Shown piece after piece: positions 1-64,000 of a stretch of 64,000 nt of DNA. This DNA comes from Thermoanaerobacterium aotearoense (GTDB taxonomy: Bacteria; Bacillota; Thermoanaerobacteria; Thermoanaerobacterales; Thermoanaerobacteraceae), in NCBI RefSeq assembly GCF_009905255.1, contig NZ_CP047602.1:1971501-2035500 (forward strand), in the 5' to 3' direction. The position numbers and the translations under genes are program-made. Positions within the stretch are counted from its first letter, which is position 1, and the number at the start of each line of letters is the position of its first letter. Below the pieces are notes generated by a model, which made no database searches, was not told the DNA's origin, and saw nothing but the letters and a program-made list of their open reading frames with translations.

Positions 1-208
1 TTCCAGTTCTATTCAGATTGCACAACAGCACATCGTACTTTTTATCTTCCAATACATTTTTTAGAGTCAATCCTGCAGCTTCGTAAGTATTTTTATCACA
101 TACGATCAATACTTTAGAATTTATACCTACCTTATTCAATATATTCGGAACATCATGCAAGGCGCCACTGCAAATTTCTATCTCCTTTATCTTTGTGCCA
201 TCATTCAT
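1..208 (-). CDS. araM: AraM-type sn-glycerol-1-phosphate dehydrogenase, N-terminal fragment
   Basis: Reading leftward from an ATG at 208 gives an open frame of 69 codons that runs off the left edge. It begins MNDGTKIKEIEICSGAL and continues with a strand-helix-strand segment, SKVLIVCDKNTYEAAG, typical of the NAD-binding part of iron/zinc-type polyol dehydrogenases. The match I recognise is the AraM/EgsA family, which makes glycerol-1-phosphate from dihydroxyacetone phosphate. The ATG overlaps the araR stop (ATGA) and a GGAGG lies just upstream, so the two genes are translationally coupled. In Bacillus subtilis araM also sits in the arabinose operon, which supports the call. Only about a sixth of the protein is present, so the metal site cannot be checked. 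Confidence 0.75.
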   Translation of the reverse strand, partial: MNDGTKIKEIEICSGALHDVPNILNKVGINSKVLIVCDKNTYEAAGLTLKNVLEDKKYDVLLCNLNRTG

Positions 209-1323
209 CGCACTTCCTCCAATTCGATCTCCTTAGTAGAATTTCTAATCCTTATTTCAGGTTTTATGCGAATATTTACAGGATTTGCAAAAGCCTTTTT
301 CCCTTTTTTTATTAGGTCAAATAGAGTCGAAGCAGCAAGCCTTCCCATTTCTTCTTTAGGATGTATGATGGATGTAAGTTTTACATTGGAAAGCTCTGCA
401 TAATCAGAGTCATCAAAGCTTACAATCGAAATATCATCAGGCACGCTGTAGCCCAATTCTCTTATCGGATCTAAGATCCACATGGCAATTTGATCGTTGT
501 AGCTGACAATAGCCGTCGGTTTATTGACCCACTTCGAGTATATCTCGTATATTTTTTCCCTTGGTTTTGTCTTCATCTCTTCCGTCGTATAAAAGATTAT
601 GTTGTCCTCTTTGATTTTAATATTGTGCTCCCTTAAGGCTTTCACATATCCTTTATACCTATTAAGCCCCTGGTTATCGTCGCTTTTAAATATGCCTATT
701 ATGTTTTTGTGCCCAAGTTTTATAAGATGGTCTGTTGCCATGTATCCTCCACCTTCATCATCCTGAATGATGTAAGATGGATTTAATTCTTCATAAAAGC
801 TATTGATAAAAATGTACGGTATCCCTTTGTTTTTTAACTCATCAAAATAATTTAGATTGATATGGGGTAGTGCGCTTTTTGTAGGCTCGATGATCAGTCC
901 TCTAATGTCTTTCGCCAAGACGTTCTCCAATATGTCCATTTCAGTCTCAATGCGGTTATTCGTATTGAAAAGCAATATGGAGTATCCATTTTTAGCTAAT
1001 ATTTGATCAATTCCTTTTATGATCCTTGGAAATATATAGTCGTTTATATACGTCGTTATGACTGCAATATTTTTATTATCATAGCTTTTCACAGAATTCC
1101 TATCTGCGCAAAAAGTCCCCAGACCTTGCTTCCTGTAAAGCCACCCTTCATTTTCAAGGTCATCAAGAGCTTTCCTAATAGTATGTCTGCTTACACCGAA
1201 TATTTCCATCAGTTCGCTTTCCGTCGGCAGTGGATCATCTATGTTTATATTGTTCTTTATTATTAAATTGGTAATATAGTCTTTTACTATTTGATATTTT
1301 GGTACATTTTCTTCCAAAATCAA
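205..1323 (-). CDS. araR: AraR-type arabinose repressor (GntR head, LacI-type sugar-binding body)
   Basis: The protein has 372 residues. Residues 1-75 form a GntR winged helix (PLPTESELMEIFGVSRHTIR). Residues about 85-360 are a periplasmic-binding-like effector domain with the LacI-style ending (DDISIVSFDDSDYAELS, then LTSIIHP). This mixed architecture is characteristic of AraR, a repressor released by L-arabinose. The start is a TTG behind GGGAGG; a second TTG two codons in is also possible. It is cut off from the fucI-like gene upstream by a terminator, so it has its own promoter in 1324-1455, where I see no convincing -35/-10 pair. AraR-type boxes (ACGTAC core) occur upstream of the arabinofuranosidase gene at 13.36 and 13.53 kb. 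Confidence is high from architecture plus context. Confidence 0.88.
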   Translation of the reverse strand: MILEENVPKYQIVKDYITNLIIKNNINIDDPLPTESELMEIFGVSRHTIRKALDDLENEGWLYRKQGLGTFCADRNSVKSYDNKNIAVITTYINDYIFPRIIKGIDQILAKNGYSILLFNTNNRIETEMDILENVLAKDIRGLIIEPTKSALPHINLNYFDELKNKGIPYIFINSFYEELNPSYIIQDDEGGGYMATDHLIKLGHKNIIGIFKSDDNQGLNRYKGYVKALREHNIKIKEDNIIFYTTEEMKTKPREKIYEIYSKWVNKPTAIVSYNDQIAMWILDPIRELGYSVPDDISIVSFDDSDYAELSNVKLTSIIHPKEEMGRLAASTLFDLIKKGKKAFANPVNIRIKPEIRIRNSTKEIELEEVR

Positions 1324-1455
1324 ACATCCTCCCTCACATCATATCTACCTATATATAATTATATCGCTTACTCAGAATATAACTAAATTCCAAATCCGAC
1401 AAAATATTTATTAAATATTCGTCACAATTATTTTATTATTTAAAATAAGGTAATA

Positions 1456-1493
1456 AAATTATCACCTGAAATTATCTAAACAGGTGATAATTT
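1456..1493 (-). terminator. Rho-independent terminator after the fucI-like gene
   Basis: A perfect 13-bp stem (AAATTATCACCTG and its complement) with a 12-nt loop lies 10 bp past the stop codon. On the minus strand it is followed by a moderately T-rich stretch. It separates the main arabinose operon from araR-araM. Confidence 0.8.
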
Positions 1494-1502
1494 AAAAACA
1501 TC

Positions 1503-2984
1503 TTATTTAAATGGGTTCTCGTTTTTGTACAACATTGAAGCTGGCTGATTAAATGAAACATCATCTACGCCTAATAACTTCATAGCGGCGTACAAGACTT
1601 TACCTGCATGTTTAAATGCAACGCCAACATGATGCGGGAAATTCTTTTCTATCAATACATGCCTGTAAAAGCGAGCCATCTCTTTAACCGCAAACACTCC
1701 AATGCTTCCAAATGACATAGGATCTATATCAAGCACTTCGCCTTCTGCTACATAACTTCTAAGCTTAGTATCTGCAGTGCTTTGCAGCCTAAACAAAGTT
1801 ATGTCGCCAGGCCTTATAGTGCCTTCTAATGTACCTCTCGTTATATCAGGCTCTTTGTCTGGCTCCAGCAACCTGTGCATTATTCTTTGATACTTCATAG
1901 AGAAATTTTTCATCATGCAACTGCTGGTATTGCCACAGTGAAATCCCATAAAAAGATCGCTATTTTTATAATCTCCTATGATTTCCTTATTGTTTTCGTA
2001 CATATCCTTTGGCACTGTATTGTTTATATCAAGAAGCGTAGCTGGCAAGTCTGTAGCGCATGTTATGATGTACTCGCTAAGTGCACCGTAAATGTCTGTC
2101 TCACAGGCCACAGGTATGCCATTTGCTGCAAGCCTTGAATTTACAAAGCATGGCACAAATCCAAACTGTGTCTGAAATGCTGGCCAGCACTTGTTTGCAA
2201 ACACAACATACTCTGATGCACCAATGTTTTTTTCTACCCAATCTTTAAGAGTCAGCTCATACTGGGCAAGTTTTGGCAATATGCTTCCGTACTTATTTCC
2301 TGCGCCTAATTCTTTTTCCATGTCTTCTACAACATCTGGAATCCTTTTATCATCCTTATGATTGTTGAATGATTCAAATAGATCTAATTCCGAGTTCTCC
2401 ATTATCTCAATTCCTAAGTCGTACAAAGGTTTTATAGGGGCGTTGCATGCAAGAAAATCCTGCGGTCTTGGACCAAAGCTCATTATTTTTAGCTTCTTAA
2501 GTCCAAGCACCACTCTTGAAATATCTTTAAAATCTGATATCATATCAGCTATTTCATCTGCATAGCCAACCGGATATTCCGGTATATAAACCCTTAAATT
2601 CCTTAAATTTATGTTGTACGACGCATTAAGCATCCCACAATACGCATCTCCGCGTCCATCGTAAAGATTGTCCTTTGTCTCCTCCGCTGCAGCTACAAAC
2701 ATCACTGGACCGTCAAACTTTTGGGCAAGCATCGTCTCAGGACCTTCAGGTCCAAAATTCCCAAGGTATACAACAAGTGCATTTACACCTAAGTCGTAAG
2801 CTTCTTTCAATGCATTCATTGCATCTATTTCATTTTCTACAGTTGTGGTGACTTCATTTATAGATATGCCTTTTTCAATACATGCTTTTACTACCGCATT
2901 TCTTCTTTTCTCACTTAAAGTGATTGGAAAACAATCCCTGCTGGTAGCTACAATTCCTACTTTAACTTCTGGTATGTTTATCAT
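1503..2984 (-). CDS. L-fucose/L-arabinose isomerase-family protein
   Basis: A 493-residue soluble protein of the FucI/AraA isomerase superfamily. Residues that look like the metal ligands of fucose isomerase are present: E295 in ACETD, D319 in LLDIN, and a C-terminal His cluster (FPHHVG). It starts with ATG behind GGAGG and follows araD by 36 bp as the last gene of the arabinose operon. Family members interconvert aldoses and ketoses with Mn2+. Because a separate araA is present in the same operon, its substrate is unclear: L-fucose, D-arabinose or a second activity on L-arabinose are all possible. Fucose released by the GH29 enzyme at 18-19 kb would be a potential substrate, but no fuculokinase lies in the window. 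Family confidence is high, substrate confidence low. Confidence 0.75.
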   Translation of the reverse strand: MINIPEVKVGIVATSRDCFPITLSEKRRNAVVKACIEKGISINEVTTTVENEIDAMNALKEAYDLGVNALVVYLGNFGPEGPETMLAQKFDGPVMFVAAAEETKDNLYDGRGDAYCGMLNASYNINLRNLRVYIPEYPVGYADEIADMISDFKDISRVVLGLKKLKIMSFGPRPQDFLACNAPIKPLYDLGIEIMENSELDLFESFNNHKDDKRIPDVVEDMEKELGAGNKYGSILPKLAQYELTLKDWVEKNIGASEYVVFANKCWPAFQTQFGFVPCFVNSRLAANGIPVACETDIYGALSEYIITCATDLPATLLDINNTVPKDMYENNKEIIGDYKNSDLFMGFHCGNTSSCMMKNFSMKYQRIMHRLLEPDKEPDITRGTLEGTIRPGDITLFRLQSTADTKLRSYVAEGEVLDIDPMSFGSIGVFAVKEMARFYRHVLIEKNFPHHVGVAFKHAGKVLYAAMKLLGVDDVSFNQPASMLYKNENPFK

Positions 2985-3020
2985 GCAAAGTCCTCCTTCA
3001 TTAAACTGACATCATTTTTT

Positions 3021-3662
3021 TCATTGACCGTATTTTGTAAGATATCTTTCATGGGCTCTTTTTACTTCTTCATCTGGTATTACATCAGGTGTGCCTAAAA
3101 GCAGTGATAAGTGCACCGTCTTAGCTGTATCTTCTACCATAACAGCAGCTTTTAAGGCTGCTTCAGGTGAATTGCCAATGGTAAAAACGCCGTGATTTTT
3201 CATAAGTATTGCAGGACTCTCACCTATATAATCTACGATGGCTTTTCCTATCTCTTCCCCGCCAATTTTGGCATAAGGCCCTACAGGAATTGCGCATCCA
3301 AACTCGTCTGCAATAGCTGTAAGATAGACCGGAATTGACCGGCCAAGTGCGGCAAAACTTGTAGCATACGGTGAGTGTGTATGGACAATGCCGTTTACAT
3401 CATTTCTATGCCTGTAGACGTAAAGATGTGTAGCAGTATCGACAGATGGTTTTAGCTTACCCTCAACCACATTGCCATCCAAATCCACGACTACCATATC
3501 ATCTGGCGTCATTTCATCGTACAAAACTCCGCTGGGCTTTATGACTACAAGATTTGTCTCAGGATCTCTTCCGCTGACATTGCCGCTTGTCATTGTGACT
3601 AAATTGTTTTTAGGAAGCATCATGTTCATTTTATATACACGTTGTTTTAGGTTCTCTAACAT
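3021..3662 (-). CDS. araD: L-ribulose-5-phosphate 4-epimerase
   Basis: A 213-residue class II aldolase/AraD-type protein. It carries the phosphate-binding TSGNVSGRD and IKPSGV segments, the zinc-binding [11 protein letters not shown] motif and a further His in MKNHGVF. It converts L-ribulose-5-phosphate to D-xylulose-5-phosphate, feeding the pentose phosphate pathway. The ATG has an AGAGGTGG site upstream inside the end of araB, and the two genes overlap by 32 bp, indicating tight coupling. Confidence 0.93.
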
Positions 3663-5325
3663 CTGAAACCACCTCTTTTATGTTTTTAAGCCTTTTCATC
3701 ACATCATTTGCACCTCTTCCAAAGTAGTCATGGAGCAGTTTGTACTCCTGAAAGAGCTTCTCGTAAATTTCAACATTTTCAAGGATAGGCTTGAATGTTT
3801 CATCTTTTAACTTTGGTATTACTTTAGCTGCTTCAAATATGCTGTCAAAACCGCCATTTTCCTTCCCTGCCGCCACTGCGCCAAACATTGCCGCACCTAA
3901 CGCAGGCGTCTGGTTTGACTTGGAAACTTTTATCTCCAAGTTTGTCACATCAGCGTATATCTGCATAAGCATCGGATTTTTTTCAGGAAGTCCACCACAT
4001 GCGTAAAGTTCATCTATCTTTATGCCATACTCATTGAATGTATCTATTATCATGCGTGTACCGTACGCTGTTGACTCTATCAAAGCTCTGTATATTTCTT
4101 CAGGTTTCGTCCTGAGTGTCAATCCTAAAATCAAACCAGTAAGATCCGCATCAACCAAGACAGATCTATTTCCATTAAGCCAATCAAGTGCAAGAAGTCC
4201 GCTTTCTCCTGGTTTTAACTTTGAAGCCTTTTCTGTCAAAAGCTGATGTACAGATATGCCTCTTTCTTCGGCTTCTTTTTTGTAACCATCTGGAACGCAA
4301 TTATCTACAAACCAAGCAAATATATCTCCTACTGCTGACTGTCCAGCTTCATATCCATAATATCCTGGCACAATACCGTCTTCAACTACTCCACACATAC
4401 CAGGAACTTCAACTTCTTTATCGCCTAAGACTACATGGCATATAGACGTGCCCATTATCATAACCATCTTTCCTGGAGATGCTACGCCTACAGCAGGCAG
4501 CGAAACATGTGCATCGACATTGCCTACCGCAACAGCAATACCAGGTTTTAAACCGATCATATTAGCCATTTCCTCAGTTAATTCACCTGCTTTTGTTCCT
4601 AAAGGATATATGTCTCTTGACAGCTTTTCATCTACTACATTTTCAAGCCTTTCATCCAATGCTTTAAAAAATTCCTTTGAAGGATACCCCTTTCTCTTGT
4701 GCCAAATGGCTTTATAGCCTGCAGTACAGCTATTTCTCCTTTCATTGCCAGTAAGCTTCAATATCACCCAATCAGTCGCTTCTATGAATTTATCTGCCTC
4801 TTCATAGACATCTGGAGCCTCATTTAAAATCTGCCATATTTTCGGTATCAGCCATTCGGAGGAAATCTTTCCACCATATCTTGCTAAGAAATCCTCACCT
4901 CTTTCGGATGCAATCTTATTTAGCATATTTGCCTCAGGCTGTGCTGCGTGATGCTTCCACAGTTTGACATACGCATGGGGATTTGATTTATATTCTGGTA
5001 AATCGCACAAAGGCGTACCATCTTTTTTTATAGGAAGCATCGTACATGCTGTAAAGTCTATGCCAATACCTACAACATCATCTTTATTTACACCAGATTT
5101 CATTATCACATCTGGAATTATCTTTTTCAAAACTTCTATATAATCATCAGGATGCTCTAATGCCCAATCCTGCGGCAATACTGTCCCGTCTGGAAGTCTC
5201 TCATCCATGACTCCATGCGGATAGTTCATCGTTGAAGAAGCTACTTCCTCTGCTGTATCAAGATTTAAAAGCAATGCCCTTGCAGATTCTGTGCCGTAAT
5301 CAATACCTATTGAAAATTTTGCCAT
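3631..5325 (-). CDS. araB: Ribulokinase
   Basis: An FGGY-family kinase of 564 residues. It opens with the ATP-binding [14 protein letters not shown] and carries the C-terminal [17 protein letters not shown] segment of the second kinase lobe. It phosphorylates L-ribulose in the arabinose pathway. I place the start at the ATG at 5325, behind AAAGGGG, because an upstream in-frame ATG at 5352 would lie inside araA and lacks a binding site. It lies between araA (13 bp upstream) and araD (overlapping). Confidence 0.94.
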
Positions 5326-5338
5326 GTTACCAACCCCT

Positions 5339-6736
5339 TTACACTTCAACATACTCGATATCTAATAATTCGCATAAAAGCTTCCATCTTTTAGTAGCAT
5401 CACCTAATGTCAAGCACTGATGATGTGTACCACCATTTTTAAGCCAGCCATTTAGACAAGCCCTAACTCCGTTTTCAGGTCTAAAATGGAAATACGGCAT
5501 CTCTATATTTTTCGCTTCTTCTGTATCTAAAATTTCTCCCTTTGAAACAACAAGTCTATATTTTTCGCCTTCTAAAGACACTAATGATGCCAATGTCGCA
5601 ATGCCTGGTTGAGCCATAAACACCACTGTTGGAGGATTATCAAGCTTTCCTATGCCAAGCTCTCGATCGACTAATTTTATAGGTCTATCTTTTCTGGCTA
5701 TCTTCCAATTGCCCTCTCCCATGTGGCTCATCAAAATTGAATCTCTCTTAAAATCCATCGCATACATCTCGGTAAAGTGTGCATTGCCTATCAAAACATG
5801 ACCTGCTGCCACCAGGCTTGCCGTAACTACATCGCCCTCTGCCGCATAGCCATATCCTTCTGCCATCAAGTTTGATGCTGCCATCATGTGTATCTGCTTA
5901 AATCTTCCATCGCCTTTAAACACATCAAAGTGAGCACTAAAGCCAGAGTACCCTTTCTCCTCAAGCAATTTCTTAAATCCTATTTGAAGCCTTGCAGCAT
6001 ATCTGTGGCTCTCATCACTTAATTTAGGATCTATATAAAAGTTCTTCTTGTTTTCCTCTATCACTTTGTCAATTTCTTCATTTGTAGCTTCTTCCATATA
6101 TCTAAAAACTTGGCCAATGTACTCCTGGTTTATTTGCGGCCCCAATTTTCTTGTAAAAGCTGCATCATCACCCATTATGTCATACATACCATGCATTCTT
6201 CCAAATTGTGCTATCTTCATATTCCTCAAAGCTTTTACTGTCTTTACAGTTTTTGCCCAATCATTCACAAAATCTTTAAATTCATCAGAATGCCAATCTT
6301 CTGTTATAACAGGACAAGTTATGCCCATTCTCAGAATAATATTTGAAGTATCCTGTGCACCATGAACACCTTGGTTGTAGGTCAAGTCCCCCATATCCCA
6401 ATCGTCTGTCACAGTGCTTTCTGGCTGTATATTCGCCAGCATAATCGGAAGCCTATTGTTTCTTAAAGCATTCACAAGATTTGTGGCTGGTCCGTATGTC
6501 AGCATCACGATCATTATTCCGTCAAGATCTTTATCGTTGAATTCCTTAACTATCCTTTCTATATCATTTCTGTTTTTTGCAGCACCTGGGAAATAAAAAT
6601 CAGCAACATCACCTAATCTACCTATAACCTGTTGTGCATACATCTCTTGCCTTTCAGTAATACCAGGCAACATATCATCGTATAACTCCTGCATAATACC
6701 CAAAAAACCTATCCTGGGCTTTTCATCTTTGTACAC
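5339..6736 (-). CDS. araA: L-arabinose isomerase, short divergent form
   Basis: A 465-residue arabinose-isomerase-family protein. Candidate catalytic/metal residues match the Escherichia coli set in order: E300 (AAEGD), E323 (FTEMYAMDF), H338 (SHMGEG) and H438/H439 (GGTHHQ). E. coli AraA is about 500 residues, so this form is shorter and clearly divergent in the N-terminal half. It catalyses L-arabinose to L-ribulose, the substrate of the downstream araB. The start is GTG at 6736 with AAAGGAG 8 nt upstream; the in-frame GTG at 6745 overlaps that site and is rejected. It is flanked by the ABC importer permease gene (88 bp upstream of the start) and araB. Confidence 0.85.
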
Positions 6737-6823
6737 AATAATCACTCCTTTGGATTAAAATAAGTTTTATCTTAGATTTGATTTAAAAAACTACCTATAG
6801 CTTAAGAAAATCCAATTACTATA

Positions 6824-7804
6824 TCATTTAATAATATGCAACGATTTTCTATCGCTGAAGAGCGCCACAACTAACAAGAATATAATACCTTCTATTAATT
6901 GTTGAGTTTGAGTTGTAAGACCTATCATATTTAATCCTGCAGACAAAACCTTATATGTCAGCACACCTGTAATGATGTTTGAAAAGCGCGCCATCACACC
7001 TCCTGTAATTGGTAATCCTCCCAAAACTAATGCAATTAAAATTTCTGTTTCAAACATACTTCCACCTGATGCTGTTACAGATCCAACTTCAATAACATTT
7101 ATGAATGCTGCGAATCCTGTAATCATTCCAGCTACTATATACATTAACCATTTAATCTTATCAACATCTACTCCAGCAAATCTTGAACCAATTTCTCCGG
7201 CCCCAATTGCTTTTAAATAGATTCCCAACTTAGTAAAGTGGAAAATTAAAAAAGCAATCAATAAAATTACCCCTGTTGATATTAATTTAACTGTTACTGT
7301 GTTATAATTCAAAATATCACTTACCGCATAAACAGGTGAATTAGTCGTCAAATATGCAATAAGCCCACGAAACAAAAACATTGTACATATTGTAACAATA
7401 AATGAAGGTATTTTACGCTTCACGTGAAAAAAACCATTTATTGCTCCAATAATCGCTCCTGCAATAATTGCACCTACAATTGCCAACAAAATATTAAAGC
7501 CAGATAGATAGGAAAATACTATCGATGCAATTCCAAGTATGGATCCCTGAGAAAAATCTAAGCATCCCATCGTCATGATAAAAAACACGCCAATTGAAGC
7601 TATCATAAGCACGTACACTTCATCAAGCAATAATGTTACATTTAATGGACTTATAATTTTACCGCCTGTTAGCATAGTAAACATAACCAATACGACTACC
7701 AACCCTACTACTGGTAATATGCTTCTTGCAATTGGCTTTTCCAAATATCTTTGTATCTTGTTTTTTACACCATTTATCTCAACACTATTCTGCAAGTCAG
7801 TCAT
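6824..7804 (-). CDS. CUT2-family sugar ABC transporter permease (second of two)
   Basis: A polytopic membrane protein of 326 residues in the RbsC/AraH/XylH (BPD_transp_2) family. It has about eight to ten hydrophobic segments and the family-typical run MGCLDFSQGSILGIASI. Start: ATG at 7804 behind GAGGGTG rather than the GTG five codons earlier, which overlaps that site. It lies between the ATPase and araA and forms the translocation pore with the other permease at 9328-10299. The best guess for the substrate is L-arabinose or arabino-oligosaccharide, from operon context only. Confidence 0.85.
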   Translation of the reverse strand: MTDLQNSVEINGVKNKIQRYLEKPIARSILPVVGLVVVLVMFTMLTGGKIISPLNVTLLLDEVYVLMIASIGVFFIMTMGCLDFSQGSILGIASIVFSYLSGFNILLAIVGAIIAGAIIGAINGFFHVKRKIPSFIVTICTMFLFRGLIAYLTTNSPVYAVSDILNYNTVTVKLISTGVILLIAFLIFHFTKLGIYLKAIGAGEIGSRFAGVDVDKIKWLMYIVAGMITGFAAFINVIEVGSVTASGGSMFETEILIALVLGGLPITGGVMARFSNIITGVLTYKVLSAGLNMIGLTTQTQQLIEGIIFLLVVALFSDRKSLHIIK

Positions 7805-7819
7805 ACATTTCACCCTCAC

Positions 7820-9316
7820 TTAAATCATTTTCATTATTAAATCTTCCTCTGTTAAATTAATGTCTCTCATAAATTCACCATTGATTTTTCCGTTCTTCAT
7901 TATTAAAATTCTGTCGCACATACCTATTAATTCTAAAATTTCTTCAGAAATCAAAAGTATTGATTTCCCTTGGTTTTTCATCTCAGTCATCAAATCATAA
8001 ATATCAGCTTTAACTTTAACATCGATACCTCTGGTTGGACTGTCTAATATAAATATTTCAGAATTTTTAGCAATCCACCTTGCCAAAGCAACCTTTTGCT
8101 TATTGCCGCCAGATAAATCCGATACTAACTGATTTACATTTTCCATCTTTACGCTTAATACTTCCGCATATTTATTGGCAAATTTACTAAGTTTACCATT
8201 AAATATTATGTTGTGTTCTTTTAAATCATCTAACGATGTAATGCAGATATTGTCTGAAATTGTATCATTAACTATAAGCGATTCATTATCTCTATCCTTT
8301 GAAACATAGGCAATACCATTTTTTATAGCAACTTCAATAGAGTTAATCTTAACTCCATTTCCAAGAACAACATCGCCTGATCTATTAAATGATGCTCCAA
8401 AAATTGCTTTACCTATCTCATGCATTCCGCATTCACTAAGTCCACCAATTCCAAGGATTTCTCCTTTGTGTAAATCAAAGCTAATATTGTCGAACTGTCC
8501 TGGCACAGTTACATTACTTAATTTTAGAACTGTTTCTTTAAATACAGGTTTTTCATAATCTGTACGATAATAATGTCCGCTTAATTCTCTTCCTACCATT
8601 AATCTTTTTATATCATCTTCCGTTACTGAATCACTATCAACTGTATCAACTACTACACCATCACGCATCACCGTAATGCGATCAGTCCATTTGATTAATT
8701 CATCTAAATCGTGAGTAATAAAAATAACAGTATTTCCTTCTTCTTTTATTCGTGTCATCTGCTTATATAATAGTTCGCGACCATTTTGGCTTAAAGCAGT
8801 AGTTGTTTCATCAACAATAAAAATTTTTGGTCCAATATATATAGCTTTAATTATTTCGATAAGTTTTCGCTCTTCAAAATTATATTTATCGATTAAATCT
8901 GTAGCATTTATGTTACTGCATTCGTATTTTTCTAATAATTCTTGTGCTTCTCTATTCATAGATGCAATATTTTTAATACCATGTTTTATGAATTTTTCCT
9001 CATTGCCTAAAAAAATATTTTCCGCTACAGTTAAGCCTAATATCGTACCAGCCTCTTGAACAATTATGGAAATGCCATTTCTATTTGCTTCGACAAGAGA
9101 TCTTACCTTAATTTCTCTGCCTTCTAAAAAAACTTTTCCACTATTTATTTCATAAATACCTGATATCATAGAAACTAGCGTGGATTTTCCTGAACCATTT
9201 TCTCCAATTAAACCATGTATCTCTCCTCTTTTAAATGATAGAGTAGCATCTTTTACGACATGATTACTACCAAAATATTTATTTAATTTTTCTACTCTTA
9301 AAATTTCTTCCTTCAA
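7820..9316 (-). CDS. CUT2-family sugar ABC transporter double ATPase with altered motifs
   Basis: A 498-residue fused ATPase of the RbsA/AraG/MglA type. Domain 1 has an intact Walker A (GENGSGKST, residues 39-47) and D169-E170, but its signature region reads KYNFEERK instead of LSGGQ. Domain 2 has the degenerate Walker A usual for this family (GLSECGMHE) and a good LSGGNKQ signature (401-407). However, its Walker B reads ILDSPTRG, with Ser426 where RbsA-type proteins have the catalytic Glu. It starts at TTG behind GAGGTGA. It presumably energises import through the two neighbouring permeases. The composite site formed by domain 1 Walker A and domain 2 signature looks intact. Confidence 0.88.
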   Translation of the reverse strand: MKEEILRVEKLNKYFGSNHVVKDATLSFKRGEIHGLIGENGSGKSTLVSMISGIYEINSGKVFLEGREIKVRSLVEANRNGISIIVQEAGTILGLTVAENIFLGNEEKFIKHGIKNIASMNREAQELLEKYECSNINATDLIDKYNFEERKLIEIIKAIYIGPKIFIVDETTTALSQNGRELLYKQMTRIKEEGNTVIFITHDLDELIKWTDRITVMRDGVVVDTVDSDSVTEDDIKRLMVGRELSGHYYRTDYEKPVFKETVLKLSNVTVPGQFDNISFDLHKGEILGIGGLSECGMHEIGKAIFGASFNRSGDVVLGNGVKINSIEVAIKNGIAYVSKDRDNESLIVNDTISDNICITSLDDLKEHNIIFNGKLSKFANKYAEVLSVKMENVNQLVSDLSGGNKQKVALARWIAKNSEIFILDSPTRGIDVKVKADIYDLMTEMKNQGKSILLISEEILELIGMCDRILIMKNGKINGEFMRDINLTEEDLIMKMI

Positions 9317-9327
9317 TATATTTCACC

Positions 9328-10299
9328 TCACTTGACGACAATGCCTCTAACTGGTTTTGTAGTAATTGTAACTATCAACAACAAAGCTATTCCTGTAACA
9401 ACGTTTTGAATTGTAGTAGGAGCACCAATAGCGACAAATCCGTTAAAAATTAGTGAAATTATGAATTCACCAATTATGATAGCTATTACAGGCGTTCCGT
9501 ATTTCCTAAATGACATTCCAAAAAAAGTTCCCATTAAAGGTGTAAAATTCATGCTCATTGATGACATGCCAGATGCAGCAGTCATAGATGTTCCATAACT
9601 GATATTTAGAATGCTCATGATACCAACTAAAAAACCACATAGCACATACGATAATACTTTAAACTTATTTACATCAACACCCATATTTTTAGCTAAATAT
9701 TCATTGCTGCCTATTGCATACATGTAAGTTCCCATCTTCGTATATTTAATAACTAAACTCACAAATACAAAGGCACATATTGCTAAAATTACATTATATG
9801 GGTATGTTCCAAAAGCACGATAATTTGGGCCTAAAATTTGCTCTTGACCTTGTGTCGCAAAAACACTTAAACTTTCATATATTAGCGAAAGTCCAACAGT
9901 AACAATCATTGATGGTATATGAAAATTTATATAGACAATACCATTCAATAAACCTATCAATGTCCCACTAACAATAGGCGCTAAAATTAACCCTAAATAT
10001 CCATAATGTTGAGAAAAATAGCATGCTAATATTGATGATAAAACAAGATTAGCTCCAATGCTAAAATCCCATAAGCCCATGGCAACGATAAAATATAGAC
10101 CACACCCGCCAACAGCATAAATTAAACTTGATTGAAAATACGATAAAAGTCTTCCTGGTGTCCCAAAATTATTTGGCGAAATCACTTTAAAAATAAACCA
10201 AAAGATTACTGTAAGTAATATTAACAATAAAATACCAAAATATTTTTTAAAGTATACATCAATACTTTTCCTTTTGACAAAATCTGTACTACTGCTCAT
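9328..10299 (-). CDS. CUT2-family sugar ABC transporter permease (first of two)
   Basis: A 323-residue polytopic RbsC-like permease with the family segment MGLWDFSIGANLVLSSILA. It is related to, but clearly different from, the permease at 6824-7804, so the transporter is probably a heterodimeric pore, as in LsrC/LsrD. I prefer ATG at 10299 behind GGCGGGTGA over the in-frame GTG three codons upstream. It follows the binding-protein gene after a hairpin that may lower its expression relative to that gene. Confidence 0.85.
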   Translation of the reverse strand: MSSSTDFVKRKSIDVYFKKYFGILLLILLTVIFWFIFKVISPNNFGTPGRLLSYFQSSLIYAVGGCGLYFIVAMGLWDFSIGANLVLSSILACYFSQHYGYLGLILAPIVSGTLIGLLNGIVYINFHIPSMIVTVGLSLIYESLSVFATQGQEQILGPNYRAFGTYPYNVILAICAFVFVSLVIKYTKMGTYMYAIGSNEYLAKNMGVDVNKFKVLSYVLCGFLVGIMSILNISYGTSMTAASGMSSMSMNFTPLMGTFFGMSFRKYGTPVIAIIIGEFIISLIFNGFVAIGAPTTIQNVVTGIALLLIVTITTKPVRGIVVK

Positions 10300-10326
10300 T
10301 ATTATCACCCGCCTAATTTGTATTTT

Positions 10327-10351
10327 GCCGTCAGCCGCTATGACTGACGGC
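10327..10351 (-). repeat. Intercistronic hairpin after the binding-protein gene
   Basis: An 8-bp GC-rich stem (GCCGTCAG / CTGACGGC) with a 9-nt loop sits between the binding-protein stop and the permease start. On the transcribed (minus) strand it is not followed by T residues, so it is more likely a mRNA-stabilising or partial attenuation element than a terminator. Confidence 0.6.
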
Positions 10352-10386
10352 TTTTTAAAACTTAACCAAGCTTACGTTTATGAACT

Positions 10387-11586
10387 TTATTGACCGCCAT
10401 GACGCTTCTTAACATCGTCTATAGACAAGTTCAATGCTTGTTCAGCTAATTGCTGGAATGAATCATTCGCCATTGCTTTTATTTCTTCTGTATTGTAAGG
10501 CAAACTATCTACAAAATATTTTTGATAATCGTTGTATTCACTTGGAGATGAAACATAAAGATACGGGAACTTTATCTCATAAAAACTATTTTCAGGTTTT
10601 ACATACTTACCTCTTATTGCGTTGTAAACCATCATAAGAGCATATAATGGATCTGCAAAGTGACCACCTGATTCAGCAGTCATTGCACCGCTTTGTAACT
10701 CTTGTCCTAAGTCAGGCAAAAAGTCTGTAGAAACGACACCTATTTTACCAGTCTTTCCAGCATTTTTAATAGCATTTAATGCACCAACTAAAGGATCTCC
10801 TCCACCACCTGCAACGATCAACGCATCCATCTTTGGATATGAATTCATCAATGAAGTAGCTGCAGATGCACCACCATCAGCGGTTGTACCAGCATATACA
10901 GGTTCTGTCATGAAAACTTTGTCATTTGGATGATTTTGATTCCATTGATCAACAGCTTTCTTGTAGCCTTCCCATCTTAGGAGGAATGTAGCATCACCTG
11001 GATTCCATCCTATTAAACCTATAAACCTCTTGCCTTTGTTTATCAAGATATTTACAAGATTATATCCATTTACTACTTCATCTTCATGAACTGCACCAAC
11101 ATAGTATTTAGATTTCTGCGCTTGTTCATATATTTGTGGACTTCTATCTTTGCTGATTATGCGGAAAAACTGTGCGAGATATACATGATATTGATCAGCA
11201 GTTTGAATTGCCGATGCCATTTCCGAGTCAGCAGAGTTACAAATTATTATTCCCTGACATCCAGCAGCAGCTAACGTTTTAACACTGGCTGTAACCTTTT
11301 CAGAAATATGCCCTTGATCTACGTACATCAATTCTATGCCAAGTGCATTTGCTGCATAATCAAGCATTTTTTTGACTTGGCTACCAAGAACGTCTGTTGA
11401 GCTCCAAATAGATACACCAATTTTAATTTTCTGATTATTTGAGTTTGAATTTTGAGTTGTTGAATTGCTACTACTAGTGCTATTATTTTGTGCTGTCTTG
11501 TTTGAATTACTATTGCCACATGCACTTAATGAAAACAACATTGCAAGAACTAAAATTGAGGCAATAATTTTTTTCATTTTTTTCAC
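10387..11586 (-). CDS. Sugar ABC transporter substrate-binding lipoprotein (RbsB-like)
   Basis: A 399-residue lipoprotein with a basic start, a hydrophobic stretch and the lipobox LSACG (Cys about 23). A Ser/Asn/Thr-rich linker follows, then a type I periplasmic-binding fold (KIKIGVSIWSSTDVLGSQVKKML...). It belongs with pentose/hexose binding proteins of CUT2 importers. The start is GTG behind AAAGGAG; ATG at codon 4 is possible. It is the first gene of the transporter-araABD unit. Arabinose as ligand is inferred from neighbours only. Confidence 0.88.
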   Translation of the reverse strand: MKKMKKIIASILVLAMLFSLSACGNSNSNKTAQNNSTSSSNSTTQNSNSNNQKIKIGVSIWSSTDVLGSQVKKMLDYAANALGIELMYVDQGHISEKVTASVKTLAAAGCQGIIICNSADSEMASAIQTADQYHVYLAQFFRIISKDRSPQIYEQAQKSKYYVGAVHEDEVVNGYNLVNILINKGKRFIGLIGWNPGDATFLLRWEGYKKAVDQWNQNHPNDKVFMTEPVYAGTTADGGASAATSLMNSYPKMDALIVAGGGGDPLVGALNAIKNAGKTGKIGVVSTDFLPDLGQELQSGAMTAESGGHFADPLYALMMVYNAIRGKYVKPENSFYEIKFPYLYVSSPSEYNDYQKYFVDSLPYNTEEIKAMANDSFQQLAEQALNLSIDDVKKRHGGQ

Positions 11587-11656
11587 TGATAAACTCTCCT
11601 TTCATTATATTTTTTGTATAACCTTATAATAAATATAAGGCATTTAATTTATTTCA

Positions 11657-11730
11657 AAGGATTTTTCCATTCAAAAATGTCTAAAATGTTATTTAGTTCG
11701 TCATCAATTGATCACAATGGAAAAATCCTT
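11657..11730 (-). repeat. 15-bp perfect inverted repeat in the leader of the transporter operon
   Basis: Arms AAGGATTTTTCCATT (11657-11671) and its exact complement (11716-11730) flank a 44-nt loop that itself contains a TCAATTGA palindrome. Outside the arms, TTTATTTC (11648-11655) can pair with GAAATAAA (11737-11744), extending the structure. There is no T run after it on the minus strand. The 204-bp gap between abfA and the binding-protein gene holds nothing else that I can identify. Confidence 0.6.
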
Positions 11731-11790
11731 ATGAAAACAAGTTATAGAAATAAATCCTTTCAAACTTAAAATCTTTTACAAATATTCTAC

Positions 11791-13275
11791 CTATATACAT
11801 GCTTTTACCCCTACAATCGCCATCTTAGGCATTGTTATAACCATCTTATTTTCAGTAATTTTAATTTCGTCAAATTCTTTGGGTACAACTTTATTAGGAT
11901 TGTCAAAAGTATTATGTGCATTCATTTCATCAGCAGTTAATATTGTCCCTGTTACTTTGTTTACATTTGCTCCTCTAAGTTCACACTCCACTGTTATTGA
12001 TTCTTTAGGACTTAGATTGCACAGAGAAATATGAATTTTCCCACTATCATCAGTAGAAACAGTTGCTGTCACTTGAGGTATGCTTTCTTCTGAATCTACC
12101 ATATATTCAGGTGTATCAATATTAAAATCTAATAATTCTGCATCTTGATGAACCTTATACATGTCAAATACATGATATGTCGGTGTGAGTACCATTTGAG
12201 GCCCATCTGTAAGAATAACGGCTTGTAAAACATTTACGGTCTGTGCTATATTAGCCATTTTGACTCTATCGCAATGCTTATTAAATATGTTAAAGTGAAT
12301 GCCTGCAACTAGAGCATCTCTCATTGTATTTTGTTGATACAAAAACCCAGGGTTTGTACCAGGCTCTACATCGTACCATGTGCCCCATTCATCTACAACT
12401 AACGCAACGCTTTTTTCAGAATCATATTTATCCATTATCGTAGAATGTTTTGTTATTAATTCGTCCATGTACAACGCTTTCTTCATGGTAATAAACCATT
12501 CTTCTTCGTCAAAATTAGTAGCTGTTCCTTTTCTTTCCCATGTGCCTGGTACTGTATAGTAATGCAAACTAAGGCCATCCATAAACTTTCCAGCTTCTCT
12601 CATCAACACTTCTGTCCAATTATAATCGTTTGTATTGGGTCCACAAGCAATCTTAAATATCCTATTGCTGCCAAAATTCCTTACATATGTGGAATATCTT
12701 CTATATACATCAACATAATACTCTGGACGCATATTACCACCGCAGCCCCAGCTTTCATTGCCAACACCAAAGTATTTAAGCTTCCACGGTTCTTTTCTAC
12801 CATTTGAAGCTCGCAAACTTGCCATTGGCGACTCTCCATCAAATGTCATGTATTCTATCCATTCTCTCATCTCTTGGACTGTACCACTGCCTACATTACC
12901 GCAAATATATGGCTCTGCATTCAAAAGATCGCATAATTCAAAAAACTCGTGTGTACCAAAATGGTTGTTTTCGATTACACCGCCCCAATGTACATTGACC
13001 ATCTTTGGTCTTGATTCGTAAGGTCCTATACCATCTTTCCAATGGTATTCATCCGCAAAACATCCACCAGGCCATCTCAACACAGGTATCTTAATCTTCT
13101 TTAATGCTTCAACAACATCTTTCCGAATCCCATCTATATTGGGTATCTCTGAATCTTTTCCAACCCAAAATCCACCATAAATACATCTTCCTAAATGCTC
13201 TGCAAAATGTCCGTAGATATTTTTACTGATCTTGCCTTTTTTATTATCCGCATTGATAACGATTTTTGCTAACAT
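11791..13275 (-). CDS. abfA: Intracellular alpha-L-arabinofuranosidase, GH51
   Basis: A 494-residue GH51 enzyme with a (beta/alpha)8 barrel and a C-terminal beta-sandwich. The acid/base is E174 in GVGNESWG and the nucleophile is E296 in [22 protein letters not shown] near residues 66-79 is a strong family signature. There is no signal peptide, so it acts inside the cell on imported arabino-oligosaccharides and supplies L-arabinose to araA. ATG behind AAGGGAGC. Two AraR-type boxes lie upstream within 13.35-13.54 kb, so it is probably the first gene of an AraR-repressed transcript that may read into the transporter operon. Confidence 0.95.
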
Positions 13276-13354
13276 ATAAATGCTCCCTTAATATAAAGTT
13301 TACTTTTATCGAATAACCGCAATACTTATCTATACATTTGACATTATGATTTTG

Positions 13355-13370
13355 ATTTATACGTACATCT
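13355..13370 (-). promoter_or_regulatory. Proximal AraR-type operator upstream of abfA
   Basis: ATTTATACGTACATCT resembles the Bacillus AraR operator ATTTGTACGTACAAAT, with the central ACGTAC intact. On the minus strand it directly follows an AT-rich -10-like stretch (TTAATATAAG). A repressor bound here would block transcription at about +1. Confidence 0.75.
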
Positions 13371-13595
13371 TATATTAATATATATTCTACATGTTTTTTA
13401 AAATTCCTCCTTCTATTTTAAAATTTTTTTAAAATTTTTTTATGCTAACATCTTTCCTTAGATTATCAGCCATTTTAAGGCAATTCTTTTTACGTGCTTA
13501 TAAATTACATATAATTTTATCATTGTACGTACATCTTATTATAATATATTCGACGTCATTTTTAAAATTCCTTCTTTGATTTTAAAAATTTTTTA
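13357..13595 (-). repeat. Tandem imperfect promoter-operator duplication upstream of abfA
   Basis: Two related blocks of about 72 bp, 13357-13430 and 13524-13595, share in order TACGTACATCTTAT, an AT-rich -10 region, TTTTTAAAATTCC and a TTTTAAAATTTTTT tail. Each carries one AraR-type box. This is the only gene-free gap above 300 bp (13276-13664). Beyond these blocks and the GH31 terminator I see nothing coding in it. Confidence 0.65.
13518..13536 (-). promoter_or_regulatory. Distal AraR-type operator with adjoining -10
   Basis: The segment ATCATTGTACGTACATCTT contains TTGTACGTACA, the best match to the AraR consensus in the window. On the minus strand a good TATAAT lies just upstream of it (plus-strand ATTATA at 13538-13543), so this block looks like a complete AraR-repressed promoter, although the -35 is weak. 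Confidence 0.75.
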
Positions 13596-13607
13596 TGAAA
13601 ATAAAAT

Positions 13608-13648
13608 AAAAGGTTTCCACATTATAAGTTTATTAATGGAAACCTTTT
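13608..13648 (-). terminator. Terminator of the xyloglucan-type operon
   Basis: A perfect 12-bp stem (AAAAGGTTTCCA / TGGAAACCTTTT) with a 17-nt loop lies 17 bp past the GH31 stop. On the minus strand it is followed by TATTTTATTTTC. Confidence 0.85.
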
Positions 13649-13664
13649 GTTTATTGATAATATT

Positions 13665-15989
13665 TCATAACAATATGATATTTATTTTTGAACTATCTTT
13701 CTCAGGTATTATCCTTACGCCAAACTCACAATTATCATATGAAGCGCCTGCTACTTCATTTACATTATAAATTCCTCTCAGCAATATGGTCCAAGGTTTT
13801 TGGGTACCATTTACATTCACTTCAATTGAATTTCTTTCTTTTTTAGCAATTACGGTCACTTTATCTTCTCCGTTTATTCCATAAACTATTGTAGATGTCT
13901 CTAAACCATCTTCTAACTGGAATATCTCAAAAGTTACATTGTCCAAATAATCATAGTCAGGTCTACTGTCAATATTTCCTGTTGCGATAATCGTATTTGG
14001 TCTAACCATAAGAGGTATGCTCATGTAACCATGTTTCTCTTGAATCCATTGTTGACCATCTATGACCGCGCCATTTAAATAATTAGTCCATTTCCCATTT
14101 GGTAAATAGTATTTTGCAATTCCTTCTTCATTAAATATTGGAGCAACTAATAGAGAATCTCCAAGCATATATTGTCTATCAATGTACGCACAAGTTGGAT
14201 CATCTTGAAATTCCATAACCATTGTCCTCATTATTGGTATGCCAGTAATTGATGCTTCATAAGCTTTTGAATAAAGGTAAGGCATCAATTTGTTTTTCAA
14301 TCTTGTAAAATGCCTTAATACATCAACTGCTTCTTCATCGTATACCCAAGGCACTTTATATGCTGCATTACCGTGAAGTCTACTATGTGATGACAAAAGT
14401 CCAAAAGCCGTCCATCTTTTATATATATCTGGCGTGGCTGTACTTTCAAATCCTGCTATATCATGACTCCAAAAAGCAAATCCAGACATGCTTAATGACA
14501 AACCACCACGTAAGGTTTCTGCCATTGATTCATATGTAGCATTGCAGTCTCCACCCCAATGAACTGGGAACTGTTGACTACCTACTGTAGCTGACCTTGC
14601 AAAAACAATCGCTTTATCTTTCCCAAATTTTTTAGCAAGTGTATTATAAACTACTTTGTTGTATAAAAATGTATAATAGTTGTGCATTTTTTCAGGATCA
14701 GAGCCATCATAGTAAACAACATCTGTTGGGATTCTCTCACCAAAGTCTGTCTTAAAGCAATCTACGCCCATGTCAACAAGTTTTTCTAATTTTGATGAAA
14801 ACCATTGGCACGCATAAGGATTTGTGAAATCAACTATTCCCATTCCAGGCTGCCATAGATCCCATTGCCATACATCCCCATTTGCCTTTTTCAGGAGATA
14901 GCCGTTTTTTGCTGCTTCAGCAAATAGTTTCGACTTTTGAGCTATATATGGATTTATCCAAACAGATATCTTAACGCCCTTTTCCTTTAACCTCTTTAAC
15001 ATATTTTCAGGATCAGGAAAGTATCTTGAGTCCCATTCAAAATCACACCACTGAAATTCCTTCATCCAAAAACAATCAAAGTGAAATACACTAAGTGGTA
15101 TGTCCCTCCTTAGCATTTCATCTATAAAAAAGCTAACCGTCTTCTCATCATAATTTGTTAAAAATGATGTTGTAAGCCACAATCCAAATGACCACGCAGG
15201 AGGCAATGATGGCTTACCTGTTAGAGAAGTATAATTTATAAGTACGTCTTTTATGGTTCCTCCGCCGATTATAAAATATTCCATCTCTTCATCCATTACA
15301 CTAAACTGCACTTTTGAAACTCTCTCAGAAGCTATCTCATATGATACAAGTCCAGTATCATTTACAAAAACACCATATCCTTTGTTTGTTACATAAAGTG
15401 GTATATTTTTATACGCTTGCTCACTGCTGGTACCACCATCCCTATTCCATATATCTACCTGTTGACCATTTTTAATAAAAGGCGTAAACCTCTCTCCTAA
15501 GCCATATATATATTCATCAACACCCAAGTCTAATTGCTCTCTTAAATAATTTTTTCCATTTTGCGATGTTATATATGCCATGTTTTTAAAACCTGTACCA
15601 GTAATTCGTCTATCGCCTATAAAAAAGTCAATTGACCAATCTCCTTTAGTTTTTATCTTAGCCGTAAGATTTCCGCTTGTAAAAGTAATATGACTATCAT
15701 CTTGTTTGATACCTACTTCTATGACATCTTTTCTGTTTATCTCAAATTTAGGGCTCTTATTTGCTTTACCTTTAAAATGATATAATTTAACACTAATCAC
15801 ATCTTCCATAGGCGAACTTATTTCTACAGTCAGAAGAGGACCGCCTAATGTATCTCCTCTACTGTTTACATGAAACGTAGGTACATATAAAATTACACTA
15901 TTATCACTAATCTCATAATCATTTACTTCAGTGGCTCCATAAACCTTGTATTCTTCTCTAACAAGCCAATTTCCATCTGTAAATTTCAT
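13665..15989 (-). CDS. xylS: Alpha-xylosidase, GH31 (YicI-like)
   Basis: A 774-residue GH31 enzyme that aligns by eye along its length with E. coli YicI. The nucleophile is D415 in CFKTDFGERI and the acid/base is D481 in HWGGDCNATYESMAE. The YicI-specific run FWMKEFQWCDFEWD is present at 308-320. It removes alpha-1,6-linked xylose from the non-reducing end of xyloglucan oligosaccharides or isoprimeverose, in the cytoplasm (no signal peptide). Its ATG overlaps the GH42 stop (TAATG), so the two are coupled. It is the last gene of the LacI operon, followed by a terminator. Confidence 0.94.
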   Translation of the reverse strand: MKFTDGNWLVREEYKVYGATEVNDYEISDNSVILYVPTFHVNSRGDTLGGPLLTVEISSPMEDVISVKLYHFKGKANKSPKFEINRKDVIEVGIKQDDSHITFTSGNLTAKIKTKGDWSIDFFIGDRRITGTGFKNMAYITSQNGKNYLREQLDLGVDEYIYGLGERFTPFIKNGQQVDIWNRDGGTSSEQAYKNIPLYVTNKGYGVFVNDTGLVSYEIASERVSKVQFSVMDEEMEYFIIGGGTIKDVLINYTSLTGKPSLPPAWSFGLWLTTSFLTNYDEKTVSFFIDEMLRRDIPLSVFHFDCFWMKEFQWCDFEWDSRYFPDPENMLKRLKEKGVKISVWINPYIAQKSKLFAEAAKNGYLLKKANGDVWQWDLWQPGMGIVDFTNPYACQWFSSKLEKLVDMGVDCFKTDFGERIPTDVVYYDGSDPEKMHNYYTFLYNKVVYNTLAKKFGKDKAIVFARSATVGSQQFPVHWGGDCNATYESMAETLRGGLSLSMSGFAFWSHDIAGFESTATPDIYKRWTAFGLLSSHSRLHGNAAYKVPWVYDEEAVDVLRHFTRLKNKLMPYLYSKAYEASITGIPIMRTMVMEFQDDPTCAYIDRQYMLGDSLLVAPIFNEEGIAKYYLPNGKWTNYLNGAVIDGQQWIQEKHGYMSIPLMVRPNTIIATGNIDSRPDYDYLDNVTFEIFQLEDGLETSTIVYGINGEDKVTVIAKKERNSIEVNVNGTQKPWTILLRGIYNVNEVAGASYDNCEFGVRIIPEKDSSKINIILL

Positions 15990-18067
15990 TATCTATCAAC
16001 CCCTTGTTTTCTATTTTCTATAATCTTAAATCCATAAGGCGGCAACATAACTTTTCCGTCTAACATGCTATTATCTACTATATCTATATATTCAATGTCT
16101 TTTAGATCTAATTTCTTTTCTTCATCTGTGAAGTTTAACAAGAATATAAATTCTCTATTTCCATCTGTTCGTAATTGAGCAGTAACGCCCATTGGCAAAT
16201 CAATATCTATCGTTCTTTTTATATCTAAAAGTTCTATTATTTTGTCATAGAAATCATCCACAAAATCATCATTATTTCTAAATGCTATATAATATGCCTT
16301 TCCATTACCATAATTATTAACTGTCACAGCAGGATAACCTGCATAAAAGTCTCCTTTATACTTGGCTAAATCTCTTCCTCCTTCAAGATGAATAATTTCG
16401 CAAAGCTCTTTCGCCTTATATTCACCTTTAATACCTAATTCATTAGTTTCATTAAAAACTACATAATTTTCATCTTTATCGTGCAATGCATCTATTTCTT
16501 CGCTCCAAATCCCCAATACCTCTTTTAGCGGTCCTGGAAAACCACCTAGATAACAAAGATCATTTTCGTTTGCTATGCCACTTAAATACGTCGTTACAAA
16601 AGTTCCACCACTTTTTACGAATTGTTTTATTTTTTCAGTTACACCTTCTTTTATCATGTAAAGCATTGGAGCTATCAACAGCTTGTATCTATTAAAATCG
16701 CTTTCCATGTCGATCACATCTACCGGAACACCTTTACTCCAAAATGGCCTATAATGTGATTGACACGTCAAAAGGTAATCTTTTTTTTCTTGCCTTGGGC
16801 CTTTTGCATCTTCTATCGCCCAATTGTTCTCCCAATCGTAAATTATAGCCACCTCTGGTTCTACAGTTGTACCTATAATCGAATCTAACTTTTTTAGTAT
16901 TTCTCCCACTTCTTTAACATCTTTAAATACTCTTGTGTTCTCATGTCCACAGTGATCCACTACTGCACCATGAAATTTTTCAAATCCGCCCCTGCTTTTT
17001 CTCCATTGAAAATACTGAACAGTATCTGCTCCATGAGCAACTGCCTGTATTGATGATAAAACATGCATTCCTGGTCTTTTTAATTTTGAGACAGGCTGCC
17101 AATTTGTAACACTTGGTGTGCTTTCCATCAGCATGAATGGCTGCCCACTTTTAAGGGAGCGATTTATGTCATGAACAAATGCTGTTTTATATGCAACTAC
17201 CCAATCTTCTTCATTTCCATGCCAAGTTGGATAACTGTCCCATGATATGACATCAAGATGTTTTGCAAATTTCCAATAGTTAAGTCCCGGAAAAGTCCCC
17301 ATAAAATTAGTTGTTACAGGGATATTTGGTGTTAGCTCTTTTAAAGGTGCAATCTCATTTTCAAAAAAATCTATAGTCTGATCTGTTACAAATCTCTTGT
17401 AATCCAAGTTTAATCCATGTATAGTTGTTTCGCCAATTGGTGATGGCGTTTGTATCTGTGACCAATCTGTAAATGTATGGCTCCAAAAGTAGCTCCACCA
17501 TTCATGATTTAATTTTTTTATATCATTATCGTATTTTTTCTTAAGCCAATTTCTGAATGCTTCTTGACATAAATTGCAATGACAATCATTTCCGTATTCA
17601 TTTGATACATGCCAAGCAATCAAAGCTGGATGGTCCTTATATCTCTCTGCAAGTTTTCTATTGATATTTCTCACTTTTTCTCTGTATATTGGAGATGTAA
17701 AACAATGGTTCTGCCTCCCTCCAAAAAGATGTCTTATTCTATTTGAATCAACCCTCGCTACTTCTGGATACTTTTCAAGAAGCCATGCAGGAGGTGCAGC
17801 ACTAGGTGTTGCAAGTATGACATATATTCCATTGTCATACAACTTGTCCATTATACTGTCCAACCATTTAAATTGATAATTTCCTTCTTCTGGTTCTAAA
17901 GCGGCCCAAGCAAATATGCCTAGACTTACCACATTCCAATTAGCTAATTTCATCAATCTTATGTCTTCATCTAAAATTTTAGGATAATATAGCCATTGAT
18001 CTGGATTATAGTCGCCTCCATGGAGAAAATGTGGATATTTTTCACTTATTGGTTTATACTCTCTCAT
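15989..18067 (-). CDS. Beta-galactosidase, GH42
   Basis: A 692-residue GH42 protein. The acid/base is E157 in AWHVSNEYGN and the nucleophile is E315 in FMLMESTPSV. A metal-binding Cys set (C122, C162, C164, C167) matches that of thermophilic GH42 enzymes. The C-terminal part (about 390-600) is the trimerisation/GATase-like domain. It has no signal peptide. ATG behind ATGGAGG. In this operon a galactosidase acting between fucosidase and xylosidase would remove beta-1,2-galactose from xyloglucan side chains. Some GH42 enzymes instead act on arabinogalactan or galacto-oligosaccharides. Confidence 0.93.
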   Translation of the reverse strand: MREYKPISEKYPHFLHGGDYNPDQWLYYPKILDEDIRLMKLANWNVVSLGIFAWAALEPEEGNYQFKWLDSIMDKLYDNGIYVILATPSAAPPAWLLEKYPEVARVDSNRIRHLFGGRQNHCFTSPIYREKVRNINRKLAERYKDHPALIAWHVSNEYGNDCHCNLCQEAFRNWLKKKYDNDIKKLNHEWWSYFWSHTFTDWSQIQTPSPIGETTIHGLNLDYKRFVTDQTIDFFENEIAPLKELTPNIPVTTNFMGTFPGLNYWKFAKHLDVISWDSYPTWHGNEEDWVVAYKTAFVHDINRSLKSGQPFMLMESTPSVTNWQPVSKLKRPGMHVLSSIQAVAHGADTVQYFQWRKSRGGFEKFHGAVVDHCGHENTRVFKDVKEVGEILKKLDSIIGTTVEPEVAIIYDWENNWAIEDAKGPRQEKKDYLLTCQSHYRPFWSKGVPVDVIDMESDFNRYKLLIAPMLYMIKEGVTEKIKQFVKSGGTFVTTYLSGIANENDLCYLGGFPGPLKEVLGIWSEEIDALHDKDENYVVFNETNELGIKGEYKAKELCEIIHLEGGRDLAKYKGDFYAGYPAVTVNNYGNGKAYYIAFRNNDDFVDDFYDKIIELLDIKRTIDIDLPMGVTAQLRTDGNREFIFLLNFTDEEKKLDLKDIEYIDIVDNSMLDGKVMLPPYGFKIIENRKQGVDR

Positions 18068-18118
18068 AAATTTTCCTCCATTTAACTATATATAATCATA
18101 TATTAAGATGTATTTTCA

Positions 18119-19390
18119 TTATTTTAGTTCCAACTCGATTACAGTATCAATTTCGTCCGGGAGTCCTGCCCATTGAACGTCAAGAAATGCACTATCTTGA
18201 TCATCTAAATTGTTATGCCAGTAATCAGTAACTTTAATTTCTGAAAGATCAGACAGCAATCTGGCTTTATTTATTTTCCCTTTTAATCCCTTCAATACTA
18301 TCGGTCCTAAACTTCTTTCAAAAATATGTGCATATAGTTTTTTTCCGTTTTTCGTGTACCTTCCCCATTCTGGTTTTGGCAGTTCAGATGACCCACAATC
18401 GTAAATACTATCGCTATTTTTATTCATCCATTTACCTATTTGCAAAAGCACCTCTACAGATTCTTCTGGTATTTCCCCTTTTGCATTTGGGCCAACATTT
18501 AAAAGCAAATTGCCATCTTTACTCACACATTCTACCAAAAGTCTTATAATTTGTTTTGCAGATTTAAAATCTTTATCTATTGCACAATACCCCCAATGAT
18601 CATTCATTGTTATACATGCTTCCCATGGCACAGGATTGCCCAATTCATCAAAAACACCTTCTGCTGGAATCATCTGCTCAGGTGTTGCAAAATCACCTGC
18701 ATATACTTCTGGATCTATTGACTTTAAATTGCCACCTAATCTACTGTTTATTAATATTTCTGGTTGATTAGAACGAACCATTTTGACAAGCTCTGATGCT
18801 CCCCATGCATCCCCTGTTTTGTCATCATAAGAAAAGTCAAACCACATAATATCTAACTTACCGTAATTTGTTGTAAGCTCTCTCACCTGACTGTGCATGT
18901 AATCTACATACTTAGAAAAATCATACTCCTTGTTTCTAAATAATTCATTTCCTCTCATGGGATGATAGGGATCATTATATGCAGGATATTCATCATGATG
19001 CCAATCAAGCAACGAATAGTATAATCCAACGCGCAAATTCTCCTTTCGAAAAGCATCTAAGTAATCTTTTATTAAATCTTTTTTAACAGGCGTATTTGTG
19101 GACTTATAATCAGTTAATTTACTGTCAAATAAACAAAATCCGTCATGATGCTTCGCAGTCATTACAGCATATTTCATGCCTGCATATTTAGCCAATTGAG
19201 CCCATTTCTTAGGATCATAATTTGTAGGATTGAATTCTCTAAAATATATTTCATAGTCTTCATTAGATATTCTTTCTTGGCTGCGTACCCATTCACCTCG
19301 TGCAGGAATTGCATACAATCCCCAGTGTATAAACATACCAAAACGGGCATTTGTAAACCAGTTAATAGATTTCGCTTTTTTTGGTATCAT
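18119..19390 (-). CDS. Alpha-L-fucosidase, GH29
   Basis: A 423-residue GH29 enzyme with the family motifs WFTNARFGMFIHWG, MTAKHHDGFCLFDS and LDIMWFDFSYDD. The nucleophile is the Asp at about 185. The segment NLLLNVGPNAKGEIP is also family-typical. A short C-terminal beta domain follows. There is no signal peptide, so it is cytoplasmic. It releases alpha-linked L-fucose. ATG behind AAAAGGAGG, 52 bp downstream of the unassigned 588-residue gene. Confidence 0.94.
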   Translation of the reverse strand: MIPKKAKSINWFTNARFGMFIHWGLYAIPARGEWVRSQERISNEDYEIYFREFNPTNYDPKKWAQLAKYAGMKYAVMTAKHHDGFCLFDSKLTDYKSTNTPVKKDLIKDYLDAFRKENLRVGLYYSLLDWHHDEYPAYNDPYHPMRGNELFRNKEYDFSKYVDYMHSQVRELTTNYGKLDIMWFDFSYDDKTGDAWGASELVKMVRSNQPEILINSRLGGNLKSIDPEVYAGDFATPEQMIPAEGVFDELGNPVPWEACITMNDHWGYCAIDKDFKSAKQIIRLLVECVSKDGNLLLNVGPNAKGEIPEESVEVLLQIGKWMNKNSDSIYDCGSSELPKPEWGRYTKNGKKLYAHIFERSLGPIVLKGLKGKINKARLLSDLSEIKVTDYWHNNLDDQDSAFLDVQWAGLPDEIDTVIELELK

Positions 19391-19442
19391 AACAAAACCT
19401 CCTTTTCGTTAACTTTGAATTTAAACCACAGTTAAACATTAT

Positions 19443-21209
19443 TCATTCTTTTATAAGCTTAAATGCTTTATTTATTCCTGGAGAAACACGAAGTCTTATA
19501 ACATAATTTCCTTTCTCAATTTCCGCCTTTAAAATCTTTTTATTCACCAAATCCTTTACAGATGTATACCCATTTTTTAATATCAAGCAAACTTCATCGT
19601 ACCAAGGTATAAAAGAATGTAAAATAAAGCAGTCATTATCATAAAGAAACAATCCTATCTTTGAAACAGAATCTAACATTACGGGACTATTTTTCAAAAA
19701 TACAGTTCGAATTATATAGAGAATTTTTCTGGGATAATTGTATAAATCCCCATAATCTTCAGGTATAGTAAGTATATATAGATGTCCTTTCCCATAAACT
19801 GTTTTTAACAATATAGGAAAGTTATTATCCTGTCCAAGGCCTGCAATAAGTTCCCAAGTATCATTAGTCTGAAATTCTATTTGTGGTATTTCGATTGATT
19901 TTGACGATTCTTCACAGCCACCAAATGTAATTCCTCCATCATTTGAGTAAGCGTAACTGTTAATACTTGTCTTTCTATTTGTTATTGTAACATTTGCCAA
20001 TACATTCTGAAATCCAAGATTTGTAGCTGCTTCAAGAAAACCAGAAGTAACTATAACATCTGCACCATTTTCTAAGCTTTTAGCTACTTTAAAGACAATA
20101 TCTTTATCCATAGCTGCAGTTTTTGTTAAAAATATTGTTTTGGCATTTTCGGGATACTTAGGATATGGCTCAAGTGGAATTCCCAACATACCTATATAGT
20201 CATGCAAATAGTCTTCCCCATGGCTATGATATGGCAAGTACGTAGCAATACCAATCGGTTCACCTATATCTCCTAAATAAGAATCCAAATCCGTAAAAAT
20301 TTGGCCATTTACAGGCACACATAGCGAAAACTCTGGATTCAATAATGACCCTAAACTAAACATCATCACCTCTTTTGCTTTTGCAAACAACGTCAAGTAA
20401 GCTTGCTCTGCGTATGATGTAAGATTGTATGAACACTCAAATGGGTCATACCAACCGCCACCATTCCGCTTAGGTGCTACGTTCTCCATATAACGCAAAT
20501 TAAAATAGCTTAGATACTTTGGCAAATGCTGTTGAGTATATGTAGGATTTCGCGTTTCTGTGCCTGTATAAATTCCATCAAAAATCTTAGGTTCCTCTTC
20601 AAGATTATATCCTGTCTCCTGATAATGTTCATACCAATTTGGATATTTTATAATCATCTTTACATTTGGATTTACCGCTTTAGCTGCACCGACTATTATT
20701 TTCTCAGAGATTTCTTTCATCAACTCTAATCTAAAATCTTTCCACGATCTATTCCCTTTTGCTTCGATACATGATGAACATCTACAATTTGTAAAATAAA
20801 AATCATCTAAAATTATTTCATCAAATAGTGAAGCCGTAAATTCCACCACATCTTTTAGAAATTGAACTGTATCAGGATTGGTATAGCATAGTGGATTAAA
20901 ACCTCCTTCCCCATTTTGAGCATTGTCAGTCGTAATCCCTCCTGCAGTCTCAATTCCTTTTTCTTTAAAAAAGTTTATTAACTTTATGATTTGTTCATTA
21001 GAAATAGTAACACCTTGCCGATATGTTTCCAAGTAGACTTTTCCTATGTTTATATGTTTCTCAATCCATTCAAATTTTTTTGCAAATAGCTCTATATCTG
21101 TAATGCCTATTAAATCGCCGACAGGGCAGTATATTGCAGCTTTAAAATTGTTATAACTTTTCGTACCAAATTCTTTATCTGAAGAATGGTTGTTTCCTTC
21201 AATGTTCAT
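19443..21209 (-). CDS. Unassigned TIM-barrel/GATase-like protein, putative glycosidase
   Basis: I do not recognise this 588-residue protein as a named family. The N-terminal half looks like a TIM barrel with acidic strand ends (LDDFYFTN at 134-141, GTETRN at 216-221). A close cysteine set (C142, C144, C147) recalls the metal cluster of GH42. From about residue 315 it resembles the GATase-like domain of GH42, and it ends in a small beta domain. No signal peptide or membrane segment is visible. ATG at 21209 has AAAGGAGC upstream; an upstream frame extension to 21281 lacks a site. It sits between the binding-protein gene and the fucosidase gene, so a role on the same oligosaccharide is likely. 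Catalysis is not shown. Confidence 0.6.
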   Translation of the reverse strand: MNIEGNNHSSDKEFGTKSYNNFKAAIYCPVGDLIGITDIELFAKKFEWIEKHINIGKVYLETYRQGVTISNEQIIKLINFFKEKGIETAGGITTDNAQNGEGGFNPLCYTNPDTVQFLKDVVEFTASLFDEIILDDFYFTNCRCSSCIEAKGNRSWKDFRLELMKEISEKIIVGAAKAVNPNVKMIIKYPNWYEHYQETGYNLEEEPKIFDGIYTGTETRNPTYTQQHLPKYLSYFNLRYMENVAPKRNGGGWYDPFECSYNLTSYAEQAYLTLFAKAKEVMMFSLGSLLNPEFSLCVPVNGQIFTDLDSYLGDIGEPIGIATYLPYHSHGEDYLHDYIGMLGIPLEPYPKYPENAKTIFLTKTAAMDKDIVFKVAKSLENGADVIVTSGFLEAATNLGFQNVLANVTITNRKTSINSYAYSNDGGITFGGCEESSKSIEIPQIEFQTNDTWELIAGLGQDNNFPILLKTVYGKGHLYILTIPEDYGDLYNYPRKILYIIRTVFLKNSPVMLDSVSKIGLFLYDNDCFILHSFIPWYDEVCLILKNGYTSVKDLVNKKILKAEIEKGNYVIRLRVSPGINKAFKLIKE

Positions 21210-21287
21210 GATTGATAAATGCTCCTTTCGTTTAAATTGATTGAAAAATTGGGATCTTACCAAATAAGCGTAAGACCCCAATACTGC

Positions 21288-23036
21288 TTATTTATTTCTC
21301 ACTTTGTCATCTAATGACTTACGTATCTGTGCTTCATGCTGTTGATACTTTATACAATCCTCATATCCATGTGCATATGCTTGATTCGTCATATCTTTTA
21401 CAATGGAGTCAAATTCTGCATCTGATTTTGCATATATTGCTTTCCAAGAACCATTTACAATTATTTGCTTTACTTGGTTCCAGGTAGTAGTTAATTCATT
21501 AGACATAGGTGTAGCAGAATAAGTAGTTCCAAGGGAAATTGCTAATTGATTGTTTTTCACCAAATATTGATCCAAGTTAGGAACGCCCATTTTGTCTCTC
21601 CAATCCTGTTCAATTGAACTTACAGGCAATGATTGTCGAGTTTCCCAGAATTTATAGTTGTAAGTATCTCCATTTTTCGCATCTGGATTTTTCGAATCTA
21701 TTGCCCAAGTAGTGTTATTTATTTCATCAACACCATCGCTGAATTTCCCTGAATATGGAGCAGGAAGCTCTGTATTGCCATCACTCATGGCTTTTTCACC
21801 TAATTGTGTCAAAATCGGTCTGCCTTCCTTATCGTAATCCCAAGTCACTCCTTTCGGTCCATAGTTGTTTGTCATTACACCTTCAGGTGTCGATAGCCAA
21901 TTTATAATAGCCATACATAATTCAGGATATTGTGTTTTTGCACCAATAGTCCAGACACGATTTCCTCCATACATATTTAAACCGTAAGCTACATTTTTTT
22001 GATCAGAAGCTACTAAAGGCATCATGGCCTTTCCTGCTTTCAGATGATCTGGTGTATTGTATATTGCACTGCTCATAAAGTCAAATATATTAAAGAATGC
22101 ACCACCTGTTTTGTAAGTCTGTGTTACATCGTCAAAAGTCTGCGTCATGGAGTTTGGATCAAGTAACCCTTTTTGATATAAAGTATTGTAGAACTTTAAC
22201 ATCCTTAAGTACTCTCCGCCTGGCTTTAGTGCATCTTGATACTCTCCTGTATTCACATTATACAATCCAAATCCAAATTCATCCCAACCGTATAGAGCTG
22301 CCGTTGCTTTTACAAACATAACCATATTTCCATCCCAGTCTTTAAATAAAGAGACTCCATATGTTTTCTTCCCTGTATCAGATGTTGGCGCTAATTGCTG
22401 CATTTTTTCTAAAAGAGGAATAAAATCTTCTAATGTATTTATCTTTGGATATCCTAACTGTTTATACAAATCCCATCTAATAAACGGACCATAAAATGGA
22501 GCTGAATGTTCTGTAGCACTACTGCCTACATCGTGTCCAAAACCATATATATGTCCTCCAGAAATGGATTTATTCTTTTCCAATGCCATTTGCATATGTG
22601 CTTTAATATAAGGACCGTAATCATCAAGTAAATTGTCTTTATTCCAATCAAGCAATGCGCCTGCTTTCACTGCTGTCTGGTAATCTGTAGAGTCATTTCC
22701 AAATACCACTATATCACCAAGATTGCCTGATTCCAGCCTTGTAGCAAAGACACCGTCGCCATCCTTAACTATATTCAATTTTACATTGAATTTGTCCAAA
22801 AGGACCTTCGCAAACCATCCTGTTTGTTCACCTTGAAAATTCGCCAGCTGGCTATAGACAGTAAGTGTTATAGGGTTCATAGGTCTGATTGATGCTATGT
22901 CGCCTTCTTTTGAATTAGCTGAAACAGCATTTGAATTATTTGATTTTGTTTGAGTTACTTTAGGTGTGCAGCCAGCCAACGTAAATAATACCATGAAACT
23001 GGCTGCTAAAACGGCTACAAATTTCCTGATTTTCAC
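21288..23036 (-). CDS. Oligosaccharide ABC transporter substrate-binding lipoprotein (LplA-like)
   Basis: A 582-residue lipoprotein with an N-terminal hydrophobic helix and the lipobox LAGCT. A large type II extracellular solute-binding domain follows (AQQ-rich centre, PVSSIEQDW near the end), the size class that serves LplB/LplC-type permeases. It binds oligosaccharides or polysaccharide fragments outside the membrane. ATG behind AAAGGAGG. A perfect hairpin separates it from the permease genes, which may raise binding-protein levels. Confidence 0.88.
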   Translation of the reverse strand: MKIRKFVAVLAASFMVLFTLAGCTPKVTQTKSNNSNAVSANSKEGDIASIRPMNPITLTVYSQLANFQGEQTGWFAKVLLDKFNVKLNIVKDGDGVFATRLESGNLGDIVVFGNDSTDYQTAVKAGALLDWNKDNLLDDYGPYIKAHMQMALEKNKSISGGHIYGFGHDVGSSATEHSAPFYGPFIRWDLYKQLGYPKINTLEDFIPLLEKMQQLAPTSDTGKKTYGVSLFKDWDGNMVMFVKATAALYGWDEFGFGLYNVNTGEYQDALKPGGEYLRMLKFYNTLYQKGLLDPNSMTQTFDDVTQTYKTGGAFFNIFDFMSSAIYNTPDHLKAGKAMMPLVASDQKNVAYGLNMYGGNRVWTIGAKTQYPELCMAIINWLSTPEGVMTNNYGPKGVTWDYDKEGRPILTQLGEKAMSDGNTELPAPYSGKFSDGVDEINNTTWAIDSKNPDAKNGDTYNYKFWETRQSLPVSSIEQDWRDKMGVPNLDQYLVKNNQLAISLGTTYSATPMSNELTTTWNQVKQIIVNGSWKAIYAKSDAEFDSIVKDMTNQAYAHGYEDCIKYQQHEAQIRKSLDDKVRNK

Positions 23037-23068
23037 ATTAAAACCTCCTTTAAAATTATGATATTTAT

Positions 23069-23099
23069 AAAAATTAATATTTTTAAAATATTAATTTTT
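23069..23099 (-). repeat. Perfect AT-rich hairpin between permease and binding-protein genes
   Basis: Fifteen-base arms (AAAAATTAATATTTT and complement) separated by one base fill the short gap upstream of the binding-protein gene. The minus strand after it is not a clean T run. It may stabilise the 5' end of the binding-protein message. Confidence 0.6.
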
Positions 23100-23115
23100 A
23101 ACTTATCCAAACATC

Positions 23116-24075
23116 TCATCCTTTAACAGCACCAATCATAATTCCTTTCTCAAAGTATCGCTGCATAAATGGATATACCAGCAAAATTGGAATAAGAGTA
23201 ACCATCGCTACAGTCATTCTCATCGTCCTCATATTCATGACTGAATTTATGACATTTTGAGAAACTGAACCGCCTGAATTCATGAGAGTCGCTAAATCTG
23301 ATGTACTTGTCAAATATATATACAACCTATACTGTAATGTATATAATGATGGATTCCCAGACATTAATATCATAGAATCGGTAAAACTATTCCAATTGCC
23401 AACAGCACCAAATATGGCAATAGTAGCTAAAATGGGCTTAGATAGCGGCAAAATAATTTTCCAAAATATAGTAAAATATCCCGCTCCATCAATTTCGGCA
23501 CTTTCTTCAAGATCTGGTGGTATTGACTCAATATATGTTTTTACTAATATAATATTAAATGGCGATACTATTCCAGGAATTATATAACCCCAAAAATTAT
23601 TAGTTAAGCCAAGCATGGACATATTCAAATACCATGGAATTAAACCAGCATTAAAATACATGGTAATTACTATAAAGCGATAAATGAACTTACGACCATA
23701 CATTTTTTGTTTTGTCACTAAATATCCAACAAAAGCCGATGCCAATACCATTAAAGCCGTTCCTAAAATAGTCCTGGCTACAGATACAAATGTTGCAGTT
23801 GCAAGATCATGTACTTGTAGCAGAGCTAAGTAATTATCAAAATGAATTCCTTTAGGATACCATAATATCTGTCCTGAGCTTACTAAATTATTATCACTTA
23901 TAGTGTTTATAAAAAGATAATAAAATGGGAATAAGCAAATTAAACTAAACAATATGAAAAACACATGATTAAAGAAATCAAAAATTATATCGCCTAAACT
24001 TCTATCATTTCTAACCTTAAATACCTTAAACTTTTTCGATGATAAATTAGTCTTATTTACACTATCTACATTCAT
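23116..24075 (-). CDS. Sugar ABC transporter permease, LplC/YtcP type
   Basis: A 319-residue inner-membrane protein with about six hydrophobic segments and the EAA loop ESAEIDGAGYFTIFWKIILPLSKP that contacts the ATPase. It ends GIMIGAVKG, the usual C-terminus of this class. ATG behind GGGGGATTAG. It pairs with the LplB-type permease encoded 11 bp upstream. Confidence 0.9.
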   Translation of the reverse strand: MNVDSVNKTNLSSKKFKVFKVRNDRSLGDIIFDFFNHVFFILFSLICLFPFYYLFINTISDNNLVSSGQILWYPKGIHFDNYLALLQVHDLATATFVSVARTILGTALMVLASAFVGYLVTKQKMYGRKFIYRFIVITMYFNAGLIPWYLNMSMLGLTNNFWGYIIPGIVSPFNIILVKTYIESIPPDLEESAEIDGAGYFTIFWKIILPLSKPILATIAIFGAVGNWNSFTDSMILMSGNPSLYTLQYRLYIYLTSTSDLATLMNSGGSVSQNVINSVMNMRTMRMTVAMVTLIPILLVYPFMQRYFEKGIMIGAVKG

Positions 24076-24086
24076 AACTAATCCCC

Positions 24087-25565
24087 CTAAATTATACTTT
24101 CACCACGTAACAATTTAGAAAACCAATTTGCAGCCATTAATAACGTAATACTGATTACAGATTTCAACATGCCAACAACCGTTGCCAACGGTATATTTCC
24201 AGTGCCCCCACTGCCAAGCCCTAATAAATATACGTATAAATCTAACACCTCAATTGAATTTTGATTTGCCGCATTCCTGAATACATAATATTGGTCCATG
24301 CCATTTGAAAGAATGCCTGCAATACTCAGGAGAAGTAACACATAAAATGTTGGCATAAGTCCCGGTATAGTAATATGCCATATTTTTTTAAATCGTCCTG
24401 CACCATCCACAGTAGCTGCTTCATAAAGTTGTTGATCTATGCCTGAGATGGCTGCTATGTATATGATTGCACTCCATCCAAGACCTTTCCATGTTCCCCA
24501 TAACCACATTTTAAGCCAAATATGACTTCCACTCATAAGAAAATTAGTGGCAGTTTTCTCCAATCCTAATTTTATCAAAACTGTGTTGACAAAACCTTCA
24601 GTAGAAAACATGGCAAAAGCCAAACTGTATACCAAAACCCAACTGATAAAATTCGGTATCGTTGTAACAACTTGAATTGATTTTCTCAATTTTACTGATC
24701 TTATTTCTGTAAGGCAAATTGCAAAAGCCATTGGCAAGAACGACGTTGCAATACCAATTCCACTCATCGCAAGAGTATTTGTCATAACCCTTATGATATC
24801 AGCTCTACTAGCTGCATTTTTAAACAAAAATTCAAACCATTTAAGTCCAACGAAATTATTCCAGCTTAGTCCAAGTCCTGGAGTATAATCAAAAAATGCA
24901 TACCGCCATCCCCAAAGAGGCAAATATGAGAACAAAAAGCAAAGGATTACAAACGGGAGCGCCATTAAAAACAATTTATATTTTGCTTCCATTTCATATT
25001 TATCGTTTTCCGACGGCTTTGGTAATAATTTTATATTAGCAATCCCTAATATAGCACAAATAATTAAAAATATAGCAAAAATCAAATATGAATATGATAT
25101 CATAGGTTGAACTGCGTTAAGGTTAGTACTTCCACAAAGAGCATAATACGCCGGAAACAAAAGAAGCAAAGAAATTATAGCTGCTCCACACCCTATAATG
25201 ATAATTTTTATACCTAATCTTTGCAATTTCAACTTACCCAGCGTCATGCAACAACCTGCCACAATCGCCGCAACACTAAGAAATGTCAGAAGAGAAGAAA
25301 CATATATGTTTAGCACTGTACTGCTATTAACCCATCCTCTGTTTATCGCTCTTGTAAATCCTTCTACAAGCGAACTATAAGACACTGCCATAGTAAATAA
25401 AGCAGAATTCTTATCAATCAAACCACTGACCATCGCTGGGTTCAATGCAGGAATAAATGTTGATACCAAAATCAGAATCGCACATCCGCGCAGTAAAAAC
25501 ATCCAAGTGTTGATTTTGTTAAGCTGATTTTTTGATACCACTAAAACACTATTTGTTCCAGGCAT
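24087..25565 (-). CDS. Sugar ABC transporter permease, LplB type, with extra N-terminal membrane domain
   Basis: A 492-residue membrane protein. Residues from about 195 on are a normal LplB-type permease (LFLMALPFVILCFLFSYLPL, and EAA loop EAATVDGAGRFKKIWHITIPG). The first 185 residues add four predicted membrane helices not present in ordinary LplB proteins of about 300 residues. ATG at 25565 behind AGGTGGTG is preferred to the GTG overlapping that site. No ATPase gene lies in this operon, so a shared MsmX-type ATPase elsewhere is expected. Confidence 0.85.
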   Translation of the reverse strand: MPGTNSVLVVSKNQLNKINTWMFLLRGCAILILVSTFIPALNPAMVSGLIDKNSALFTMAVSYSSLVEGFTRAINRGWVNSSTVLNIYVSSLLTFLSVAAIVAGCCMTLGKLKLQRLGIKIIIIGCGAAIISLLLLFPAYYALCGSTNLNAVQPMISYSYLIFAIFLIICAILGIANIKLLPKPSENDKYEMEAKYKLFLMALPFVILCFLFSYLPLWGWRYAFFDYTPGLGLSWNNFVGLKWFEFLFKNAASRADIIRVMTNTLAMSGIGIATSFLPMAFAICLTEIRSVKLRKSIQVVTTIPNFISWVLVYSLAFAMFSTEGFVNTVLIKLGLEKTATNFLMSGSHIWLKMWLWGTWKGLGWSAIIYIAAISGIDQQLYEAATVDGAGRFKKIWHITIPGLMPTFYVLLLLSIAGILSNGMDQYYVFRNAANQNSIEVLDLYVYLLGLGSGGTGNIPLATVVGMLKSVISITLLMAANWFSKLLRGESII

Positions 25566-25589
25566 TATATTCACCACCTATAGTTTAAT

Positions 25590-26600
25590 TTAATTTATTT
25601 TTTTGACAGAGCCATTAATAACGAGATCAGACACTACAACTATCTCTTTAGGATTCGTTTCTTTATCTTTTATTCTTTCTAAAATCATTTGTCCGGCTTT
25701 TTTCCCCATCAACAACGCATTTTGTTTAATACAGGTAAGCTTTGGTTCTATCAATTTCTGATTTTCAATTTCTTCAAAAGTCACAAGGGAAACATCATCA
25801 GGAATTTTTAAATGATTCTCTTTTAACACTAGCATCGTACCTTCAGCCATCCTATTATTAGCTGCGAAAATAGCTGATGGTATAATCTTTTTATCCACAA
25901 TTAATTTTTTTACTTCTTCATATGCTTTTTCCCAAGAATAATACCCATTTAGTACAAGCTCATCTTTAATTTCAATGTTGTAATCCATCATAGCGGCTTT
26001 AAATCCATCATATCTTTCTATGCCAGTGCTAACATTTAAATTGCCATTTACAATACAAATATCCCTATGTCCCATTTCTATCAAATATTTAGTCAACGTA
26101 TAAGCACTTCCGAAATCATCACTTGCAATAACGTCCACATTGCTGGTTTTAATCTTTCTATCTATCAATACAACAGGAATATTTTCCTTAATTAAATCAT
26201 CAACATATTTATTATCTGTATTCGAAGATGCCAAAATTATTGCATCAACACGTTTTTGTGACAATCTTTTAAGAACATTTAGCTCTTTATCGAAATTTTC
26301 ATCTGTGTATGAAAGAATTAAACTATATTCTTCCTTGCTGACAACACTATCAATTCCTTTTATTATTTCCATAAAAAACGAATTAGAAATATCAGGAATA
26401 ACTACACCAATTAAATGTGTAATATTGCTTTTCAAACTTCTTGCTATACTATTGGGTTTAAAGTTCAACTCATTCATTGCTTTTAAAACTTTTTCTTTAG
26501 TCTCTTTACTAACAGGATAATTGTCGTTTAGCACTCTCGAAACAGTTGCTATTGACACTTGTGCATGCTTTGCAACATCTTTTATCGTTACATTTTCCAA
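25590..26600 (-). CDS. LacI-family regulator of the xyloglucan-type operon
   Basis: A 336-residue repressor. The N-terminal helix-turn-helix reads TIKDVAKHAQVSIATVSRVLND and the hinge helix FKPNSIARSLK. A periplasmic-binding-like effector domain follows. The best start is TTG at 26600, with GGAGG 7 nt upstream; the longer ATG forms include that site within the frame. It leads the operon and is 25 bp from the first permease gene. Two related near-palindromes at 26614-26631 and 26774-26791 are candidate operators. Confidence 0.9.
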   Translation of the reverse strand: MENVTIKDVAKHAQVSIATVSRVLNDNYPVSKETKEKVLKAMNELNFKPNSIARSLKSNITHLIGVVIPDISNSFFMEIIKGIDSVVSKEEYSLILSYTDENFDKELNVLKRLSQKRVDAIILASSNTDNKYVDDLIKENIPVVLIDRKIKTSNVDVIASDDFGSAYTLTKYLIEMGHRDICIVNGNLNVSTGIERYDGFKAAMMDYNIEIKDELVLNGYYSWEKAYEEVKKLIVDKKIIPSAIFAANNRMAEGTMLVLKENHLKIPDDVSLVTFEEIENQKLIEPKLTCIKQNALLMGKKAGQMILERIKDKETNPKEIVVVSDLVINGSVKKIN

Positions 26601-26613
26601 ATTAAATACCTCC

Positions 26614-26637
26614 ATAGTAATCAATTTCTATATTATA
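26614..26637 (-). promoter_or_regulatory. LacI operator candidate abutting a -10 box
   Basis: ATAGTAATCAATTTCTAT (26614-26631) is an 18-bp near-palindrome. On the minus strand it directly follows TATAAT (26637-26632). No good -35 is seen. A repressor here would cover the transcription start of its own operon. Confidence 0.6.
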
Positions 26638-26773
26638 ATATTTATTCTACAAAAATTTAAAAATTCCTGCTTTATCATAAAAAATTTTTTATCTCAAAAA
26701 CATAGCAATTCGTAGATTAATCTCACTATTACTTCTATCTTAATTTTAAACATCTCCTGAAAAAAATAATTTT

Positions 26774-26791
26774 ATAGATAACAATTTCTAT
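26774..26791. promoter_or_regulatory. Second LacI operator candidate
   Basis: ATAGATAACAATTTCTAT differs from the promoter-proximal site at few positions and has the same palindromic ends. It lies 160 bp upstream of that site, near the terminator of the PTS operon. Confidence 0.5.
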
Positions 26792-26805
26792 AACAAATAA
26801 AAAAA

Positions 26806-26822
26806 TCCCTCATAAAGAGGGA
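26806..26822 (-). terminator. Terminator of the PTS-GH1 operon
   Basis: Six-base arms (TCCCTC / GAGGGA) with a 5-nt loop lie just past the GH1 stop. On the minus strand a run of seven T follows. Confidence 0.85.
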
Positions 26823-26827
26823 AAATT

Positions 26828-28222
26828 TCATTCGCTAAACCCATTGTTTTTTGCTAATTCTTTATACCAATATCCACTTTTCTTGATAGTCCTCTTTTGT
26901 GTTGATATGTCGACTGATACGAGCCCATAGCGATTTTTATAAGCGTTTATAAATGACCAGTTGTCCATGAAAGACCAAAGGTGATAGCCTTTTACATTGC
27001 ATCCTTCTTCAATCGCCTTATGAAGCCATATTAAATGACCTTTGATAAAATCTATTCTATAATCATCCTGGATTACACCGTCTTTTATGAAGCGTTCTTC
27101 TCCTTCCACGCCCATGCCGTTTTCTGAAATATACGATTCAATGTTTCCATAGTTGTCCCTTACATTTATCAAGATGTCATATATTCCTTTTTCATATATC
27201 TCCCATCCTCTGTACGGATTCATCCTTCTTCCTGGCATTACATACTCATCAAAAAACCAATCAGGCGTAAATACTCCATAAGGATTTGGCATGTTTTCCT
27301 TTGCTTTAACCCTTCTTGGCTGATAGTAATTTACTCCAAGATAGTCAACCGTATTATTCTTTATGAGTTCAAGATCATCCTCAGTATACACCGGTAAATG
27401 ATTGTAACTCTTTAAAAGCTCTACAAGTTTCTCAGGATACTCTCCTTTGACACATGGATCTAAAAAGCTTCTATTGAAAAGAAGATCAGCTATTTCTGCC
27501 GCCTTAAGATCTGCAGGATGATTGCTACGAGGATATGATGGAGTAAGGTTTAATACAATCCCGATTTTTCCATCTTTTATGTTTGATTTTTTGAACTCGT
27601 TTATTGCCATTGCGCTTGCCAAAACTGTATTGAAACATACCTGTATAGCTTTCTTAAAATCCACGATATCAGGATAATGAAAGTTATAAAGGTATCCTCC
27701 CTCTGCTGGAACTATAGGTTCATTGAAAGTAATCCATCTTTTTACCCTATCTCCAAAAAGCTCAAAGCATGTCTTAGCATAGTTTTTGTAATTCTCCAAG
27801 ACTTGACGGCTTTCAAATCCTCCTATGTGCTGCATTTCAATAGGCATATCGAAGTGAAACAAAGTAGCTATAGGCATAATACCATTTTCTAAAAGCTCAT
27901 TTATGACATTATTATAGAAATCTACAGCTTTTTTGTTTACTTCACCTACTCCACCCGGAATCAGTCTTGACCATGATATAGAAAATCTAAACGAATTGTG
28001 TCCTATTTCTTTCATCAATTTTATGTCTTCTTTATATCTATGGTAAAAATCAGATGTCACTTCAGGTCCTACTCCATTAAAAAAGCGGTTTGGTACTTGC
28101 TTGTACCAATAATCCCATACATTCATTCCTTTCCCGTCTTCGCTTGCAGCACCTTCTATCTGTGTTGCAGATGTGGCAGAACCCCACCAAAAACCTTCTG
28201 GAAATTTATACTCTTTTGCCAT
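26828..28222 (-). CDS. GH1 glycosidase, probable 6-phospho-beta-glucosidase
   Basis: A 464-residue GH1 enzyme with acid/base E168 (TFNEP) and nucleophile E367 (ISENG). In plain beta-glucosidases the motif near the end is DNFEW, whose Glu binds the sugar. Here it reads DNWSF, with Ser423 at the Glu position, followed by K429 and Y432. The phospho-enzyme LacG has Ser-Lys-Tyr in this loop, although the Lys is one residue off here. Together with the PTS genes upstream this favours a phosphorylated disaccharide substrate. It is cytoplasmic. ATG behind AGGAGGAAAG, overlapping the preceding gene by 17 bp. Confidence 0.85.
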   Translation of the reverse strand: MAKEYKFPEGFWWGSATSATQIEGAASEDGKGMNVWDYWYKQVPNRFFNGVGPEVTSDFYHRYKEDIKLMKEIGHNSFRFSISWSRLIPGGVGEVNKKAVDFYNNVINELLENGIMPIATLFHFDMPIEMQHIGGFESRQVLENYKNYAKTCFELFGDRVKRWITFNEPIVPAEGGYLYNFHYPDIVDFKKAIQVCFNTVLASAMAINEFKKSNIKDGKIGIVLNLTPSYPRSNHPADLKAAEIADLLFNRSFLDPCVKGEYPEKLVELLKSYNHLPVYTEDDLELIKNNTVDYLGVNYYQPRRVKAKENMPNPYGVFTPDWFFDEYVMPGRRMNPYRGWEIYEKGIYDILINVRDNYGNIESYISENGMGVEGEERFIKDGVIQDDYRIDFIKGHLIWLHKAIEEGCNVKGYHLWSFMDNWSFINAYKNRYGLVSVDISTQKRTIKKSGYWYKELAKNNGFSE

Positions 28223-28715
28223 TTTTCTTTCCTCCTCTTGTTTTGTTAGTCACATAGCTTGCAATAAATTTTTCCCCACCTAATGATATTAGAAAATATC
28301 CTACGGAAAATATTATCACTAATGGACCGAAGAATTCTTCTAATACAATACATATCGCCAGTGCATGCGTCGCATAAACTATCAAGTCGTAATAGTTCAA
28401 TTCTCTTTGCTTCTTTATAAGTGCCACAACATAAAAGACAAGTGATAGCACAAGCGACGACGCTATCAAACCAATGTACAGAAATAGTAATGAGGATGCA
28501 ATATTTTTTATTGATAGTTTTAAATAGCTATTTAAAAACACTGAAAAATTGCCTGTAAATAGTGATATTATAAGTTTAATAAGTGTTAAATAGACAACGC
28601 CAAAAATCGTCAAGATAAGGTCAAACCTGAGAAGTTTAACTATAGATTCGCCTTTTAATCTTTTGTAGTATTGAGGCATAAACAGGCTTATTTTTAGTTC
28701 TTCCAAAACACCCAT
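28206..28715 (-). CDS. Small polytopic membrane protein of unknown function
   Basis: A 169-residue protein with four hydrophobic stretches (about 30-55, 70-105, 110-125, 128-145) and a basic C-terminus (TRGGKKNGKR). I do not recognise a family. ATG with AAGGAG upstream. It is co-transcribed between PTS IIC and GH1 and overlaps GH1, so a link to uptake of the PTS sugar is possible but unproven. Confidence 0.65.
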   Translation of the reverse strand: MGVLEELKISLFMPQYYKRLKGESIVKLLRFDLILTIFGVVYLTLIKLIISLFTGNFSVFLNSYLKLSIKNIASSLLFLYIGLIASSLVLSLVFYVVALIKKQRELNYYDLIVYATHALAICIVLEEFFGPLVIIFSVGYFLISLGGEKFIASYVTNKTRGGKKNGKRV

Positions 28716-28751
28716 AAATTTTATCTCCTTACACCTTTTAAAATGTTTAAA

Positions 28752-28787
28752 GCAATTAGACGATTACGACTGTAACCGCCTAATTGC
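28752..28787 (-). repeat. Intercistronic hairpin after PTS IIC
   Basis: GCAATTAG (28752-28759) pairs with CTAATTGC (28780-28787), with a further CG pair inside. Only short T stretches follow on the minus strand, so partial attenuation between IIC and the downstream genes is more likely than full termination. Confidence 0.5.
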
Positions 28788-28794
28788 AATTATA

Positions 28795-30120
28795 TCAGCC
28801 TTTTTGGCTCTCAACAGCCATCGCTTGCTCTTGCTCAAGGTACTGTCTATCTACGACTCTTAAGAATGGCAAGTATATGAAGAACGAAATCACTAATTCA
28901 ATTATCTGCCATACAGCACCGCTAAAGCCTGATACTAAAAGTCCTCCGATAATAGGTGGCGTAGTCCATGGTATTACAACACCTGTTGGGTGCCCAACAA
29001 GACCTATTGACATGACGATGTAAGTCAAAGTAGCCAAAATCATCGGTGTCAATATGAATGGTATTACCATTATTGGGTTTAAAACAATTGGAAGTCCGAA
29101 TATTACAGGTTCATTGATATTGAATAAACCAGGAACTATAGCAAGTTTTCCAACAGTCTTAACCTGTCTTGATTTCGAGAAGAAAAGCATAGCAAGTACA
29201 AGTCCTAATGTGCTGCCTGAGCCACCTACCAGCATGTACATGTCGTGGAACTGCTGTGTTATGATGTGTGGAACTGGATGACCAGCTTGGAATGCCTGCA
29301 AGTTCTCTGCTGCAAGTGCCAGCCATATTGGTCCCATAACAGATCCAACTACATTTGCACCGTGTATACCAAATGACCAGAAAAGTCCTTCGAAGAAGTT
29401 AGCAATCAATGTAGCAGGTAGTGTATCTCCAAGTCTTGTCAAAGGTATCTGCAATACTGTGTAGATAAATTGATGTATTGTACCGTAAGATGTCATAGCA
29501 AACAGCATTCTTATAACATCGATGATGATAGCAACTATAGCCGCAGGTATCAATGCAGAGAAAGCTCTTTCAACTGCAGGTGGAACACCTTTTGGCATCT
29601 TAATTACCCAGCCTCTTTTTATAACAAATCTTACGATTTCTACTGACAGTATCGCCGTCAAAATACCTACAAATAGACCTTTTGAGCCCATCCAATCAAC
29701 TGGTATGCCACCACTTACTTGAATTGCTTTTTTAGCTCCTTCAGGTGTATAATTAACTATAAACGGTGTAAATATCAAAAATGCAACGAGTGCAGTTGCA
29801 GCCGTGTTTAAACCATCAATCTTATAATGCCCTGCGAGGCTATACGCAATGCCAAATACTACAAATATACTCATTATTGACATTGTAGCCTCAAAGGGCC
29901 TCATAAAGAATGTATTCCAGTTTGGTCCAAAAGCCTTTGCCATAAAATCAGAGTATCCAGGTATGGGCAAAAACGCCAGCAACAAGAAAACAGCACCTAT
30001 TGTAATGAGTGGAACAGCAAGCATAAAGCCATCACGAATTGATGTCAAGTACCTATTTTCGGAGATTTTGCCTGCTATAGGCATCAATTTTTCTTCAAGC
30101 GAATCTGTAAACTTACTCAT
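28795..30120 (-). CDS. celB: PTS cellobiose-family permease, EIIC
   Basis: A 441-residue membrane permease of the lactose/cellobiose PTS family. It opens FTDSLEEKLMPIAGKISENRYLTSIRDGFMLAVPLI and carries GLFNINEPVIFGLPIVLNPIMVIPF, the substrate-binding NEP motif of this class. About ten membrane segments. It transports and, with IIA and IIB, phosphorylates a beta-disaccharide. ATG behind AAGGAGTG. Confidence 0.93.
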   Translation of the reverse strand: MSKFTDSLEEKLMPIAGKISENRYLTSIRDGFMLAVPLITIGAVFLLLAFLPIPGYSDFMAKAFGPNWNTFFMRPFEATMSIMSIFVVFGIAYSLAGHYKIDGLNTAATALVAFLIFTPFIVNYTPEGAKKAIQVSGGIPVDWMGSKGLFVGILTAILSVEIVRFVIKRGWVIKMPKGVPPAVERAFSALIPAAIVAIIIDVIRMLFAMTSYGTIHQFIYTVLQIPLTRLGDTLPATLIANFFEGLFWSFGIHGANVVGSVMGPIWLALAAENLQAFQAGHPVPHIITQQFHDMYMLVGGSGSTLGLVLAMLFFSKSRQVKTVGKLAIVPGLFNINEPVIFGLPIVLNPIMVIPFILTPMILATLTYIVMSIGLVGHPTGVVIPWTTPPIIGGLLVSGFSGAVWQIIELVISFFIYLPFLRVVDRQYLEQEQAMAVESQKG

Positions 30121-30179
30121 TTTTATAACACTCCTTATCTTAAATTTAGATTTTTGGTTTTAAAACTTATAAATGAGAA

Positions 30180-30488
30180 CTATTTATTAGCCATGCTTAA
30201 AGCTTGGTCTAACACTTTTTCCCCATCCATCATGCCGTAGACGACTGGATTTATCACATCTACAGGCACACCTTTTTCGCTGCATATTTTCTTTGCTTTT
30301 GGCAAGATGAATTTTACCTGTGGGCCTAAGAGAACCACATCAGCTTCTTCTACGTATTTTTCCATCTGTGCCTCAGGGTATGCATCGACAACAACTTCTA
30401 TGCCTCTCGCTTTTGCTGCTTCTTCAATTTTTCCAATCAACATGCTTGTGGATGAACCTGAAGAGCAAAATAGAATAATCTTAAGCAT
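30180..30488 (-). CDS. celA: PTS cellobiose-family EIIB
   Basis: A 102-residue cytoplasmic phosphocarrier. The phosphorylated residue is Cys8 in the P-loop LFCSSGSSTS. The start is ATG at 30488 with AAGGAGGG upstream; the longer frame to 30509 contains that site. It passes phosphate from IIA to the sugar on IIC. Confidence 0.93.
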   Translation of the reverse strand: MLKIILFCSSGSSTSMLIGKIEEAAKARGIEVVVDAYPEAQMEKYVEEADVVLLGPQVKFILPKAKKICSEKGVPVDVINPVVYGMMDGEKVLDQALSMANK

Positions 30489-30547
30489 TAACGTTTTCCC
30501 TCCTTTCAAAAAAACTTTGTTTGTAAAAGCAATTTTTCATTTTATCT

Positions 30548-30617
30548 TCAAGGATTTCCCTACTACATATCAAGACAAGAACTATTAAAACATCTTAAAA
30601 AGAGGGAAATCCCTTGA
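30548..30617 (-). repeat. Long-range inverted repeat between the GrdB-like gene and IIB
   Basis: TCAAGGATTTCCCT (30548-30561) pairs with AGGGAAATCCCTTGA (30603-30617) with one bulged base and a 41-nt loop. No T run follows on the minus strand. It may set the level of IIB and IIC relative to the first two genes. Confidence 0.55.
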
Positions 30618-30656
30618 AAGCAAAAGTAATCAATCCAAAAACATCGGCATCACCCC

Positions 30657-31187
30657 TTAATCTTGCGGAAAATATCCTTCCTCTTCAGGAGATCCTATAG
30701 GCTGCCCTTGAGCCAACTTTACTGCAAACTTTGATATCTTTCTTAATGAATCGTTTAGGCCTATACCACCCCTGTTTGGAGTCTCTATGATGTATATCTT
30801 TTTTCTGAACAATTCTGTGCCTGTGTTGTCTTTTGACATAGCCGCAAACGCAGGAATATTTAATTTCTCTATGACAGCTTCTGTCAAATATCCACAGCAA
30901 TCACCGTATCTTTTGTAGTTTAATGCGGGGCCGCATATAACAACATCTGGATTAAACGCCTTTATCATGCTTAATAATTTTTCAATAGCTTCATCCTTAT
31001 TTTCAAGAAAATAGTTATCACCACAAATTACAGTGCCAATTATGTCACCGCCGTTTCTCATCATGGTGTTTTTCAAAAGCATGCCCAATCCTATAGCACC
31101 AAACTGAGATTGAGGTTCCATATTCATTTTTTCATCTGTTCCGTATCCTGCTTGAACTTGATTTAAAAATTGTACCGCTTTAATCAT
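30657..31187 (-). CDS. GrdB N-terminal-domain-like protein in a PTS operon
   Basis: A 176-residue soluble protein that resembles the N-terminal domain of GrdB, the substrate-specific subunit of glycine/sarcosine/betaine reductase. Matching segments are GTVICGDNYFLENKDEAI, VVICGPALNYKRYGDCCG and GSPEEEGYFP. In GrdB the chain continues into a C-terminal domain holding selenocysteine. Here it ends with TAA right after GSPEEEGYFPQD, so that domain is absent, not read through. ATG behind TAGGAGG. It lies between IIA and IIB in one transcript. Function in a sugar operon is unknown; substrate reduction is unlikely without the Sec domain. Confidence 0.75.
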   Translation of the reverse strand: MIKAVQFLNQVQAGYGTDEKMNMEPQSQFGAIGLGMLLKNTMMRNGGDIIGTVICGDNYFLENKDEAIEKLLSMIKAFNPDVVICGPALNYKRYGDCCGYLTEAVIEKLNIPAFAAMSKDNTGTELFRKKIYIIETPNRGGIGLNDSLRKISKFAVKLAQGQPIGSPEEEGYFPQD

Positions 31188-31215
31188 TTTATCCTCCTAA
31201 TTCAGTGTTTAATTT

Positions 31216-31548
31216 TTATTTTGTCACACATGTATGAAGAACTGGTTCCAACATCTTCCTAAGCTCAATAATCTCTGATATGAGATTTTTCTCTGATATA
31301 GCAGTCATAAGATGATCTTGTGAATGCACAAATAATATAGAAAAATCTAATTTTTCACCTGATGCTTCTTTTTGCAACATGCTGGTCTGAACATTATGAG
31401 CTTTTTCTATAGCCTCATTAGCCTGGGACATAAGTTTTTCAGCTTCTTCAAATTCGCCGTCATACGCCTTTCTAAGCGCTTCGTGTGCATATGCCCTTGC
31501 TTCACCTGATTGTATAATGATTTCCATAACTATTTGCTGCAAATCCAT
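31216..31548 (-). CDS. celC: PTS lactose/cellobiose-family EIIA
   Basis: A 110-residue all-helical phosphocarrier. The phosphorylation site is His75 in VHSQDHLM, with D78 as the likely trimer metal ligand. It accepts phosphate from HPr. ATG behind AAGGAGG. First gene of the sigma-54-type operon, with the leader and promoter just upstream. Confidence 0.94.
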   Translation of the reverse strand: MDLQQIVMEIIIQSGEARAYAHEALRKAYDGEFEEAEKLMSQANEAIEKAHNVQTSMLQKEASGEKLDFSILFVHSQDHLMTAISEKNLISEIIELRKMLEPVLHTCVTK

Positions 31549-31603
31549 ATTGTTTTCCTCCTTGAATTGGTTTTATCTATTTTGGGGTTCACTAAATAAT
31601 ATA

Positions 31604-31620
31604 TGCAAAAACCATGCCAA
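31604..31620 (-). promoter_or_regulatory. Sigma-54 (-24/-12) promoter of the PTS operon
   Basis: The minus strand reads TTGGCATGGTTTTTGCA, with GG and GC elements exactly 10 bases apart, against the consensus TGGCAC-N5-TTGCA. It lies about 55 bp upstream of the IIA start, and the divergent gene is an AAA activator with a GAYTGA loop. Confidence 0.92.
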
Positions 31621-31757
31621 AACACTAAACTACATAAAAAAGCCGCGATTTATGCTATCCAGACGCTTTAAAACAAACAGTGTTTCTTAGTGTTTAATAA
31701 AAATCTGCATATTGTTTTATTGTTTTTTATTAGTGTTTTAATGTTTCAATAGTGTTT
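31620..31757. promoter_or_regulatory. AGTGTTT repeat cluster, probable CelR activator sites
   Basis: AGTGTTT occurs at 31679, 31689, 31732 and 31751, a variant AATGTTT at 31740, and the inverted AAACACT at 31620. The first pair is spaced 10 bp, one helical turn. The cluster lies 60-140 bp upstream of the -24 element, the usual place for an enhancer of a sigma-54 promoter. Confidence 0.65.
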
Positions 31758-31774
31758 AATCCAGTAAATCACTA

Positions 31775-31802
31775 TTGAAAAACTTATTGCAAAATATATA
31801 AT
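31775..31802 (+). promoter_or_regulatory. Sigma-A-type promoter of celR
   Basis: TTGAAA (31775-31780), a 16-bp spacer and TATAAT (31797-31802) face the celR gene. Confidence 0.7.
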
Positions 31803-31847
31803 AAGATATAGGTAGAGAAAGTTATTGTGGTAAAGGGGATCTTTAAG

Positions 31848-34547
31848 TTGAAAAGAAAAGAATTAATTTTAAAAAAGTTGATAGAGCTAAACAGAGGAAA
31901 CGGCGTAGATGCCATGACATTGGCAAATGAGCTAAATATGTCGCGAGCAAACGTTAGTCACGAGTTAAATCTTTTGTGCAAGGAAGGAAAAGTCGTAAAG
32001 TCAGATGGCAGGCCAGTGATGTTTTCACCTGTGTTTGAAAGTGCTAAAAGCAATTCCAGCGACAGCAAATTGTATGAGCTGGACATGCTTATTAAAAACA
32101 ATATAAGCCTAAAACAGGCCGGTGAACAGGCAAAAGCTGCTATTTTATATCCTCCTAAGGGAATCCACTGCTTAATATTAGGTGAAACAGGTGTAGGAAA
32201 ATCAACTTTTGCGCGAATAATGCACAAGTATGCCATAGATATGGGTGTAAAAAAGCCTGACGCTCCATTCATAGCATTTAACTGCGCAGATTACAGCAAC
32301 AATCCGCAGCTTTTGACGGCACAGCTATTTGGGGTCAAAAAAGGCGCTTACACAGGTGCCGATACAGACAAAGAAGGGTTAATCGAAAAGGCAAATGGAG
32401 GAATCTTATTCCTTGATGAAGTCCATCGCTTGCCGCCTGAAGGACAGGAGATCCTATTCACTTTCCTCGATACTGGGTATTTTAGAAGAGTTGGCGATGT
32501 AGAAAATAGGACATCTGATGTTCTAATCATATCGGCTACAACTGAGGATCCTTCTTCATCCCTTTTAAATACATTCACCAGAAGAATACCGATGATAATT
32601 AAAATACCACCACTTAGAGAAAGGACTTTAGAAGAAAGGTTTTATCTTTTAAAAAGATTCTTTAAACACGAAAGCATAAAGCTAAACAGAGATATATTCG
32701 TATCGCTTAATTCCATGAGGGCGTTTTGTTCATATGACTGTCCAAACAACATCGGTCAATTAGAAAGCGATGTCAAGCTTATATGTGCAAAGGTCTATTC
32801 AGAATTTCTGACTAACAAGAAAAGCGACATAAGGATCTGCAGCAGAGACTTGCCTGATTATATAAAGAAAGGATTATATACAGATAAACAGCATAGAATG
32901 CTGTGGAATGAAGTCATAGGCGATGATATAGAGTTCTTTAAGTTTTCTCCTACAAATGAAATAGAGGAGATTCCAACTGCCTCTAACGATAACAGCATTT
33001 ACGAGATAATAAATGATAGACTAAAGCAGCTTAAAGCAAAAGGTATATCTGATATAGACATTGAATCAATTTTGGAGAAAGACATAGCAAAGTACTTCCA
33101 CAAGCAGATATATGGTATAACTGAGGAGAAAAACAAGCAAAACTTGATTCACATCTTAGGAGAAGACATAATAAGCATTACAGATAGGATTGCAGAACTG
33201 GCATCCGAACTACTGGGAAAAGATCTCAGTCAAAACAGCTATACTGCACTTGCTTTGCACTTAAACACGCTTATTGAAAGGGTCAACAAAAATAAGCCTA
33301 TTGTAAATCCTCAACTATCAAAAATAAAACAATTATACCCAAGGGAATTTGAAGTTGCTATTGAAGCCAAAAAAATCATAGAGAGATATTTGAATGTTTC
33401 GATTCCAGAAGATGAGGCTGGATTTATCGCAATATTTCTCATGTCCGATAAGGAATACATCAATAAGCAAAGTGAGAAAGTCAAGGTGATAATAATTGCC
33501 CATGGCAATTCTACTGCCACATCCATGGCAGATGTGGCCAATAAATTGTTGGGTGAAAATTATGCAATAGGCTTAGATGCCCATCTTGACAAAAGTCCCC
33601 TTGAAGTATTAGAAAGTTTGAAAGACTACGTGAGGCATGATATGAATCAGGCAGGATACCTTCTCTTAGTAGACATGGGCTCCCTTACAACATTTGGCGA
33701 AACGATTGAAAAAGAGTTTAATGTGCCAGTAAAAGTTATACCGCTTATTTCCACTCTTCACGTCATCGAAGCTACCAGAAAAGCGCTGTTAGGCATGCCT
33801 CTTAACAATATTTACATGAGCGTACAGTCGATAAATTCGTACATGGAGAACAACATGGATTTTGCTCCACTGATAAGCGACAAAAAGAAAATCGCAATCA
33901 TAACAGCATGTCTTACTGGGGAAGGCGCCTCTGTTGCAATCAAAAGTTTCTTAAAAAACAACTTAAAGTACGACAAAGATTTATTTGAGATAATACCAAT
34001 TGACAGCCTTGATAAACACATGACAATGAAGAAAATAAACGAAATCCAGGAAAACATGGAAATAGCTTTTATCGTATCGTCTTTCCCATTGGATACTAAT
34101 ATTAAACAGTACAGCATGAATGACGTCTTAAGCTTAAAAGTCATGAAAGAATTGCAGGAGATAGTAGATATTAAGACAACCCTTATCAAGATGGGCAATG
34201 TATTGAAAGAAAACATCCATAACATCGATGGCGAGGAACTCTACATCGATATACAAAACACTATAATGAAGCTTTGCGACACGCTGTCGATTTGCTTTGA
34301 TGATGACATGCTGCTTGGCATAATACTTCACTTTGCTTTTATGGTAAGCAGAATCAAAAAAGGAGAAAAAAGCATTGAGTATATAGGAAAAGAAGAATAT
34401 ATTAAAAACAACAAATCATTGTACAACGCAGTAAAGAAAGCATTGACGCATTTAAACACAAAATATTCTATAATAATACCTGATGATGAAATATGCTATA
34501 TAATGAGATTTTTCCAGGAAAAAGATGCTCTTTTCAATATGATATGA
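31848..34547 (+). CDS. celR: LevR/CelR-type PTS-controlled sigma-54 activator
   Basis: An activator of about 899 residues. In order: N-terminal helix-turn-helix (about 1-50), AAA domain with Walker A GETGVGKST (about 112), the sigma-54-contacting GAYTGA loop (about 166) and Walker B ILFLDEV (about 186). Next come a PRD domain with His in LALHLN (about 471), a mannose-IIA-like domain with IIAHGNS (about 552), a IIB-like segment and a second PRD (ILHFAFM near 830). Phosphorylation of these His residues by HPr and the PTS would set activity. TTG at 31848 has AAAGGGGAT upstream; GTG at 31827 is the alternative. It is divergent from the PTS operon it should activate. Confidence 0.92.
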   Translation: MKRKELILKKLIELNRGNGVDAMTLANELNMSRANVSHELNLLCKEGKVVKSDGRPVMFSPVFESAKSNSSDSKLYELDMLIKNNISLKQAGEQAKAAILYPPKGIHCLILGETGVGKSTFARIMHKYAIDMGVKKPDAPFIAFNCADYSNNPQLLTAQLFGVKKGAYTGADTDKEGLIEKANGGILFLDEVHRLPPEGQEILFTFLDTGYFRRVGDVENRTSDVLIISATTEDPSSSLLNTFTRRIPMIIKIPPLRERTLEERFYLLKRFFKHESIKLNRDIFVSLNSMRAFCSYDCPNNIGQLESDVKLICAKVYSEFLTNKKSDIRICSRDLPDYIKKGLYTDKQHRMLWNEVIGDDIEFFKFSPTNEIEEIPTASNDNSIYEIINDRLKQLKAKGISDIDIESILEKDIAKYFHKQIYGITEEKNKQNLIHILGEDIISITDRIAELASELLGKDLSQNSYTALALHLNTLIERVNKNKPIVNPQLSKIKQLYPREFEVAIEAKKIIERYLNVSIPEDEAGFIAIFLMSDKEYINKQSEKVKVIIIAHGNSTATSMADVANKLLGENYAIGLDAHLDKSPLEVLESLKDYVRHDMNQAGYLLLVDMGSLTTFGETIEKEFNVPVKVIPLISTLHVIEATRKALLGMPLNNIYMSVQSINSYMENNMDFAPLISDKKKIAIITACLTGEGASVAIKSFLKNNLKYDKDLFEIIPIDSLDKHMTMKKINEIQENMEIAFIVSSFPLDTNIKQYSMNDVLSLKVMKELQEIVDIKTTLIKMGNVLKENIHNIDGEELYIDIQNTIMKLCDTLSICFDDDMLLGIILHFAFMVSRIKKGEKSIEYIGKEEYIKNNKSLYNAVKKALTHLNTKYSIIIPDDEICYIMRFFQEKDALFNMI

Positions 34548-34551
34548 AAAA

Positions 34552-34576
34552 TCCCCTGTGCATTGTGCATAGGGGA
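34552..34576. terminator. Bidirectional terminator between celR and the mannosidase gene
   Basis: TCCCCT / AGGGGA arms with an inner TGCA pairing lie 5 bp past the celR stop. T-rich runs follow on both strands, serving two convergent genes. Confidence 0.85.
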
Positions 34577-34597
34577 CTTTTATTTCAATTTTTCTAT

Positions 34598-37063
34598 TTA
34601 CATCCTTAATATGAGATTCGAAATATCAAATATTTTTATATCCCCAGGCTCTTTTGAACATTTTAAAGTGTACTTTTCATCCGGTATCATGTTAAGAAAG
34701 TTGTCACTTAGAGAAACGTCGTTTTCTGTGTCGACAAACACTCCAAATGCAGGTACATCAGTTGAAAGAATTATGTCAGTTCCATCGACATGGTACGTAA
34801 TGTTAGGTTCTGTAAGTTTAAGATTCCTAAATTTATCAAAAACATAGTAATTTTCATATATCTTTTCATCAACAATCATCCTTACGTATACGACGCTGTT
34901 TAATAGTTTCCAATTTTTCTCAACAGGAAGTGTACAATGGGATGCATCAACAGGTACCACATGAGGCACATGCTCTTCAGCAATCTGGCGCTCATCATAA
35001 TGCGCTATTTTTACAACATCGTTAGCAATCAATCTTGTATTAAACTTTTTCTCCCACATCTTTTCACCATCAAGGCTGTAGCACAATACTTCCACATATG
35101 CTTCTACATCCTGCTGCAAATCGCTTATGCCGTAAATCGTTATTCCGCCGTCTTCCCCTGCGATATATGGCAAAACATTTGCAAAAAACCTGCCAGAATA
35201 ATAGTAAAGAGCCTTTTTCCTTTTGTAGTAGTCTATGCAAGACCAGCTTGCTACTGGCCAACAATCATTAAACTGCCAATAAAGTGTTCCTGCCGTCTTA
35301 AATTTACGGCTTCTCCAATGCTCCACTCCTTTTTTTATGGCTTCAGCTTGATTAAACTGTGTCAAATACACAAAACTTTTGAAGTCTTTTGGGAAGCCCA
35401 GCTCACTTATCATGTACCTTATAAGCCTTTCCATGCCACTTATCTGCTTATTGTGTGATACAACAACAGGACTTAAAATACTCCTGTCTTCTTCATTCGT
35501 ATACGACAAAATCGTCTTCCAATCAGGCATAGACTGAAATCCAAACTCGCTTAAAAATCTGCTTTCATCGGACAAATATTCTTTTATGTCAGCCCATCCA
35601 CTCCACACGTTCCAATGATGTCTGTCACCTTCTGATTCACTGTTGGGATCTACTCCACCGTATGGGCTTGATACCCAATAAGGTCTTGAAGGATCGTATC
35701 TCTTGCATATTTGCGGAAGTATTTCCTTGTACACGTAATTCCCTAAATATTTTGGATCGCCATTGCCCCACCATGAATAAAATCCCATGTTATTTTCATT
35801 GTTTCCGCACCACAATACAATAGAAGGATGGTTTCTCAACCTGAATAAAACTTCCTTGGCCTCAGAGGCCGCCAACTGCTGGAACCACTCCAATTGATCT
35901 GGGTACTGTGCACATGCATACATAAAATCCTGCCAAACCATTATGCCCATTTCATCACACGCATCATAGAAAGCCTCATCCTCGTAAATACCGCCACCCC
36001 AGACTCTTAACATATTCATATTAGCATCTTTAGCAAGCTTTATAAATGTGTAATAATCCTCCTTGGTTATTCGTGGCAAAAAGCTATCTGCAGGTATCCA
36101 ATCAGCCCCTTTGGCAAAAATCTTTATTCCGTTTATTTCAAAGATAAAGCTTTCGCCAATATCATCTTTCTCACGAAGAAGTTTTACAACTCTTATACCT
36201 GATCTGAAATTTAGCTCATCAACAACCACATCTGCCATCGTAAGCTTTATGCAAATGTCGTAAAGATTTTGTGACCCTACACCATTTGGATACCATAGCT
36301 TTGGTTCATCTATCTTAAACGCCGCATCAATTTCACCGTATGTAATTGGGACAACTTTTCTACCGCATACTTCTCCATCATATGAAATAGTGACTTCCGC
36401 CTTTAGGTCAAAATCAGCAAAATACGATATAGAGGCAGAAACCCTTACATAAGCTGCGCCATCTTTCAACTTTTCTGTGTAAAAGAACGGTTTTTCAATT
36501 GCCGCATCTTTTATGACAGATATATATACATCTCTCCACAGCCCAACTTGAACCAATCTCGGGCCCCAATCCCATCCAAATGAATACTGCGCTTTTCTAA
36601 TGTATGGTCTGGCCGATTCAAACGATGATTCCAGCTTCAGAGGACTGTCTCTTTCAATGCTTCTTATCGCCTTTGTTATAGATTGAAAATACACTTCTAA
36701 AACATTGTTTTTCTCTTTTATCAAATCTGTCACATCATATTCATAGGAAATAAACATGTTTTCAGCAGTGCCTAAATAATCTCCGTTAAGGTAAATGTCC
36801 GCCAACGTGTCGATGCCTTCAAACACCAACTTGATTTCGTCAAATTCATCAGGAAATTCAAAATCGAATTCTTTTCTGTAAATCCATTCTTTATCCTCTA
36901 ACTTGTGACATTCAATTTCATTCATGCGATAAAACGGATCGCCAATCTTGTTTTGAGCCATTAAATCAAGCTGAATGCATCCAGGAACTTTACCTTCAAG
37001 CCAGTCATATGAAGTCGCTTCTCTAAATTGCCATGTACCATTTAATGAAATGCGATTTTCCAT
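34598..37063 (-). CDS. Beta-mannosidase, GH2
   Basis: An 821-residue GH2 enzyme of the beta-mannosidase type. It has an N-terminal jelly-roll (WIYRKEFDFEFP), the mannosidase hallmark YSFGWDWGPRL (160-170), acid/base E423 in WCGNNENN and nucleophile E506 in FLSEFGFQ. No signal peptide, so it acts on imported mannosides. ATG behind AAAGGAGGAGG. It is the last gene of the dehydrogenase-isomerase operon, 75 bp after the preceding gene, and is followed by a terminator. Confidence 0.93.
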   Translation of the reverse strand: MENRISLNGTWQFREATSYDWLEGKVPGCIQLDLMAQNKIGDPFYRMNEIECHKLEDKEWIYRKEFDFEFPDEFDEIKLVFEGIDTLADIYLNGDYLGTAENMFISYEYDVTDLIKEKNNVLEVYFQSITKAIRSIERDSPLKLESSFESARPYIRKAQYSFGWDWGPRLVQVGLWRDVYISVIKDAAIEKPFFYTEKLKDGAAYVRVSASISYFADFDLKAEVTISYDGEVCGRKVVPITYGEIDAAFKIDEPKLWYPNGVGSQNLYDICIKLTMADVVVDELNFRSGIRVVKLLREKDDIGESFIFEINGIKIFAKGADWIPADSFLPRITKEDYYTFIKLAKDANMNMLRVWGGGIYEDEAFYDACDEMGIMVWQDFMYACAQYPDQLEWFQQLAASEAKEVLFRLRNHPSIVLWCGNNENNMGFYSWWGNGDPKYLGNYVYKEILPQICKRYDPSRPYWVSSPYGGVDPNSESEGDRHHWNVWSGWADIKEYLSDESRFLSEFGFQSMPDWKTILSYTNEEDRSILSPVVVSHNKQISGMERLIRYMISELGFPKDFKSFVYLTQFNQAEAIKKGVEHWRSRKFKTAGTLYWQFNDCWPVASWSCIDYYKRKKALYYYSGRFFANVLPYIAGEDGGITIYGISDLQQDVEAYVEVLCYSLDGEKMWEKKFNTRLIANDVVKIAHYDERQIAEEHVPHVVPVDASHCTLPVEKNWKLLNSVVYVRMIVDEKIYENYYVFDKFRNLKLTEPNITYHVDGTDIILSTDVPAFGVFVDTENDVSLSDNFLNMIPDEKYTLKCSKEPGDIKIFDISNLILRM

Positions 37064-37138
37064 GTGCCTCCTCCTTTCCCATCAAAATTTTTCGTATTTG
37101 TTATTTGTACATATTATTCATGATTTATATATTTTATT

Positions 37139-38182
37139 TTATAGTTCAACAGCTTTTCCTGTTTCGCTTGATTTAAATGCAGCTTCTATTATCGAATAAA
37201 CTCTTTTTACTTCATCTGGTTTTACTATAAGCTCCGCTTTTCCTTCGATCGTATCGCGGACATTTGCATAAAACTCTATCCACTCCGTATCTACATCTGG
37301 AAGCTCAAAATGATCTTTTACTTCTTCCGGCCTCGGCGCAAATGTGCGGGTCGGTCCTGCTGTTGTCTCTACTATTTCCGCATCAAATTTGTCTGCAAGC
37401 TTATTTAGCTTGACAATTTCGCCATGCCCTTCAAAATCATCTACTACCAATGTCCCTTTGTCTCCTCCAACAAACCATCTCGGCAATGGCTTTAAACAAA
37501 ATGTCCCAACTTCTATCTGCGCAGATAACCCATTGTCAAATTTCATCAATAGTTTGAAATAGTCGTCTACATCTTTGTTTAATACGCTAAATAGTTCAGC
37601 GTATACTCTAACTACTTTATTGGGAATCATATATAGAATTTGGTCTATAAGGTGGACACCCCAATCTAAAAGCATCCCACCGCCGCACTCTTTTTTATTC
37701 CTCCAACCGTAAATCAATCCACCTGCACCGTGTACTCTGCTTTCGATTGTATAGACATCGCCAATCATGCCTAATTCTACGGCTTTTTTCACTTTATTAA
37801 AGTCTTTATCCCATCTGCGGTTTTGATGTACTGTAAATACTACATTATTCTTTTCTGCAGCCTCTATTATTTCATCTATTTCTTTCATCGACATTGCAAC
37901 AGGCTTTTCAACTATGACATTCTTTCCAGCATTGGCTGATGCCACTGCAAGATCTTTATGCACATCGTTGGGAGTTGCGATTAATACAGTATTTACTTCC
38001 TCATCTTTCAAAAATTCATCCAAATTATCATATCCTCTAAGTCCAGCCTTTTTCGCTACATCGACTTGATATGCATCAATATCGTACGCCGCTACTACAT
38101 CTACACATTTAACTTTTGGGGCGTTTTTATGATGCCACATTCCCATGCCACCATAGCCTATTATTCCAAGTTTTATTGGCAT
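37139..38182 (-). CDS. Gfo/Idh/MocA-family sugar dehydrogenase 1
   Basis: A 347-residue oxidoreductase. It has an N-terminal Rossmann fold (GIIGYGGMGMWHH), the family EKP motif in VEKPVAMS, and a C-terminal sheet domain with GGGMLLDWGVHLIDQ. It is expected to use NAD(P) to oxidise or reduce a sugar or cyclitol hydroxyl. ATG at 38182 behind AGGAGGTAG; the frame opens further upstream but without a site. It follows the second isomerase gene and precedes the mannosidase gene. Confidence 0.88.
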   Translation of the reverse strand: MPIKLGIIGYGGMGMWHHKNAPKVKCVDVVAAYDIDAYQVDVAKKAGLRGYDNLDEFLKDEEVNTVLIATPNDVHKDLAVASANAGKNVIVEKPVAMSMKEIDEIIEAAEKNNVVFTVHQNRRWDKDFNKVKKAVELGMIGDVYTIESRVHGAGGLIYGWRNKKECGGGMLLDWGVHLIDQILYMIPNKVVRVYAELFSVLNKDVDDYFKLLMKFDNGLSAQIEVGTFCLKPLPRWFVGGDKGTLVVDDFEGHGEIVKLNKLADKFDAEIVETTAGPTRTFAPRPEEVKDHFELPDVDTEWIEFYANVRDTIEGKAELIVKPDEVKRVYSIIEAAFKSSETGKAVEL

Positions 38183-38258
38183 CTTTCTACCTCCTATTGT
38201 GATTAAATAAAAACATTTTATAGACAAGTAGACTCGACTACTTGCCTATGTAAAGTAT

Positions 38259-39179
38259 TTATATGAATTGTTTCAAATGATCATACCCTAATTTCAATCC
38301 CTCTTTGACTTTTTCCTCGCTGCCTTCATACAGTGGGTCTTCATGCTCGATGCTTATAACTCCATCGTATCCTACATCTTTTAAGGCTTTTATGAACTTG
38401 TTCCAATCAACTTGGCCAAGGCCAGGCATCCTAAACCTCCAATAGCCTGTTTCGCCTTTTTTATGAAATTGCCTGTTAAATACGCCATACCATTCAAGCT
38501 TATCTTTGAAGATTTCAGCGTCTTTTGCATGTACGTGGAAAATTCTATCCTTAAATGCTGGCACAACTTTTACATAATCAATTAGCTGAAATAAAAGATG
38601 CGATGGATCTAAGTTCAGTCCAAAATTCATAGACGGTATTCGCCTAAACATTTCCTCCCAAAGCTCTGGAGTAAATGATATTGTACCAGGAAGTCCTTCT
38701 CTCTGCCAACCTTCCATTGGACAATTTTCGATTATGACTTTTACTCCTTTGCTTTCCGCATAGCTTACTATATCGCCAAAGACTTCTTCAAATTCGTCAA
38801 AATTTTCTTTTAAGTTTTTCTCGGGATTTCTCCCTATAAAGGTTCCAACCATAGATGTGCCTAACATTGCTGCAGCATCTATGCACTTTTTGGTGTGATT
38901 GTTTATAAATGCCCTCTTTTCAGGATTAGGATGTAAATTATTATCGTAGTATGCCAAAGATGATATAGAAAGACCTAAATCGCTCATGTATTCTTTTATC
39001 TTTTGAGCTTCTTCTTCTGTCAGCGTCTCTACATCTATGTCACAACTGGAATAGTCTCTGTCGTTTAGCTGTGGCCAGCAAGCGATCTCTAATGATTTAA
39101 AACCATTCTCTGATGCCCACTTTGCCTTATCCAAAAGTGGCATATTTCCTAAACAAACTGTTAAAAATCCAAGATGCAT
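38259..39179 (-). CDS. Sugar isomerase/epimerase-family TIM barrel 2
   Basis: A 306-residue protein of the AP-endonuclease-2/xylose-isomerase-like family. Metal ligands are visible at strand ends: E in VIIENCP, D-H in NLDPSHL, H in HVHAKD and E in SIEHEDP. Family members epimerise, isomerise, dehydrate or cleave keto-sugars. ATG behind GAGGAGAG. It belongs to the same operon as two Gfo/Idh/MocA dehydrogenases, hinting that it acts on the oxidised intermediate. Confidence 0.85.
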   Translation of the reverse strand: MHLGFLTVCLGNMPLLDKAKWASENGFKSLEIACWPQLNDRDYSSCDIDVETLTEEEAQKIKEYMSDLGLSISSLAYYDNNLHPNPEKRAFINNHTKKCIDAAAMLGTSMVGTFIGRNPEKNLKENFDEFEEVFGDIVSYAESKGVKVIIENCPMEGWQREGLPGTISFTPELWEEMFRRIPSMNFGLNLDPSHLLFQLIDYVKVVPAFKDRIFHVHAKDAEIFKDKLEWYGVFNRQFHKKGETGYWRFRMPGLGQVDWNKFIKALKDVGYDGVISIEHEDPLYEGSEEKVKEGLKLGYDHLKQFI

Positions 39180-39192
39180 AATCTATCTCTCC

Positions 39193-39927
39193 TCACATTT
39201 TGTTTATATTATGAAAGCTTATCTTAGCACTTTCAAGGGGCGGTCTTTTGCAAACATCTTGTTCAACTATAAACCATTTGACACCTGCCTCGAGTGAAGC
39301 GTCTATAATATCCTTAATATTCATAATACCTTCGCCAATCTCAGCAAAATCCTTTGTTGCCCCATCCATGTCCTTTAGATGTACCAAGGGCACACGACCA
39401 CTGTACTTTTTAATGTAACTTGCAGGATCTTCTCCAGCATATTTGACCCAATACGTGTCTATCTCCGCCTTCAAAAAATTTGAATTTGAATTTTCATAGA
39501 TCAGATCCAACCCGTATTTTCCGTCAAAGTTAACGAATTCATGATTATGATTGTGATAACAAAAAATCAATCCTTTTTCTGCACACTTCTCTCCTATTTC
39601 ATTAAAAAGTTTTGCAGTTTCAATGAAATCCTCTTTCGCCTCGTATTTGTTCCAAGGGCATACAATGTATTTGTTTCCTATTTCAAGGTTGTACTCTATT
39701 TCCTTGTCGAGATTACTTTTTAGCGCATCTAAACTTATGTGACTTCCAGTCGGAGTCAATCCAAGCCGTTCTAAATGTCTTCTCATTTCATTTGCCTTTA
39801 AGCCACCGTATCCTGCAAATTCTACGCCTTTGTACCCTATCTCAGCCACTTTTTCTAAAGTACCTACAAAATCGTCTTTCAATTCATTTCTTACAGTGTA
39901 TAGCTGTAATGACAACGGCAAATCCAT
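39193..39927 (-). CDS. Sugar isomerase/epimerase-family TIM barrel 1
   Basis: A 244-residue member of the same superfamily as its neighbour but shorter and closer to the inosose-dehydratase/YcjR type (LSLQLYTVRNELK, CYHNHNHEF, AEIDTYWV, VHLKDMD). I prefer the ATG at 39927 with GGGTGAT upstream; a GTG at 39936 that overlaps the previous stop (GTGA) is the alternative. It probably binds a divalent metal. Its reaction is not known from sequence. Confidence 0.83.
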   Translation of the reverse strand: MDLPLSLQLYTVRNELKDDFVGTLEKVAEIGYKGVEFAGYGGLKANEMRRHLERLGLTPTGSHISLDALKSNLDKEIEYNLEIGNKYIVCPWNKYEAKEDFIETAKLFNEIGEKCAEKGLIFCYHNHNHEFVNFDGKYGLDLIYENSNSNFLKAEIDTYWVKYAGEDPASYIKKYSGRVPLVHLKDMDGATKDFAEIGEGIMNIKDIIDASLEAGVKWFIVEQDVCKRPPLESAKISFHNINKM

Positions 39928-39932
39928 ATAAA

Positions 39933-41024
39933 TCACCCGATTTCATTAAAGTATACTGGCTTACCAGTTTTTGAAGATGTATATATTGCCTCTAATATCT
40001 GTGATACTACGTATGCTTCCTCTGGCTTTACAACAGGTTCCGTATCGTTTATAATGCTTTCTATCCACAACCTTGCCTCTAAGTCAGCAGCATCTTCTGC
40101 CTTTCCTTCGTAAAATGCTACGCCGCCTGAACTTAAATCGATTTTTGTAGTGTACAATCGCCCATTCATCTCTCCATTGATCCTAAGCCCATCTTTCATG
40201 TCAGCTCCACCTTCTGTCCCACACAATGTGGTCTTGGCTTCATCCACATCGAGAGAATTTAAGGCCCAACTGGATTCTAAAACGATCGTTGCACCATTTT
40301 CCATTGTTATAAAGCCAAAGGCCGAATCTTCCACCGTAAATTTATCAGGATCCCATGGTCCCCAAGCATTCGCTGCATTTCTTTTTTCAGCTAATTTACG
40401 GTATGTATTTCCGACAACGTATTTAGGCTTGTAATTGTTCATCATCCAAAGGGTCAAATCAAGTGCATGTGTGCCAATATCTATAAGAGGTCCTCCGCCT
40501 TGTTCTTCTTCGTTTAAAAATACTCCCCATGTAGGAACAGCACGCCGCCTTATGGCATGTGCCTTTGCAAAGTATATCTCACCTAAGACGCCGTCTTGGC
40601 ATAATTTGTGCAGATACTGAGAGTCCGGTCTAAAGCGGTTTTGATACCCTATTGTCAACTTCTTTCCAGTTCTTTTTGCAGCATCCAGCATCTTTTTAGC
40701 ATCATTAGCAGTCTTTGCCATAGGTTTTTCACACATGACGTGCTTTCCAGCTTCTAATGCATCAACTGTTATATCTGAATGTGATTTATTTGGTGTACAC
40801 ACGTGCACCACATCAATGCTTTTATCCTCTAAAAGCTTTCTGTAGTCATTATACGTTTTAGCACCATCTACACCATAATCTTTTGCAGCCTTTAATGCTT
40901 TCTCCTCTTTTACATCGCAAAAAGCAACCATTTCTACATTGTAAAGCTTTGACAGGGATGGCATGTGCTTGCCATTTGCTATGCCTCCACAACCTATTAT
41001 TCCAACTCTTATCTTCTCTCCCAT
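39933..41024 (-). CDS. Gfo/Idh/MocA-family sugar dehydrogenase 2
   Basis: A 363-residue Rossmann oxidoreductase (GIIGCGGIANGKHMPSL, then CEKPMAK and GGGPLIDIGTHALDLTLWMM). It is distinct from the enzyme at 37139-38182. ATG at 41024 behind AAGGAGG, which is just after the LacI stop. It is followed at once by the first isomerase gene, so one dehydrogenase-isomerase pair is tightly linked. Confidence 0.88.
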   Translation of the reverse strand: MGEKIRVGIIGCGGIANGKHMPSLSKLYNVEMVAFCDVKEEKALKAAKDYGVDGAKTYNDYRKLLEDKSIDVVHVCTPNKSHSDITVDALEAGKHVMCEKPMAKTANDAKKMLDAAKRTGKKLTIGYQNRFRPDSQYLHKLCQDGVLGEIYFAKAHAIRRRAVPTWGVFLNEEEQGGGPLIDIGTHALDLTLWMMNNYKPKYVVGNTYRKLAEKRNAANAWGPWDPDKFTVEDSAFGFITMENGATIVLESSWALNSLDVDEAKTTLCGTEGGADMKDGLRINGEMNGRLYTTKIDLSSGGVAFYEGKAEDAADLEARLWIESIINDTEPVVKPEEAYVVSQILEAIYTSSKTGKPVYFNEIG

Positions 41025-41038
41025 AAAAATTTCCTCCT

Positions 41039-42031
41039 TCATTTCACAGTAGAATGCCTTATTATCAATTCATGTTCTAAAACTATGTTTTCTTTATTAC
41101 CTCCTTTATTTTCTATTTGCTTTATGAGTAGCTCCATCGCAGTACAACCTATATCGTACTTTGGCTGAGACACCGTTGTAAGAGACGGATTGTACATGGG
41201 AGCAAAACTTATATTGTCAAATCCAACAATGCCAATGTCATCAGGTACCTTCAAACCATTTTCACAACATGATTTAATTGCTCCAATAGCCATTATGTCT
41301 GATATGGCAAATATTGCTGTAATCTCTTTGTGATCATTTAAGAGACCTTGTGCTGCCCTGAAGCCGCTTTTAAATGAATAATCGCCGTACCTTATGTAGT
41401 CGGGATTAAAAGGAATTCCTGAATCCTCTAAAGCACTTTTATATCCTTCTTCTCTGTGTTTTGTGGACAAAAAATTATTTTTGCAGCTAATAAGTCCGAT
41501 GTGCTTATGCCCTAATCCAATCAGATGCTTTACCGCCTTGTACGATGCTTTGTAGTTATCTATAGAGACGTGTGAGACATTTGCACCTTCTTTGTACTCG
41601 CAGCACTGCACAACAGCGTATCTTTCTCCTATCTCGTTAAGCTCATCCTTATCCATCTCAGGCGCCATGAAGATTACGCCGTCAGACAACCTGTTCTTTA
41701 AAAGCTCCAGGTACATCTTTTCTCTTTCAATGTTGGAATCTGTATTGCAAAGCATCACACCATACCCATTCTTTTGCGCCACATCCTCTATGCCTTTTAC
41801 TATTCTTGCGTAAAATGGATTTGATATTGTAGGAAGCAATACCAGAACCATCTTAGTCTCCATCCTGCGGAGATTTCTGCCTAAAAGATTAGGATTGTAG
41901 TTTAGCCTTTTTATGACAGATAAGACTCTTTCTCTCGTCTCATCCGAGACGCCAGGACTGTTATTCAAAACCCTAGATATTGTAGCAACTGAAACACCAG
42001 CTTCTTTGGCAACATCTTTTATCGTTATCAT
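41039..42031 (-). CDS. LacI-family regulator of the dehydrogenase-isomerase-mannosidase operon
   Basis: A 330-residue repressor: HTH TIKDVAKEAGVSVATISRVLNNSPGVS, hinge NPNLLGRNLRR, and a sugar-binding-like effector domain (GIVGFDNISFAPMYNPSLTTV). ATG behind GAAGGAGC. First gene of its operon. Two GTAA-N4-TTAC near-palindromes upstream are candidate operators. Confidence 0.92.
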   Translation of the reverse strand: MITIKDVAKEAGVSVATISRVLNNSPGVSDETRERVLSVIKRLNYNPNLLGRNLRRMETKMVLVLLPTISNPFYARIVKGIEDVAQKNGYGVMLCNTDSNIEREKMYLELLKNRLSDGVIFMAPEMDKDELNEIGERYAVVQCCEYKEGANVSHVSIDNYKASYKAVKHLIGLGHKHIGLISCKNNFLSTKHREEGYKSALEDSGIPFNPDYIRYGDYSFKSGFRAAQGLLNDHKEITAIFAISDIMAIGAIKSCCENGLKVPDDIGIVGFDNISFAPMYNPSLTTVSQPKYDIGCTAMELLIKQIENKGGNKENIVLEHELIIRHSTVK

Positions 42032-42043
42032 GGCAGCTCCTTC

Positions 42044-42055
42044 GTAATTGATTAC
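42044..42055. promoter_or_regulatory. LacI operator candidate, promoter-proximal
   Basis: GTAATTGATTAC is palindromic except for its centre and lies 13 bp upstream of the repressor start. It shares AATTGATTACTAT with the operator candidate of the other LacI gene (26.6 kb). Confidence 0.55.
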
Positions 42056-42119
42056 TATAATTTTAGGTGAAATTTCCTTGATTTTAACTCATTAATAACT
42101 CTTGCTAAAACTATTTTAC

Positions 42120-42131
42120 GTAACGGATTAC
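42120..42131. promoter_or_regulatory. LacI operator candidate, distal
   Basis: GTAACGGATTAC has the same GTAA-N4-TTAC frame as the proximal site, 76 bp away, close to seven helical turns, which would suit looping by a tetramer. Nothing else is recognisable in the rest of this gap up to the ligase terminator. Confidence 0.5.
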
Positions 42132-42269
42132 ATAAATATCATAAATCAAGTTTTCCATCATGTCAATTTCAATAGCTGCTTCCAGTTTTATATTTCCAGC
42201 AATTTGACGTATCTACCTTCAAATAACTTTTATTTGCTTCCATTTTTGCGCAATTGAAACTTGTCCTAA

Positions 42270-42297
42270 AAAAAGCCACGCTCATGACGTGGCTTTT
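42270..42297 (-). terminator. Terminator of the hprK-glucokinase-ligase unit
   Basis: AAAAGCCACG and its complement form a 10-bp stem with a 7-nt loop at the ligase stop. On the minus strand the stem ends in a run of seven T. Confidence 0.9.
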
Positions 42298-42298
42298 A

Positions 42299-43771
42299 TC
42301 ATTTAAGCAACTTCTTTAGCACTTTACCTGTTGGGCTCTTAGGAAGTTCATTGACAAATTCAAATATCTTAGGAATTTTGTATTTTGCCAATTTATCGTG
42401 CAAGAAGCTTTGCAGCTCTTTTCTGTCTGCAGTCTTTCCATCCTCCAACACGATAAACGCCTTTACTTCCTCTCCTTTGTATTTATCGCCGACTCCAATG
42501 ACTGCAGCTTCTCTTACTGCAGGGTGCTCCATAATGGCTTCTTCTACTTCTCTTGGATATACATTAAATCCTCCCAAGATGATCATGTCTTTCAATCTAT
42601 CAACAATGTAATAATAGCCATCTTCGTCTTTTTTTGCAAGATCACCTGTATGAAGCCATCCATTTCGCAAGGTTTTCGCTGTCTCATCAGGCATGTTGTG
42701 ATAGCCCACCATTATGTTGGAACCTTTTAAAATAAGCTCTCCCACCTCACCAACTGGCACTTCATTGTCATCCTCATCTACTATTTTAGCTTCATTGCAT
42801 GGAAGGGGAAGTCCTATGGAGCCTGGCTTTCTTATTTCATCAGCTCCAAGCGGATTCAGCAAAGCCACCGGCGCAGCTTCTGACAATCCGTATCCTTCAA
42901 CCAAAGGGAAATTAAACTTTTCCTCAAAACCCCTTTGCACTTCTGGCGCTAACGGCGCACCACCTGAGATAGCAAGCCTTAATGCTTTAAACTGCCCTTT
43001 TTCCACCATTCTAATCAAAAATGCAAAAATAGATGGAACACCGCAAAATACCGTTATATCTTCATTTAAAAGCGTCTCCAACGTATCCTTCGGCATGAAG
43101 CTGTCTTTGATAGTAACTGTGCTTCCAAGGTACAGTGCCAGCAGCACATTTACCGTCCATGAAAAGCTGTGGAAAAGCGGCAGCACACACAAAAAGTTGT
43201 CATCTGGACCTAAATCAGATATTTCATCCATAGCTATCACATCAGCTTCAAAATTTCTATGCGTAAGCATAGCGCCTTTTGGCTTACCAGTTGTCCCAGA
43301 TGTGTATAGGTATGTGCAGACCTCATCATCATTTATCTCAACTTGCTTAAAATCGTCATGTTTCATTATCTTTTGCTTTGTTTCATCATTTAAGACTACT
43401 ATGTTTTTTAAATTTAGCTTGCCGAAAGCTGATACATCCACATTTTTAAGTACAACTGGATGCACTATAATCGTATCCGCTCCAGACTCTTTGACGACGT
43501 ACTGGATTTCTTCCATAGTGTACATGAGGTTTAAAGGAATTGTAATAGCTCCAGCCTTAGCGGAACCTAAATACGCAAAAACAAATTCAGGGCAGTTTGG
43601 CATACTGAGTATGACTCTATCGCCTTTTTTGACACCTAAAGATTGAAGATAGGATGCATAGCTATTTACGTATTTAGGCAAATCGCCGTATGTTATTGTC
43701 TCACCTTTAAACTTTATGGCAACGTGATCCTTTAAATTTGCGTTTTTTTCATAAAATTGATAAATCTTCAC
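42299..43771 (-). CDS. Long-chain acyl-CoA ligase-like AMP-forming enzyme
   Basis: A 490-residue member of the ANL superfamily. It has the AMP-binding loop YTSGTTGKPKGAMLTH, the GYGLSEAAP motif, the hinge YYIVDRLKDMIILGGFNVYPREVE and the catalytic Lys near the end (KSPTGKVLKK). It activates a carboxylic acid, likely a fatty acid, to its CoA ester. Start: GTG at 43771 behind AAGGGG; the upstream frame lies inside the glucokinase gene. Why it is linked to sugar-kinase genes is not evident. Confidence 0.87.
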   Translation of the reverse strand: MKIYQFYEKNANLKDHVAIKFKGETITYGDLPKYVNSYASYLQSLGVKKGDRVILSMPNCPEFVFAYLGSAKAGAITIPLNLMYTMEEIQYVVKESGADTIIVHPVVLKNVDVSAFGKLNLKNIVVLNDETKQKIMKHDDFKQVEINDDEVCTYLYTSGTTGKPKGAMLTHRNFEADVIAMDEISDLGPDDNFLCVLPLFHSFSWTVNVLLALYLGSTVTIKDSFMPKDTLETLLNEDITVFCGVPSIFAFLIRMVEKGQFKALRLAISGGAPLAPEVQRGFEEKFNFPLVEGYGLSEAAPVALLNPLGADEIRKPGSIGLPLPCNEAKIVDEDDNEVPVGEVGELILKGSNIMVGYHNMPDETAKTLRNGWLHTGDLAKKDEDGYYYIVDRLKDMIILGGFNVYPREVEEAIMEHPAVREAAVIGVGDKYKGEEVKAFIVLEDGKTADRKELQSFLHDKLAKYKIPKIFEFVNELPKSPTGKVLKKLLK

Positions 43772-43787
43772 ATTAAAACCCCTTTTC

Positions 43788-44723
43788 TTAGAGAATTGCC
43801 GCACCTATTATTCCTGCATCATTTCCAAGCTCTGCCTTTCTGATGTCAGCATACGGCAGATCTTTGAAAAGTATATTTTTGCTTACTTCTTCTTTAAGTG
43901 GCTTTAGAAGGAAATCACCAGCATTGGCAACGCCGCCTCCTATGATGACAACTTCTGGATCAAGTATGTTTATGATATTAACGATTCCTATGGCAAGATG
44001 CTTTACGTAGTCATCAAATATGAGCATTGCCGCTTCGTCAAATTGTCTTGCAGCATCAATTACATTTTTAGCCGTTATGGATTCAATCTCACCGCCAGCC
44101 AATTTAAGTATAAGCGAATCGCTGTTTTCCATGACGGCTTTTTTGCCTTCTCTGATTAAAGCCGTCGCAGAAGCAAAAGTCTCAAGACAGCCAACCTTGC
44201 CGCAATTGCACAAAACCCCATTGTCGCCAATCACAATGTGACCCAGCTCAGGGGCAAAATGGTGCGAACCGTTAAACACCTTGCCATTTAATATATATCC
44301 AGAACCTACACCTGTGCCTAGAGTTATGGTGACAGACGAATTTGTACCTTTTCCAGCTCCAAATATGCCTTCTGCAAGTTCAGCTACATTTGCATCGTTA
44401 TCCATGTTTATAGGCACATCGATGTATTTATGTATTTCCTTTACTAACGGCACCTTCGTCCAATAGAGATTTACAGCTCTTAAAACAATGCCTTTTTCAT
44501 TATCAGCAACACCTGGAACACCAATTCCCATAGCCTCAATTTGAGATACATCAAGCCCACACCTTTTCACAAGCTCCAATGAAATTTCAGCAATATCTTT
44601 AGCAATGGCGGCATATCCTCTCTTAGGCTCTGTAGGCCTTGATCCTGTGGCTACTATCTTACCGTCTTTGTCGACTAATCCAACAGCTATGTTTGTCCCT
44701 CCTATATCAACACCAATCCTCAT
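43788..44723 (-). CDS. ROK-family glucokinase
   Basis: A 311-residue ROK kinase. It has the ATP-binding start GVDIGGTNIAVGLVD, the sugar-binding NMDNDANVAELAEG and PELGHIVIGD, and the zinc motif CNCGKVGCLE. It phosphorylates glucose, or possibly another hexose such as mannose, released inside the cell by the GH1, GH2 and other hydrolases. ATG behind GAGGAGGAG. It lies in one unit with hprK and a PHP phosphatase. Confidence 0.9.
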   Translation of the reverse strand: MRIGVDIGGTNIAVGLVDKDGKIVATGSRPTEPKRGYAAIAKDIAEISLELVKRCGLDVSQIEAMGIGVPGVADNEKGIVLRAVNLYWTKVPLVKEIHKYIDVPINMDNDANVAELAEGIFGAGKGTNSSVTITLGTGVGSGYILNGKVFNGSHHFAPELGHIVIGDNGVLCNCGKVGCLETFASATALIREGKKAVMENSDSLILKLAGGEIESITAKNVIDAARQFDEAAMLIFDDYVKHLAIGIVNIINILDPEVVIIGGGVANAGDFLLKPLKEEVSKNILFKDLPYADIRKAELGNDAGIIGAAIL

Positions 44724-44744
44724 ATTACACTCCTCCTCTTTAAC

Positions 44745-45467
44745 TCAATATCTAAGTTTCCCTTTTGATTTTAAATAATCTTTAAATTTGCCTACATCTG
44801 TATTCAAAATATATTCATCTTCAATATTTGCGCTTTCGATTACTTCTAAAGCCTTGTCAAATCTTCCTACATCAAACGATATATGCGCATCGCTTCCAAC
44901 ACAAATCTTTATATTTTTCATTGAAGCCTTTTTGGCTATCAAAAGGCAATTATCATAGCTTCCGACTCTGGAAGATACAAAAGAACTGTTGTTTATCTCT
45001 ATACACGTATCATGTTCCAATGCCGCTTCTAATACTCTGTCAACATCGATCTCAAACAAAGGATTGCCGGGATGACCGATGATATCTACATATGGATTTT
45101 TCATCGCATTAATGATGGCTTCAGTATTTGATTCTACATCCCTGTAAGGAAAACACACATCATGAAGGCTGGCAATGACGACATCCATCTTTTTTAAGAT
45201 TTCATCTGGAACATCGAGACTTCCATCTCTATCCATTATATTTGCTTCAACACCTCTTAATATTTCAACGCCATATATCTCTCTTGGCATGACTTTTAAA
45301 TTGCCAAAGTGAAAGATGTGTGGCCCACCAGGCATTTTTGGTCCATGATCGGTCATGCAGATAAGCTTAAGACCTTTTTCAGATGCTGCTTTGGCATTTT
45401 CCATTATCGTACTGTATGCATGTCCACTTGCTACCGTATGTGTATGTGTATCAAGTAAAAGATTCAT
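44745..45467 (-). CDS. PHP-domain phosphatase (YcdX-like)
   Basis: A 240-residue PHP metallophosphatase. Metal-binding residues are visible in DTHTHT, MTDHGP, EVE-type VEANIMD, ASLHD, HPGN and GSDAH. Members hydrolyse small phosphate esters with a trinuclear metal site. Start: ATG at 45467, with AAAGGG 12 nt upstream; the ATG four codons earlier overlaps that site. It lies 22 bp upstream of glucokinase. Confidence 0.87.
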   Translation of the reverse strand: MNLLLDTHTHTVASGHAYSTIMENAKAASEKGLKLICMTDHGPKMPGGPHIFHFGNLKVMPREIYGVEILRGVEANIMDRDGSLDVPDEILKKMDVVIASLHDVCFPYRDVESNTEAIINAMKNPYVDIIGHPGNPLFEIDVDRVLEAALEHDTCIEINNSSFVSSRVGSYDNCLLIAKKASMKNIKICVGSDAHISFDVGRFDKALEVIESANIEDEYILNTDVGKFKDYLKSKGKLRY

Positions 45468-45526
45468 CAGACTTTGCATCCCTTTCGAATATAAAAATTT
45501 AAAACAATCACTACAACAATTATATT

Positions 45527-46441
45527 TTATGTGGAAATCTGTTTCAACAATTTTTTATTAAGCTCATGGGCAGCGTTGTAACCCATTTGTTTCTGCCTAT
45601 GATTCATGGCCGCGACTTCAACTATTATGGCAAGATTTCGCCCTGGCCTTACAGGTATAGTCAATTTTGGAACTTTTATGTCTAAAAACTTTATGTAATC
45701 GTCATCAAGTCCCAGCCTATCATAGTACTTGTCTTCATCCCATTCCTCTAATTGTATCACTAAATCGATGTTCATGTTGTCCCTGACTGAGCCAACACCG
45801 TAAAGCGTTTTTATATCAAGTATTCCTATTCCCCTTATCTCTATATAATGTCGTATTATATCGGGTGAACTTCCTTGCAAGACGTAATCACTGATTTTCC
45901 TGATCTCTGTTGCATCATCAGCCACAAGCCTGTGACCTCTTTTTATAAGCTCAAGGGCTGTCTCGCTTTTACCTATGCCGCTTTCTCCCAATAAAAGCAC
46001 ACCAACGCCATATACATCTACAAGATCTCCATGAATAGTAATCTGCGGTGCCAATTTTTCTTCCAAATAATTAATAAGTCTGCTTATGAATTTTGTAGAT
46101 GATTCCTTTGTCCTCAACAGATAACGGCCATGCTTTTGTGCCGCATCTACGATTTCTCTTTTAATATTCAATCCCCTTGTGACGATTACGCAAGGCACAG
46201 GGTATTCAAAAAATTTATCAGCCCTTTCGGCTAACAAATCGAGAGGCATTTCGTCTATAAAAGCCGTTTCCACCATCCCTATGACTTGAACTCTCTCTTT
46301 AGCAAAATGCTCATAAAATCCCGAAAATTGAAGACCCGGTCTATTTACATCACTTGTGGTTATATCGATCTTTTCCTTAGCTTCTACTATGACTTCTAAG
46401 TTCAGATCTTTAATTAAATCCTCAACAGAAACACTTAACAA
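45527..46441 (-). CDS. hprK: HPr kinase/phosphorylase
   Basis: A 304-residue protein with an N-terminal domain (1-130) and a C-terminal kinase domain. The kinase domain carries H137 (TIHGD), the P-loop GESGIGKSE (152-160) and the HprK signature IEIRGIGILDIKTLYG. It phosphorylates HPr on Ser when glycolytic intermediates are high and so controls catabolite repression through CcpA and PTS activity, including the CelR circuit here. TTG start behind TAGGAGG. Promoter TTTACA-N17-TATAAT lies upstream. Confidence 0.96.
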   Translation of the reverse strand: MLSVSVEDLIKDLNLEVIVEAKEKIDITTSDVNRPGLQFSGFYEHFAKERVQVIGMVETAFIDEMPLDLLAERADKFFEYPVPCVIVTRGLNIKREIVDAAQKHGRYLLRTKESSTKFISRLINYLEEKLAPQITIHGDLVDVYGVGVLLLGESGIGKSETALELIKRGHRLVADDATEIRKISDYVLQGSSPDIIRHYIEIRGIGILDIKTLYGVGSVRDNMNIDLVIQLEEWDEDKYYDRLGLDDDYIKFLDIKVPKLTIPVRPGRNLAIIVEVAAMNHRQKQMGYNAAHELNKKLLKQIST

Positions 46442-46481
46442 ATCTATTACCTCCTAACCGGCACTGCTGACCTTTACATTA

Positions 46482-46510
46482 ATTATATTATTTTATATCA
46501 AATATGTAAA
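46482..46510 (-). promoter_or_regulatory. Promoter of hprK
   Basis: On the minus strand TTTACA (46510-46505), 17 bp, TATAAT (46487-46482), 40 bp before the TTG start. Confidence 0.75.
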
Positions 46511-46535
46511 TAAATTACCTTATTTAATAAACTAT

Positions 46536-46563
46536 TTGTCGCTAATTATTTTTCTTGTATAAT
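46536..46563 (+). promoter_or_regulatory. Promoter of birA
   Basis: TTGTCG, a 16-bp spacer and TATAAT face birA, 30 bp before its start. I see no clear biotin operator. Confidence 0.7.
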
Positions 46564-46592
46564 AGACTTGAATCTAAAATTAAGGGTGAGCA

Positions 46593-47576
46593 ATGTTGCT
46601 AAGAAATGATGTTTTGTTGATTTTGAAATCAAATAAAGGAAAATATACATCAGGTCAAGAGCTGTGCGACAAGTTAAATGTTTCAAGGACAGCAGTGTGG
46701 AAATGCATAAATGAGTTGAAGTCAGATGGTTACATCATAGGCTCCAAGCACAAATCAGGATATATTCTGATAGAAGAACCTGACGTAATAAACTACACCG
46801 AAATATCTCCACATCTAAAAACTAATTTTATAGGAAGAAACTATCTGTACTTTGACAGCATATCATCCACAAATGACTATGCAAAAGAAATAGCTTCAGA
46901 CTCTCCTGACGGGACGACGATTGTTGCAGAAGAACAGACATCTGGAAGAGGTCGCATGGGAAGGCAGTGGGTTTCTTACAAAAAACAAGGCATATGGATG
47001 TCCATTATACTCAAACCGAATATAGCACCTAATGATGCAGTTAAACTGACGCAAGTCGCAGCAGTATCATTGGTAGACGCAATAAGAGAAACGACAAATT
47101 TGACGTCTTACATAAAATGGCCAAATGATATTATCGTGAATGGCAAAAAAGCTTGTGGAATCCTGACAGAAATGAATGGTGAAATAGACAAGATAAATTT
47201 TATAGTGGTGGGCATAGGAGTAAATGTCAATGTTGACAGTTTTCCAGTTGATTTGCAGGATAAGGCCACATCCCTTTCCATTGAGGCTTCGAAAAAAATA
47301 GATAGAAAGCTTTTAACGGCGTCTATGTTAAACAATTTTGAAAGGTATTATCGTACATTCCTTGATAAGGGATTTTTCAGCATTAGAAATCTGTGCAAAA
47401 AATACTCATTGACATTGGGGAAAGATGTAAAAGTCATCATGAACAATAAAGAATATGTAGGGCAAGCTGTTGACATAGGCGATGATGGCAGTCTCATCGT
47501 CGCATTCAAAAATGGCGAAAAAAAAGCGATAACATCTGGTGAAGTGTCGATAAGAGGTCTAATTGATTACGTATAA
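46593..47576 (+). CDS. birA: Biotin-protein ligase and biotin repressor
   Basis: A 327-residue bifunctional BirA. The N-terminal winged helix reads SGQELCDKLNVSRTAVWKCINELKSDGY. The ligase core has the biotinyl-AMP loop SGRGRMGRQW and the KWPNDI motif, followed by the C-terminal SH3-like domain. It charges biotin onto carboxylases and may repress biotin genes. ATG behind AAGGGTGAG. No biotin synthesis genes are in the window. Confidence 0.95.
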   Translation: MLLRNDVLLILKSNKGKYTSGQELCDKLNVSRTAVWKCINELKSDGYIIGSKHKSGYILIEEPDVINYTEISPHLKTNFIGRNYLYFDSISSTNDYAKEIASDSPDGTTIVAEEQTSGRGRMGRQWVSYKKQGIWMSIILKPNIAPNDAVKLTQVAAVSLVDAIRETTNLTSYIKWPNDIIVNGKKACGILTEMNGEIDKINFIVVGIGVNVNVDSFPVDLQDKATSLSIEASKKIDRKLLTASMLNNFERYYRTFLDKGFFSIRNLCKKYSLTLGKDVKVIMNNKEYVGQAVDIGDDGSLIVAFKNGEKKAITSGEVSIRGLIDYV

Positions 47577-47652
47577 TATATACTTTCAAATATACGCACT
47601 ACACACTGAAGAATCAATTTTTTTTAGTCGAATTTATTAACATTTGATAGAA

Positions 47653-47709
47653 CCTTTTATTTATTTGTTGAATAAGATAAAGTAAAAGTTATTCCAAATA
47701 AATAAAAGG
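47653..47709 (+). promoter_or_regulatory. 15-bp inverted repeat covering the Shine-Dalgarno site of an ABC operon
   Basis: CCTTTTATTTATTTG (47653-47667) is the exact complement of CAAATAAATAAAAGG (47695-47709). The right arm includes the start of the AAAAGGAGG ribosome site (47704-47712) of the binding-protein gene. The hairpin would hide it. No known riboswitch core is visible in the 142-bp gap. Confidence 0.65.
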
Positions 47710-47718
47710 AGGCGCAAT

Positions 47719-48756
47719 ATGAAAAAAATCATTTCACTTCTTTTCATTCTCATATTTATCATCTCTATAAGCGGCTGTGGAAAAGACCAAAAAAGCACAG
47801 CCGTAAACAAAGTAGAAACCGTAAAAGTCGCATTTGATGATTCTCCGTCTGAATCAGGCATAATCTTAGCTGACAAATTAGGCTTTTTCGCAAAACAAGG
47901 TATAAAAATCGAATATGTAAAATTTAATTCAGGCGCTGATGAGCTCTCAGCAATGGCATCAAATCAAGTTGATGTAAGCAGAGGGATAATAAACGCAGGA
48001 CTTTTCAACGCTTGGAATAGCGGCATAGATATTAAGCTTGTAGCAGATGGAGGACATAATATACCAGGAAAAGGTTACTTTCAAATAGCCTTAAAAAAAG
48101 GATTAGGGCAGAAAGTCAAAGACTTTAAAGATTTGAAAGGTTTAAGGATAGCCATAGCGTCTACAGGATCAATAAACGAACTGTTTGTTCAAAAGGCATT
48201 AGAAAAAGGCGGTTTAACTGACAAAGATATAACATTTGTAGTCGTAGACTCTTTTCCGGATATGCTGACCGCTGTCGCCAACGGAAGCGCAGATGCAGCT
48301 ATGGAAATAGAGCCTCTCATAACTAAAGGTGTAGAAGAAAACATCCTTGAATGGTGGAAAGACCCTGATGAGTACATTAAAGGCGAAGAAATATCCGTTT
48401 TAATGTACAGCCCAAATTTTTCTAAAAATAAAGATTTAGGCAACAGGTTTATGATCGCTTATCTGCAAGGCGTTAGAGCCTATAACGATGCATTTATTAC
48501 AGGGAACAAAGACCAAGACAAGATAATAAGCATACTTACAAAATACACATTTGTAAACACACCAGAGACATTTAAAAAGATGAAGCCACCAGGACTTGAT
48601 CCAAATGGTCACGTCTTAAAGCAAGGTGTTTTAAATGATCTCAATTGGTACATGAGCAAGGGAATGGTAAAAAAAGCACCTGACGTCAATAAATTTGTAG
48701 ACGACTCGTACGTTGAAAATGCGTTAAAAGTTTTAGGGACTTATAAAAGCCCATAA
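47719..48756 (+). CDS. ABC transporter substrate-binding lipoprotein, SsuA/NMT1 class
   Basis: A 345-residue lipoprotein with lipobox ISGCG. The body is the type II fold of the nitrate/sulfonate/taurine and thiamine-precursor class (VKVAFDDSPSESGIILADKLGFFAKQG, DGGHNIPGKGYFQIALKKG). The ligand cannot be told from sequence. ATG behind AAAAGGAGG, which lies in a hairpin. First gene of a three-gene importer downstream of birA. Confidence 0.85.
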   Translation: MKKIISLLFILIFIISISGCGKDQKSTAVNKVETVKVAFDDSPSESGIILADKLGFFAKQGIKIEYVKFNSGADELSAMASNQVDVSRGIINAGLFNAWNSGIDIKLVADGGHNIPGKGYFQIALKKGLGQKVKDFKDLKGLRIAIASTGSINELFVQKALEKGGLTDKDITFVVVDSFPDMLTAVANGSADAAMEIEPLITKGVEENILEWWKDPDEYIKGEEISVLMYSPNFSKNKDLGNRFMIAYLQGVRAYNDAFITGNKDQDKIISILTKYTFVNTPETFKKMKPPGLDPNGHVLKQGVLNDLNWYMSKGMVKKAPDVNKFVDDSYVENALKVLGTYKSP

Positions 48757-48778
48757 TCTGGCATAAGGAGTGATTCGC

Positions 48779-49612
48779 TTGAACAGCACCAACGTATTAA
48801 AAAAAAGCAATGCAAATACAAATGTTAAAAGCAAAAAAGATAAAAAACTCAAAGACGAGGCAAAATCCAACAAGTTTATACAGCAAATAGTATCGCCTAT
48901 AGCCATTTTAATCATATGGGAAATACTGGCTGATTTGAAGTTGATTGACACCAGATTTTTCCCTGCTCCATCCATGATATTTCACTCGTTTATAAATCTT
49001 TTAACAACAGGCATACTCTTAAACGATTTGTCTGTAAGTCTATTTAGAATCATTGGCGGATTTATAGTAGGAGCTGTACCTGGGCTTATAATAGGGCTTA
49101 CAATGGGGCTTTTCCCTATAATCAGAAATATATTAGACCCCATCGTAGCCGCCACATATCCTATACCAAAATTAGCCTTAATGCCACTTATCATGATAAT
49201 ATTTGGGCTTAACGACTTGGAAAAAATAGTCGTCATCGCCATAGGCACTTTTTTCATCGTCCTTATGAATACAGCAGCAGGTGTAATAAATTTAGATAAA
49301 ATATACATGGATGTGGCAAGAAACTATGGAGCATCGAAAAAAGACTACTACTTGACAGTCGCCCTTCCTGGAGCACTGCCGATGATATTTACCGGCTTGA
49401 AACTCGGCATGGGAATGGCTCTTTTGCTCATAGTAGCTGCAGAAATGAACGGTGCAAGCTCAGGCATAGGGTATAGGATATGGGAATCTTACAATATATT
49501 TGACATACCTGCCATGTTCGTTTCCTTCATAATCATGTCAATATTAGGATACGTATTTACAATTATTTTGGATTTAATAGAAAAATTGATAATTCCTTGG
49601 AAGCACAGTTAA
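48779..49612 (+). CDS. ABC transporter permease, SsuC/TauC type
   Basis: A 277-residue membrane protein with an N-terminal charged tail, about six hydrophobic segments and the EAA loop YGASKKDYYLTVALPGALPMIF. Start: TTG at 48779, with AAGGAG upstream; the GTG at 48770 overlaps that site. It pairs with the ATPase encoded 37 bp downstream. Confidence 0.88.
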   Translation: MNSTNVLKKSNANTNVKSKKDKKLKDEAKSNKFIQQIVSPIAILIIWEILADLKLIDTRFFPAPSMIFHSFINLLTTGILLNDLSVSLFRIIGGFIVGAVPGLIIGLTMGLFPIIRNILDPIVAATYPIPKLALMPLIMIIFGLNDLEKIVVIAIGTFFIVLMNTAAGVINLDKIYMDVARNYGASKKDYYLTVALPGALPMIFTGLKLGMGMALLLIVAAEMNGASSGIGYRIWESYNIFDIPAMFVSFIIMSILGYVFTIILDLIEKLIIPWKHS

Positions 49613-49649
49613 CATATCAAACCAATCTCAATAAAGACGGTGATGTTTT

Positions 49650-50420
49650 ATGAAAGATATTAAAGTCGAACTGAAAAATCTGACAAAAAAGTTTAAGATC
49701 AAGAAAAATATCGTAACTGCTTTTGAAGACATTTCTTTGCAAATCAAGGAAGGTGAATTTTGGTGCTTCGTAGGTCCCAGCGGATGCGGAAAAACGACAC
49801 TATTGCGCGTATTAGCAGGACTTGAAACTCCCACAGACGGGACAATTTGCATTAAGCATGTAGATGACAGCAAGCCTCTTAACTCCATGGTCTTTCAAGA
49901 ACACGCCATATTTCCATGGATGGATGTAAAAAACAACATAGCTTATGGGCTTAAAATGAGAAAGCTGAAGCCTAATCAAATAGATGATATAGTAGATTTC
50001 TATATCGATAAGATGGGTCTTACTCCTTTCAAACACGCTTATCCACATCAATTATCAGGTGGCATGAAGCAGAGAGTTTCCATCGCCAGGGCATTTGCCA
50101 ATGACCCAGAAATATTGCTTATGGACGAACCTTTTGCAAACTTAGATGAGCAAAACAGAGTTCTCCTCCAGCAGGAACTTCTAAAAATATGGGAAAAAAG
50201 CGGAAAAACAGTCATATTCGTCACCCACAGCATAGACGAAGCCATATTCCTATCAGATAAAATAATGCTTATGACCAGACATCCTGGCAAAATAAAAAAC
50301 ATCTACGATATAAACATAAAAAGGCCAAGGATAATCGAAGAAATAAGATCGTCGCCGCAGTATGCAGATATATTTCAGGATATCTGGCTAAGCTTGCGCC
50401 AAGAGGTATCATATTCTTAA
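49650..50420 (+). CDS. ABC transporter ATPase, SsuB/TauB type
   Basis: A 256-residue ATPase with Walker [11 protein letters not shown]-loop [10 protein letters not shown], signature LSGGMKQR and Walker [12 protein letters not shown]. All key residues look intact. ATG behind GGTGATG. Last gene of the importer; it converges on uvrC with a 39-bp gap lacking a clear terminator. Confidence 0.92.
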
Positions 50421-50459
50421 TGATGCTTCTTTTGTTGTAGTATTCTTTAATTCCGTTTA

Positions 50460-52313
50460 TCAATGACCTCTAAAATAATCATATACGGCATTAGCAGCTT
50501 TCTCATTCATTCCTTCAACTTTTTTAAGCTCATCGACTGTAGCATTTTTAATACCGTCGATTGTTTTAAAAGCCTCATACAGCGCTTTCATCCGCTTCTC
50601 GCCAATGCCTGGTATATTTAAAAGATCGCTTCTTAGCTTCTTGCTTTTTGTATCTTTGTGAAATGTGATAGCAAATCTGTGGGCTTCATCTTGAATTTCA
50701 GCCACAAGCCTAAAAGCCCTACCAGTCATAGGCATATCTATTTCTCCATCAGGCGAAACTAATCCTCTCGTCCTGTGCTTTGAATCCTTTACCATCCCAT
50801 ACACAGGAATGTCAACATTTAATTGCTGCAACGCTTCTATTGCTGTCTTGACATGACCCAGTCCACCGTCAACAAGAATGAGATCTGGCATAATGTGAAA
50901 CTTAGCTTTCTCCTCTTTAAGCTCACCAGTCTCAATCTGCTTTTGTTCCTTAAGCCCGTGAGATATTCTTCTTGAGATGACTTCTCTCATGCTGCCGTAA
51001 TCATCTTGCCCCTCAACCGTCTTTATGATGAACTTTCTGTACGACGATTTATGAGGTTTTCCATCTACAAATACGACCATCGATGCTACATTATCGGTTC
51101 CCCTTATGTTTGATATGTCAAAAGCCTCAATTCTCTCGGCATAGTCAATTCCTACAAGGTTAGATAGCTCTGATACAGCATCGTTTTTATGCCTCTCCAT
51201 CTTTAAGTTTACGTCATTTTTCAAAGCTTCAAGGGCGTTCTCATATACCATATCTACCAGCTCTTTCTTCTTACCCCTTGATGGAACGACGATAGACACC
51301 TTATTTCCACGCTTTTCAGAAAGCCATTCCATCAAAACATCCTTTTCTTCCATCTCCACATCCAATATAATCTCTTTTGGCACATACGGTGCACTGTCGT
51401 AAAATTGCTTTATAAAAGACGCCATAATATCGCTTCTATCCATGTCATCAGTATTTTTCATAAAATAATGTTCTCTTCCGCTTACTTTTCCATCTCTTAT
51501 AAAAAACACTTGAATACAAGCATCCTCTGCGCTTCTTGCCATAGATATTACATCTTGATCTTCTAAAGATGCAGAAACTATTTTCTGCTTCTCTGATGTC
51601 TTCTCGATTCCGTATATTTGATCTCTTAATTTTGCAGCCTTCTCAAATTCCATGTTTTCCGCTGCCTTTTCCATCTCTTCCTTTAGCTTTTTAAGCAGCA
51701 CATCCCGCTTGCCTTCTAAAAACATCAATGCATCATCTGTCAGTTTTCTGTATTCCTCTTTTGTTATACGGCCTGCACACGGTGCTGAGCACAATCCAAT
51801 GTGATAATACAGACATTCTCTGCCTTTGCCCATATCTCTCTCTATGTTTCTGTTGCATGACCTTAAAGGAAACATATGTCTTAAAAGTTTTATCGTCTCC
51901 CTTACCGCAAATGCGCTGCTGTAAGGTCCAAAATATTTAGCACCGTCCATTTCAACTCTTCTGGTGAATACAATTCTTGGATAGTCTTCATTTACAGTTA
52001 TCTTTATATATGGGTAGTTTTTATCGTCTTTAAGCAATATGTTGTACTTAGGCTTATGCTTTTTTATTAAGTTGCATTCTAATATTAGAGCCTCCAATTC
52101 TGTATCTGTCACAATGTACTCAAAATCTGCAACATGCTTTACCATTGTTCTGACTTTTGGAAGCTGATTTGACTGATTTTGAAAATACTGCCTTACGCGA
52201 TTTTTTAAGATGACAGCCTTTCCAACGTAAATAATCTTGCCGCTTGAATCTTTCATTATATAGACACCTGGTTTGTCAGGCAACAATTTTAATTTTTCTT
52301 CAATGTTTATCAT
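50460..52313 (-). CDS. uvrC: Excinuclease ABC subunit C
   Basis: A 617-residue UvrC. It has a GIY-YIG nuclease (PGVYIMKDSSGKIIYVGKA), a Cys cluster near 150-180 (RECLYYHIGLCSAPC), a UVR motif ([13 protein letters not shown]), the RNase H-like nuclease (IEAFDISNIRGT, DLILVDGG) and C-terminal helix-hairpin-helix repeats. It cuts on both sides of UvrB-bound damage. ATG behind AAGGTGATG. Confidence 0.97.
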   Translation of the reverse strand: MINIEEKLKLLPDKPGVYIMKDSSGKIIYVGKAVILKNRVRQYFQNQSNQLPKVRTMVKHVADFEYIVTDTELEALILECNLIKKHKPKYNILLKDDKNYPYIKITVNEDYPRIVFTRRVEMDGAKYFGPYSSAFAVRETIKLLRHMFPLRSCNRNIERDMGKGRECLYYHIGLCSAPCAGRITKEEYRKLTDDALMFLEGKRDVLLKKLKEEMEKAAENMEFEKAAKLRDQIYGIEKTSEKQKIVSASLEDQDVISMARSAEDACIQVFFIRDGKVSGREHYFMKNTDDMDRSDIMASFIKQFYDSAPYVPKEIILDVEMEEKDVLMEWLSEKRGNKVSIVVPSRGKKKELVDMVYENALEALKNDVNLKMERHKNDAVSELSNLVGIDYAERIEAFDISNIRGTDNVASMVVFVDGKPHKSSYRKFIIKTVEGQDDYGSMREVISRRISHGLKEQKQIETGELKEEKAKFHIMPDLILVDGGLGHVKTAIEALQQLNVDIPVYGMVKDSKHRTRGLVSPDGEIDMPMTGRAFRLVAEIQDEAHRFAITFHKDTKSKKLRSDLLNIPGIGEKRMKALYEAFKTIDGIKNATVDELKKVEGMNEKAANAVYDYFRGH

Positions 52314-52345
52314 ATCATCACCTTAAATGGTATATTTACACTATA

Positions 52346-53761
52346 TCAATAGCCTAAATACGCCTTCATGATTTCTCTGGCAATAGGCGCAGCAGTAGCT
52401 CCACCAGCGCCGCCATTTTCTATGATTACTGAGACGACGATCTTTGGATCGTCAGCAGGTGCAAATCCTACAAACCAAGCATGTGCTTGCCCATGTGGAT
52501 TTTCTGCAGTACCTGTTTTGCCTGCGACAGTAATGCCTGGTATCTGCGCCGCCGTACCTGTACCTTGCTGCACAACACCTATCATAAGCTGTTTTATCTT
52601 ATCAGCTACATCTTTTGTTATCGGATTTAGATATTTTTCGGGTGTCGTCTTTTCTAATATCTCACCAGTGACTGGATTTTTGACGTAATCCATAAGATAT
52701 GGTTTCATGATAACCCCGCCATTCGCAGGCGCCGAAGCCATCAAAGCCATCGTCAATGGCGTAACTAAAATCTTGCCTTGACCAATGGAACTTTCTGCTA
52801 ATTGAACCTTGCCGTTTATCAGCGGAATTGATGGAAACTGATTTTTTTCAACAGGTATGTCAAATGGAACGCTGTCATTCAGTCCATACTTGTTGGCCAT
52901 CGCTTCTAAATTCGAACGCCCCAGTTGAAGTCCTATCTTTACAAAAGAGGTATTGGAAGAAACGTAAAATGCCTTTTGAAACCCTATAGTCCCATAGGCT
53001 ATGTTGTCATAGTTTGTGATCTTATTCCCATCAACTGTTACATACCCTATATCATTAAATGTTTGATTGTAAATGTCAGGTTTGTACGTCAAAGCAGCAG
53101 AGGCCGTTATAATTTTAAATATTGAACCTGGAGGGTACAATCCCTGCGTGGCTCTGTTTAAAACGACGTGGTCAGGGCTGTTCATCACGCTGCTCCAGTT
53201 TTCGCCTAAAGTATTTGGGTCGTAGGATGGGGACGATGCTAACGCCAGCACCGCGCCTGTCTTTGGATCTAAAGCCACCACAGCACCTTTTCTTCCACCT
53301 AAAAGGCCATACGCCAAATCCTGCAGTCTTTTATCTACAGTCAGTACCACATCATCCCCAACCTGACTTTTGCCTAAGACAGTCTCTCTTAAAAAAGTCA
53401 TAGGATCTGTATTGATCATCCCCAACAGTTCTCTGTCGTACGTGTTTTCTATGCCTGTACTACCTTGTTGATATATCCTCCTGCTGTAGCCGATTATATC
53501 TGCAAAAGGCACGCCATCGAGATACTGCCTAATTTGTTCACCATTCACGATAGTGCTTTTTGCCAAGACATTGCCATTTCTATCATAAATGCTTCCCCTT
53601 AAAATCTTTTTTTCCTGTTCAATCAGCCTTTTGTTATAGACGCTGTATGAGCTTGTAATAAGTTTATTCTTTTCATACAATTGAAAGTACGAAAGGTACG
53701 CTATGAGGCTAAAAAAAAGAATTGAAAAGACGGCAAAAAGTATTTTAATGTTGCGGTTCAT
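52346..53761 (-). CDS. Penicillin-binding transpeptidase, FtsI/PBP2 type
   Basis: A membrane-anchored transpeptidase of about 471 residues: a single N-terminal helix, a linker domain, then the catalytic motifs SxxK (GSIFK, Ser about 213), SSN and KTG (AGKTGTAE). It crosslinks peptidoglycan. The start is uncertain: ATG at 53761 or 53773. It overlaps the end of the SEDS gene, its expected glycosyltransferase partner. Compared with FtsI it is short, about 470 residues, close to PbpA-type proteins paired with FtsW/RodA in Gram-positives. Confidence 0.92.
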   Translation of the reverse strand: MNRNIKILFAVFSILFFSLIAYLSYFQLYEKNKLITSSYSVYNKRLIEQEKKILRGSIYDRNGNVLAKSTIVNGEQIRQYLDGVPFADIIGYSRRIYQQGSTGIENTYDRELLGMINTDPMTFLRETVLGKSQVGDDVVLTVDKRLQDLAYGLLGGRKGAVVALDPKTGAVLALASSPSYDPNTLGENWSSVMNSPDHVVLNRATQGLYPPGSIFKIITASAALTYKPDIYNQTFNDIGYVTVDGNKITNYDNIAYGTIGFQKAFYVSSNTSFVKIGLQLGRSNLEAMANKYGLNDSVPFDIPVEKNQFPSIPLINGKVQLAESSIGQGKILVTPLTMALMASAPANGGVIMKPYLMDYVKNPVTGEILEKTTPEKYLNPITKDVADKIKQLMIGVVQQGTGTAAQIPGITVAGKTGTAENPHGQAHAWFVGFAPADDPKIVVSVIIENGGAGGATAAPIAREIMKAYLGY

Positions 53762-54989
53762 ACTGTTCAACATCCTCATCCTCTCTTACTGCGATGCCGT
53801 TTAACATGCCCAATGTTATAAAGCTCATTACCATTGAACTTCCGCCGTAGCTTACAAAAGGAAGTGTTACGCCTGTCAGTGGTATGAATTTTATGACGCC
53901 GCCTATTATTGTAAAAACCTGTAAACTGAATATACTGATAAGTCCTATCGCGATCAAAGCACCAAATTCATCTTTGGCATCGAGAGCGACTTTTATGCCT
54001 CTATACATTATCACAAAGTAGACCAAGATTATAGCGACAGCTCCCAACATTCCAAACTCTTCACTGATGGCTGAAAAAATAAAATCGCTGGCCACAACCG
54101 GAATATATTCGGGATGCCCCATGCCAAGGCCCGTACCAAAAAAGCCACCTGCACCTATTGCAAAGAGAGACTGGGCGATTTGGTATGTCTTTCCAGGAAC
54201 ATCCATCCACGGATTTAGCCATGCCTGTATCCTTACTCGAACATGGTTAAAAAGAAAATATGAAATGACGCCTCCAATTCCTAAAAAAGCTGTCCCCACG
54301 CCTGTGTAAAGCACGCTTGAAGTTGCCACAAATATCATAAACATCGTTGTAAGGTAAAATAATAGCGCAGTGCCAAGGTCTTTTTCAATCACTAAAACTC
54401 CTACAATTAAAATTGTTATTGCGCCTATTTTTATTACGTCATTTGTAGTCTTATGGTCTTTTAAATACCTTGCAAGGTATATGATATAAATTATCTTTAC
54501 CACTTCAGAGGGCTGTACTGAAACAGAACCAAACGTAAGCCAGTTTTTAGAGCCACCTATTTCCTTTCCAAATATAAACGTAGAAAAAAGCAAAATAAAG
54601 GATATTGCCAAATACACGTAGTCGCCGTACTTAACTTTGTAAAAAAAATCATAATGCAGAGAAGCGTATGATGAGGCGAAGTACAAAATAAAGCCTATAA
54701 ATATCCAGGCAATTTGCTTCAATATCAAATCAGGGGCTACTCTGTATATCATTATGAGGCCCATCTCTGCCAAAAAAGAGCTTAATATGATAAGTTGGAT
54801 TTCTCCCATCGGAAAAAGCCTCACGTGCAAATAATAAACGATGTAAATAAGCGGCAAAAAGGCTAACGTGAAGTAAATCGTGTCAAACCCTTTAGGTTTA
54901 TGATATATAAAAAGCAACATAAACGCAATTACAAATATCAAAAAAATATCTTTCATAGCCTTAGAGCCAGTCTTAACATACTCTTCCAT
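53745..54989 (-). CDS. SEDS-family peptidoglycan polymerase (FtsW/RodA type)
   Basis: A 414-residue polytopic protein with about ten hydrophobic segments. It has the SEDS signature KNWLTFGSVSVQPSEVVKI and the C-terminal loop IPLTGVTLPFVSYGGSS. It polymerises lipid II glycan strands with the penicillin-binding protein encoded next. ATG behind AAGGTGG. Confidence 0.93.
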   Translation of the reverse strand: MEEYVKTGSKAMKDIFLIFVIAFMLLFIYHKPKGFDTIYFTLAFLPLIYIVYYLHVRLFPMGEIQLIILSSFLAEMGLIMIYRVAPDLILKQIAWIFIGFILYFASSYASLHYDFFYKVKYGDYVYLAISFILLFSTFIFGKEIGGSKNWLTFGSVSVQPSEVVKIIYIIYLARYLKDHKTTNDVIKIGAITILIVGVLVIEKDLGTALLFYLTTMFMIFVATSSVLYTGVGTAFLGIGGVISYFLFNHVRVRIQAWLNPWMDVPGKTYQIAQSLFAIGAGGFFGTGLGMGHPEYIPVVASDFIFSAISEEFGMLGAVAIILVYFVIMYRGIKVALDAKDEFGALIAIGLISIFSLQVFTIIGGVIKFIPLTGVTLPFVSYGGSSMVMSFITLGMLNGIAVREDEDVEQYEPQH

Positions 54990-55000
54990 CAAATACCACC

Positions 55001-55402
55001 TTAAATCAAAAATCTGTACTCTTCATTCCCCAATTTTATTACATCTTCATTTTTCAATCTGGCGATGTTTTTTACGCGCCTACCATTTACAAATGTCCCG
55101 TTTGTGCTATTTAGATCTTGTATGATGTATTTTTTGCCTTTTTTTCTGATCATGGCATGTTTGCTGGATACATAAGGATTATCAACGACTATATCACAAT
55201 CATCGGCTCTGCCTATTGTCGTCACTTCAAAAAGGTTAAAACTGCCCATGCCTGAAAGAGAAACCAACTTTGCCTTTGTAATCTCTCTTTCTTTTCTTAC
55301 ACCCTTAATGTCAAGGTAAATAATCTTAAAAACTCTGTACAAAAAAAGATATATAAGCAGTAATAATACATATTTTAATATGTTTGCTGCCAGTTGATAC
55401 AT
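55001..55402 (-). CDS. Membrane-anchored FHA-domain protein
   Basis: A 133-residue protein: one N-terminal membrane helix (about 8-27) and a C-terminal FHA domain with TIGRADDCDIVVDNPYVSSKHA and LNSTNGTFVNG. It should bind phosphothreonine on a partner at the membrane. No Ser/Thr kinase lies in the window. Placed 11 bp before the SEDS gene, it probably serves in cell-wall regulation. ATG behind GAGGTG. Confidence 0.9.
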   Translation of the reverse strand: MYQLAANILKYVLLLLIYLFLYRVFKIIYLDIKGVRKEREITKAKLVSLSGMGSFNLFEVTTIGRADDCDIVVDNPYVSSKHAMIRKKGKKYIIQDLNSTNGTFVNGRRVKNIARLKNEDVIKLGNEEYRFLI

Positions 55403-55414
55403 AAAAACACCTCA

Positions 55415-58195
55415 TTATCTGGCAAGAATTTTTTTCAAAAATTGCCCTGTATACGACAGGCTGTTTTCAGCCACTTCCTCTGGTGTTCCAGTAGCCACAA
55501 TAGTTCCTCCTCTGTCTCCGCCTTCAGGTCCCATGTCGATGATGTAATCAGCAGATTTAATGACGTCAAGATTGTGCTCTATCACAATTACGGTATTGCC
55601 GCCATCTACAAGTCTGTTTAGCACGTCCAAAAGCCTATCGACATCTGCAAAGTGAAGACCTGTAGTAGGCTCATCAAGTATATACACCGTCTTGCCTGTA
55701 GAACGCCTTGATAATTCAGTCGCCAGTTTTACCCTTTGGGCTTCCCCACCAGAAAGCTGCGTAGAAGGCTGCCCTAACTTAATATAACCTAATCCGACAT
55801 CATTCAATGTCTCTAACTTACTTTTTATCCTGGGTATATTGGCAAAAAACTCCAATGCTTCTTCCACTGTCATATTTAAAACATCAGATATATTCTTACC
55901 TTTGTATTTTATATCCAAAGTTTCTCTATTATACCTGTTGCCTTTGCATACTTCACATGGCACATATACATCCGGGAGGAAATTCATCTCAATCTTTATT
56001 ATGCCATCACCACTGCAAGCCTCGCACCTTCCACCTTTGACGTTGAAGCTAAAGCGACCAGGTTTATAACCTCTGATCTTGGCATCTGGCGTATTTGAAA
56101 ACAGCTCTCTAATAGGATCAAATACACCAGTATACGTAGCTGGATTTGATCTGGGGGTTCTTCCTATAGGTGACTGATCAATGTTTATGACTTTGTCTAT
56201 ATTCTCGATTCCTTCTAATGCATCATATTTCCCAGGCAAGTCTTTTGCTTTGTACAATTTTTGCGCCAACGCTTTATAGAGAATTTCGTTTATAAGGGTA
56301 CTTTTGCCTGATCCAGACACACCCGTTATACATATAAGTATACCAAGCGGAAACGTGACGTCTATATTTTTCAAGTTGTTTTCAGCCGCACCGCGAATTG
56401 TCAAGTAGTTGCCATTGGGCTTTCTCCTCGTCTTAGGAACATCGATTTTTTTCTTCCCACTCAAGTATTGACCAGTAAGAGATTCTTCACATGCCATGAT
56501 GTCTTCCACTGTTCCCGCAGCAACAATTTTACCGCCGTGCTCTCCGGGACCTGGACCTACATCGACGATGTAATCTGCAGCAAACATGGTATCCTCGTCG
56601 TGCTCAACCACAATCAACGTATTCCCTTGGTCTTTCAACTTTTTAAGGGAATTTAAAAGCCGTTCATTATCCCTTTGATGAAGCCCTATGCTGGGTTCAT
56701 CAAGTATATAAGTGACACCTACTAACCCTGAGCCTATCTGGCTGGCAAGCCTTATCCTCTGAGACTCTCCGCCTGATAATGTGCCTGCATTTCTTGAAAG
56801 AGTAAGGTAATCAAGCCCTACGTCTTTTAAGAAATTAAGCCTTGCTTTAATCTCTTTAATTATTTGATGTGCAATAAACTCCTCCCTTTCTGTCAATTTA
56901 AGCTCATCCATAAATTGGAGAAGTTCTGTCACAGAAAAATCTGTCATCTTGTTTATAGGTATGCCGCCTACAGTGACAGCCAACACTTCGGGTTTTAGGC
57001 GAGCACCGTGGCAGTCAGGACATACGATTGGCCTCATGTACTTTTCTATTTCTTCCCGCATAAAGCTTGAATTAGTGGAATTATACCGTCTCTCCAAATT
57101 ATTTACTATTCCCTCGAATCCATGCTTCTTGCCGTTTTTATCTTTCCCATACAGCAGCACATTTATCAAATCGTCGCTGTACTCTTCTAATGGAGTATTC
57201 TCACTATATCCATAGCTTTCTACAAGGTTTAAAATATTTTGATACGTGTAACTTTCCTGTGATACGATAAATCCAGAAAATACTCCATCTTTTAACGACT
57301 TGCTTCTATCCCTTATAAGTAACTCTGGATCGATTCTCATAAATTCTCCTAAACCGGCACACGTAGGGCAAGCACCGTAAGGACTATTAAAAGAAAACAT
57401 CCTTGGAGAAAGTTCTTCAATGCTTATGTTGCAGTCAGGGCATGAATACTTCTCAGACATTGTAAAGCTTTCTTGACCTATGACGTCAATTGTGACGATT
57501 CCATCTGACAGCTTTAGTGCAGATTCTATTGAATCTGTAAGCCTTGACTCGATATGTGGCTTTACAATTATTCTATCTACAACAACCTCTATGGTGTGTT
57601 TTTTGTTTTTTTCTAATTTTATGTCTTCGCTTAAATCGTACATTATTCCATCTATTCTCACTCTGACGTATCCACTTTTTTTAATATCTTCCATGAGCTT
57701 CTGGTACTCGCCTTTACGTCCTCTTATGATAGGCGAAAGGACTTGTATCCTGGTGCCTTCATCCAACTTCATTATTCTGTCTACCATCTGATCAACTGTC
57801 TGCATGGAGATCTCTCTGCCGCATTTAGGGCAATGTGGTATACCTATCCTTGCGTACAATAGCCTCAAATAATCGTATATTTCTGTAACCGTCCCTACTG
57901 TAGAGCGAGGATTTCTGTTGGTAGTCTTCTGATCTATTGATATTGCAGGCGATAAACCTTCGATGTACTCCACATCTGGTTTGTCCATCTGGCCTAAAAA
58001 TTGTCTCGCGTAGGCTGACAAAGACTCTACATATCTACGCTGTCCTTCCGCATATATCGTGTCAAATGCCAGCGACGATTTCCCTGAACCAGAAAGCCCT
58101 GTTATGACGACAAACTTGTCACGCGGTATTTCAACATCTATATTTTTTAAATTGTGGACTTTTGCACCTTTAATTACGATTTTATCTATTGCCAA
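55415..58195 (-). CDS. uvrA: Excinuclease ABC subunit A
   Basis: A 926-residue UvrA with two ABC ATPase units ([10 protein letters not shown] near the start, [10 protein letters not shown] mid-protein) and two LSGGE signatures. Three CxxC-type zinc modules are visible (CPKCGRE; CPDC...CPTC; CEAC...CEVC). It recognises DNA damage with UvrB. I place the start at TTG 58195 (behind AAAGGAAG), which aligns with the conserved [17 protein letters not shown]; an upstream ATG at 58237 gives 14 extra residues. Confidence 0.96.
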
Positions 58196-58237
58196 TTTGC
58201 TTCTTCCTTTCATGTGTGTGAAAAATTGCAATAGCAA

Positions 58238-60223
58238 TCATATAGCATTTTTCATCATCTTTTGAAGTTCAAATATCTTATCTCTGAGTTTTGCAGCTTT
58301 TTCAAATTCAAGGTCTCTTGCAGCTTTTTTCATCTCTTTTTCAAGCTCATTTATCATTTTCTCAATAGACACCTTGTCTATTACTTCTGCCTTCTTCACT
58401 TTATAAGTGCCATTATCTTCAGCTACCTTTGTAGCCTCTATCACATCTCTTATGCCTTTTACAATCGTCTTTGGCGTAATGCCGTGCTTTTTGTTGTATT
58501 CCATCTGTATGGCTCTTCTTCTGTTGGTTTCATTTATGGCGTTTTTCATAGATTCTGTTACAGTGTCCGCATACATGATGACTCTACCATCGGCATTTCT
58601 CGCAGCACGGCCTATAGTCTGTATAAGTGAAGTTTCAGATCGCAAAAAGCCTTCTTTATCTGCATCAAGAATGGCAACCAAAGCCACTTCAGGCAAATCC
58701 AAGCCTTCTCTCAATAGATTTATTCCGATTAAGACGTCAAACTTGCCAAGCCTCAAATCCCTTATTATCTCCATTCTCTCTATCGTCTCAATATCCGAAT
58801 GGAGGTATTTCACTTTTACGCCCATGTCCCTAAAATAATCTGTCAAGTCTTCAGCCATCTTTTTCGTCAAAGTCGTGACTAATACCCTGTATCCTTTTTC
58901 AACAGTCATTTTTATCTCGCTTAGCAGATCATCTACTTGCCCTTTAACAGGTTTAACAACTACTTCTGGGTCTACAAGCCCTGTTGGCCTTATTATTTGC
59001 TCAACAACCCTCTCAGAGTGCTCTAATTCATATGGCCCTGGCGTAGCAGAAACACATATAAGCTGATTTATCCTTTCTTCAAATTCCTCAAATTTCAGAG
59101 GCCTATTGTCAAATGCAGACGGAAGCCTAAATCCAAAATCTACTAAAGACTCTTTTCTTGCTCTATCACCATTGTACATGCCTCTAATCTGCGGTATTGT
59201 AACATGGGATTCATCGATGAACATCAAAAAATCATCAGGGAAATAATCTAATAGCGTATAAGGTGGGCTTCCAGCAGCCCTGCCTGATATGTGCCTCGAA
59301 TAATTCTCTATACCGGAACAATAGCCAACTTCTTGAAGCATCTCGATGTCGTAATTAGTCCTCTGTTTAAGCCTTTCAGCTTCTAAAATTTTCCCTTGAT
59401 CTTTAAGCTCTTTATACCTTTCTTCCAGCTCTTTTTCTATGCTTTCTATGGCTTTTTTCAACTTTTCTTTCGATGTAGCATAGTGTGATGCTGGAAAGAT
59501 AGCCACATGGCTTCTTTCGCCGATTATCTCTCCAGTCAATACATCTATTTCTGTGATTCTATCGATCTCATCGCCAAAAAGCTCGATCCTTATTGCTTTG
59601 TCAGATGATGATGCTGGGAAAACCTCTATCACATCACCTCTTACTCTAAACTTGCCTCTCACAAAATTGATGTCATTTCGTTCATATTGGATGTCAACAA
59701 GTTTCTTCAAAATTTCATCTCTATCTTTTATCATGCCAGGCCTTAAAGAAAGCATAAGCTCCTCATAATCCTCCGGATCACCCAATCCGTATATACATGA
59801 AACGCTGGCAACAATAATAACATCTCTTCTCTCAAAAAGCGCTGCAGTAGCTGAATGCCTCAGTTTATCAATTTCTTCATTTATGGACGCATCTTTTTCA
59901 ATGTAAGTATCTGTCTGTGGAACATAAGCCTCTGGTTGATAGTAGTCATAGTAACTTACAAAATATTCTACAGCGTTCTCTGGAAAGAATTCTTTAAACT
60001 CTGCGCAAAGTTGAGCCGCTAACGTCTTATTATGTGCAATTACAAGTGTAGGTTTATTGACATTCTTTATGATATTTGCCATAGTGTATGTCTTGCCAGA
60101 ACCGGTGACCCCCAATAGCGTCTGACACTTAAGGCCCATGTTTACGCCTTCTGTCAATTTTCTTATTGCCTCCGGCTGATCACCTGTAGGCTTATAATCT
60201 GATACAAGTTTGAACTCACTCAT
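58238..60223 (-). CDS. uvrB: Excinuclease ABC subunit B
   Basis: A 661-residue UvrB with Walker A GVTGSGKT, the beta-hairpin [12 protein letters not shown], helicase motifs DESH and TIGRAARN, and a C-terminal UVR motif [14 protein letters not shown] that recruits UvrC. ATG at 60223 behind AGAAGGTG; an upstream ATG at 60232 overlaps that site. A promoter with a LexA-like box lies just upstream. Confidence 0.97.
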
Positions 60224-60263
60224 TACAAACACCTTCTATAAACATTCCCAAGCATTTTATAAT

Positions 60264-60302
60264 ATTATACCATATATAAAAAATCAACACAAACATATGT
60301 TT
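60264..60302 (-). promoter_or_regulatory. uvrB promoter with a LexA-like box
   Basis: On the minus strand TTGTGT (60292-60287), a 17-bp spacer and an extended -10 TGGTATAAT (TATAAT at 60269-60264). The palindrome AAACATATGTTT (60291-60302) overlaps the -35 and keeps the AAC-N4-GTT core of the Gram-positive SOS box GAACNNNNGTTC, though the outer G/C pair is A/T. Confidence 0.6.
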
Positions 60303-60323
60303 TTAGCCGGCACAGGCCGGCTT

Positions 60324-61040
60324 TCAACATATCTTTACTACACCATTTATGTATTTGGGAACAATTGAAAACATATCTATTGTTGTGCAAAACTTCACAT
60401 CATCGTGATAACCTAATTTTTCTATCCTGTTTAAATGATAACCGTATTTCATTATGTCTAAAACATTGTCTTTAAAAGATTCATATAGAAAATATGACGC
60501 CTTTGACAAATCATCACTTTCATACGGCTTTAGTTCTTTAAGCTTATGCAAAATAGCGCCAGCAGTTATAATATCATCGATAGAGAATTTTCCCTCGGTG
60601 CCAGCGCAGATGATTACTACATCTTTATCTTCTCTTTGGATGTATTCTGCAATAGATGAAACATTTAAAAGGCACCCAACAACGACATCATCTGATGAAG
60701 AAGCTTTTTTTAAAGCCCTCGTACCATTAGTAGTCGTCAATATGATAGTTTTTCCTTCTACAACATCTTTTGAATATTCCAAAGGCGAGTTGGAAAGATC
60801 AAACCCATCGATTTTGACGGCATTTCTCTCCCCACCTAATAATATTTCGTCTTTGTCAAAATTGCAAGACAGGTTTACAGCCTCTTCAATATCGGCTACT
60901 GGTATAACCTCTTTTGAACCATTGACAAGGGCTGTCGTTATGACACTGGTAGCCCTAAGCGTATCTATCACAACCACCAATTTACCTTTCAATGTTTTAT
61001 CAGAAACCGCATTGTATGTTTCATAAGTTTCTACAAACAT
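60324..61040 (-). CDS. comB: ComB-type 2-phosphosulfolactate phosphatase family protein
   Basis: A 238-residue ComB-like protein (VVVIDTLRATSVITTALVNG, LLGGERNAVKIDGFDLSNSP, ILTTTNGTRALKKA). In methanogens ComB removes phosphate from 2-phosphosulfolactate for coenzyme M. In bacteria without coenzyme M the physiological substrate is unclear. ATG behind AGGAGG. It follows the PDZ gene by 12 bp. Confidence 0.85.
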   Translation of the reverse strand: MFVETYETYNAVSDKTLKGKLVVVIDTLRATSVITTALVNGSKEVIPVADIEEAVNLSCNFDKDEILLGGERNAVKIDGFDLSNSPLEYSKDVVEGKTIILTTTNGTRALKKASSSDDVVVGCLLNVSSIAEYIQREDKDVVIICAGTEGKFSIDDIITAGAILHKLKELKPYESDDLSKASYFLYESFKDNVLDIMKYGYHLNRIEKLGYHDDVKFCTTIDMFSIVPKYINGVVKIC

Positions 61041-61052
61041 CCGCTTTACCTC

Positions 61053-62285
61053 CTAATGCTTTTTCGTAAACTTTCGCAACAAGCTTTTTATCAAACCTCC
61101 ATTTTCCATCTCACTTATGCTGTATAAATTATCCGGATACTGCGGTACGATAAGAAGTCCAAGCCAATTTATCCCCTTGCAATTTCTGTATTCATATCTG
61201 ACAAAACTGCCATCAGTCTCTCTTACTGTAATAAACAATATGGTTGGATTTGTTGAAAGCAGTCTTTTAATGTCATCTTCACTGTTAATCTGAATATCAT
61301 TTATCTTTAAAACTACATCGCCTGGCTTTATCCCAATTTGTTCAGCAGGAGAATTTTTTACTACAGACAGCACCATCAAACCAGTATCTTGGTATTCAAA
61401 AAGCGGTTTTTTCGTCTTTTCTTCCCTCTGCCCAATTATAATGATTAACTCGTGCGCCAATGGTCCAAAGATAGCCGCAATCCATTTGAAAATATATATT
61501 TTAATGCTTAAAAGAGATAAGCCTATCAATATTAAGCTAAAGCCCAGAAGCCTTATGGACGATCTATGGGCTCTTTTCTTAGGCATCTCTGTAAGAGCTA
61601 TATCTCCATATCCGAGTGCAGCAACTACAGGCATCATTATAAATACAATATTTTTCAGATTCGAAGAAGGCCCTAATAGAGGCCACCAATCAGGCATGTT
61701 TATGGATGATGCACCACCTAATATGGCTGTCGTCGTTGACAAGGCAATAAAAGGTATAGGCCAAAATTTCTGCATCGTATATCCACCGGCAACATTGCCG
61801 TTTTTTAGCCTTACAAACACAGGTATGCTGTTTGCTGAACCATCCAGGTAAATGAGTATGCTTTCCATGAGATGGAGAATGCCCACTATAGCCATAAGCC
61901 CCGATACATTTACGTTTGGATATCCAATCATCAAGCTAATAAGTGATACAATCCCACCAGCGTAAGAAAAGCATATATACCTCGGATTTATCAGCATAAG
62001 CAGTATTGCAAGCGGAAATACGTACTCTATGCCAATATTATCTATTGTTATTCCTAAAAAAACTATCACTATGCTACCCAAAATGCCTATCAAAAAGCCA
62101 TATATGACAGAATCCAAAACCTGATCTTTAAGGGATGTTTGCTCTTTTCCCACCATCTGCCTTTCAATCTCTACATTCCTCTTGTACTGAAAGTAGATAA
62201 AAGCGACGACAAGCCACATGAAAGGGTTTAAGATCATCAACGCAATAGATTTAATTATAAGCCATATTAAATTAATGTATATCAT
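61053..62285 (-). CDS. Polytopic membrane protein with a PDZ domain (MinJ-like)
   Basis: A 410-residue protein with about seven to eight hydrophobic segments over residues 1-285, then a PDZ domain (ENSPAEQIGIKPGDVVLKINDIQINSEDDIKRLL at about 310-345). This layout resembles the division-site protein MinJ. It lies 9 bp after the ctpA-type gene, in line with the common link of these genes in Firmicutes. A role in septum placement or regulated proteolysis is inference. ATG behind AAGGTG. Confidence 0.82.
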   Translation of the reverse strand: MIYINLIWLIIKSIALMILNPFMWLVVAFIYFQYKRNVEIERQMVGKEQTSLKDQVLDSVIYGFLIGILGSIVIVFLGITIDNIGIEYVFPLAILLMLINPRYICFSYAGGIVSLISLMIGYPNVNVSGLMAIVGILHLMESILIYLDGSANSIPVFVRLKNGNVAGGYTMQKFWPIPFIALSTTTAILGGASSINMPDWWPLLGPSSNLKNIVFIMMPVVAALGYGDIALTEMPKKRAHRSSIRLLGFSLILIGLSLLSIKIYIFKWIAAIFGPLAHELIIIIGQREEKTKKPLFEYQDTGLMVLSVVKNSPAEQIGIKPGDVVLKINDIQINSEDDIKRLLSTNPTILFITVRETDGSFVRYEYRNCKGINWLGLLIVPQYPDNLYSISEMENGGLIKSLLRKFTKKH

Positions 62286-62294
62286 ATAAACACC

Positions 62295-63494
62295 TTATTT
62301 GATCTCTGATTTTACTATGTCGTATGCTTTTATAAGCTGTGTATCGCCTTTCAAATCTGGTGTATCCGTCACGACATAGTTTTTTGGAAGCTCAACAACG
62401 TAGTTTGGCTCAATGCCCTTCCCTTGGATGTTTACACCGCTTGGAGTATAGTATCTTGCAGATGTATACTTAAGAGCAGTACCATCGCCAAAATCTATGA
62501 CAGATTGTACCAAACCTTTGCCAAATGTCTTTGTGCCCACAAGCACTCCAACTTTTCTGTCTTTTATTGCACCTGACAGTATTTCAGAAGCGCTGGCACT
62601 TCCACCATTAACAAGGACAGCTATTGGCTTTTGCAATCCTGGCCCTTTTGCATATATCACTTGGTTGTCCTTGCTTTGTCTGCCTTTTGTAGATACTATA
62701 AGGCCCTTTGGCAACAGTTCATTAGCGATATTGACACATTGCTCCAATATGCCGCCTGGATTATCTCTTAAATCTATGATAAGTCCTTTTAATCCCTGCG
62801 ATTTAAGACTATCAAGAGCCTTTGTAAAATCAGCAGATGTGTTTTCATCAAACATCGTCATCTTGATATAGCCTATGTTGCCTGGCAGCATAGTGCTGCT
62901 TACCGTCTGCAATTTGATTATTTCTCGCGTCAAAGTCTTAGTAATAAGCTTATTGTCTCTCATCAAAACAAGTGAAACCTTCGTGCCTTGAGGGCCTTTC
63001 ATCAAAGAAACAGCTTTATCTAAATTATTTCCATTAACCTTAACATTGTCTACAGATACTATTATATCACCAGATTTTATTCCAGCTTTCTCTCCCGGCG
63101 TCCCTTTCATCGGTGAAACAACTACAATATGCCCATCTTTGTCAACTGAAACCACGATACCAACGCCTGCATAAGAACCTGTCGTCTGTGTCGTGAAATC
63201 TTGGTAATCTTTCTTATCCATGTAAACTGTATATGGATCTCCAAGGGAACTGGCAAGCCCCTTTATCGATCCATCCACAAGTTTAGATTGATCTATCTTA
63301 TCGACATAATCATTTGTCAGTATGTTCTCAACTTGAAAAAGCTTGCTGTACTGCTTAATAAGGTTGTACTCTTCTCTCGGCACAATCACCGAACCACCGT
63401 ATGCAAGTGGTACAAGCCTTGTGAGGTAAAAAGTCATTATGCTGCTTACAAATACAAGTAAAACCGCACCAGCAACCATTCTTTTTTTATTCAT
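62295..63494 (-). CDS. Carboxyl-terminal processing protease, S41 (CtpA/B type)
   Basis: A 399-residue secreted or membrane-tethered protease: N-terminal hydrophobic helix, PDZ domain (VVSPMKGTPGEKAGIKSGDIIVSVDNV, about 125-155) and S41 core. The catalytic pair is S301 in NGGSASASE and K326 in TFGKG, with Q330, at the same spacing as in CtpB. ATG at 63494 has AAAGGA upstream. It cleaves protein C-termini outside the cell. Confidence 0.94.
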   Translation of the reverse strand: MNKKRMVAGAVLLVFVSSIMTFYLTRLVPLAYGGSVIVPREEYNLIKQYSKLFQVENILTNDYVDKIDQSKLVDGSIKGLASSLGDPYTVYMDKKDYQDFTTQTTGSYAGVGIVVSVDKDGHIVVVSPMKGTPGEKAGIKSGDIIVSVDNVKVNGNNLDKAVSLMKGPQGTKVSLVLMRDNKLITKTLTREIIKLQTVSSTMLPGNIGYIKMTMFDENTSADFTKALDSLKSQGLKGLIIDLRDNPGGILEQCVNIANELLPKGLIVSTKGRQSKDNQVIYAKGPGLQKPIAVLVNGGSASASEILSGAIKDRKVGVLVGTKTFGKGLVQSVIDFGDGTALKYTSARYYTPSGVNIQGKGIEPNYVVELPKNYVVTDTPDLKGDTQLIKAYDIVKSEIK

Positions 63495-63560
63495 ATATTT
63501 ATCCATTCCTTTCTTTAAAGCCAAAATATTAAACTGCCAAATATCAAAACAGTTCTCTAA

Positions 63561-63589
63561 ATTATATGATGTTACATCTTATTATACAA
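63561..63589 (-). promoter_or_regulatory. Promoter of the ctpA-PDZ-comB unit
   Basis: On the minus strand TTGTAT (63589-63584), exactly 17 bp, TATAAT (63566-63561), about 70 bp before the protease start. Confidence 0.75.
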
Positions 63590-63611
63590 TAATATGGTGA
63601 CAAAAAAAATA

Positions 63612-63632
63612 GACCGGTTATTTTAACCAGTC
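63612..63632 (-). terminator. Terminator overlapping the M23 peptidase stop
   Basis: On the minus strand GACTGGTTA pairs with TAACCGGTC (one T-G pair) with a 3-nt loop and is followed by TATTTTTTTT. The stem includes the last codons of the peptidase. Confidence 0.85.
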
Positions 63633-64000
63633 CATAGGATTTACAGGTACTCCATTTTTTCTTACTTCAAAATGGCAGTGAGGTCCTGTCGACAATCCAG
63701 TGCTGCCAGCTTTTGCTATTTGTTGGCCTCTCTTCACCGTTTCACCGACTGTAACTAAAAGTTCAGAGTTATGACCGTATAAAGTAGTTATGCCACCGCC
63801 ATGATCGATTATTACCGCGTTTCCGTATCCACCATAATATCCTGCGTATATGACTTTGCCATCTGCTGCAGCAACTATAGCTGCTCCATATGATGCGGCT
63901 ATATCAATTCCTGTATGCATTATATATTCATGCAAAATAGGGTGATACCTTGTGCCAAACGGCGATGTTATTGTTGAACTGCTGGGAACAGGCCATCCAA
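63618..64000 (-). CDS. M23 family metallopeptidase, C-terminal part
   Basis: The frame is open to the right edge, so the N-terminus is outside the window. The visible 127 residues are the LytM catalytic domain: GWPVPSSSTITSPFGTRYHP, the zinc-binding HTGIDIAA (HxxxD) and HCHFEV (HxH). It cleaves peptidoglycan peptide bridges, or acts as a cell-wall regulator if inactive; both zinc motifs are intact here. A terminator covers its stop, so the ctpA gene downstream has its own promoter. Confidence 0.93.
   Translation of the reverse strand, partial: GWPVPSSSTITSPFGTRYHPILHEYIMHTGIDIAASYGAAIVAAADGKVIYAGYYGGYGNAVIIDHGGGITTLYGHNSELLVTVGETVKRGQQIAKAGSTGLSTGPHCHFEVRKNGVPVNPMDWLK

Follow-up and report, generated by a model that had tools for sequence, protein, structure and literature searches.

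A stand-alone relative of the GrdB N-terminal lobe encoded beside a subset of lactose/cellobiose-family PTS permeases

Introduction

Few bacterial transport systems have been studied as thoroughly as the phosphotransferase system (PTS), whose list of components is generally regarded as complete. What, then, is the role of a gene related to an amino-acid reductase that lies inside a PTS operon? This question is raised by a stretch of 64,000 nucleotides from Thermoanaerobacterium aotearoense (hereafter, the window), in which a gene on the minus strand (30657..31187) encodes a protein of 176 aa, called here GrdB', corresponding to a stand-alone N-terminal lobe of the reductase subunit GrdB. An extra conserved gene that tracks one branch of lac-type permeases across several sugar pathways suggests that a control or processing step is missing from the current picture. 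Besides, the present analysis would correct a misleading annotation, since such a gene goes by the name of "selenoprotein B" in T. saccharolyticum and is labelled "reductase" or "oxidoreductase" in other organisms.

Results and discussion

GrdB' is a single lobe of GrdB

The gene starts with an ATG preceded by TAGGAGGATAAAATG and ends with a TAA stop. The Pfam GRDB profile matched the protein with 165.5 bits (2.6e-48), residues 2-175 being aligned with profile positions 2-173 of 347, and the GrdB model TIGR01918 gave 154.8 bits over model positions 1-171 of 431. The N-terminal GRDB domain recognised in the preliminary description is thus present. The C-terminal selenocysteine (Sec) domain, marked by the Sec codon TGA and a UGTCTRCG motif, is absent, since the reading frame closes with TAA (TAG in some relatives), and the second half of GrdB was not found in the 168-nt gap separating GrdB' from the gene for PTS IIB. 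It had been proposed that the stop falls just where the Sec domain begins. The stop does coincide with a domain border, the end of the N-terminal lobe, but in full GrdB a linker of about 55 residues intervenes before the Sec domain. GrdB' is also the sole GRDB gene of the genome (2.67 Mb, single contig).

AlphaFold2 predicts a single parallel alpha/beta/alpha lobe with a pLDDT of 96.9 and a pTM of 0.93. The solved folds nearest to this model were LacI-type/periplasmic sugar-binding lobes (Z 11.1, rmsd 3.2, 131 aligned residues), and receiver domains also matched it with Z about 10. The predicted fold is a common arrangement, so that these matches are generic and a function is not deducible from them. 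Among solved structures, none related by sequence to GrdB' or GrdB was found. Full-length GrdB was modelled and compared with the PDB to ask whether its Sec domain resembles PTS IIB, which would point to a possible docking of GrdB' on IIB in the manner of the N-lobe on the Sec domain. The inter-domain arrangement of this model was unsure (pTM 0.58). PTS IIB was absent from the PDB matches listed, which covered almost only the N-lobe, and the match of whole GrdB to two-lobed periplasmic sugar-binding proteins was weak (best Foldseek E 1.5e-4, low TM).

The gene belongs to a sigma-54-type PTS operon

On the minus strand of the window, the operon is ordered as follows: -24/-12 promoter, IIA, GrdB', IIB, IIC, a small membrane protein, a GH1 glycosidase and a terminator-like hairpin. 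As previously noted, GrdB' lies between two PTS genes, with IIA upstream (31216..31548; Pfam PTS_IIA, 123.8 bits) and IIB downstream (30180..30488; Pfam PTS_IIB, 79.8 bits), both of the lactose/cellobiose family, the ATG of IIB at 30488 being preceded by AGGAGG. The IIC gene of the same family (28795..30120) is CelB-like, with 530.7 bits against TIGR00359 for a cut-off of 434. The last gene (26828..28222; Pfam Glyco_hydro_1, 486 bits) probably encodes a 6-phospho-beta-glycosidase and is followed by the hairpin (26806..26822), which reads TCCCTCTTTATGAGGGA then TTTTTTTATT. Between IIC and GH1, the small membrane protein (28206..28715) has no Pfam or NCBIfam family for its window copy and is a second unexplained passenger of the operon; Clostridium simiarum carries one at the same place (L026, 10534-10992), with a Yip1 score of 20 bits that stays below the cut-off of 28.6.

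The sigma-54 promoter of the preliminary description was borne out. Indeed, TGGCATGGTTTTTGCA (31604..31619, minus strand) is the sole match to TGGCAYN5TTGCW in the 64 kb, for 0.29 expected by chance, and a -24/-12 site is found upstream of IIA in every Thermoanaerobacterium locus that has the gene as well as in C. simiarum, where the chance expectation for such a match was 0.01. A PRD-containing sigma-54 activator is encoded divergently on the plus strand (31827..34547; Sigma54_activat 147.9 bits, PRD 131.6 bits). In the gap between the activator and the operon (31660-31775), repeated words resembling AGTGTTTNA were seen by eye and are candidate binding sites for the activator.

An intercistronic hairpin separates GrdB' from IIB (30546..30619, minus strand). 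It comprises 23 pairs, four of them with two-sided changes among seven sequences, and is kept in Thermoanaerobacterium; by fold energy alone, it does not stand out (z -0.9). It was not seen in C. simiarum, and Rfam gave no match within the window at the gathering threshold. Such a hairpin could result in mRNA levels for IIB and IIC that differ from those for IIA and GrdB'.

GrdB' is maintained by purifying selection

GrdB' is kept in eight of the nine Thermoanaerobacterium genomes, the one without it being the least complete (89%). The genome of the window groups with this genus, matches in contigs named T. saccharolyticum and T. butyriciformans being 95-100% identical. Where synonymous change was measurable, pairwise dN/dS within the genus ranged from 0.009 to 0.048, one near-identical pair excepted. 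The C. simiarum operon has the same gene order as the window, and GrdB' is the best conserved of the four proteins compared between the two groups, with 74% identity (69% for IIC, 60% for IIB and 32% for IIA). GrdB' is a real gene under strong purifying selection.

These values bear on the reading of GrdB' as the vestige of an earlier GrdB gene that was trapped among PTS genes, a reading to which we give a negligible chance. In its favour, the stop is located at a domain border, and a broken copy does exist in Enterococcus faecalis OG1RF, where the GrdB-like gene is a pseudogene (PMC11160706). Against it stand the good ribosome-binding site and the dN/dS, which rules the fragment out for this genus; the recurrence of the same short form in the six lineages described below also argues against it.

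Short forms are set apart from full-length GrdB

In a tree of 56 N-lobes, a single branch (support 100/99) separated nine short forms from 47 full-length ones. The root of this tree was not inferred, and either the short forms would have arisen once from GrdB, or GrdB would have arisen from a short form that gained a Sec domain. The two groups also differ in how they end. A complete protein of 400-460 aa, with TGA read as Sec, was found at 52 of the 54 full-length loci; in TGA-ended full-length relatives, about 350 codons precede the TGA, and GTCTRCGA or a sequence very similar to it comes next. A Bathyarchaeota copy (L032) is one open frame of 444 aa with a TAG stop. The short forms instead stop without any continuation, at TAA, TAG or a genuine TGA.

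Within the lobe itself, C55, G56, G86, P87, G16, G33 and P112 are common to short and full forms. The motif PxxGGxGLNxSL of the short forms occupies the site of the reductase SAAGMR; most of them have Y91, K/R/P92, P137, K/R139, G140, G141, L144 and S147, of which Y91, P137, G140, G141, L144 and S147 are specific to the short forms, whereas the reductases have A91, G92, S139, A140, A141, M144 and A147 at these columns. In the PxKGGxGLNxS loop, the window protein has R instead of K. Compared with the selenoprotein B of glycine, sarcosine and betaine reductase (GrdB/GrdF/GrdH; TIGR01918, PF07355), GrdB' shares N-lobe residues 2-173, with 38-50% identity to the closer members, but it has no Sec/UxxCxxC domain and no GrdE neighbour, and both the FNAGRYG and the SAAGMR loops are replaced.

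For the most part, this family is already catalogued by NCBI as NF041545 (GrdB_like_no_Se, "GrdB-related putative oxidoreductase"); it has been little described, but does not amount to a novel type of system. Like GrdB', NF041545 proteins are stand-alone GrdB N-lobes of about 172 aa without Sec, found in lac-type PTS operons, and they lie on the same side of the 100/99 branch. The model covers four of the six lineages with 211-262 bits; the window protein, aligned over model positions 1-163 of 171 and likewise devoid of Sec, reached 162.7 bits and that of C. simiarum 161.4, both below the cut-off of 175. Unlike NF041545 members, the window protein has a GrdB-like C-terminus, GSPEEEGYF, and no terminal C[FY]. 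Judged from these sequences, NF041545 does not include the proteins of Thermoanaerobacterium and C. simiarum, which are better described as its sister group.

The cysteines could be taken to mean that GrdB' is a thiol-redox partner, protecting or switching the phosphorylated cysteine of IIB through Cys55 and, in NF041545 members, through the C-terminal Cys-aromatic pair. This would fit with the active-site Cys of IIB, with the invariance of C55 among short forms and with the C[FY] ending NF041545 members. However, C55 is 98% conserved in full GrdB too and may be structural, and the C-terminal Cys is missing from the proteins of Thermoanaerobacterium and C. simiarum, which makes this role quite improbable. 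The papers found report no oxidoreductase activity for NF041545 proteins.

Short forms accompany lac-type permeases, full-length forms accompany GrdE

The genomic neighbourhoods of the two groups were then compared. A lac-type IIC was found at 31 of the 31 short loci, which include several overlapping or near-identical records and were counted as six lineages for this reason. In contrast, GrdE was found at 53 of the 54 full-length GrdB loci and lac-type PTS genes at none, many of these loci being stretches of only 3.5 kb. GrdE was searched by tblastn with two GrdE proteins over both sets of loci and the window; it was matched at 0/31 short loci and not within the window. Short homologs are hence not found beside complete Grd systems, and their link with lac-family PTS genes is conserved throughout the six lineages. 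The contrast in linkage between short and full forms gives good support to a reuse of the GrdB domain in a sugar-uptake setting. Regarding the novelty that had been suggested for this function, it is partial, given NF041545 and the E. faecalis report (PMC11160706).

The same counts weigh on the possibility that GrdB' is a functional subunit of a reductase, with a Sec domain and a GrdE partner encoded elsewhere. Homology to the N-lobe speaks for it, but the genome holds no other GRDB match, GrdE is not nearby in any short locus, and residues conserved in the reductases are altered in the short family. A hidden split GrdB was rejected on the first two of these grounds, and we regard the whole reading as very improbable.

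The six lineages are Thermoanaerobacterium, C. simiarum, a genome of the same order (G022), a genus of another family (G325/G427), Latilactobacillus curvatus and E. faecalis. The G022 operon reads IIA-IIB-IIC-GrdB'-MupG-antiterminator and that of G325/G427 IIB-IIC-GrdB'-dipeptidase-asparaginase-type hydrolase-IIA. L. curvatus has N4-GlcNAc-asparaginase-GntR-GrdB'-IIC-dipeptidase, IIC being the sole PTS gene left beside GrdB', and a chromosomal stretch of E. faecalis, deposited under a phage name, has GntR-dipeptidase-glycosylasparaginase-IIB-IIC-GrdB'. Phage-labelled, unannotated records with lac-type PTS genes (OR846587.1, PQ520013.1 and "Listeria phage LM") resemble host chromosome. In locus L076 (6376-8285), the short GrdB-like gene lies immediately ahead of the MupG 6-phospho-N-acetylmuramidase gene, a third substrate setting.

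The catabolic neighbours therefore vary (GH1, the 6-phosphomuramidase MupG, or glycosylasparaginase with dipeptidase) while the lac-type permease is constant. Because the enzymes vary and the PTS stays, the partner of GrdB' would be the transporter or its common sugar 6-phosphate product rather than one catabolic enzyme. This bears on the main rival explanation, an enzymatic role on the phosphosugar. GrdB' would then act on the incoming 6-phospho-glycoside, by itself or together with a general partner, and prepare the substrate of the glycosidase, its activity being that of an oxidoreductase, an isomerase or a hydrolase. The NCBI family name, the conservation of Cys55-Gly56 and Gly86-Pro87 in short and full forms, and the catabolic genes that always adjoin GrdB' are consistent with such a role. 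It is however unlikely, though less so than the other alternatives: the adjoining enzymes differ, no cofactor motif was recognised in GrdB', the known Sec chemistry of GrdB belongs to the absent domain, and an ega-type operon of Enterococcus gilvus (L091, 2429-7727), ordered IIB-IIC-IIA, has the same catabolic genes as E. faecalis without GrdB'. In ega-type operons, the slot behind IIC is occupied by IIA in E. gilvus and by GrdB' in E. faecalis (L081, 3072-8513).

Most lac-type permeases are without GrdB'. Of 398 genomes sampled from the phylum, 115 contained a GrdB-like match, and nearly all of the matches listed were open frames of at least 300 codons; at the threshold set, the short form occurred in only six genomes of two genera. 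No relatives of GrdB' were found in two families of this phylum, represented by 394 and 54 genomes, a search run without a positive control, and the distribution hence looks patchy. None was found in the viral contigs searched either, and among 661 plasmid records with a relative of IIC, a short GrdB was seen only in L. curvatus. On the IIC tree, GrdB'-bearing IICs were clustered, with two changes for 5.8 in shuffled data and 0 of 500 shuffles as low. A single clade of all GrdB'-bearing IICs was rejected by the AU test (p 2e-6), at least partly due to the IIC of E. gilvus, which is without GrdB' and has the E. faecalis IIC as its sister.

A proposed role as an accessory protein of the permease

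Since GrdB' is always encoded beside that type of importer, it probably helps the lac-type importer. We propose that it would be a dedicated cytoplasmic accessory protein for a subset of lactose/cellobiose-family PTS permeases, derived from the N-terminal lobe of GrdB or of common ancestry with it, and acting without the Sec domain and without GrdE. According to the motif and the predicted fold, on which this reading is based, the PxKGGxGLNxS loop, located where the last long helix begins, resembles an anion-binding loop. It may bind phosphate, either on the sugar phosphate that the PTS produces or as the phospho-group of IIB. Phosphate binding would let GrdB' sense or tune the flux through the IIB/IIC pair, and GrdB' would carry out no reduction.

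We give an even chance to an accessory protein of the PTS permease that binds phosphate or a phosphosugar, rather than a reductase, the mechanism being inferred. The more specific proposal is put forward only tentatively, its odds lying below even. It holds that short GrdB-like proteins are an unrecognised component of one branch of lac-family PTS, working as a phosphate- or phosphosugar-responsive flux controller that docks on IIB/IIC, recruited from the reductase N-lobe or ancestral to it. Lac-type transport as such can do without GrdB', as illustrated by the E. gilvus operon without it, by the OG1RF pseudogene and by the T. aotearoense genome itself, which has three lac-type PTS operons, one with GrdB' and two without. 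Its role is helpful and not essential, at least in enterococci.

Relation to known systems

To our knowledge, the CelR/sigma-54 cellobiose PTS operons, as usually described, have no GrdB-like gene. These operons of Bacillota, of which the cel operon of Bacillus thuringiensis is an example (PMC10864463), combine, as in the window, a PRD-type sigma-54 activator with a cellobiose PTS; the window operon also has GH1. The ega locus of E. faecalis is like the window in having a short GrdB-like gene, located directly behind the lac-type IIC and called a putative oxidoreductase (PMC11160706). Unlike the window operon, it has no sigma-54 activator and no IIA, and glycosylasparaginase and dipeptidase replace GH1. 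The locus, whose PTS is one for GlcNAc-Asn, is associated with the use of this compound, which is credited to Combret et al. 2023 (PMC11160706).

No paper testing the function of a GrdB' gene was found in the literature search. The operon of T. saccharolyticum makes a direct test of GrdB' possible. In this genetically tractable species, three independent mutant alleles of Tsac_1263, a PTS transcriptional activator, appear in resequencing tables (PMC4910263), and Tsac_1265, annotated "Selenoprotein B", carries one SNV in an adapted strain whose rpoN was broken as well (PMC5886521). From the order of the locus tags, and given that each genome of the genus has one match, Tsac_1263 is probably the activator and Tsac_1265 the GrdB' of this operon.

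Follow-up and report, generated by a model that had tools for sequence, protein, structure and literature searches.

An operon of Thermoanaerobacterium aotearoense, located within the window (the whole 64,000-nucleotide stretch of DNA that was analysed), probably encodes a cytoplasmic, non-hydrolytic deglycosylation pathway that proceeds via a 3-keto sugar by oxidation, elimination, hydration and reduction to glucose (probability about 0.8). Homology, active-site conservation, fold ranking, gene linkage and conserved palindromes form the direct basis of this reading, and from these we infer the reactions and their order, the metal, the cell location, the operator function and the inducer. The cytoplasmic location was judged from N termini read by eye. 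The features of the region are as follows, with coordinates counted in the window.

34552..34576, no strand assigned: terminator-like hairpin between GH2 and a convergent plus-strand regulator gene
34598..37063, minus: GH2 beta-mannosidase candidate, optional passenger, 821 aa (PDB beta-mannosidase matches)
37139..38182, minus: Gfo2, second Gfo/Idh/MocA enzyme, DgpA2/3e18 subfamily, 347 aa (PDB matches)
38220..38249, minus: 12-bp hairpin in the TIM2-Gfo2 gap, either terminator-like or a processing site
38259..39179, minus: TIM2, 2-hydroxy-3-keto-glucal hydratase candidate, 306 aa (AP_endonuc_2; profile against the PDB, model)
39193..39936, minus: TIM1, 3-keto-O-glycoside 1,2-lyase (beta-eliminase) candidate, 247 aa (AP_endonuc_2; AtOGE similarity)
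39933..41042, minus: Gfo1, DgpA-type glycoside 3-dehydrogenase candidate, 369 aa (phmmer against the PDB)
41039..42031, minus: LacI-family repressor, first operon gene (Pfam LacI and Peripla_BP; two conserved palindromes upstream)
42044..42055, no strand assigned: operator candidate 2, GTAATCAATTAC (minus-strand reading), immediately upstream of the lacI ribosome-binding site
42120..42131, no strand assigned: operator candidate 1, GTAATCCGTTAC (minus-strand reading), immediately downstream of the -10 element
42138..42166, minus: sigma-70-like promoter, TTGACA-17-TATGAT, 11/12 consensus matches
42272..42296, minus: terminator-like hairpin that sets the operon apart from the acyl-CoA ligase gene upstream, which it follows (read by eye)

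All six operon genes lie on the minus strand; their order (LacI, Gfo1, TIM1, TIM2, Gfo2 and GH2), their families and the absence of a transporter gene from the operon are as the original prediction had stated. Its description as one tight unit holds for the first four genes, which are packed closely, but not for Gfo2 and GH2, which are set off by 76 and 75 bp (intergenic gaps from LacI through GH2: -4, -4, +13, +76 and +75 bp). The listed Gfo2 ORF begins at TTG 38227, and a Shine-Dalgarno-like sequence favours ATG 38182. The 12-bp hairpin in the TIM2-Gfo2 gap is kept in five of the six other Thermoanaerobacterium genomes that have both genes (G002, G003, G005, G007 and G008); the gap of G006 holds a different hairpin. 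A terminator had been placed at the operon end, and a terminator-like hairpin was indeed found 3' of GH2; the scan by itself is weak evidence for it, since 8 terminator-type sites were found against 6.2 expected. The same hairpin also falls at the end of the convergent plus-strand regulator gene. NCBIfam cut-offs were reached by none of the six operon proteins.

The first step is suggested by Gfo1, which by phmmer against the PDB matched DgpA1 (9m3d, E 2.1e-139) and DgpA (7xr9, E 5.4e-129). Its EKP Lys106 and D188/H192, which we take to be catalytic, are invariant in all 14 aligned sequences. Judged by sequence, Gfo1 is a glycoside 3-dehydrogenase homologue that groups with enzymes oxidising C3 of glycosides, and the DgpA match bears out, as a predicted activity, the expectation of a Gfo/Idh/MocA enzyme making 3-keto-glucosides. 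Gfo2 belongs to a clade separate from Gfo1, with 3e18 (E 1e-85) and DgpA2 with isoorientin (9m37, E 3.5e-79) as its PDB matches, and the second-Gfo slot is occupied by three different subfamilies across loci. A final reduction after 3-keto chemistry, also foreseen originally, is likely as a predicted step: Gfo2, closest to 3e18 and DgpA2, is a candidate 3-keto-glucose reductase, and Gfo1 may also serve. DgpA is described as oxidising C3 with 3-oxo-glucose as acceptor (PMC11239390).

TIM1 is, from its sequence, a 3-keto-glycoside 1,2-lyase homologue with a predicted lyase function, whose metal site and catalytic His are kept. It matched AtOGE (8bvk) at E 6.8e-33, and H128, H130, D160, H186 and E225 align with AtOGE H132, H134, D163, H189 and E233; thus all five metal and catalytic residues are retained, and they are invariant in 11/11 rows. 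The solved structures nearest to the TIM1 model are 3-keto-beta-glucopyranoside-1,2-lyases (AL1/BT1, PDB 8tcr and 8tct), with Z scores of 30.2 (8tcr), 30.2 and 29.1; AtOGE scores Z 26.0. Structure 7dre (DfgA-B) also appears in the fold list, at rank 45.

For TIM2, the profile search against the PDB gave 2zds (1.6e-21) and the hydratase AtHYD (8ro4, 1.3e-11), the latter link covering mostly the C-terminal third; structures of DgpB/DgpC were absent from these sequence matches. The top folds of the model are SCO6571 (2zds, Z 32.0), for which no function is assigned, and AtHYD (Z 30.8 at 22% identity), and next come Art22, an isomerase (Z 29), and ketose 3-epimerases (Z 26-27). E151, D191, H217 and E278, presumably the metal ligands, are invariant in 17/17 rows. 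Among NCBIfam models, the best match was 5-keto-L-gluconate epimerase, with 54 bits where the cut-off is 300. Because SCO6571 is the top match, AtHYD is covered in part, and isomerase or epimerase folds and an epimerase family also appear, the name hydratase is less secure for TIM2 than lyase is for TIM1. Four loci carry Gfo1 and TIM2 without TIM1 (L013, L016, L017 and L020, with L013 and L016 near contig ends); hence TIM2 may carry out an elimination step as well, as reported for LgdB2.

The proposed pathway would start with Gfo1, which would use its bound NAD to oxidise C3 on the sugar of an imported O-glycoside. TIM1, with a divalent metal and His130, would then abstract the proton at C2 and release either the aglycone or the reducing-end sugar by beta-elimination, and to the resulting 2-hydroxy-3-keto-glucal TIM2 would add water, giving 3-keto-glucose. 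This would be converted to glucose by Gfo1 itself (as in DgpA, where 3-keto-glucose is the hydride acceptor), by Gfo2, or by both. GH2 would be an optional helper acting on imported compounds of that same class, from which it would strip beta-mannosyl residues, and LacI would keep the operon repressed through two palindromic operators as long as no sugar inducer is present. What was first taken for two sets of dehydrogenase plus barrel makes better sense as a single set of four enzymes, comparable in make-up to lgdA-lgdB1-lgdB2-lgdC.

The middle step had been proposed as an epimerisation on the model of the E. coli ycj cluster, in which the barrels would act as epimerases on a 3-keto-glycoside that the second dehydrogenase would then reduce, so that the glycoside is remodelled and not cleaved. 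The superfamilies are indeed shared, ycj comprises two sugar dehydrogenases and YcjR (PMC11543891), YcjR appears in both fold lists, and ketose 3-epimerases are among the next folds of TIM2. However, YcjR (6wn6) reached Z 22.2 (rank 28) against TIM1 and Z 25.1 (rank 47) against TIM2, being outranked by the lyases (Z 30) and by AtHYD (Z 31), respectively. Epimerisation is therefore not supported, and on the models it is probably wrong, even if a shared fold at lower rank remains compatible with epimerase activity. The catalytic His of AtOGE kept in TIM1, the single isomerase listed for ycj (PMC11543891) as against two barrels of different families here, and the lack in this operon of the phosphorylase and ABC genes of ycj also speak against it, and we regard the ycj-type reading as improbable. 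Least probable of all is inositol-type catabolism, with the Gfo proteins as inositol dehydrogenases and the barrels as inosose dehydratases or isomerases: although the NCBIfam matches include IolG and IolE models, these gave 123-137 bits against a cut-off of 355 and 46-60 bits against 290, the DgpA and lyase matches are far better, and the operon has no IolB, C, D or J. The levoglucosan (lgd) identity was also tried and rejected: Gfo1 is not LgdA, because it scored 122.7 bits against the levoglucosan dehydrogenase model (NF052479, cut-off 650); Gfo2 scored 80.9.

A further alternative is that C-C bond cleavage in C-glycosides of the flavonoid type is the main job, with Gfo1 and Gfo2 acting as DgpA and DgpA2, to which they are close. 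In the sister genome G003 a cluster with two CGDB genes fills the gap directly upstream of lacI, and a Listeria locus (L018) carries CGDB together with Gfo1, Gfo2 and TIM2. A search for the CGD beta subunit (PF19906) matched 3/396 genomes but found none in the T. aotearoense genome, where a diverged subunit could escape it. Moreover, TIM1 resembles AtOGE, which PMC10628242 reports to be O-glycoside-specific. We thus consider C-glycoside cleavage an unlikely main function, and non-hydrolytic O-deglycosylation via the 3-keto sugar is preferred.

The oxidise-eliminate chemistry was recently described, and the gene combination found here is most likely what is new. A broad-specificity pathway and the Agrobacterium machinery were reportedly the subjects of 2024 papers in Nature and Angewandte. 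With purified proteins of the Bacillus smithii lgdA-lgdB1-lgdB2-lgdC system, oxidation, elimination, hydration and reduction were shown; as here, there are two Gfo/Idh/MocA enzymes, two unlike TIM barrels and a LacI-family regulator gene nearby, whereas lgd has its own ABC transporter and no GH2 is listed (PMC7676230). Operons of the same kind are described in Agrobacterium (PMC10628242) and Bacteroides (PMC11300592, PMC12385236). TIM1 is a homologue of AtOGE and TIM2 a remote one of AtHYD from the Agrobacterium operon (8bvk, 8ro4), which also has a Gfo reductase (PMC10628242); its first oxidation is by GlycDH of the GMC family, in contrast to the DgpA-type Gfo enzyme proposed here. BT2159-BT2156 of Bacteroides acts on disaccharides and glucosinolates (PMC11300592, PMC12385236), and its BT2158 is periplasmic (PMC11300592); on the BT_2158 and BT_2159 models, whose cut-offs are 750 and 650, the operon Gfo proteins scored 35-76 bits. 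The DgpA of the DgpA/DgpBC C-glycoside system (gut bacterium PUE; D3dgpA; PMC8563793, PMC11239390) is closely homologous to Gfo1, but the operon here has no CGD alpha/beta complex and its TIM1 is OGE-like. By title, none of the matches listed described the operon in Thermoanaerobacterium, subscription journals being mostly outside the coverage.

Gene families in relatives were assigned by similarity to the window proteins. In eight Thermoanaerobacterium genomes, the window counted, LacI-Gfo1-TIM1-TIM2 is constant, while the full set asked about originally is not, since Gfo2 is missing from one locus (7/8) and GH2 from three (5/8). A TIM2 scan with peptide patterns of the window protein, biased toward close relatives, gave 20 loci, several of them near-identical and so not independent. 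The gene set exceeds chance association, because a Gfo1 orthologue is clustered with TIM2 at 19/20 loci, the exception beginning at a contig end; TIM1 was present at 14 and a second Gfo at 12. Among 20 more distant Gfo1 regions (L104-L123, for the most part the higher-ranked ones of the 37 listed Gfo1 places outside the order), two Gfo genes with TIM1-like and TIM2-like genes occur in at least 6, a TIM2-like gene in 10 and a TIM1-like gene in 6. The 6/20 is a lower bound, because ORF picking retains the longer of two overlapping frames and can miss genes of relatives, as it did for Gfo1 in L118 and L102, TIM2 in L101 and a CGDB gene in L125. Both markers, Gfo1 and TIM2, were present in 10/398 sampled phylum genomes, 7 of them in the order of the window. 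All three genomes with a CGD beta subunit among the 396 searched belong to these ten, which counts for the main reading. On the other side, the two markers are not coupled throughout: at the threshold used, Gfo1 was missing from 13 of the 23 phylum genomes with TIM2, and a close TIM2 from 27 of the 37 with Gfo1. The Thermoanaerobacter-type loci L003 and L006 have hexuronate-type neighbours (tagaturonate epimerase, 6PGD and mannitol-dehydrogenase families, FGGY kinase and 2-hydroxyacid dehydrogenases), which indicate no shared glycoside substrate.

GH2 is a beta-mannosidase candidate by sequence, as its nearest solved relatives are beta-mannosidases (5n6u, E 3e-195; 2vjx, E 2.5e-144) and both E423 and E506, which we take to be the catalytic glutamates, are present in the WCGNNE and SEFG motifs of the alignment with 2vjx. 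No signal peptide was seen at its N terminus, read by eye. The mannosidase had been thought to point to a mannoside substrate; being an optional neighbour, it is weak evidence for one.

The two conserved palindromes point to local switching by LacI. Palindromes are present at all 13 loci where lacI adjoins Gfo1, and two of them at 12 of these. The promoter TTGACA-17-TATGAT is a consensus match only, the scan having found 44 sigma-70-like sites against 36.0 expected. In the T. aotearoense genome, the exact 13-base pattern has 2 copies, both at the operon (reversed control, 3), and allowing one mismatch gave 14 matches (control, 23); no convincing copy was found at any other gene, including in a search for a transporter. 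As these matches are not above the controls, no regulon member can be named and the substrate cannot be read from the regulon.

A more speculative and rather doubtful extension of the O-deglycosylation pathway is a self-priming, net NAD-neutral cycle, in which Gfo1 with locked NAD would pass the glycoside hydride to 3-keto-glucose as a catalytic carrier, and an exchangeable second dehydrogenase (Gfo2, Gfo3 or F35 type) would only start or drain the cycle or broaden the substrates. Elimination would remove the stereochemistry at C1 and C2, so that glucose would be the end product of beta-glucosides and beta-mannosides alike; if the cycle is true, mannosides ending as glucose would give the GH2 neighbour a metabolic logic.

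Should the main reading hold, a genus employed for biofuel work would possess a way of cutting glycosides that has gone unrecognised and needs no hydrolysis, and it would offer thermophile candidates for all four steps. The pathways for O-glycosides (AtOGE type) and C-glycosides (DgpA/CGD type) would be linked by the same DgpA-like dehydrogenase family found here and by the adjacent clusters of the one sister species, and annotations such as isomerase/epimerase would give way to specific, testable reactions.

The window covers positions 1971501-2035500 of a genome assembled as one contig (G000:C1). The operon occupies one strand of the window and comprises six genes.

Genes of the operon (window coordinates, strand, identity)
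42031-41039, minus strand, LacI regulator
41042-39933, minus strand, Gfo1, first Gfo/Idh/MocA enzyme
39936-39193, minus strand, TIM1, AP_endonuc_2 TIM barrel, lyase candidate
39179-38259, minus strand, TIM2, AP_endonuc_2 TIM barrel, hydratase candidate
38182-37139, minus strand, Gfo2, second Gfo/Idh/MocA enzyme
37063-34598, minus strand, GH2, beta-mannosidase candidate

LacI/Gfo1 and Gfo1/TIM1 overlap by 4 bases each and TIM2 follows TIM1 after 13 bases; a 76-base gap containing a 12-bp hairpin precedes Gfo2, and GH2 lies 75 bases past Gfo2. A terminator-like hairpin, found by eye, stands between the upstream acyl-CoA ligase gene and the operon, and a second one lies 3' of GH2. Convergent with GH2 is a LevR/DagR-like sigma-54 activator gene with PRD domains (31827-34547, plus strand). 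A PTS EIIC gene is located at 28795-30120, near a GrdB-related protein (30657-31187, minus strand) that scored 162.7 bits with NF041545 GrdB_like_no_Se, slightly below the cut-off of 175. Elsewhere in the same genome, Gfo/Idh/MocA genes adjoin or lie near an AP_endonuc_2 barrel at G000:C1:50310-51427 and 1792932-1801129.

Gfo1 matched the glycoside 3-dehydrogenases DgpA1 (9m3d, E 2.1e-139) and DgpA (7xr9, E 5.4e-129) over almost its full length. Gfo2, which falls in a separate clade, matched 3e18 (E 1e-85) and isoorientin-bound DgpA2 (9m37, E 3.5e-79). With both motif glutamates present (E423, E506), GH2 is a putative beta-mannosidase by its nearest solved structures. Models for inositol, levoglucosan and BT_2158/BT_2159 enzymes scored the operon proteins far under their cut-offs.

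TIM1 matched the Agrobacterium lyase AtOGE (8bvk) with an E value of 6.8e-33, or 6.3e-43 with the family profile. The AtOGE residues reported to bind metal or act as base, His132, Asp163, His189, Glu233 and His134 (PMC10628242), have their counterparts in H128, D160, H186, E225 and H130 of TIM1, invariant in all 11 aligned sequences. The nearest folds to its AlphaFold2 model (pLDDT 93.8) were 3-keto-beta-glucopyranoside-1,2-lyases (Z 30.2, 30.2 and 29.1). Two Parabacteroides proteins named just sugar phosphate isomerase/epimerase gave Z 29.8 and 27.6, AtOGE, whose chain is shorter, 26.0, and the E. coli epimerase YcjR 22.2 (rank 28). Profile matches of TIM2 were SCO6571 (2zds, 1.6e-21), MJ1311 (3wqo, 1.1e-14) and the Agrobacterium hydratase AtHYD (8ro4, 1.3e-11). 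SCO6571 (Z 32.0) and AtHYD (Z 30.8) were also nearest to its model (pLDDT 90.7). Next in line were Art22, an isomerase (Z 29), and several ketose 3-epimerases (Z 26-27), whereas YcjR ranked 47th (Z 25.1).

A TIM2 scan yielded 20 loci. Gfo1 was clustered with TIM2 in 19 of them, though separated from it by a GH39 gene in L018; the exception, L008, begins at a contig end. TIM1 was present in 14 loci and a second Gfo in 12, of Gfo2 type in four and of the subfamilies Gfo3 and F35 in six and two. The window's TIM2 is 100% identical to that of T. saccharolyticum NTOU1, which assigns the window's genome to Thermoanaerobacterium. Eight of the nine genomes searched in this genus carry a close TIM2; the ninth, G004 (a 610-contig assembly), gave a weak match only. 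LacI-Gfo1-TIM1-TIM2 is kept in all eight, Gfo2 in seven and GH2 in five. One of these GH2 genes is split into two overlapping frames (L055:7457-9923, genome G002), as in the NTOU1 locus L002; the split in L055 could be a true frameshift or else an error in sequencing.

TIM2 was found at E <= 1e-60 in 23 of 398 genomes sampled from the phylum, Gfo1 at E <= 1e-110 in 37 and both in 10, seven of them from the window's order; so TIM2 occurs without Gfo1 in 13 and Gfo1 without TIM2 in 27 at these thresholds. Other Gfo genes adjoin several Gfo1-less TIM2 genes (L093-L097, L099, L100, L103), and at least six of 20 further Gfo1 regions hold two Gfo genes with TIM1 and TIM2 relatives (L104, L109, L110, L114, L115, L120). 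L062, L063, L064 and L100 form a second locus class in which Gfo genes accompany a LacI (~45%) and a paralogue of TIM2 (42-44%); L062 and L063 also contain ribose-type ABC transporter genes, L062 a ROK kinase, and L062-L064 palindrome-type cores like those described below, within or close to lacI. In L106, from a large-genome phylum relative, a ThuA (trehalose utilisation) gene lies between DgpA-like and TIM2-like genes, hinting that ThuA is part of the same 3-keto chemistry; L105, from another such relative, has an ORF of equal length (246 aa) at that place.

Two palindromes, GTAATCCGTTAC and GTAATCAATTAC, lie 5' of lacI, one right behind the -10 of an 11/12 promoter match and the other right before the lacI ribosome-binding site. 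Their core, GTAA-N4-TTAC, occurs upstream of lacI in two copies in 12 of the 13 loci with lacI adjoining Gfo1 and in one copy in the 13th; across the 20 loci, which total 330,367 bases, just seven of its 32 copies fall elsewhere. As no additional convincing sites were found in the operon's own genome, LacI looks like a local autorepressor.

In the sister genome G003, alone among the eight genus genomes with the locus, the counterpart of the 146-base ligase-lacI gap (42174-42321) is filled by ~14 kb (L124:556-10964 plus L056:11064-18914). This C-glycoside-deglycosylase cluster encodes a GH39-AraC fusion, a hexokinase, a GPH-type symporter and relatives of TIM2 (44%), Gfo1 (62%) and Gfo2 (50%, 222 aa). 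It also has two genes for a C-glycoside deglycosidase beta subunit (PF19906), both with an adjoining AP_endonuc_2 barrel. Listeria costaricensis (L018) has a similar gene set including the beta subunit. PF19906 was found in three of 396 sampled genomes (G003, G165 and G227, in the last on a different contig), all among the ten with both Gfo1 and TIM2; the window's own genome gave no match in this search.

The basic chemistry is already known. In Bacillus smithii, LgdA is reported to oxidise levoglucosan at C3, LgdB1 to perform elimination, LgdB2 hydration plus weak elimination, and LgdC to reduce 3-keto-glucose to glucose, all four assayed as purified proteins (PMC7676230). The same route was proposed for the aryl O-glucoside phlorizin in an Agrobacterium operon, with the elimination step demonstrated (PMC10628242). 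In DgpA, NAD reportedly stays bound in a ping-pong mechanism with 3-oxo-glucose as acceptor (PMC11239390). Gfo1 on its own could close such a cycle by the final reduction; L013, L016, L017 and L020 carry Gfo1 and TIM2 without TIM1 or a second Gfo, L013 and L016 lying near contig ends. Our literature search on this operon in Thermoanaerobacterium found, in the titles among the matches listed, no description of thermophilic anaerobes that combine a DgpA-type dehydrogenase, OGE-type lyase, AtHYD-like barrel and optional mannosidase behind a LacI leader with two palindromes. Judged from homology throughout and in the light of the lgd, Agrobacterium and DgpA precedents, the operon would most likely run oxidation, elimination, hydration and reduction.
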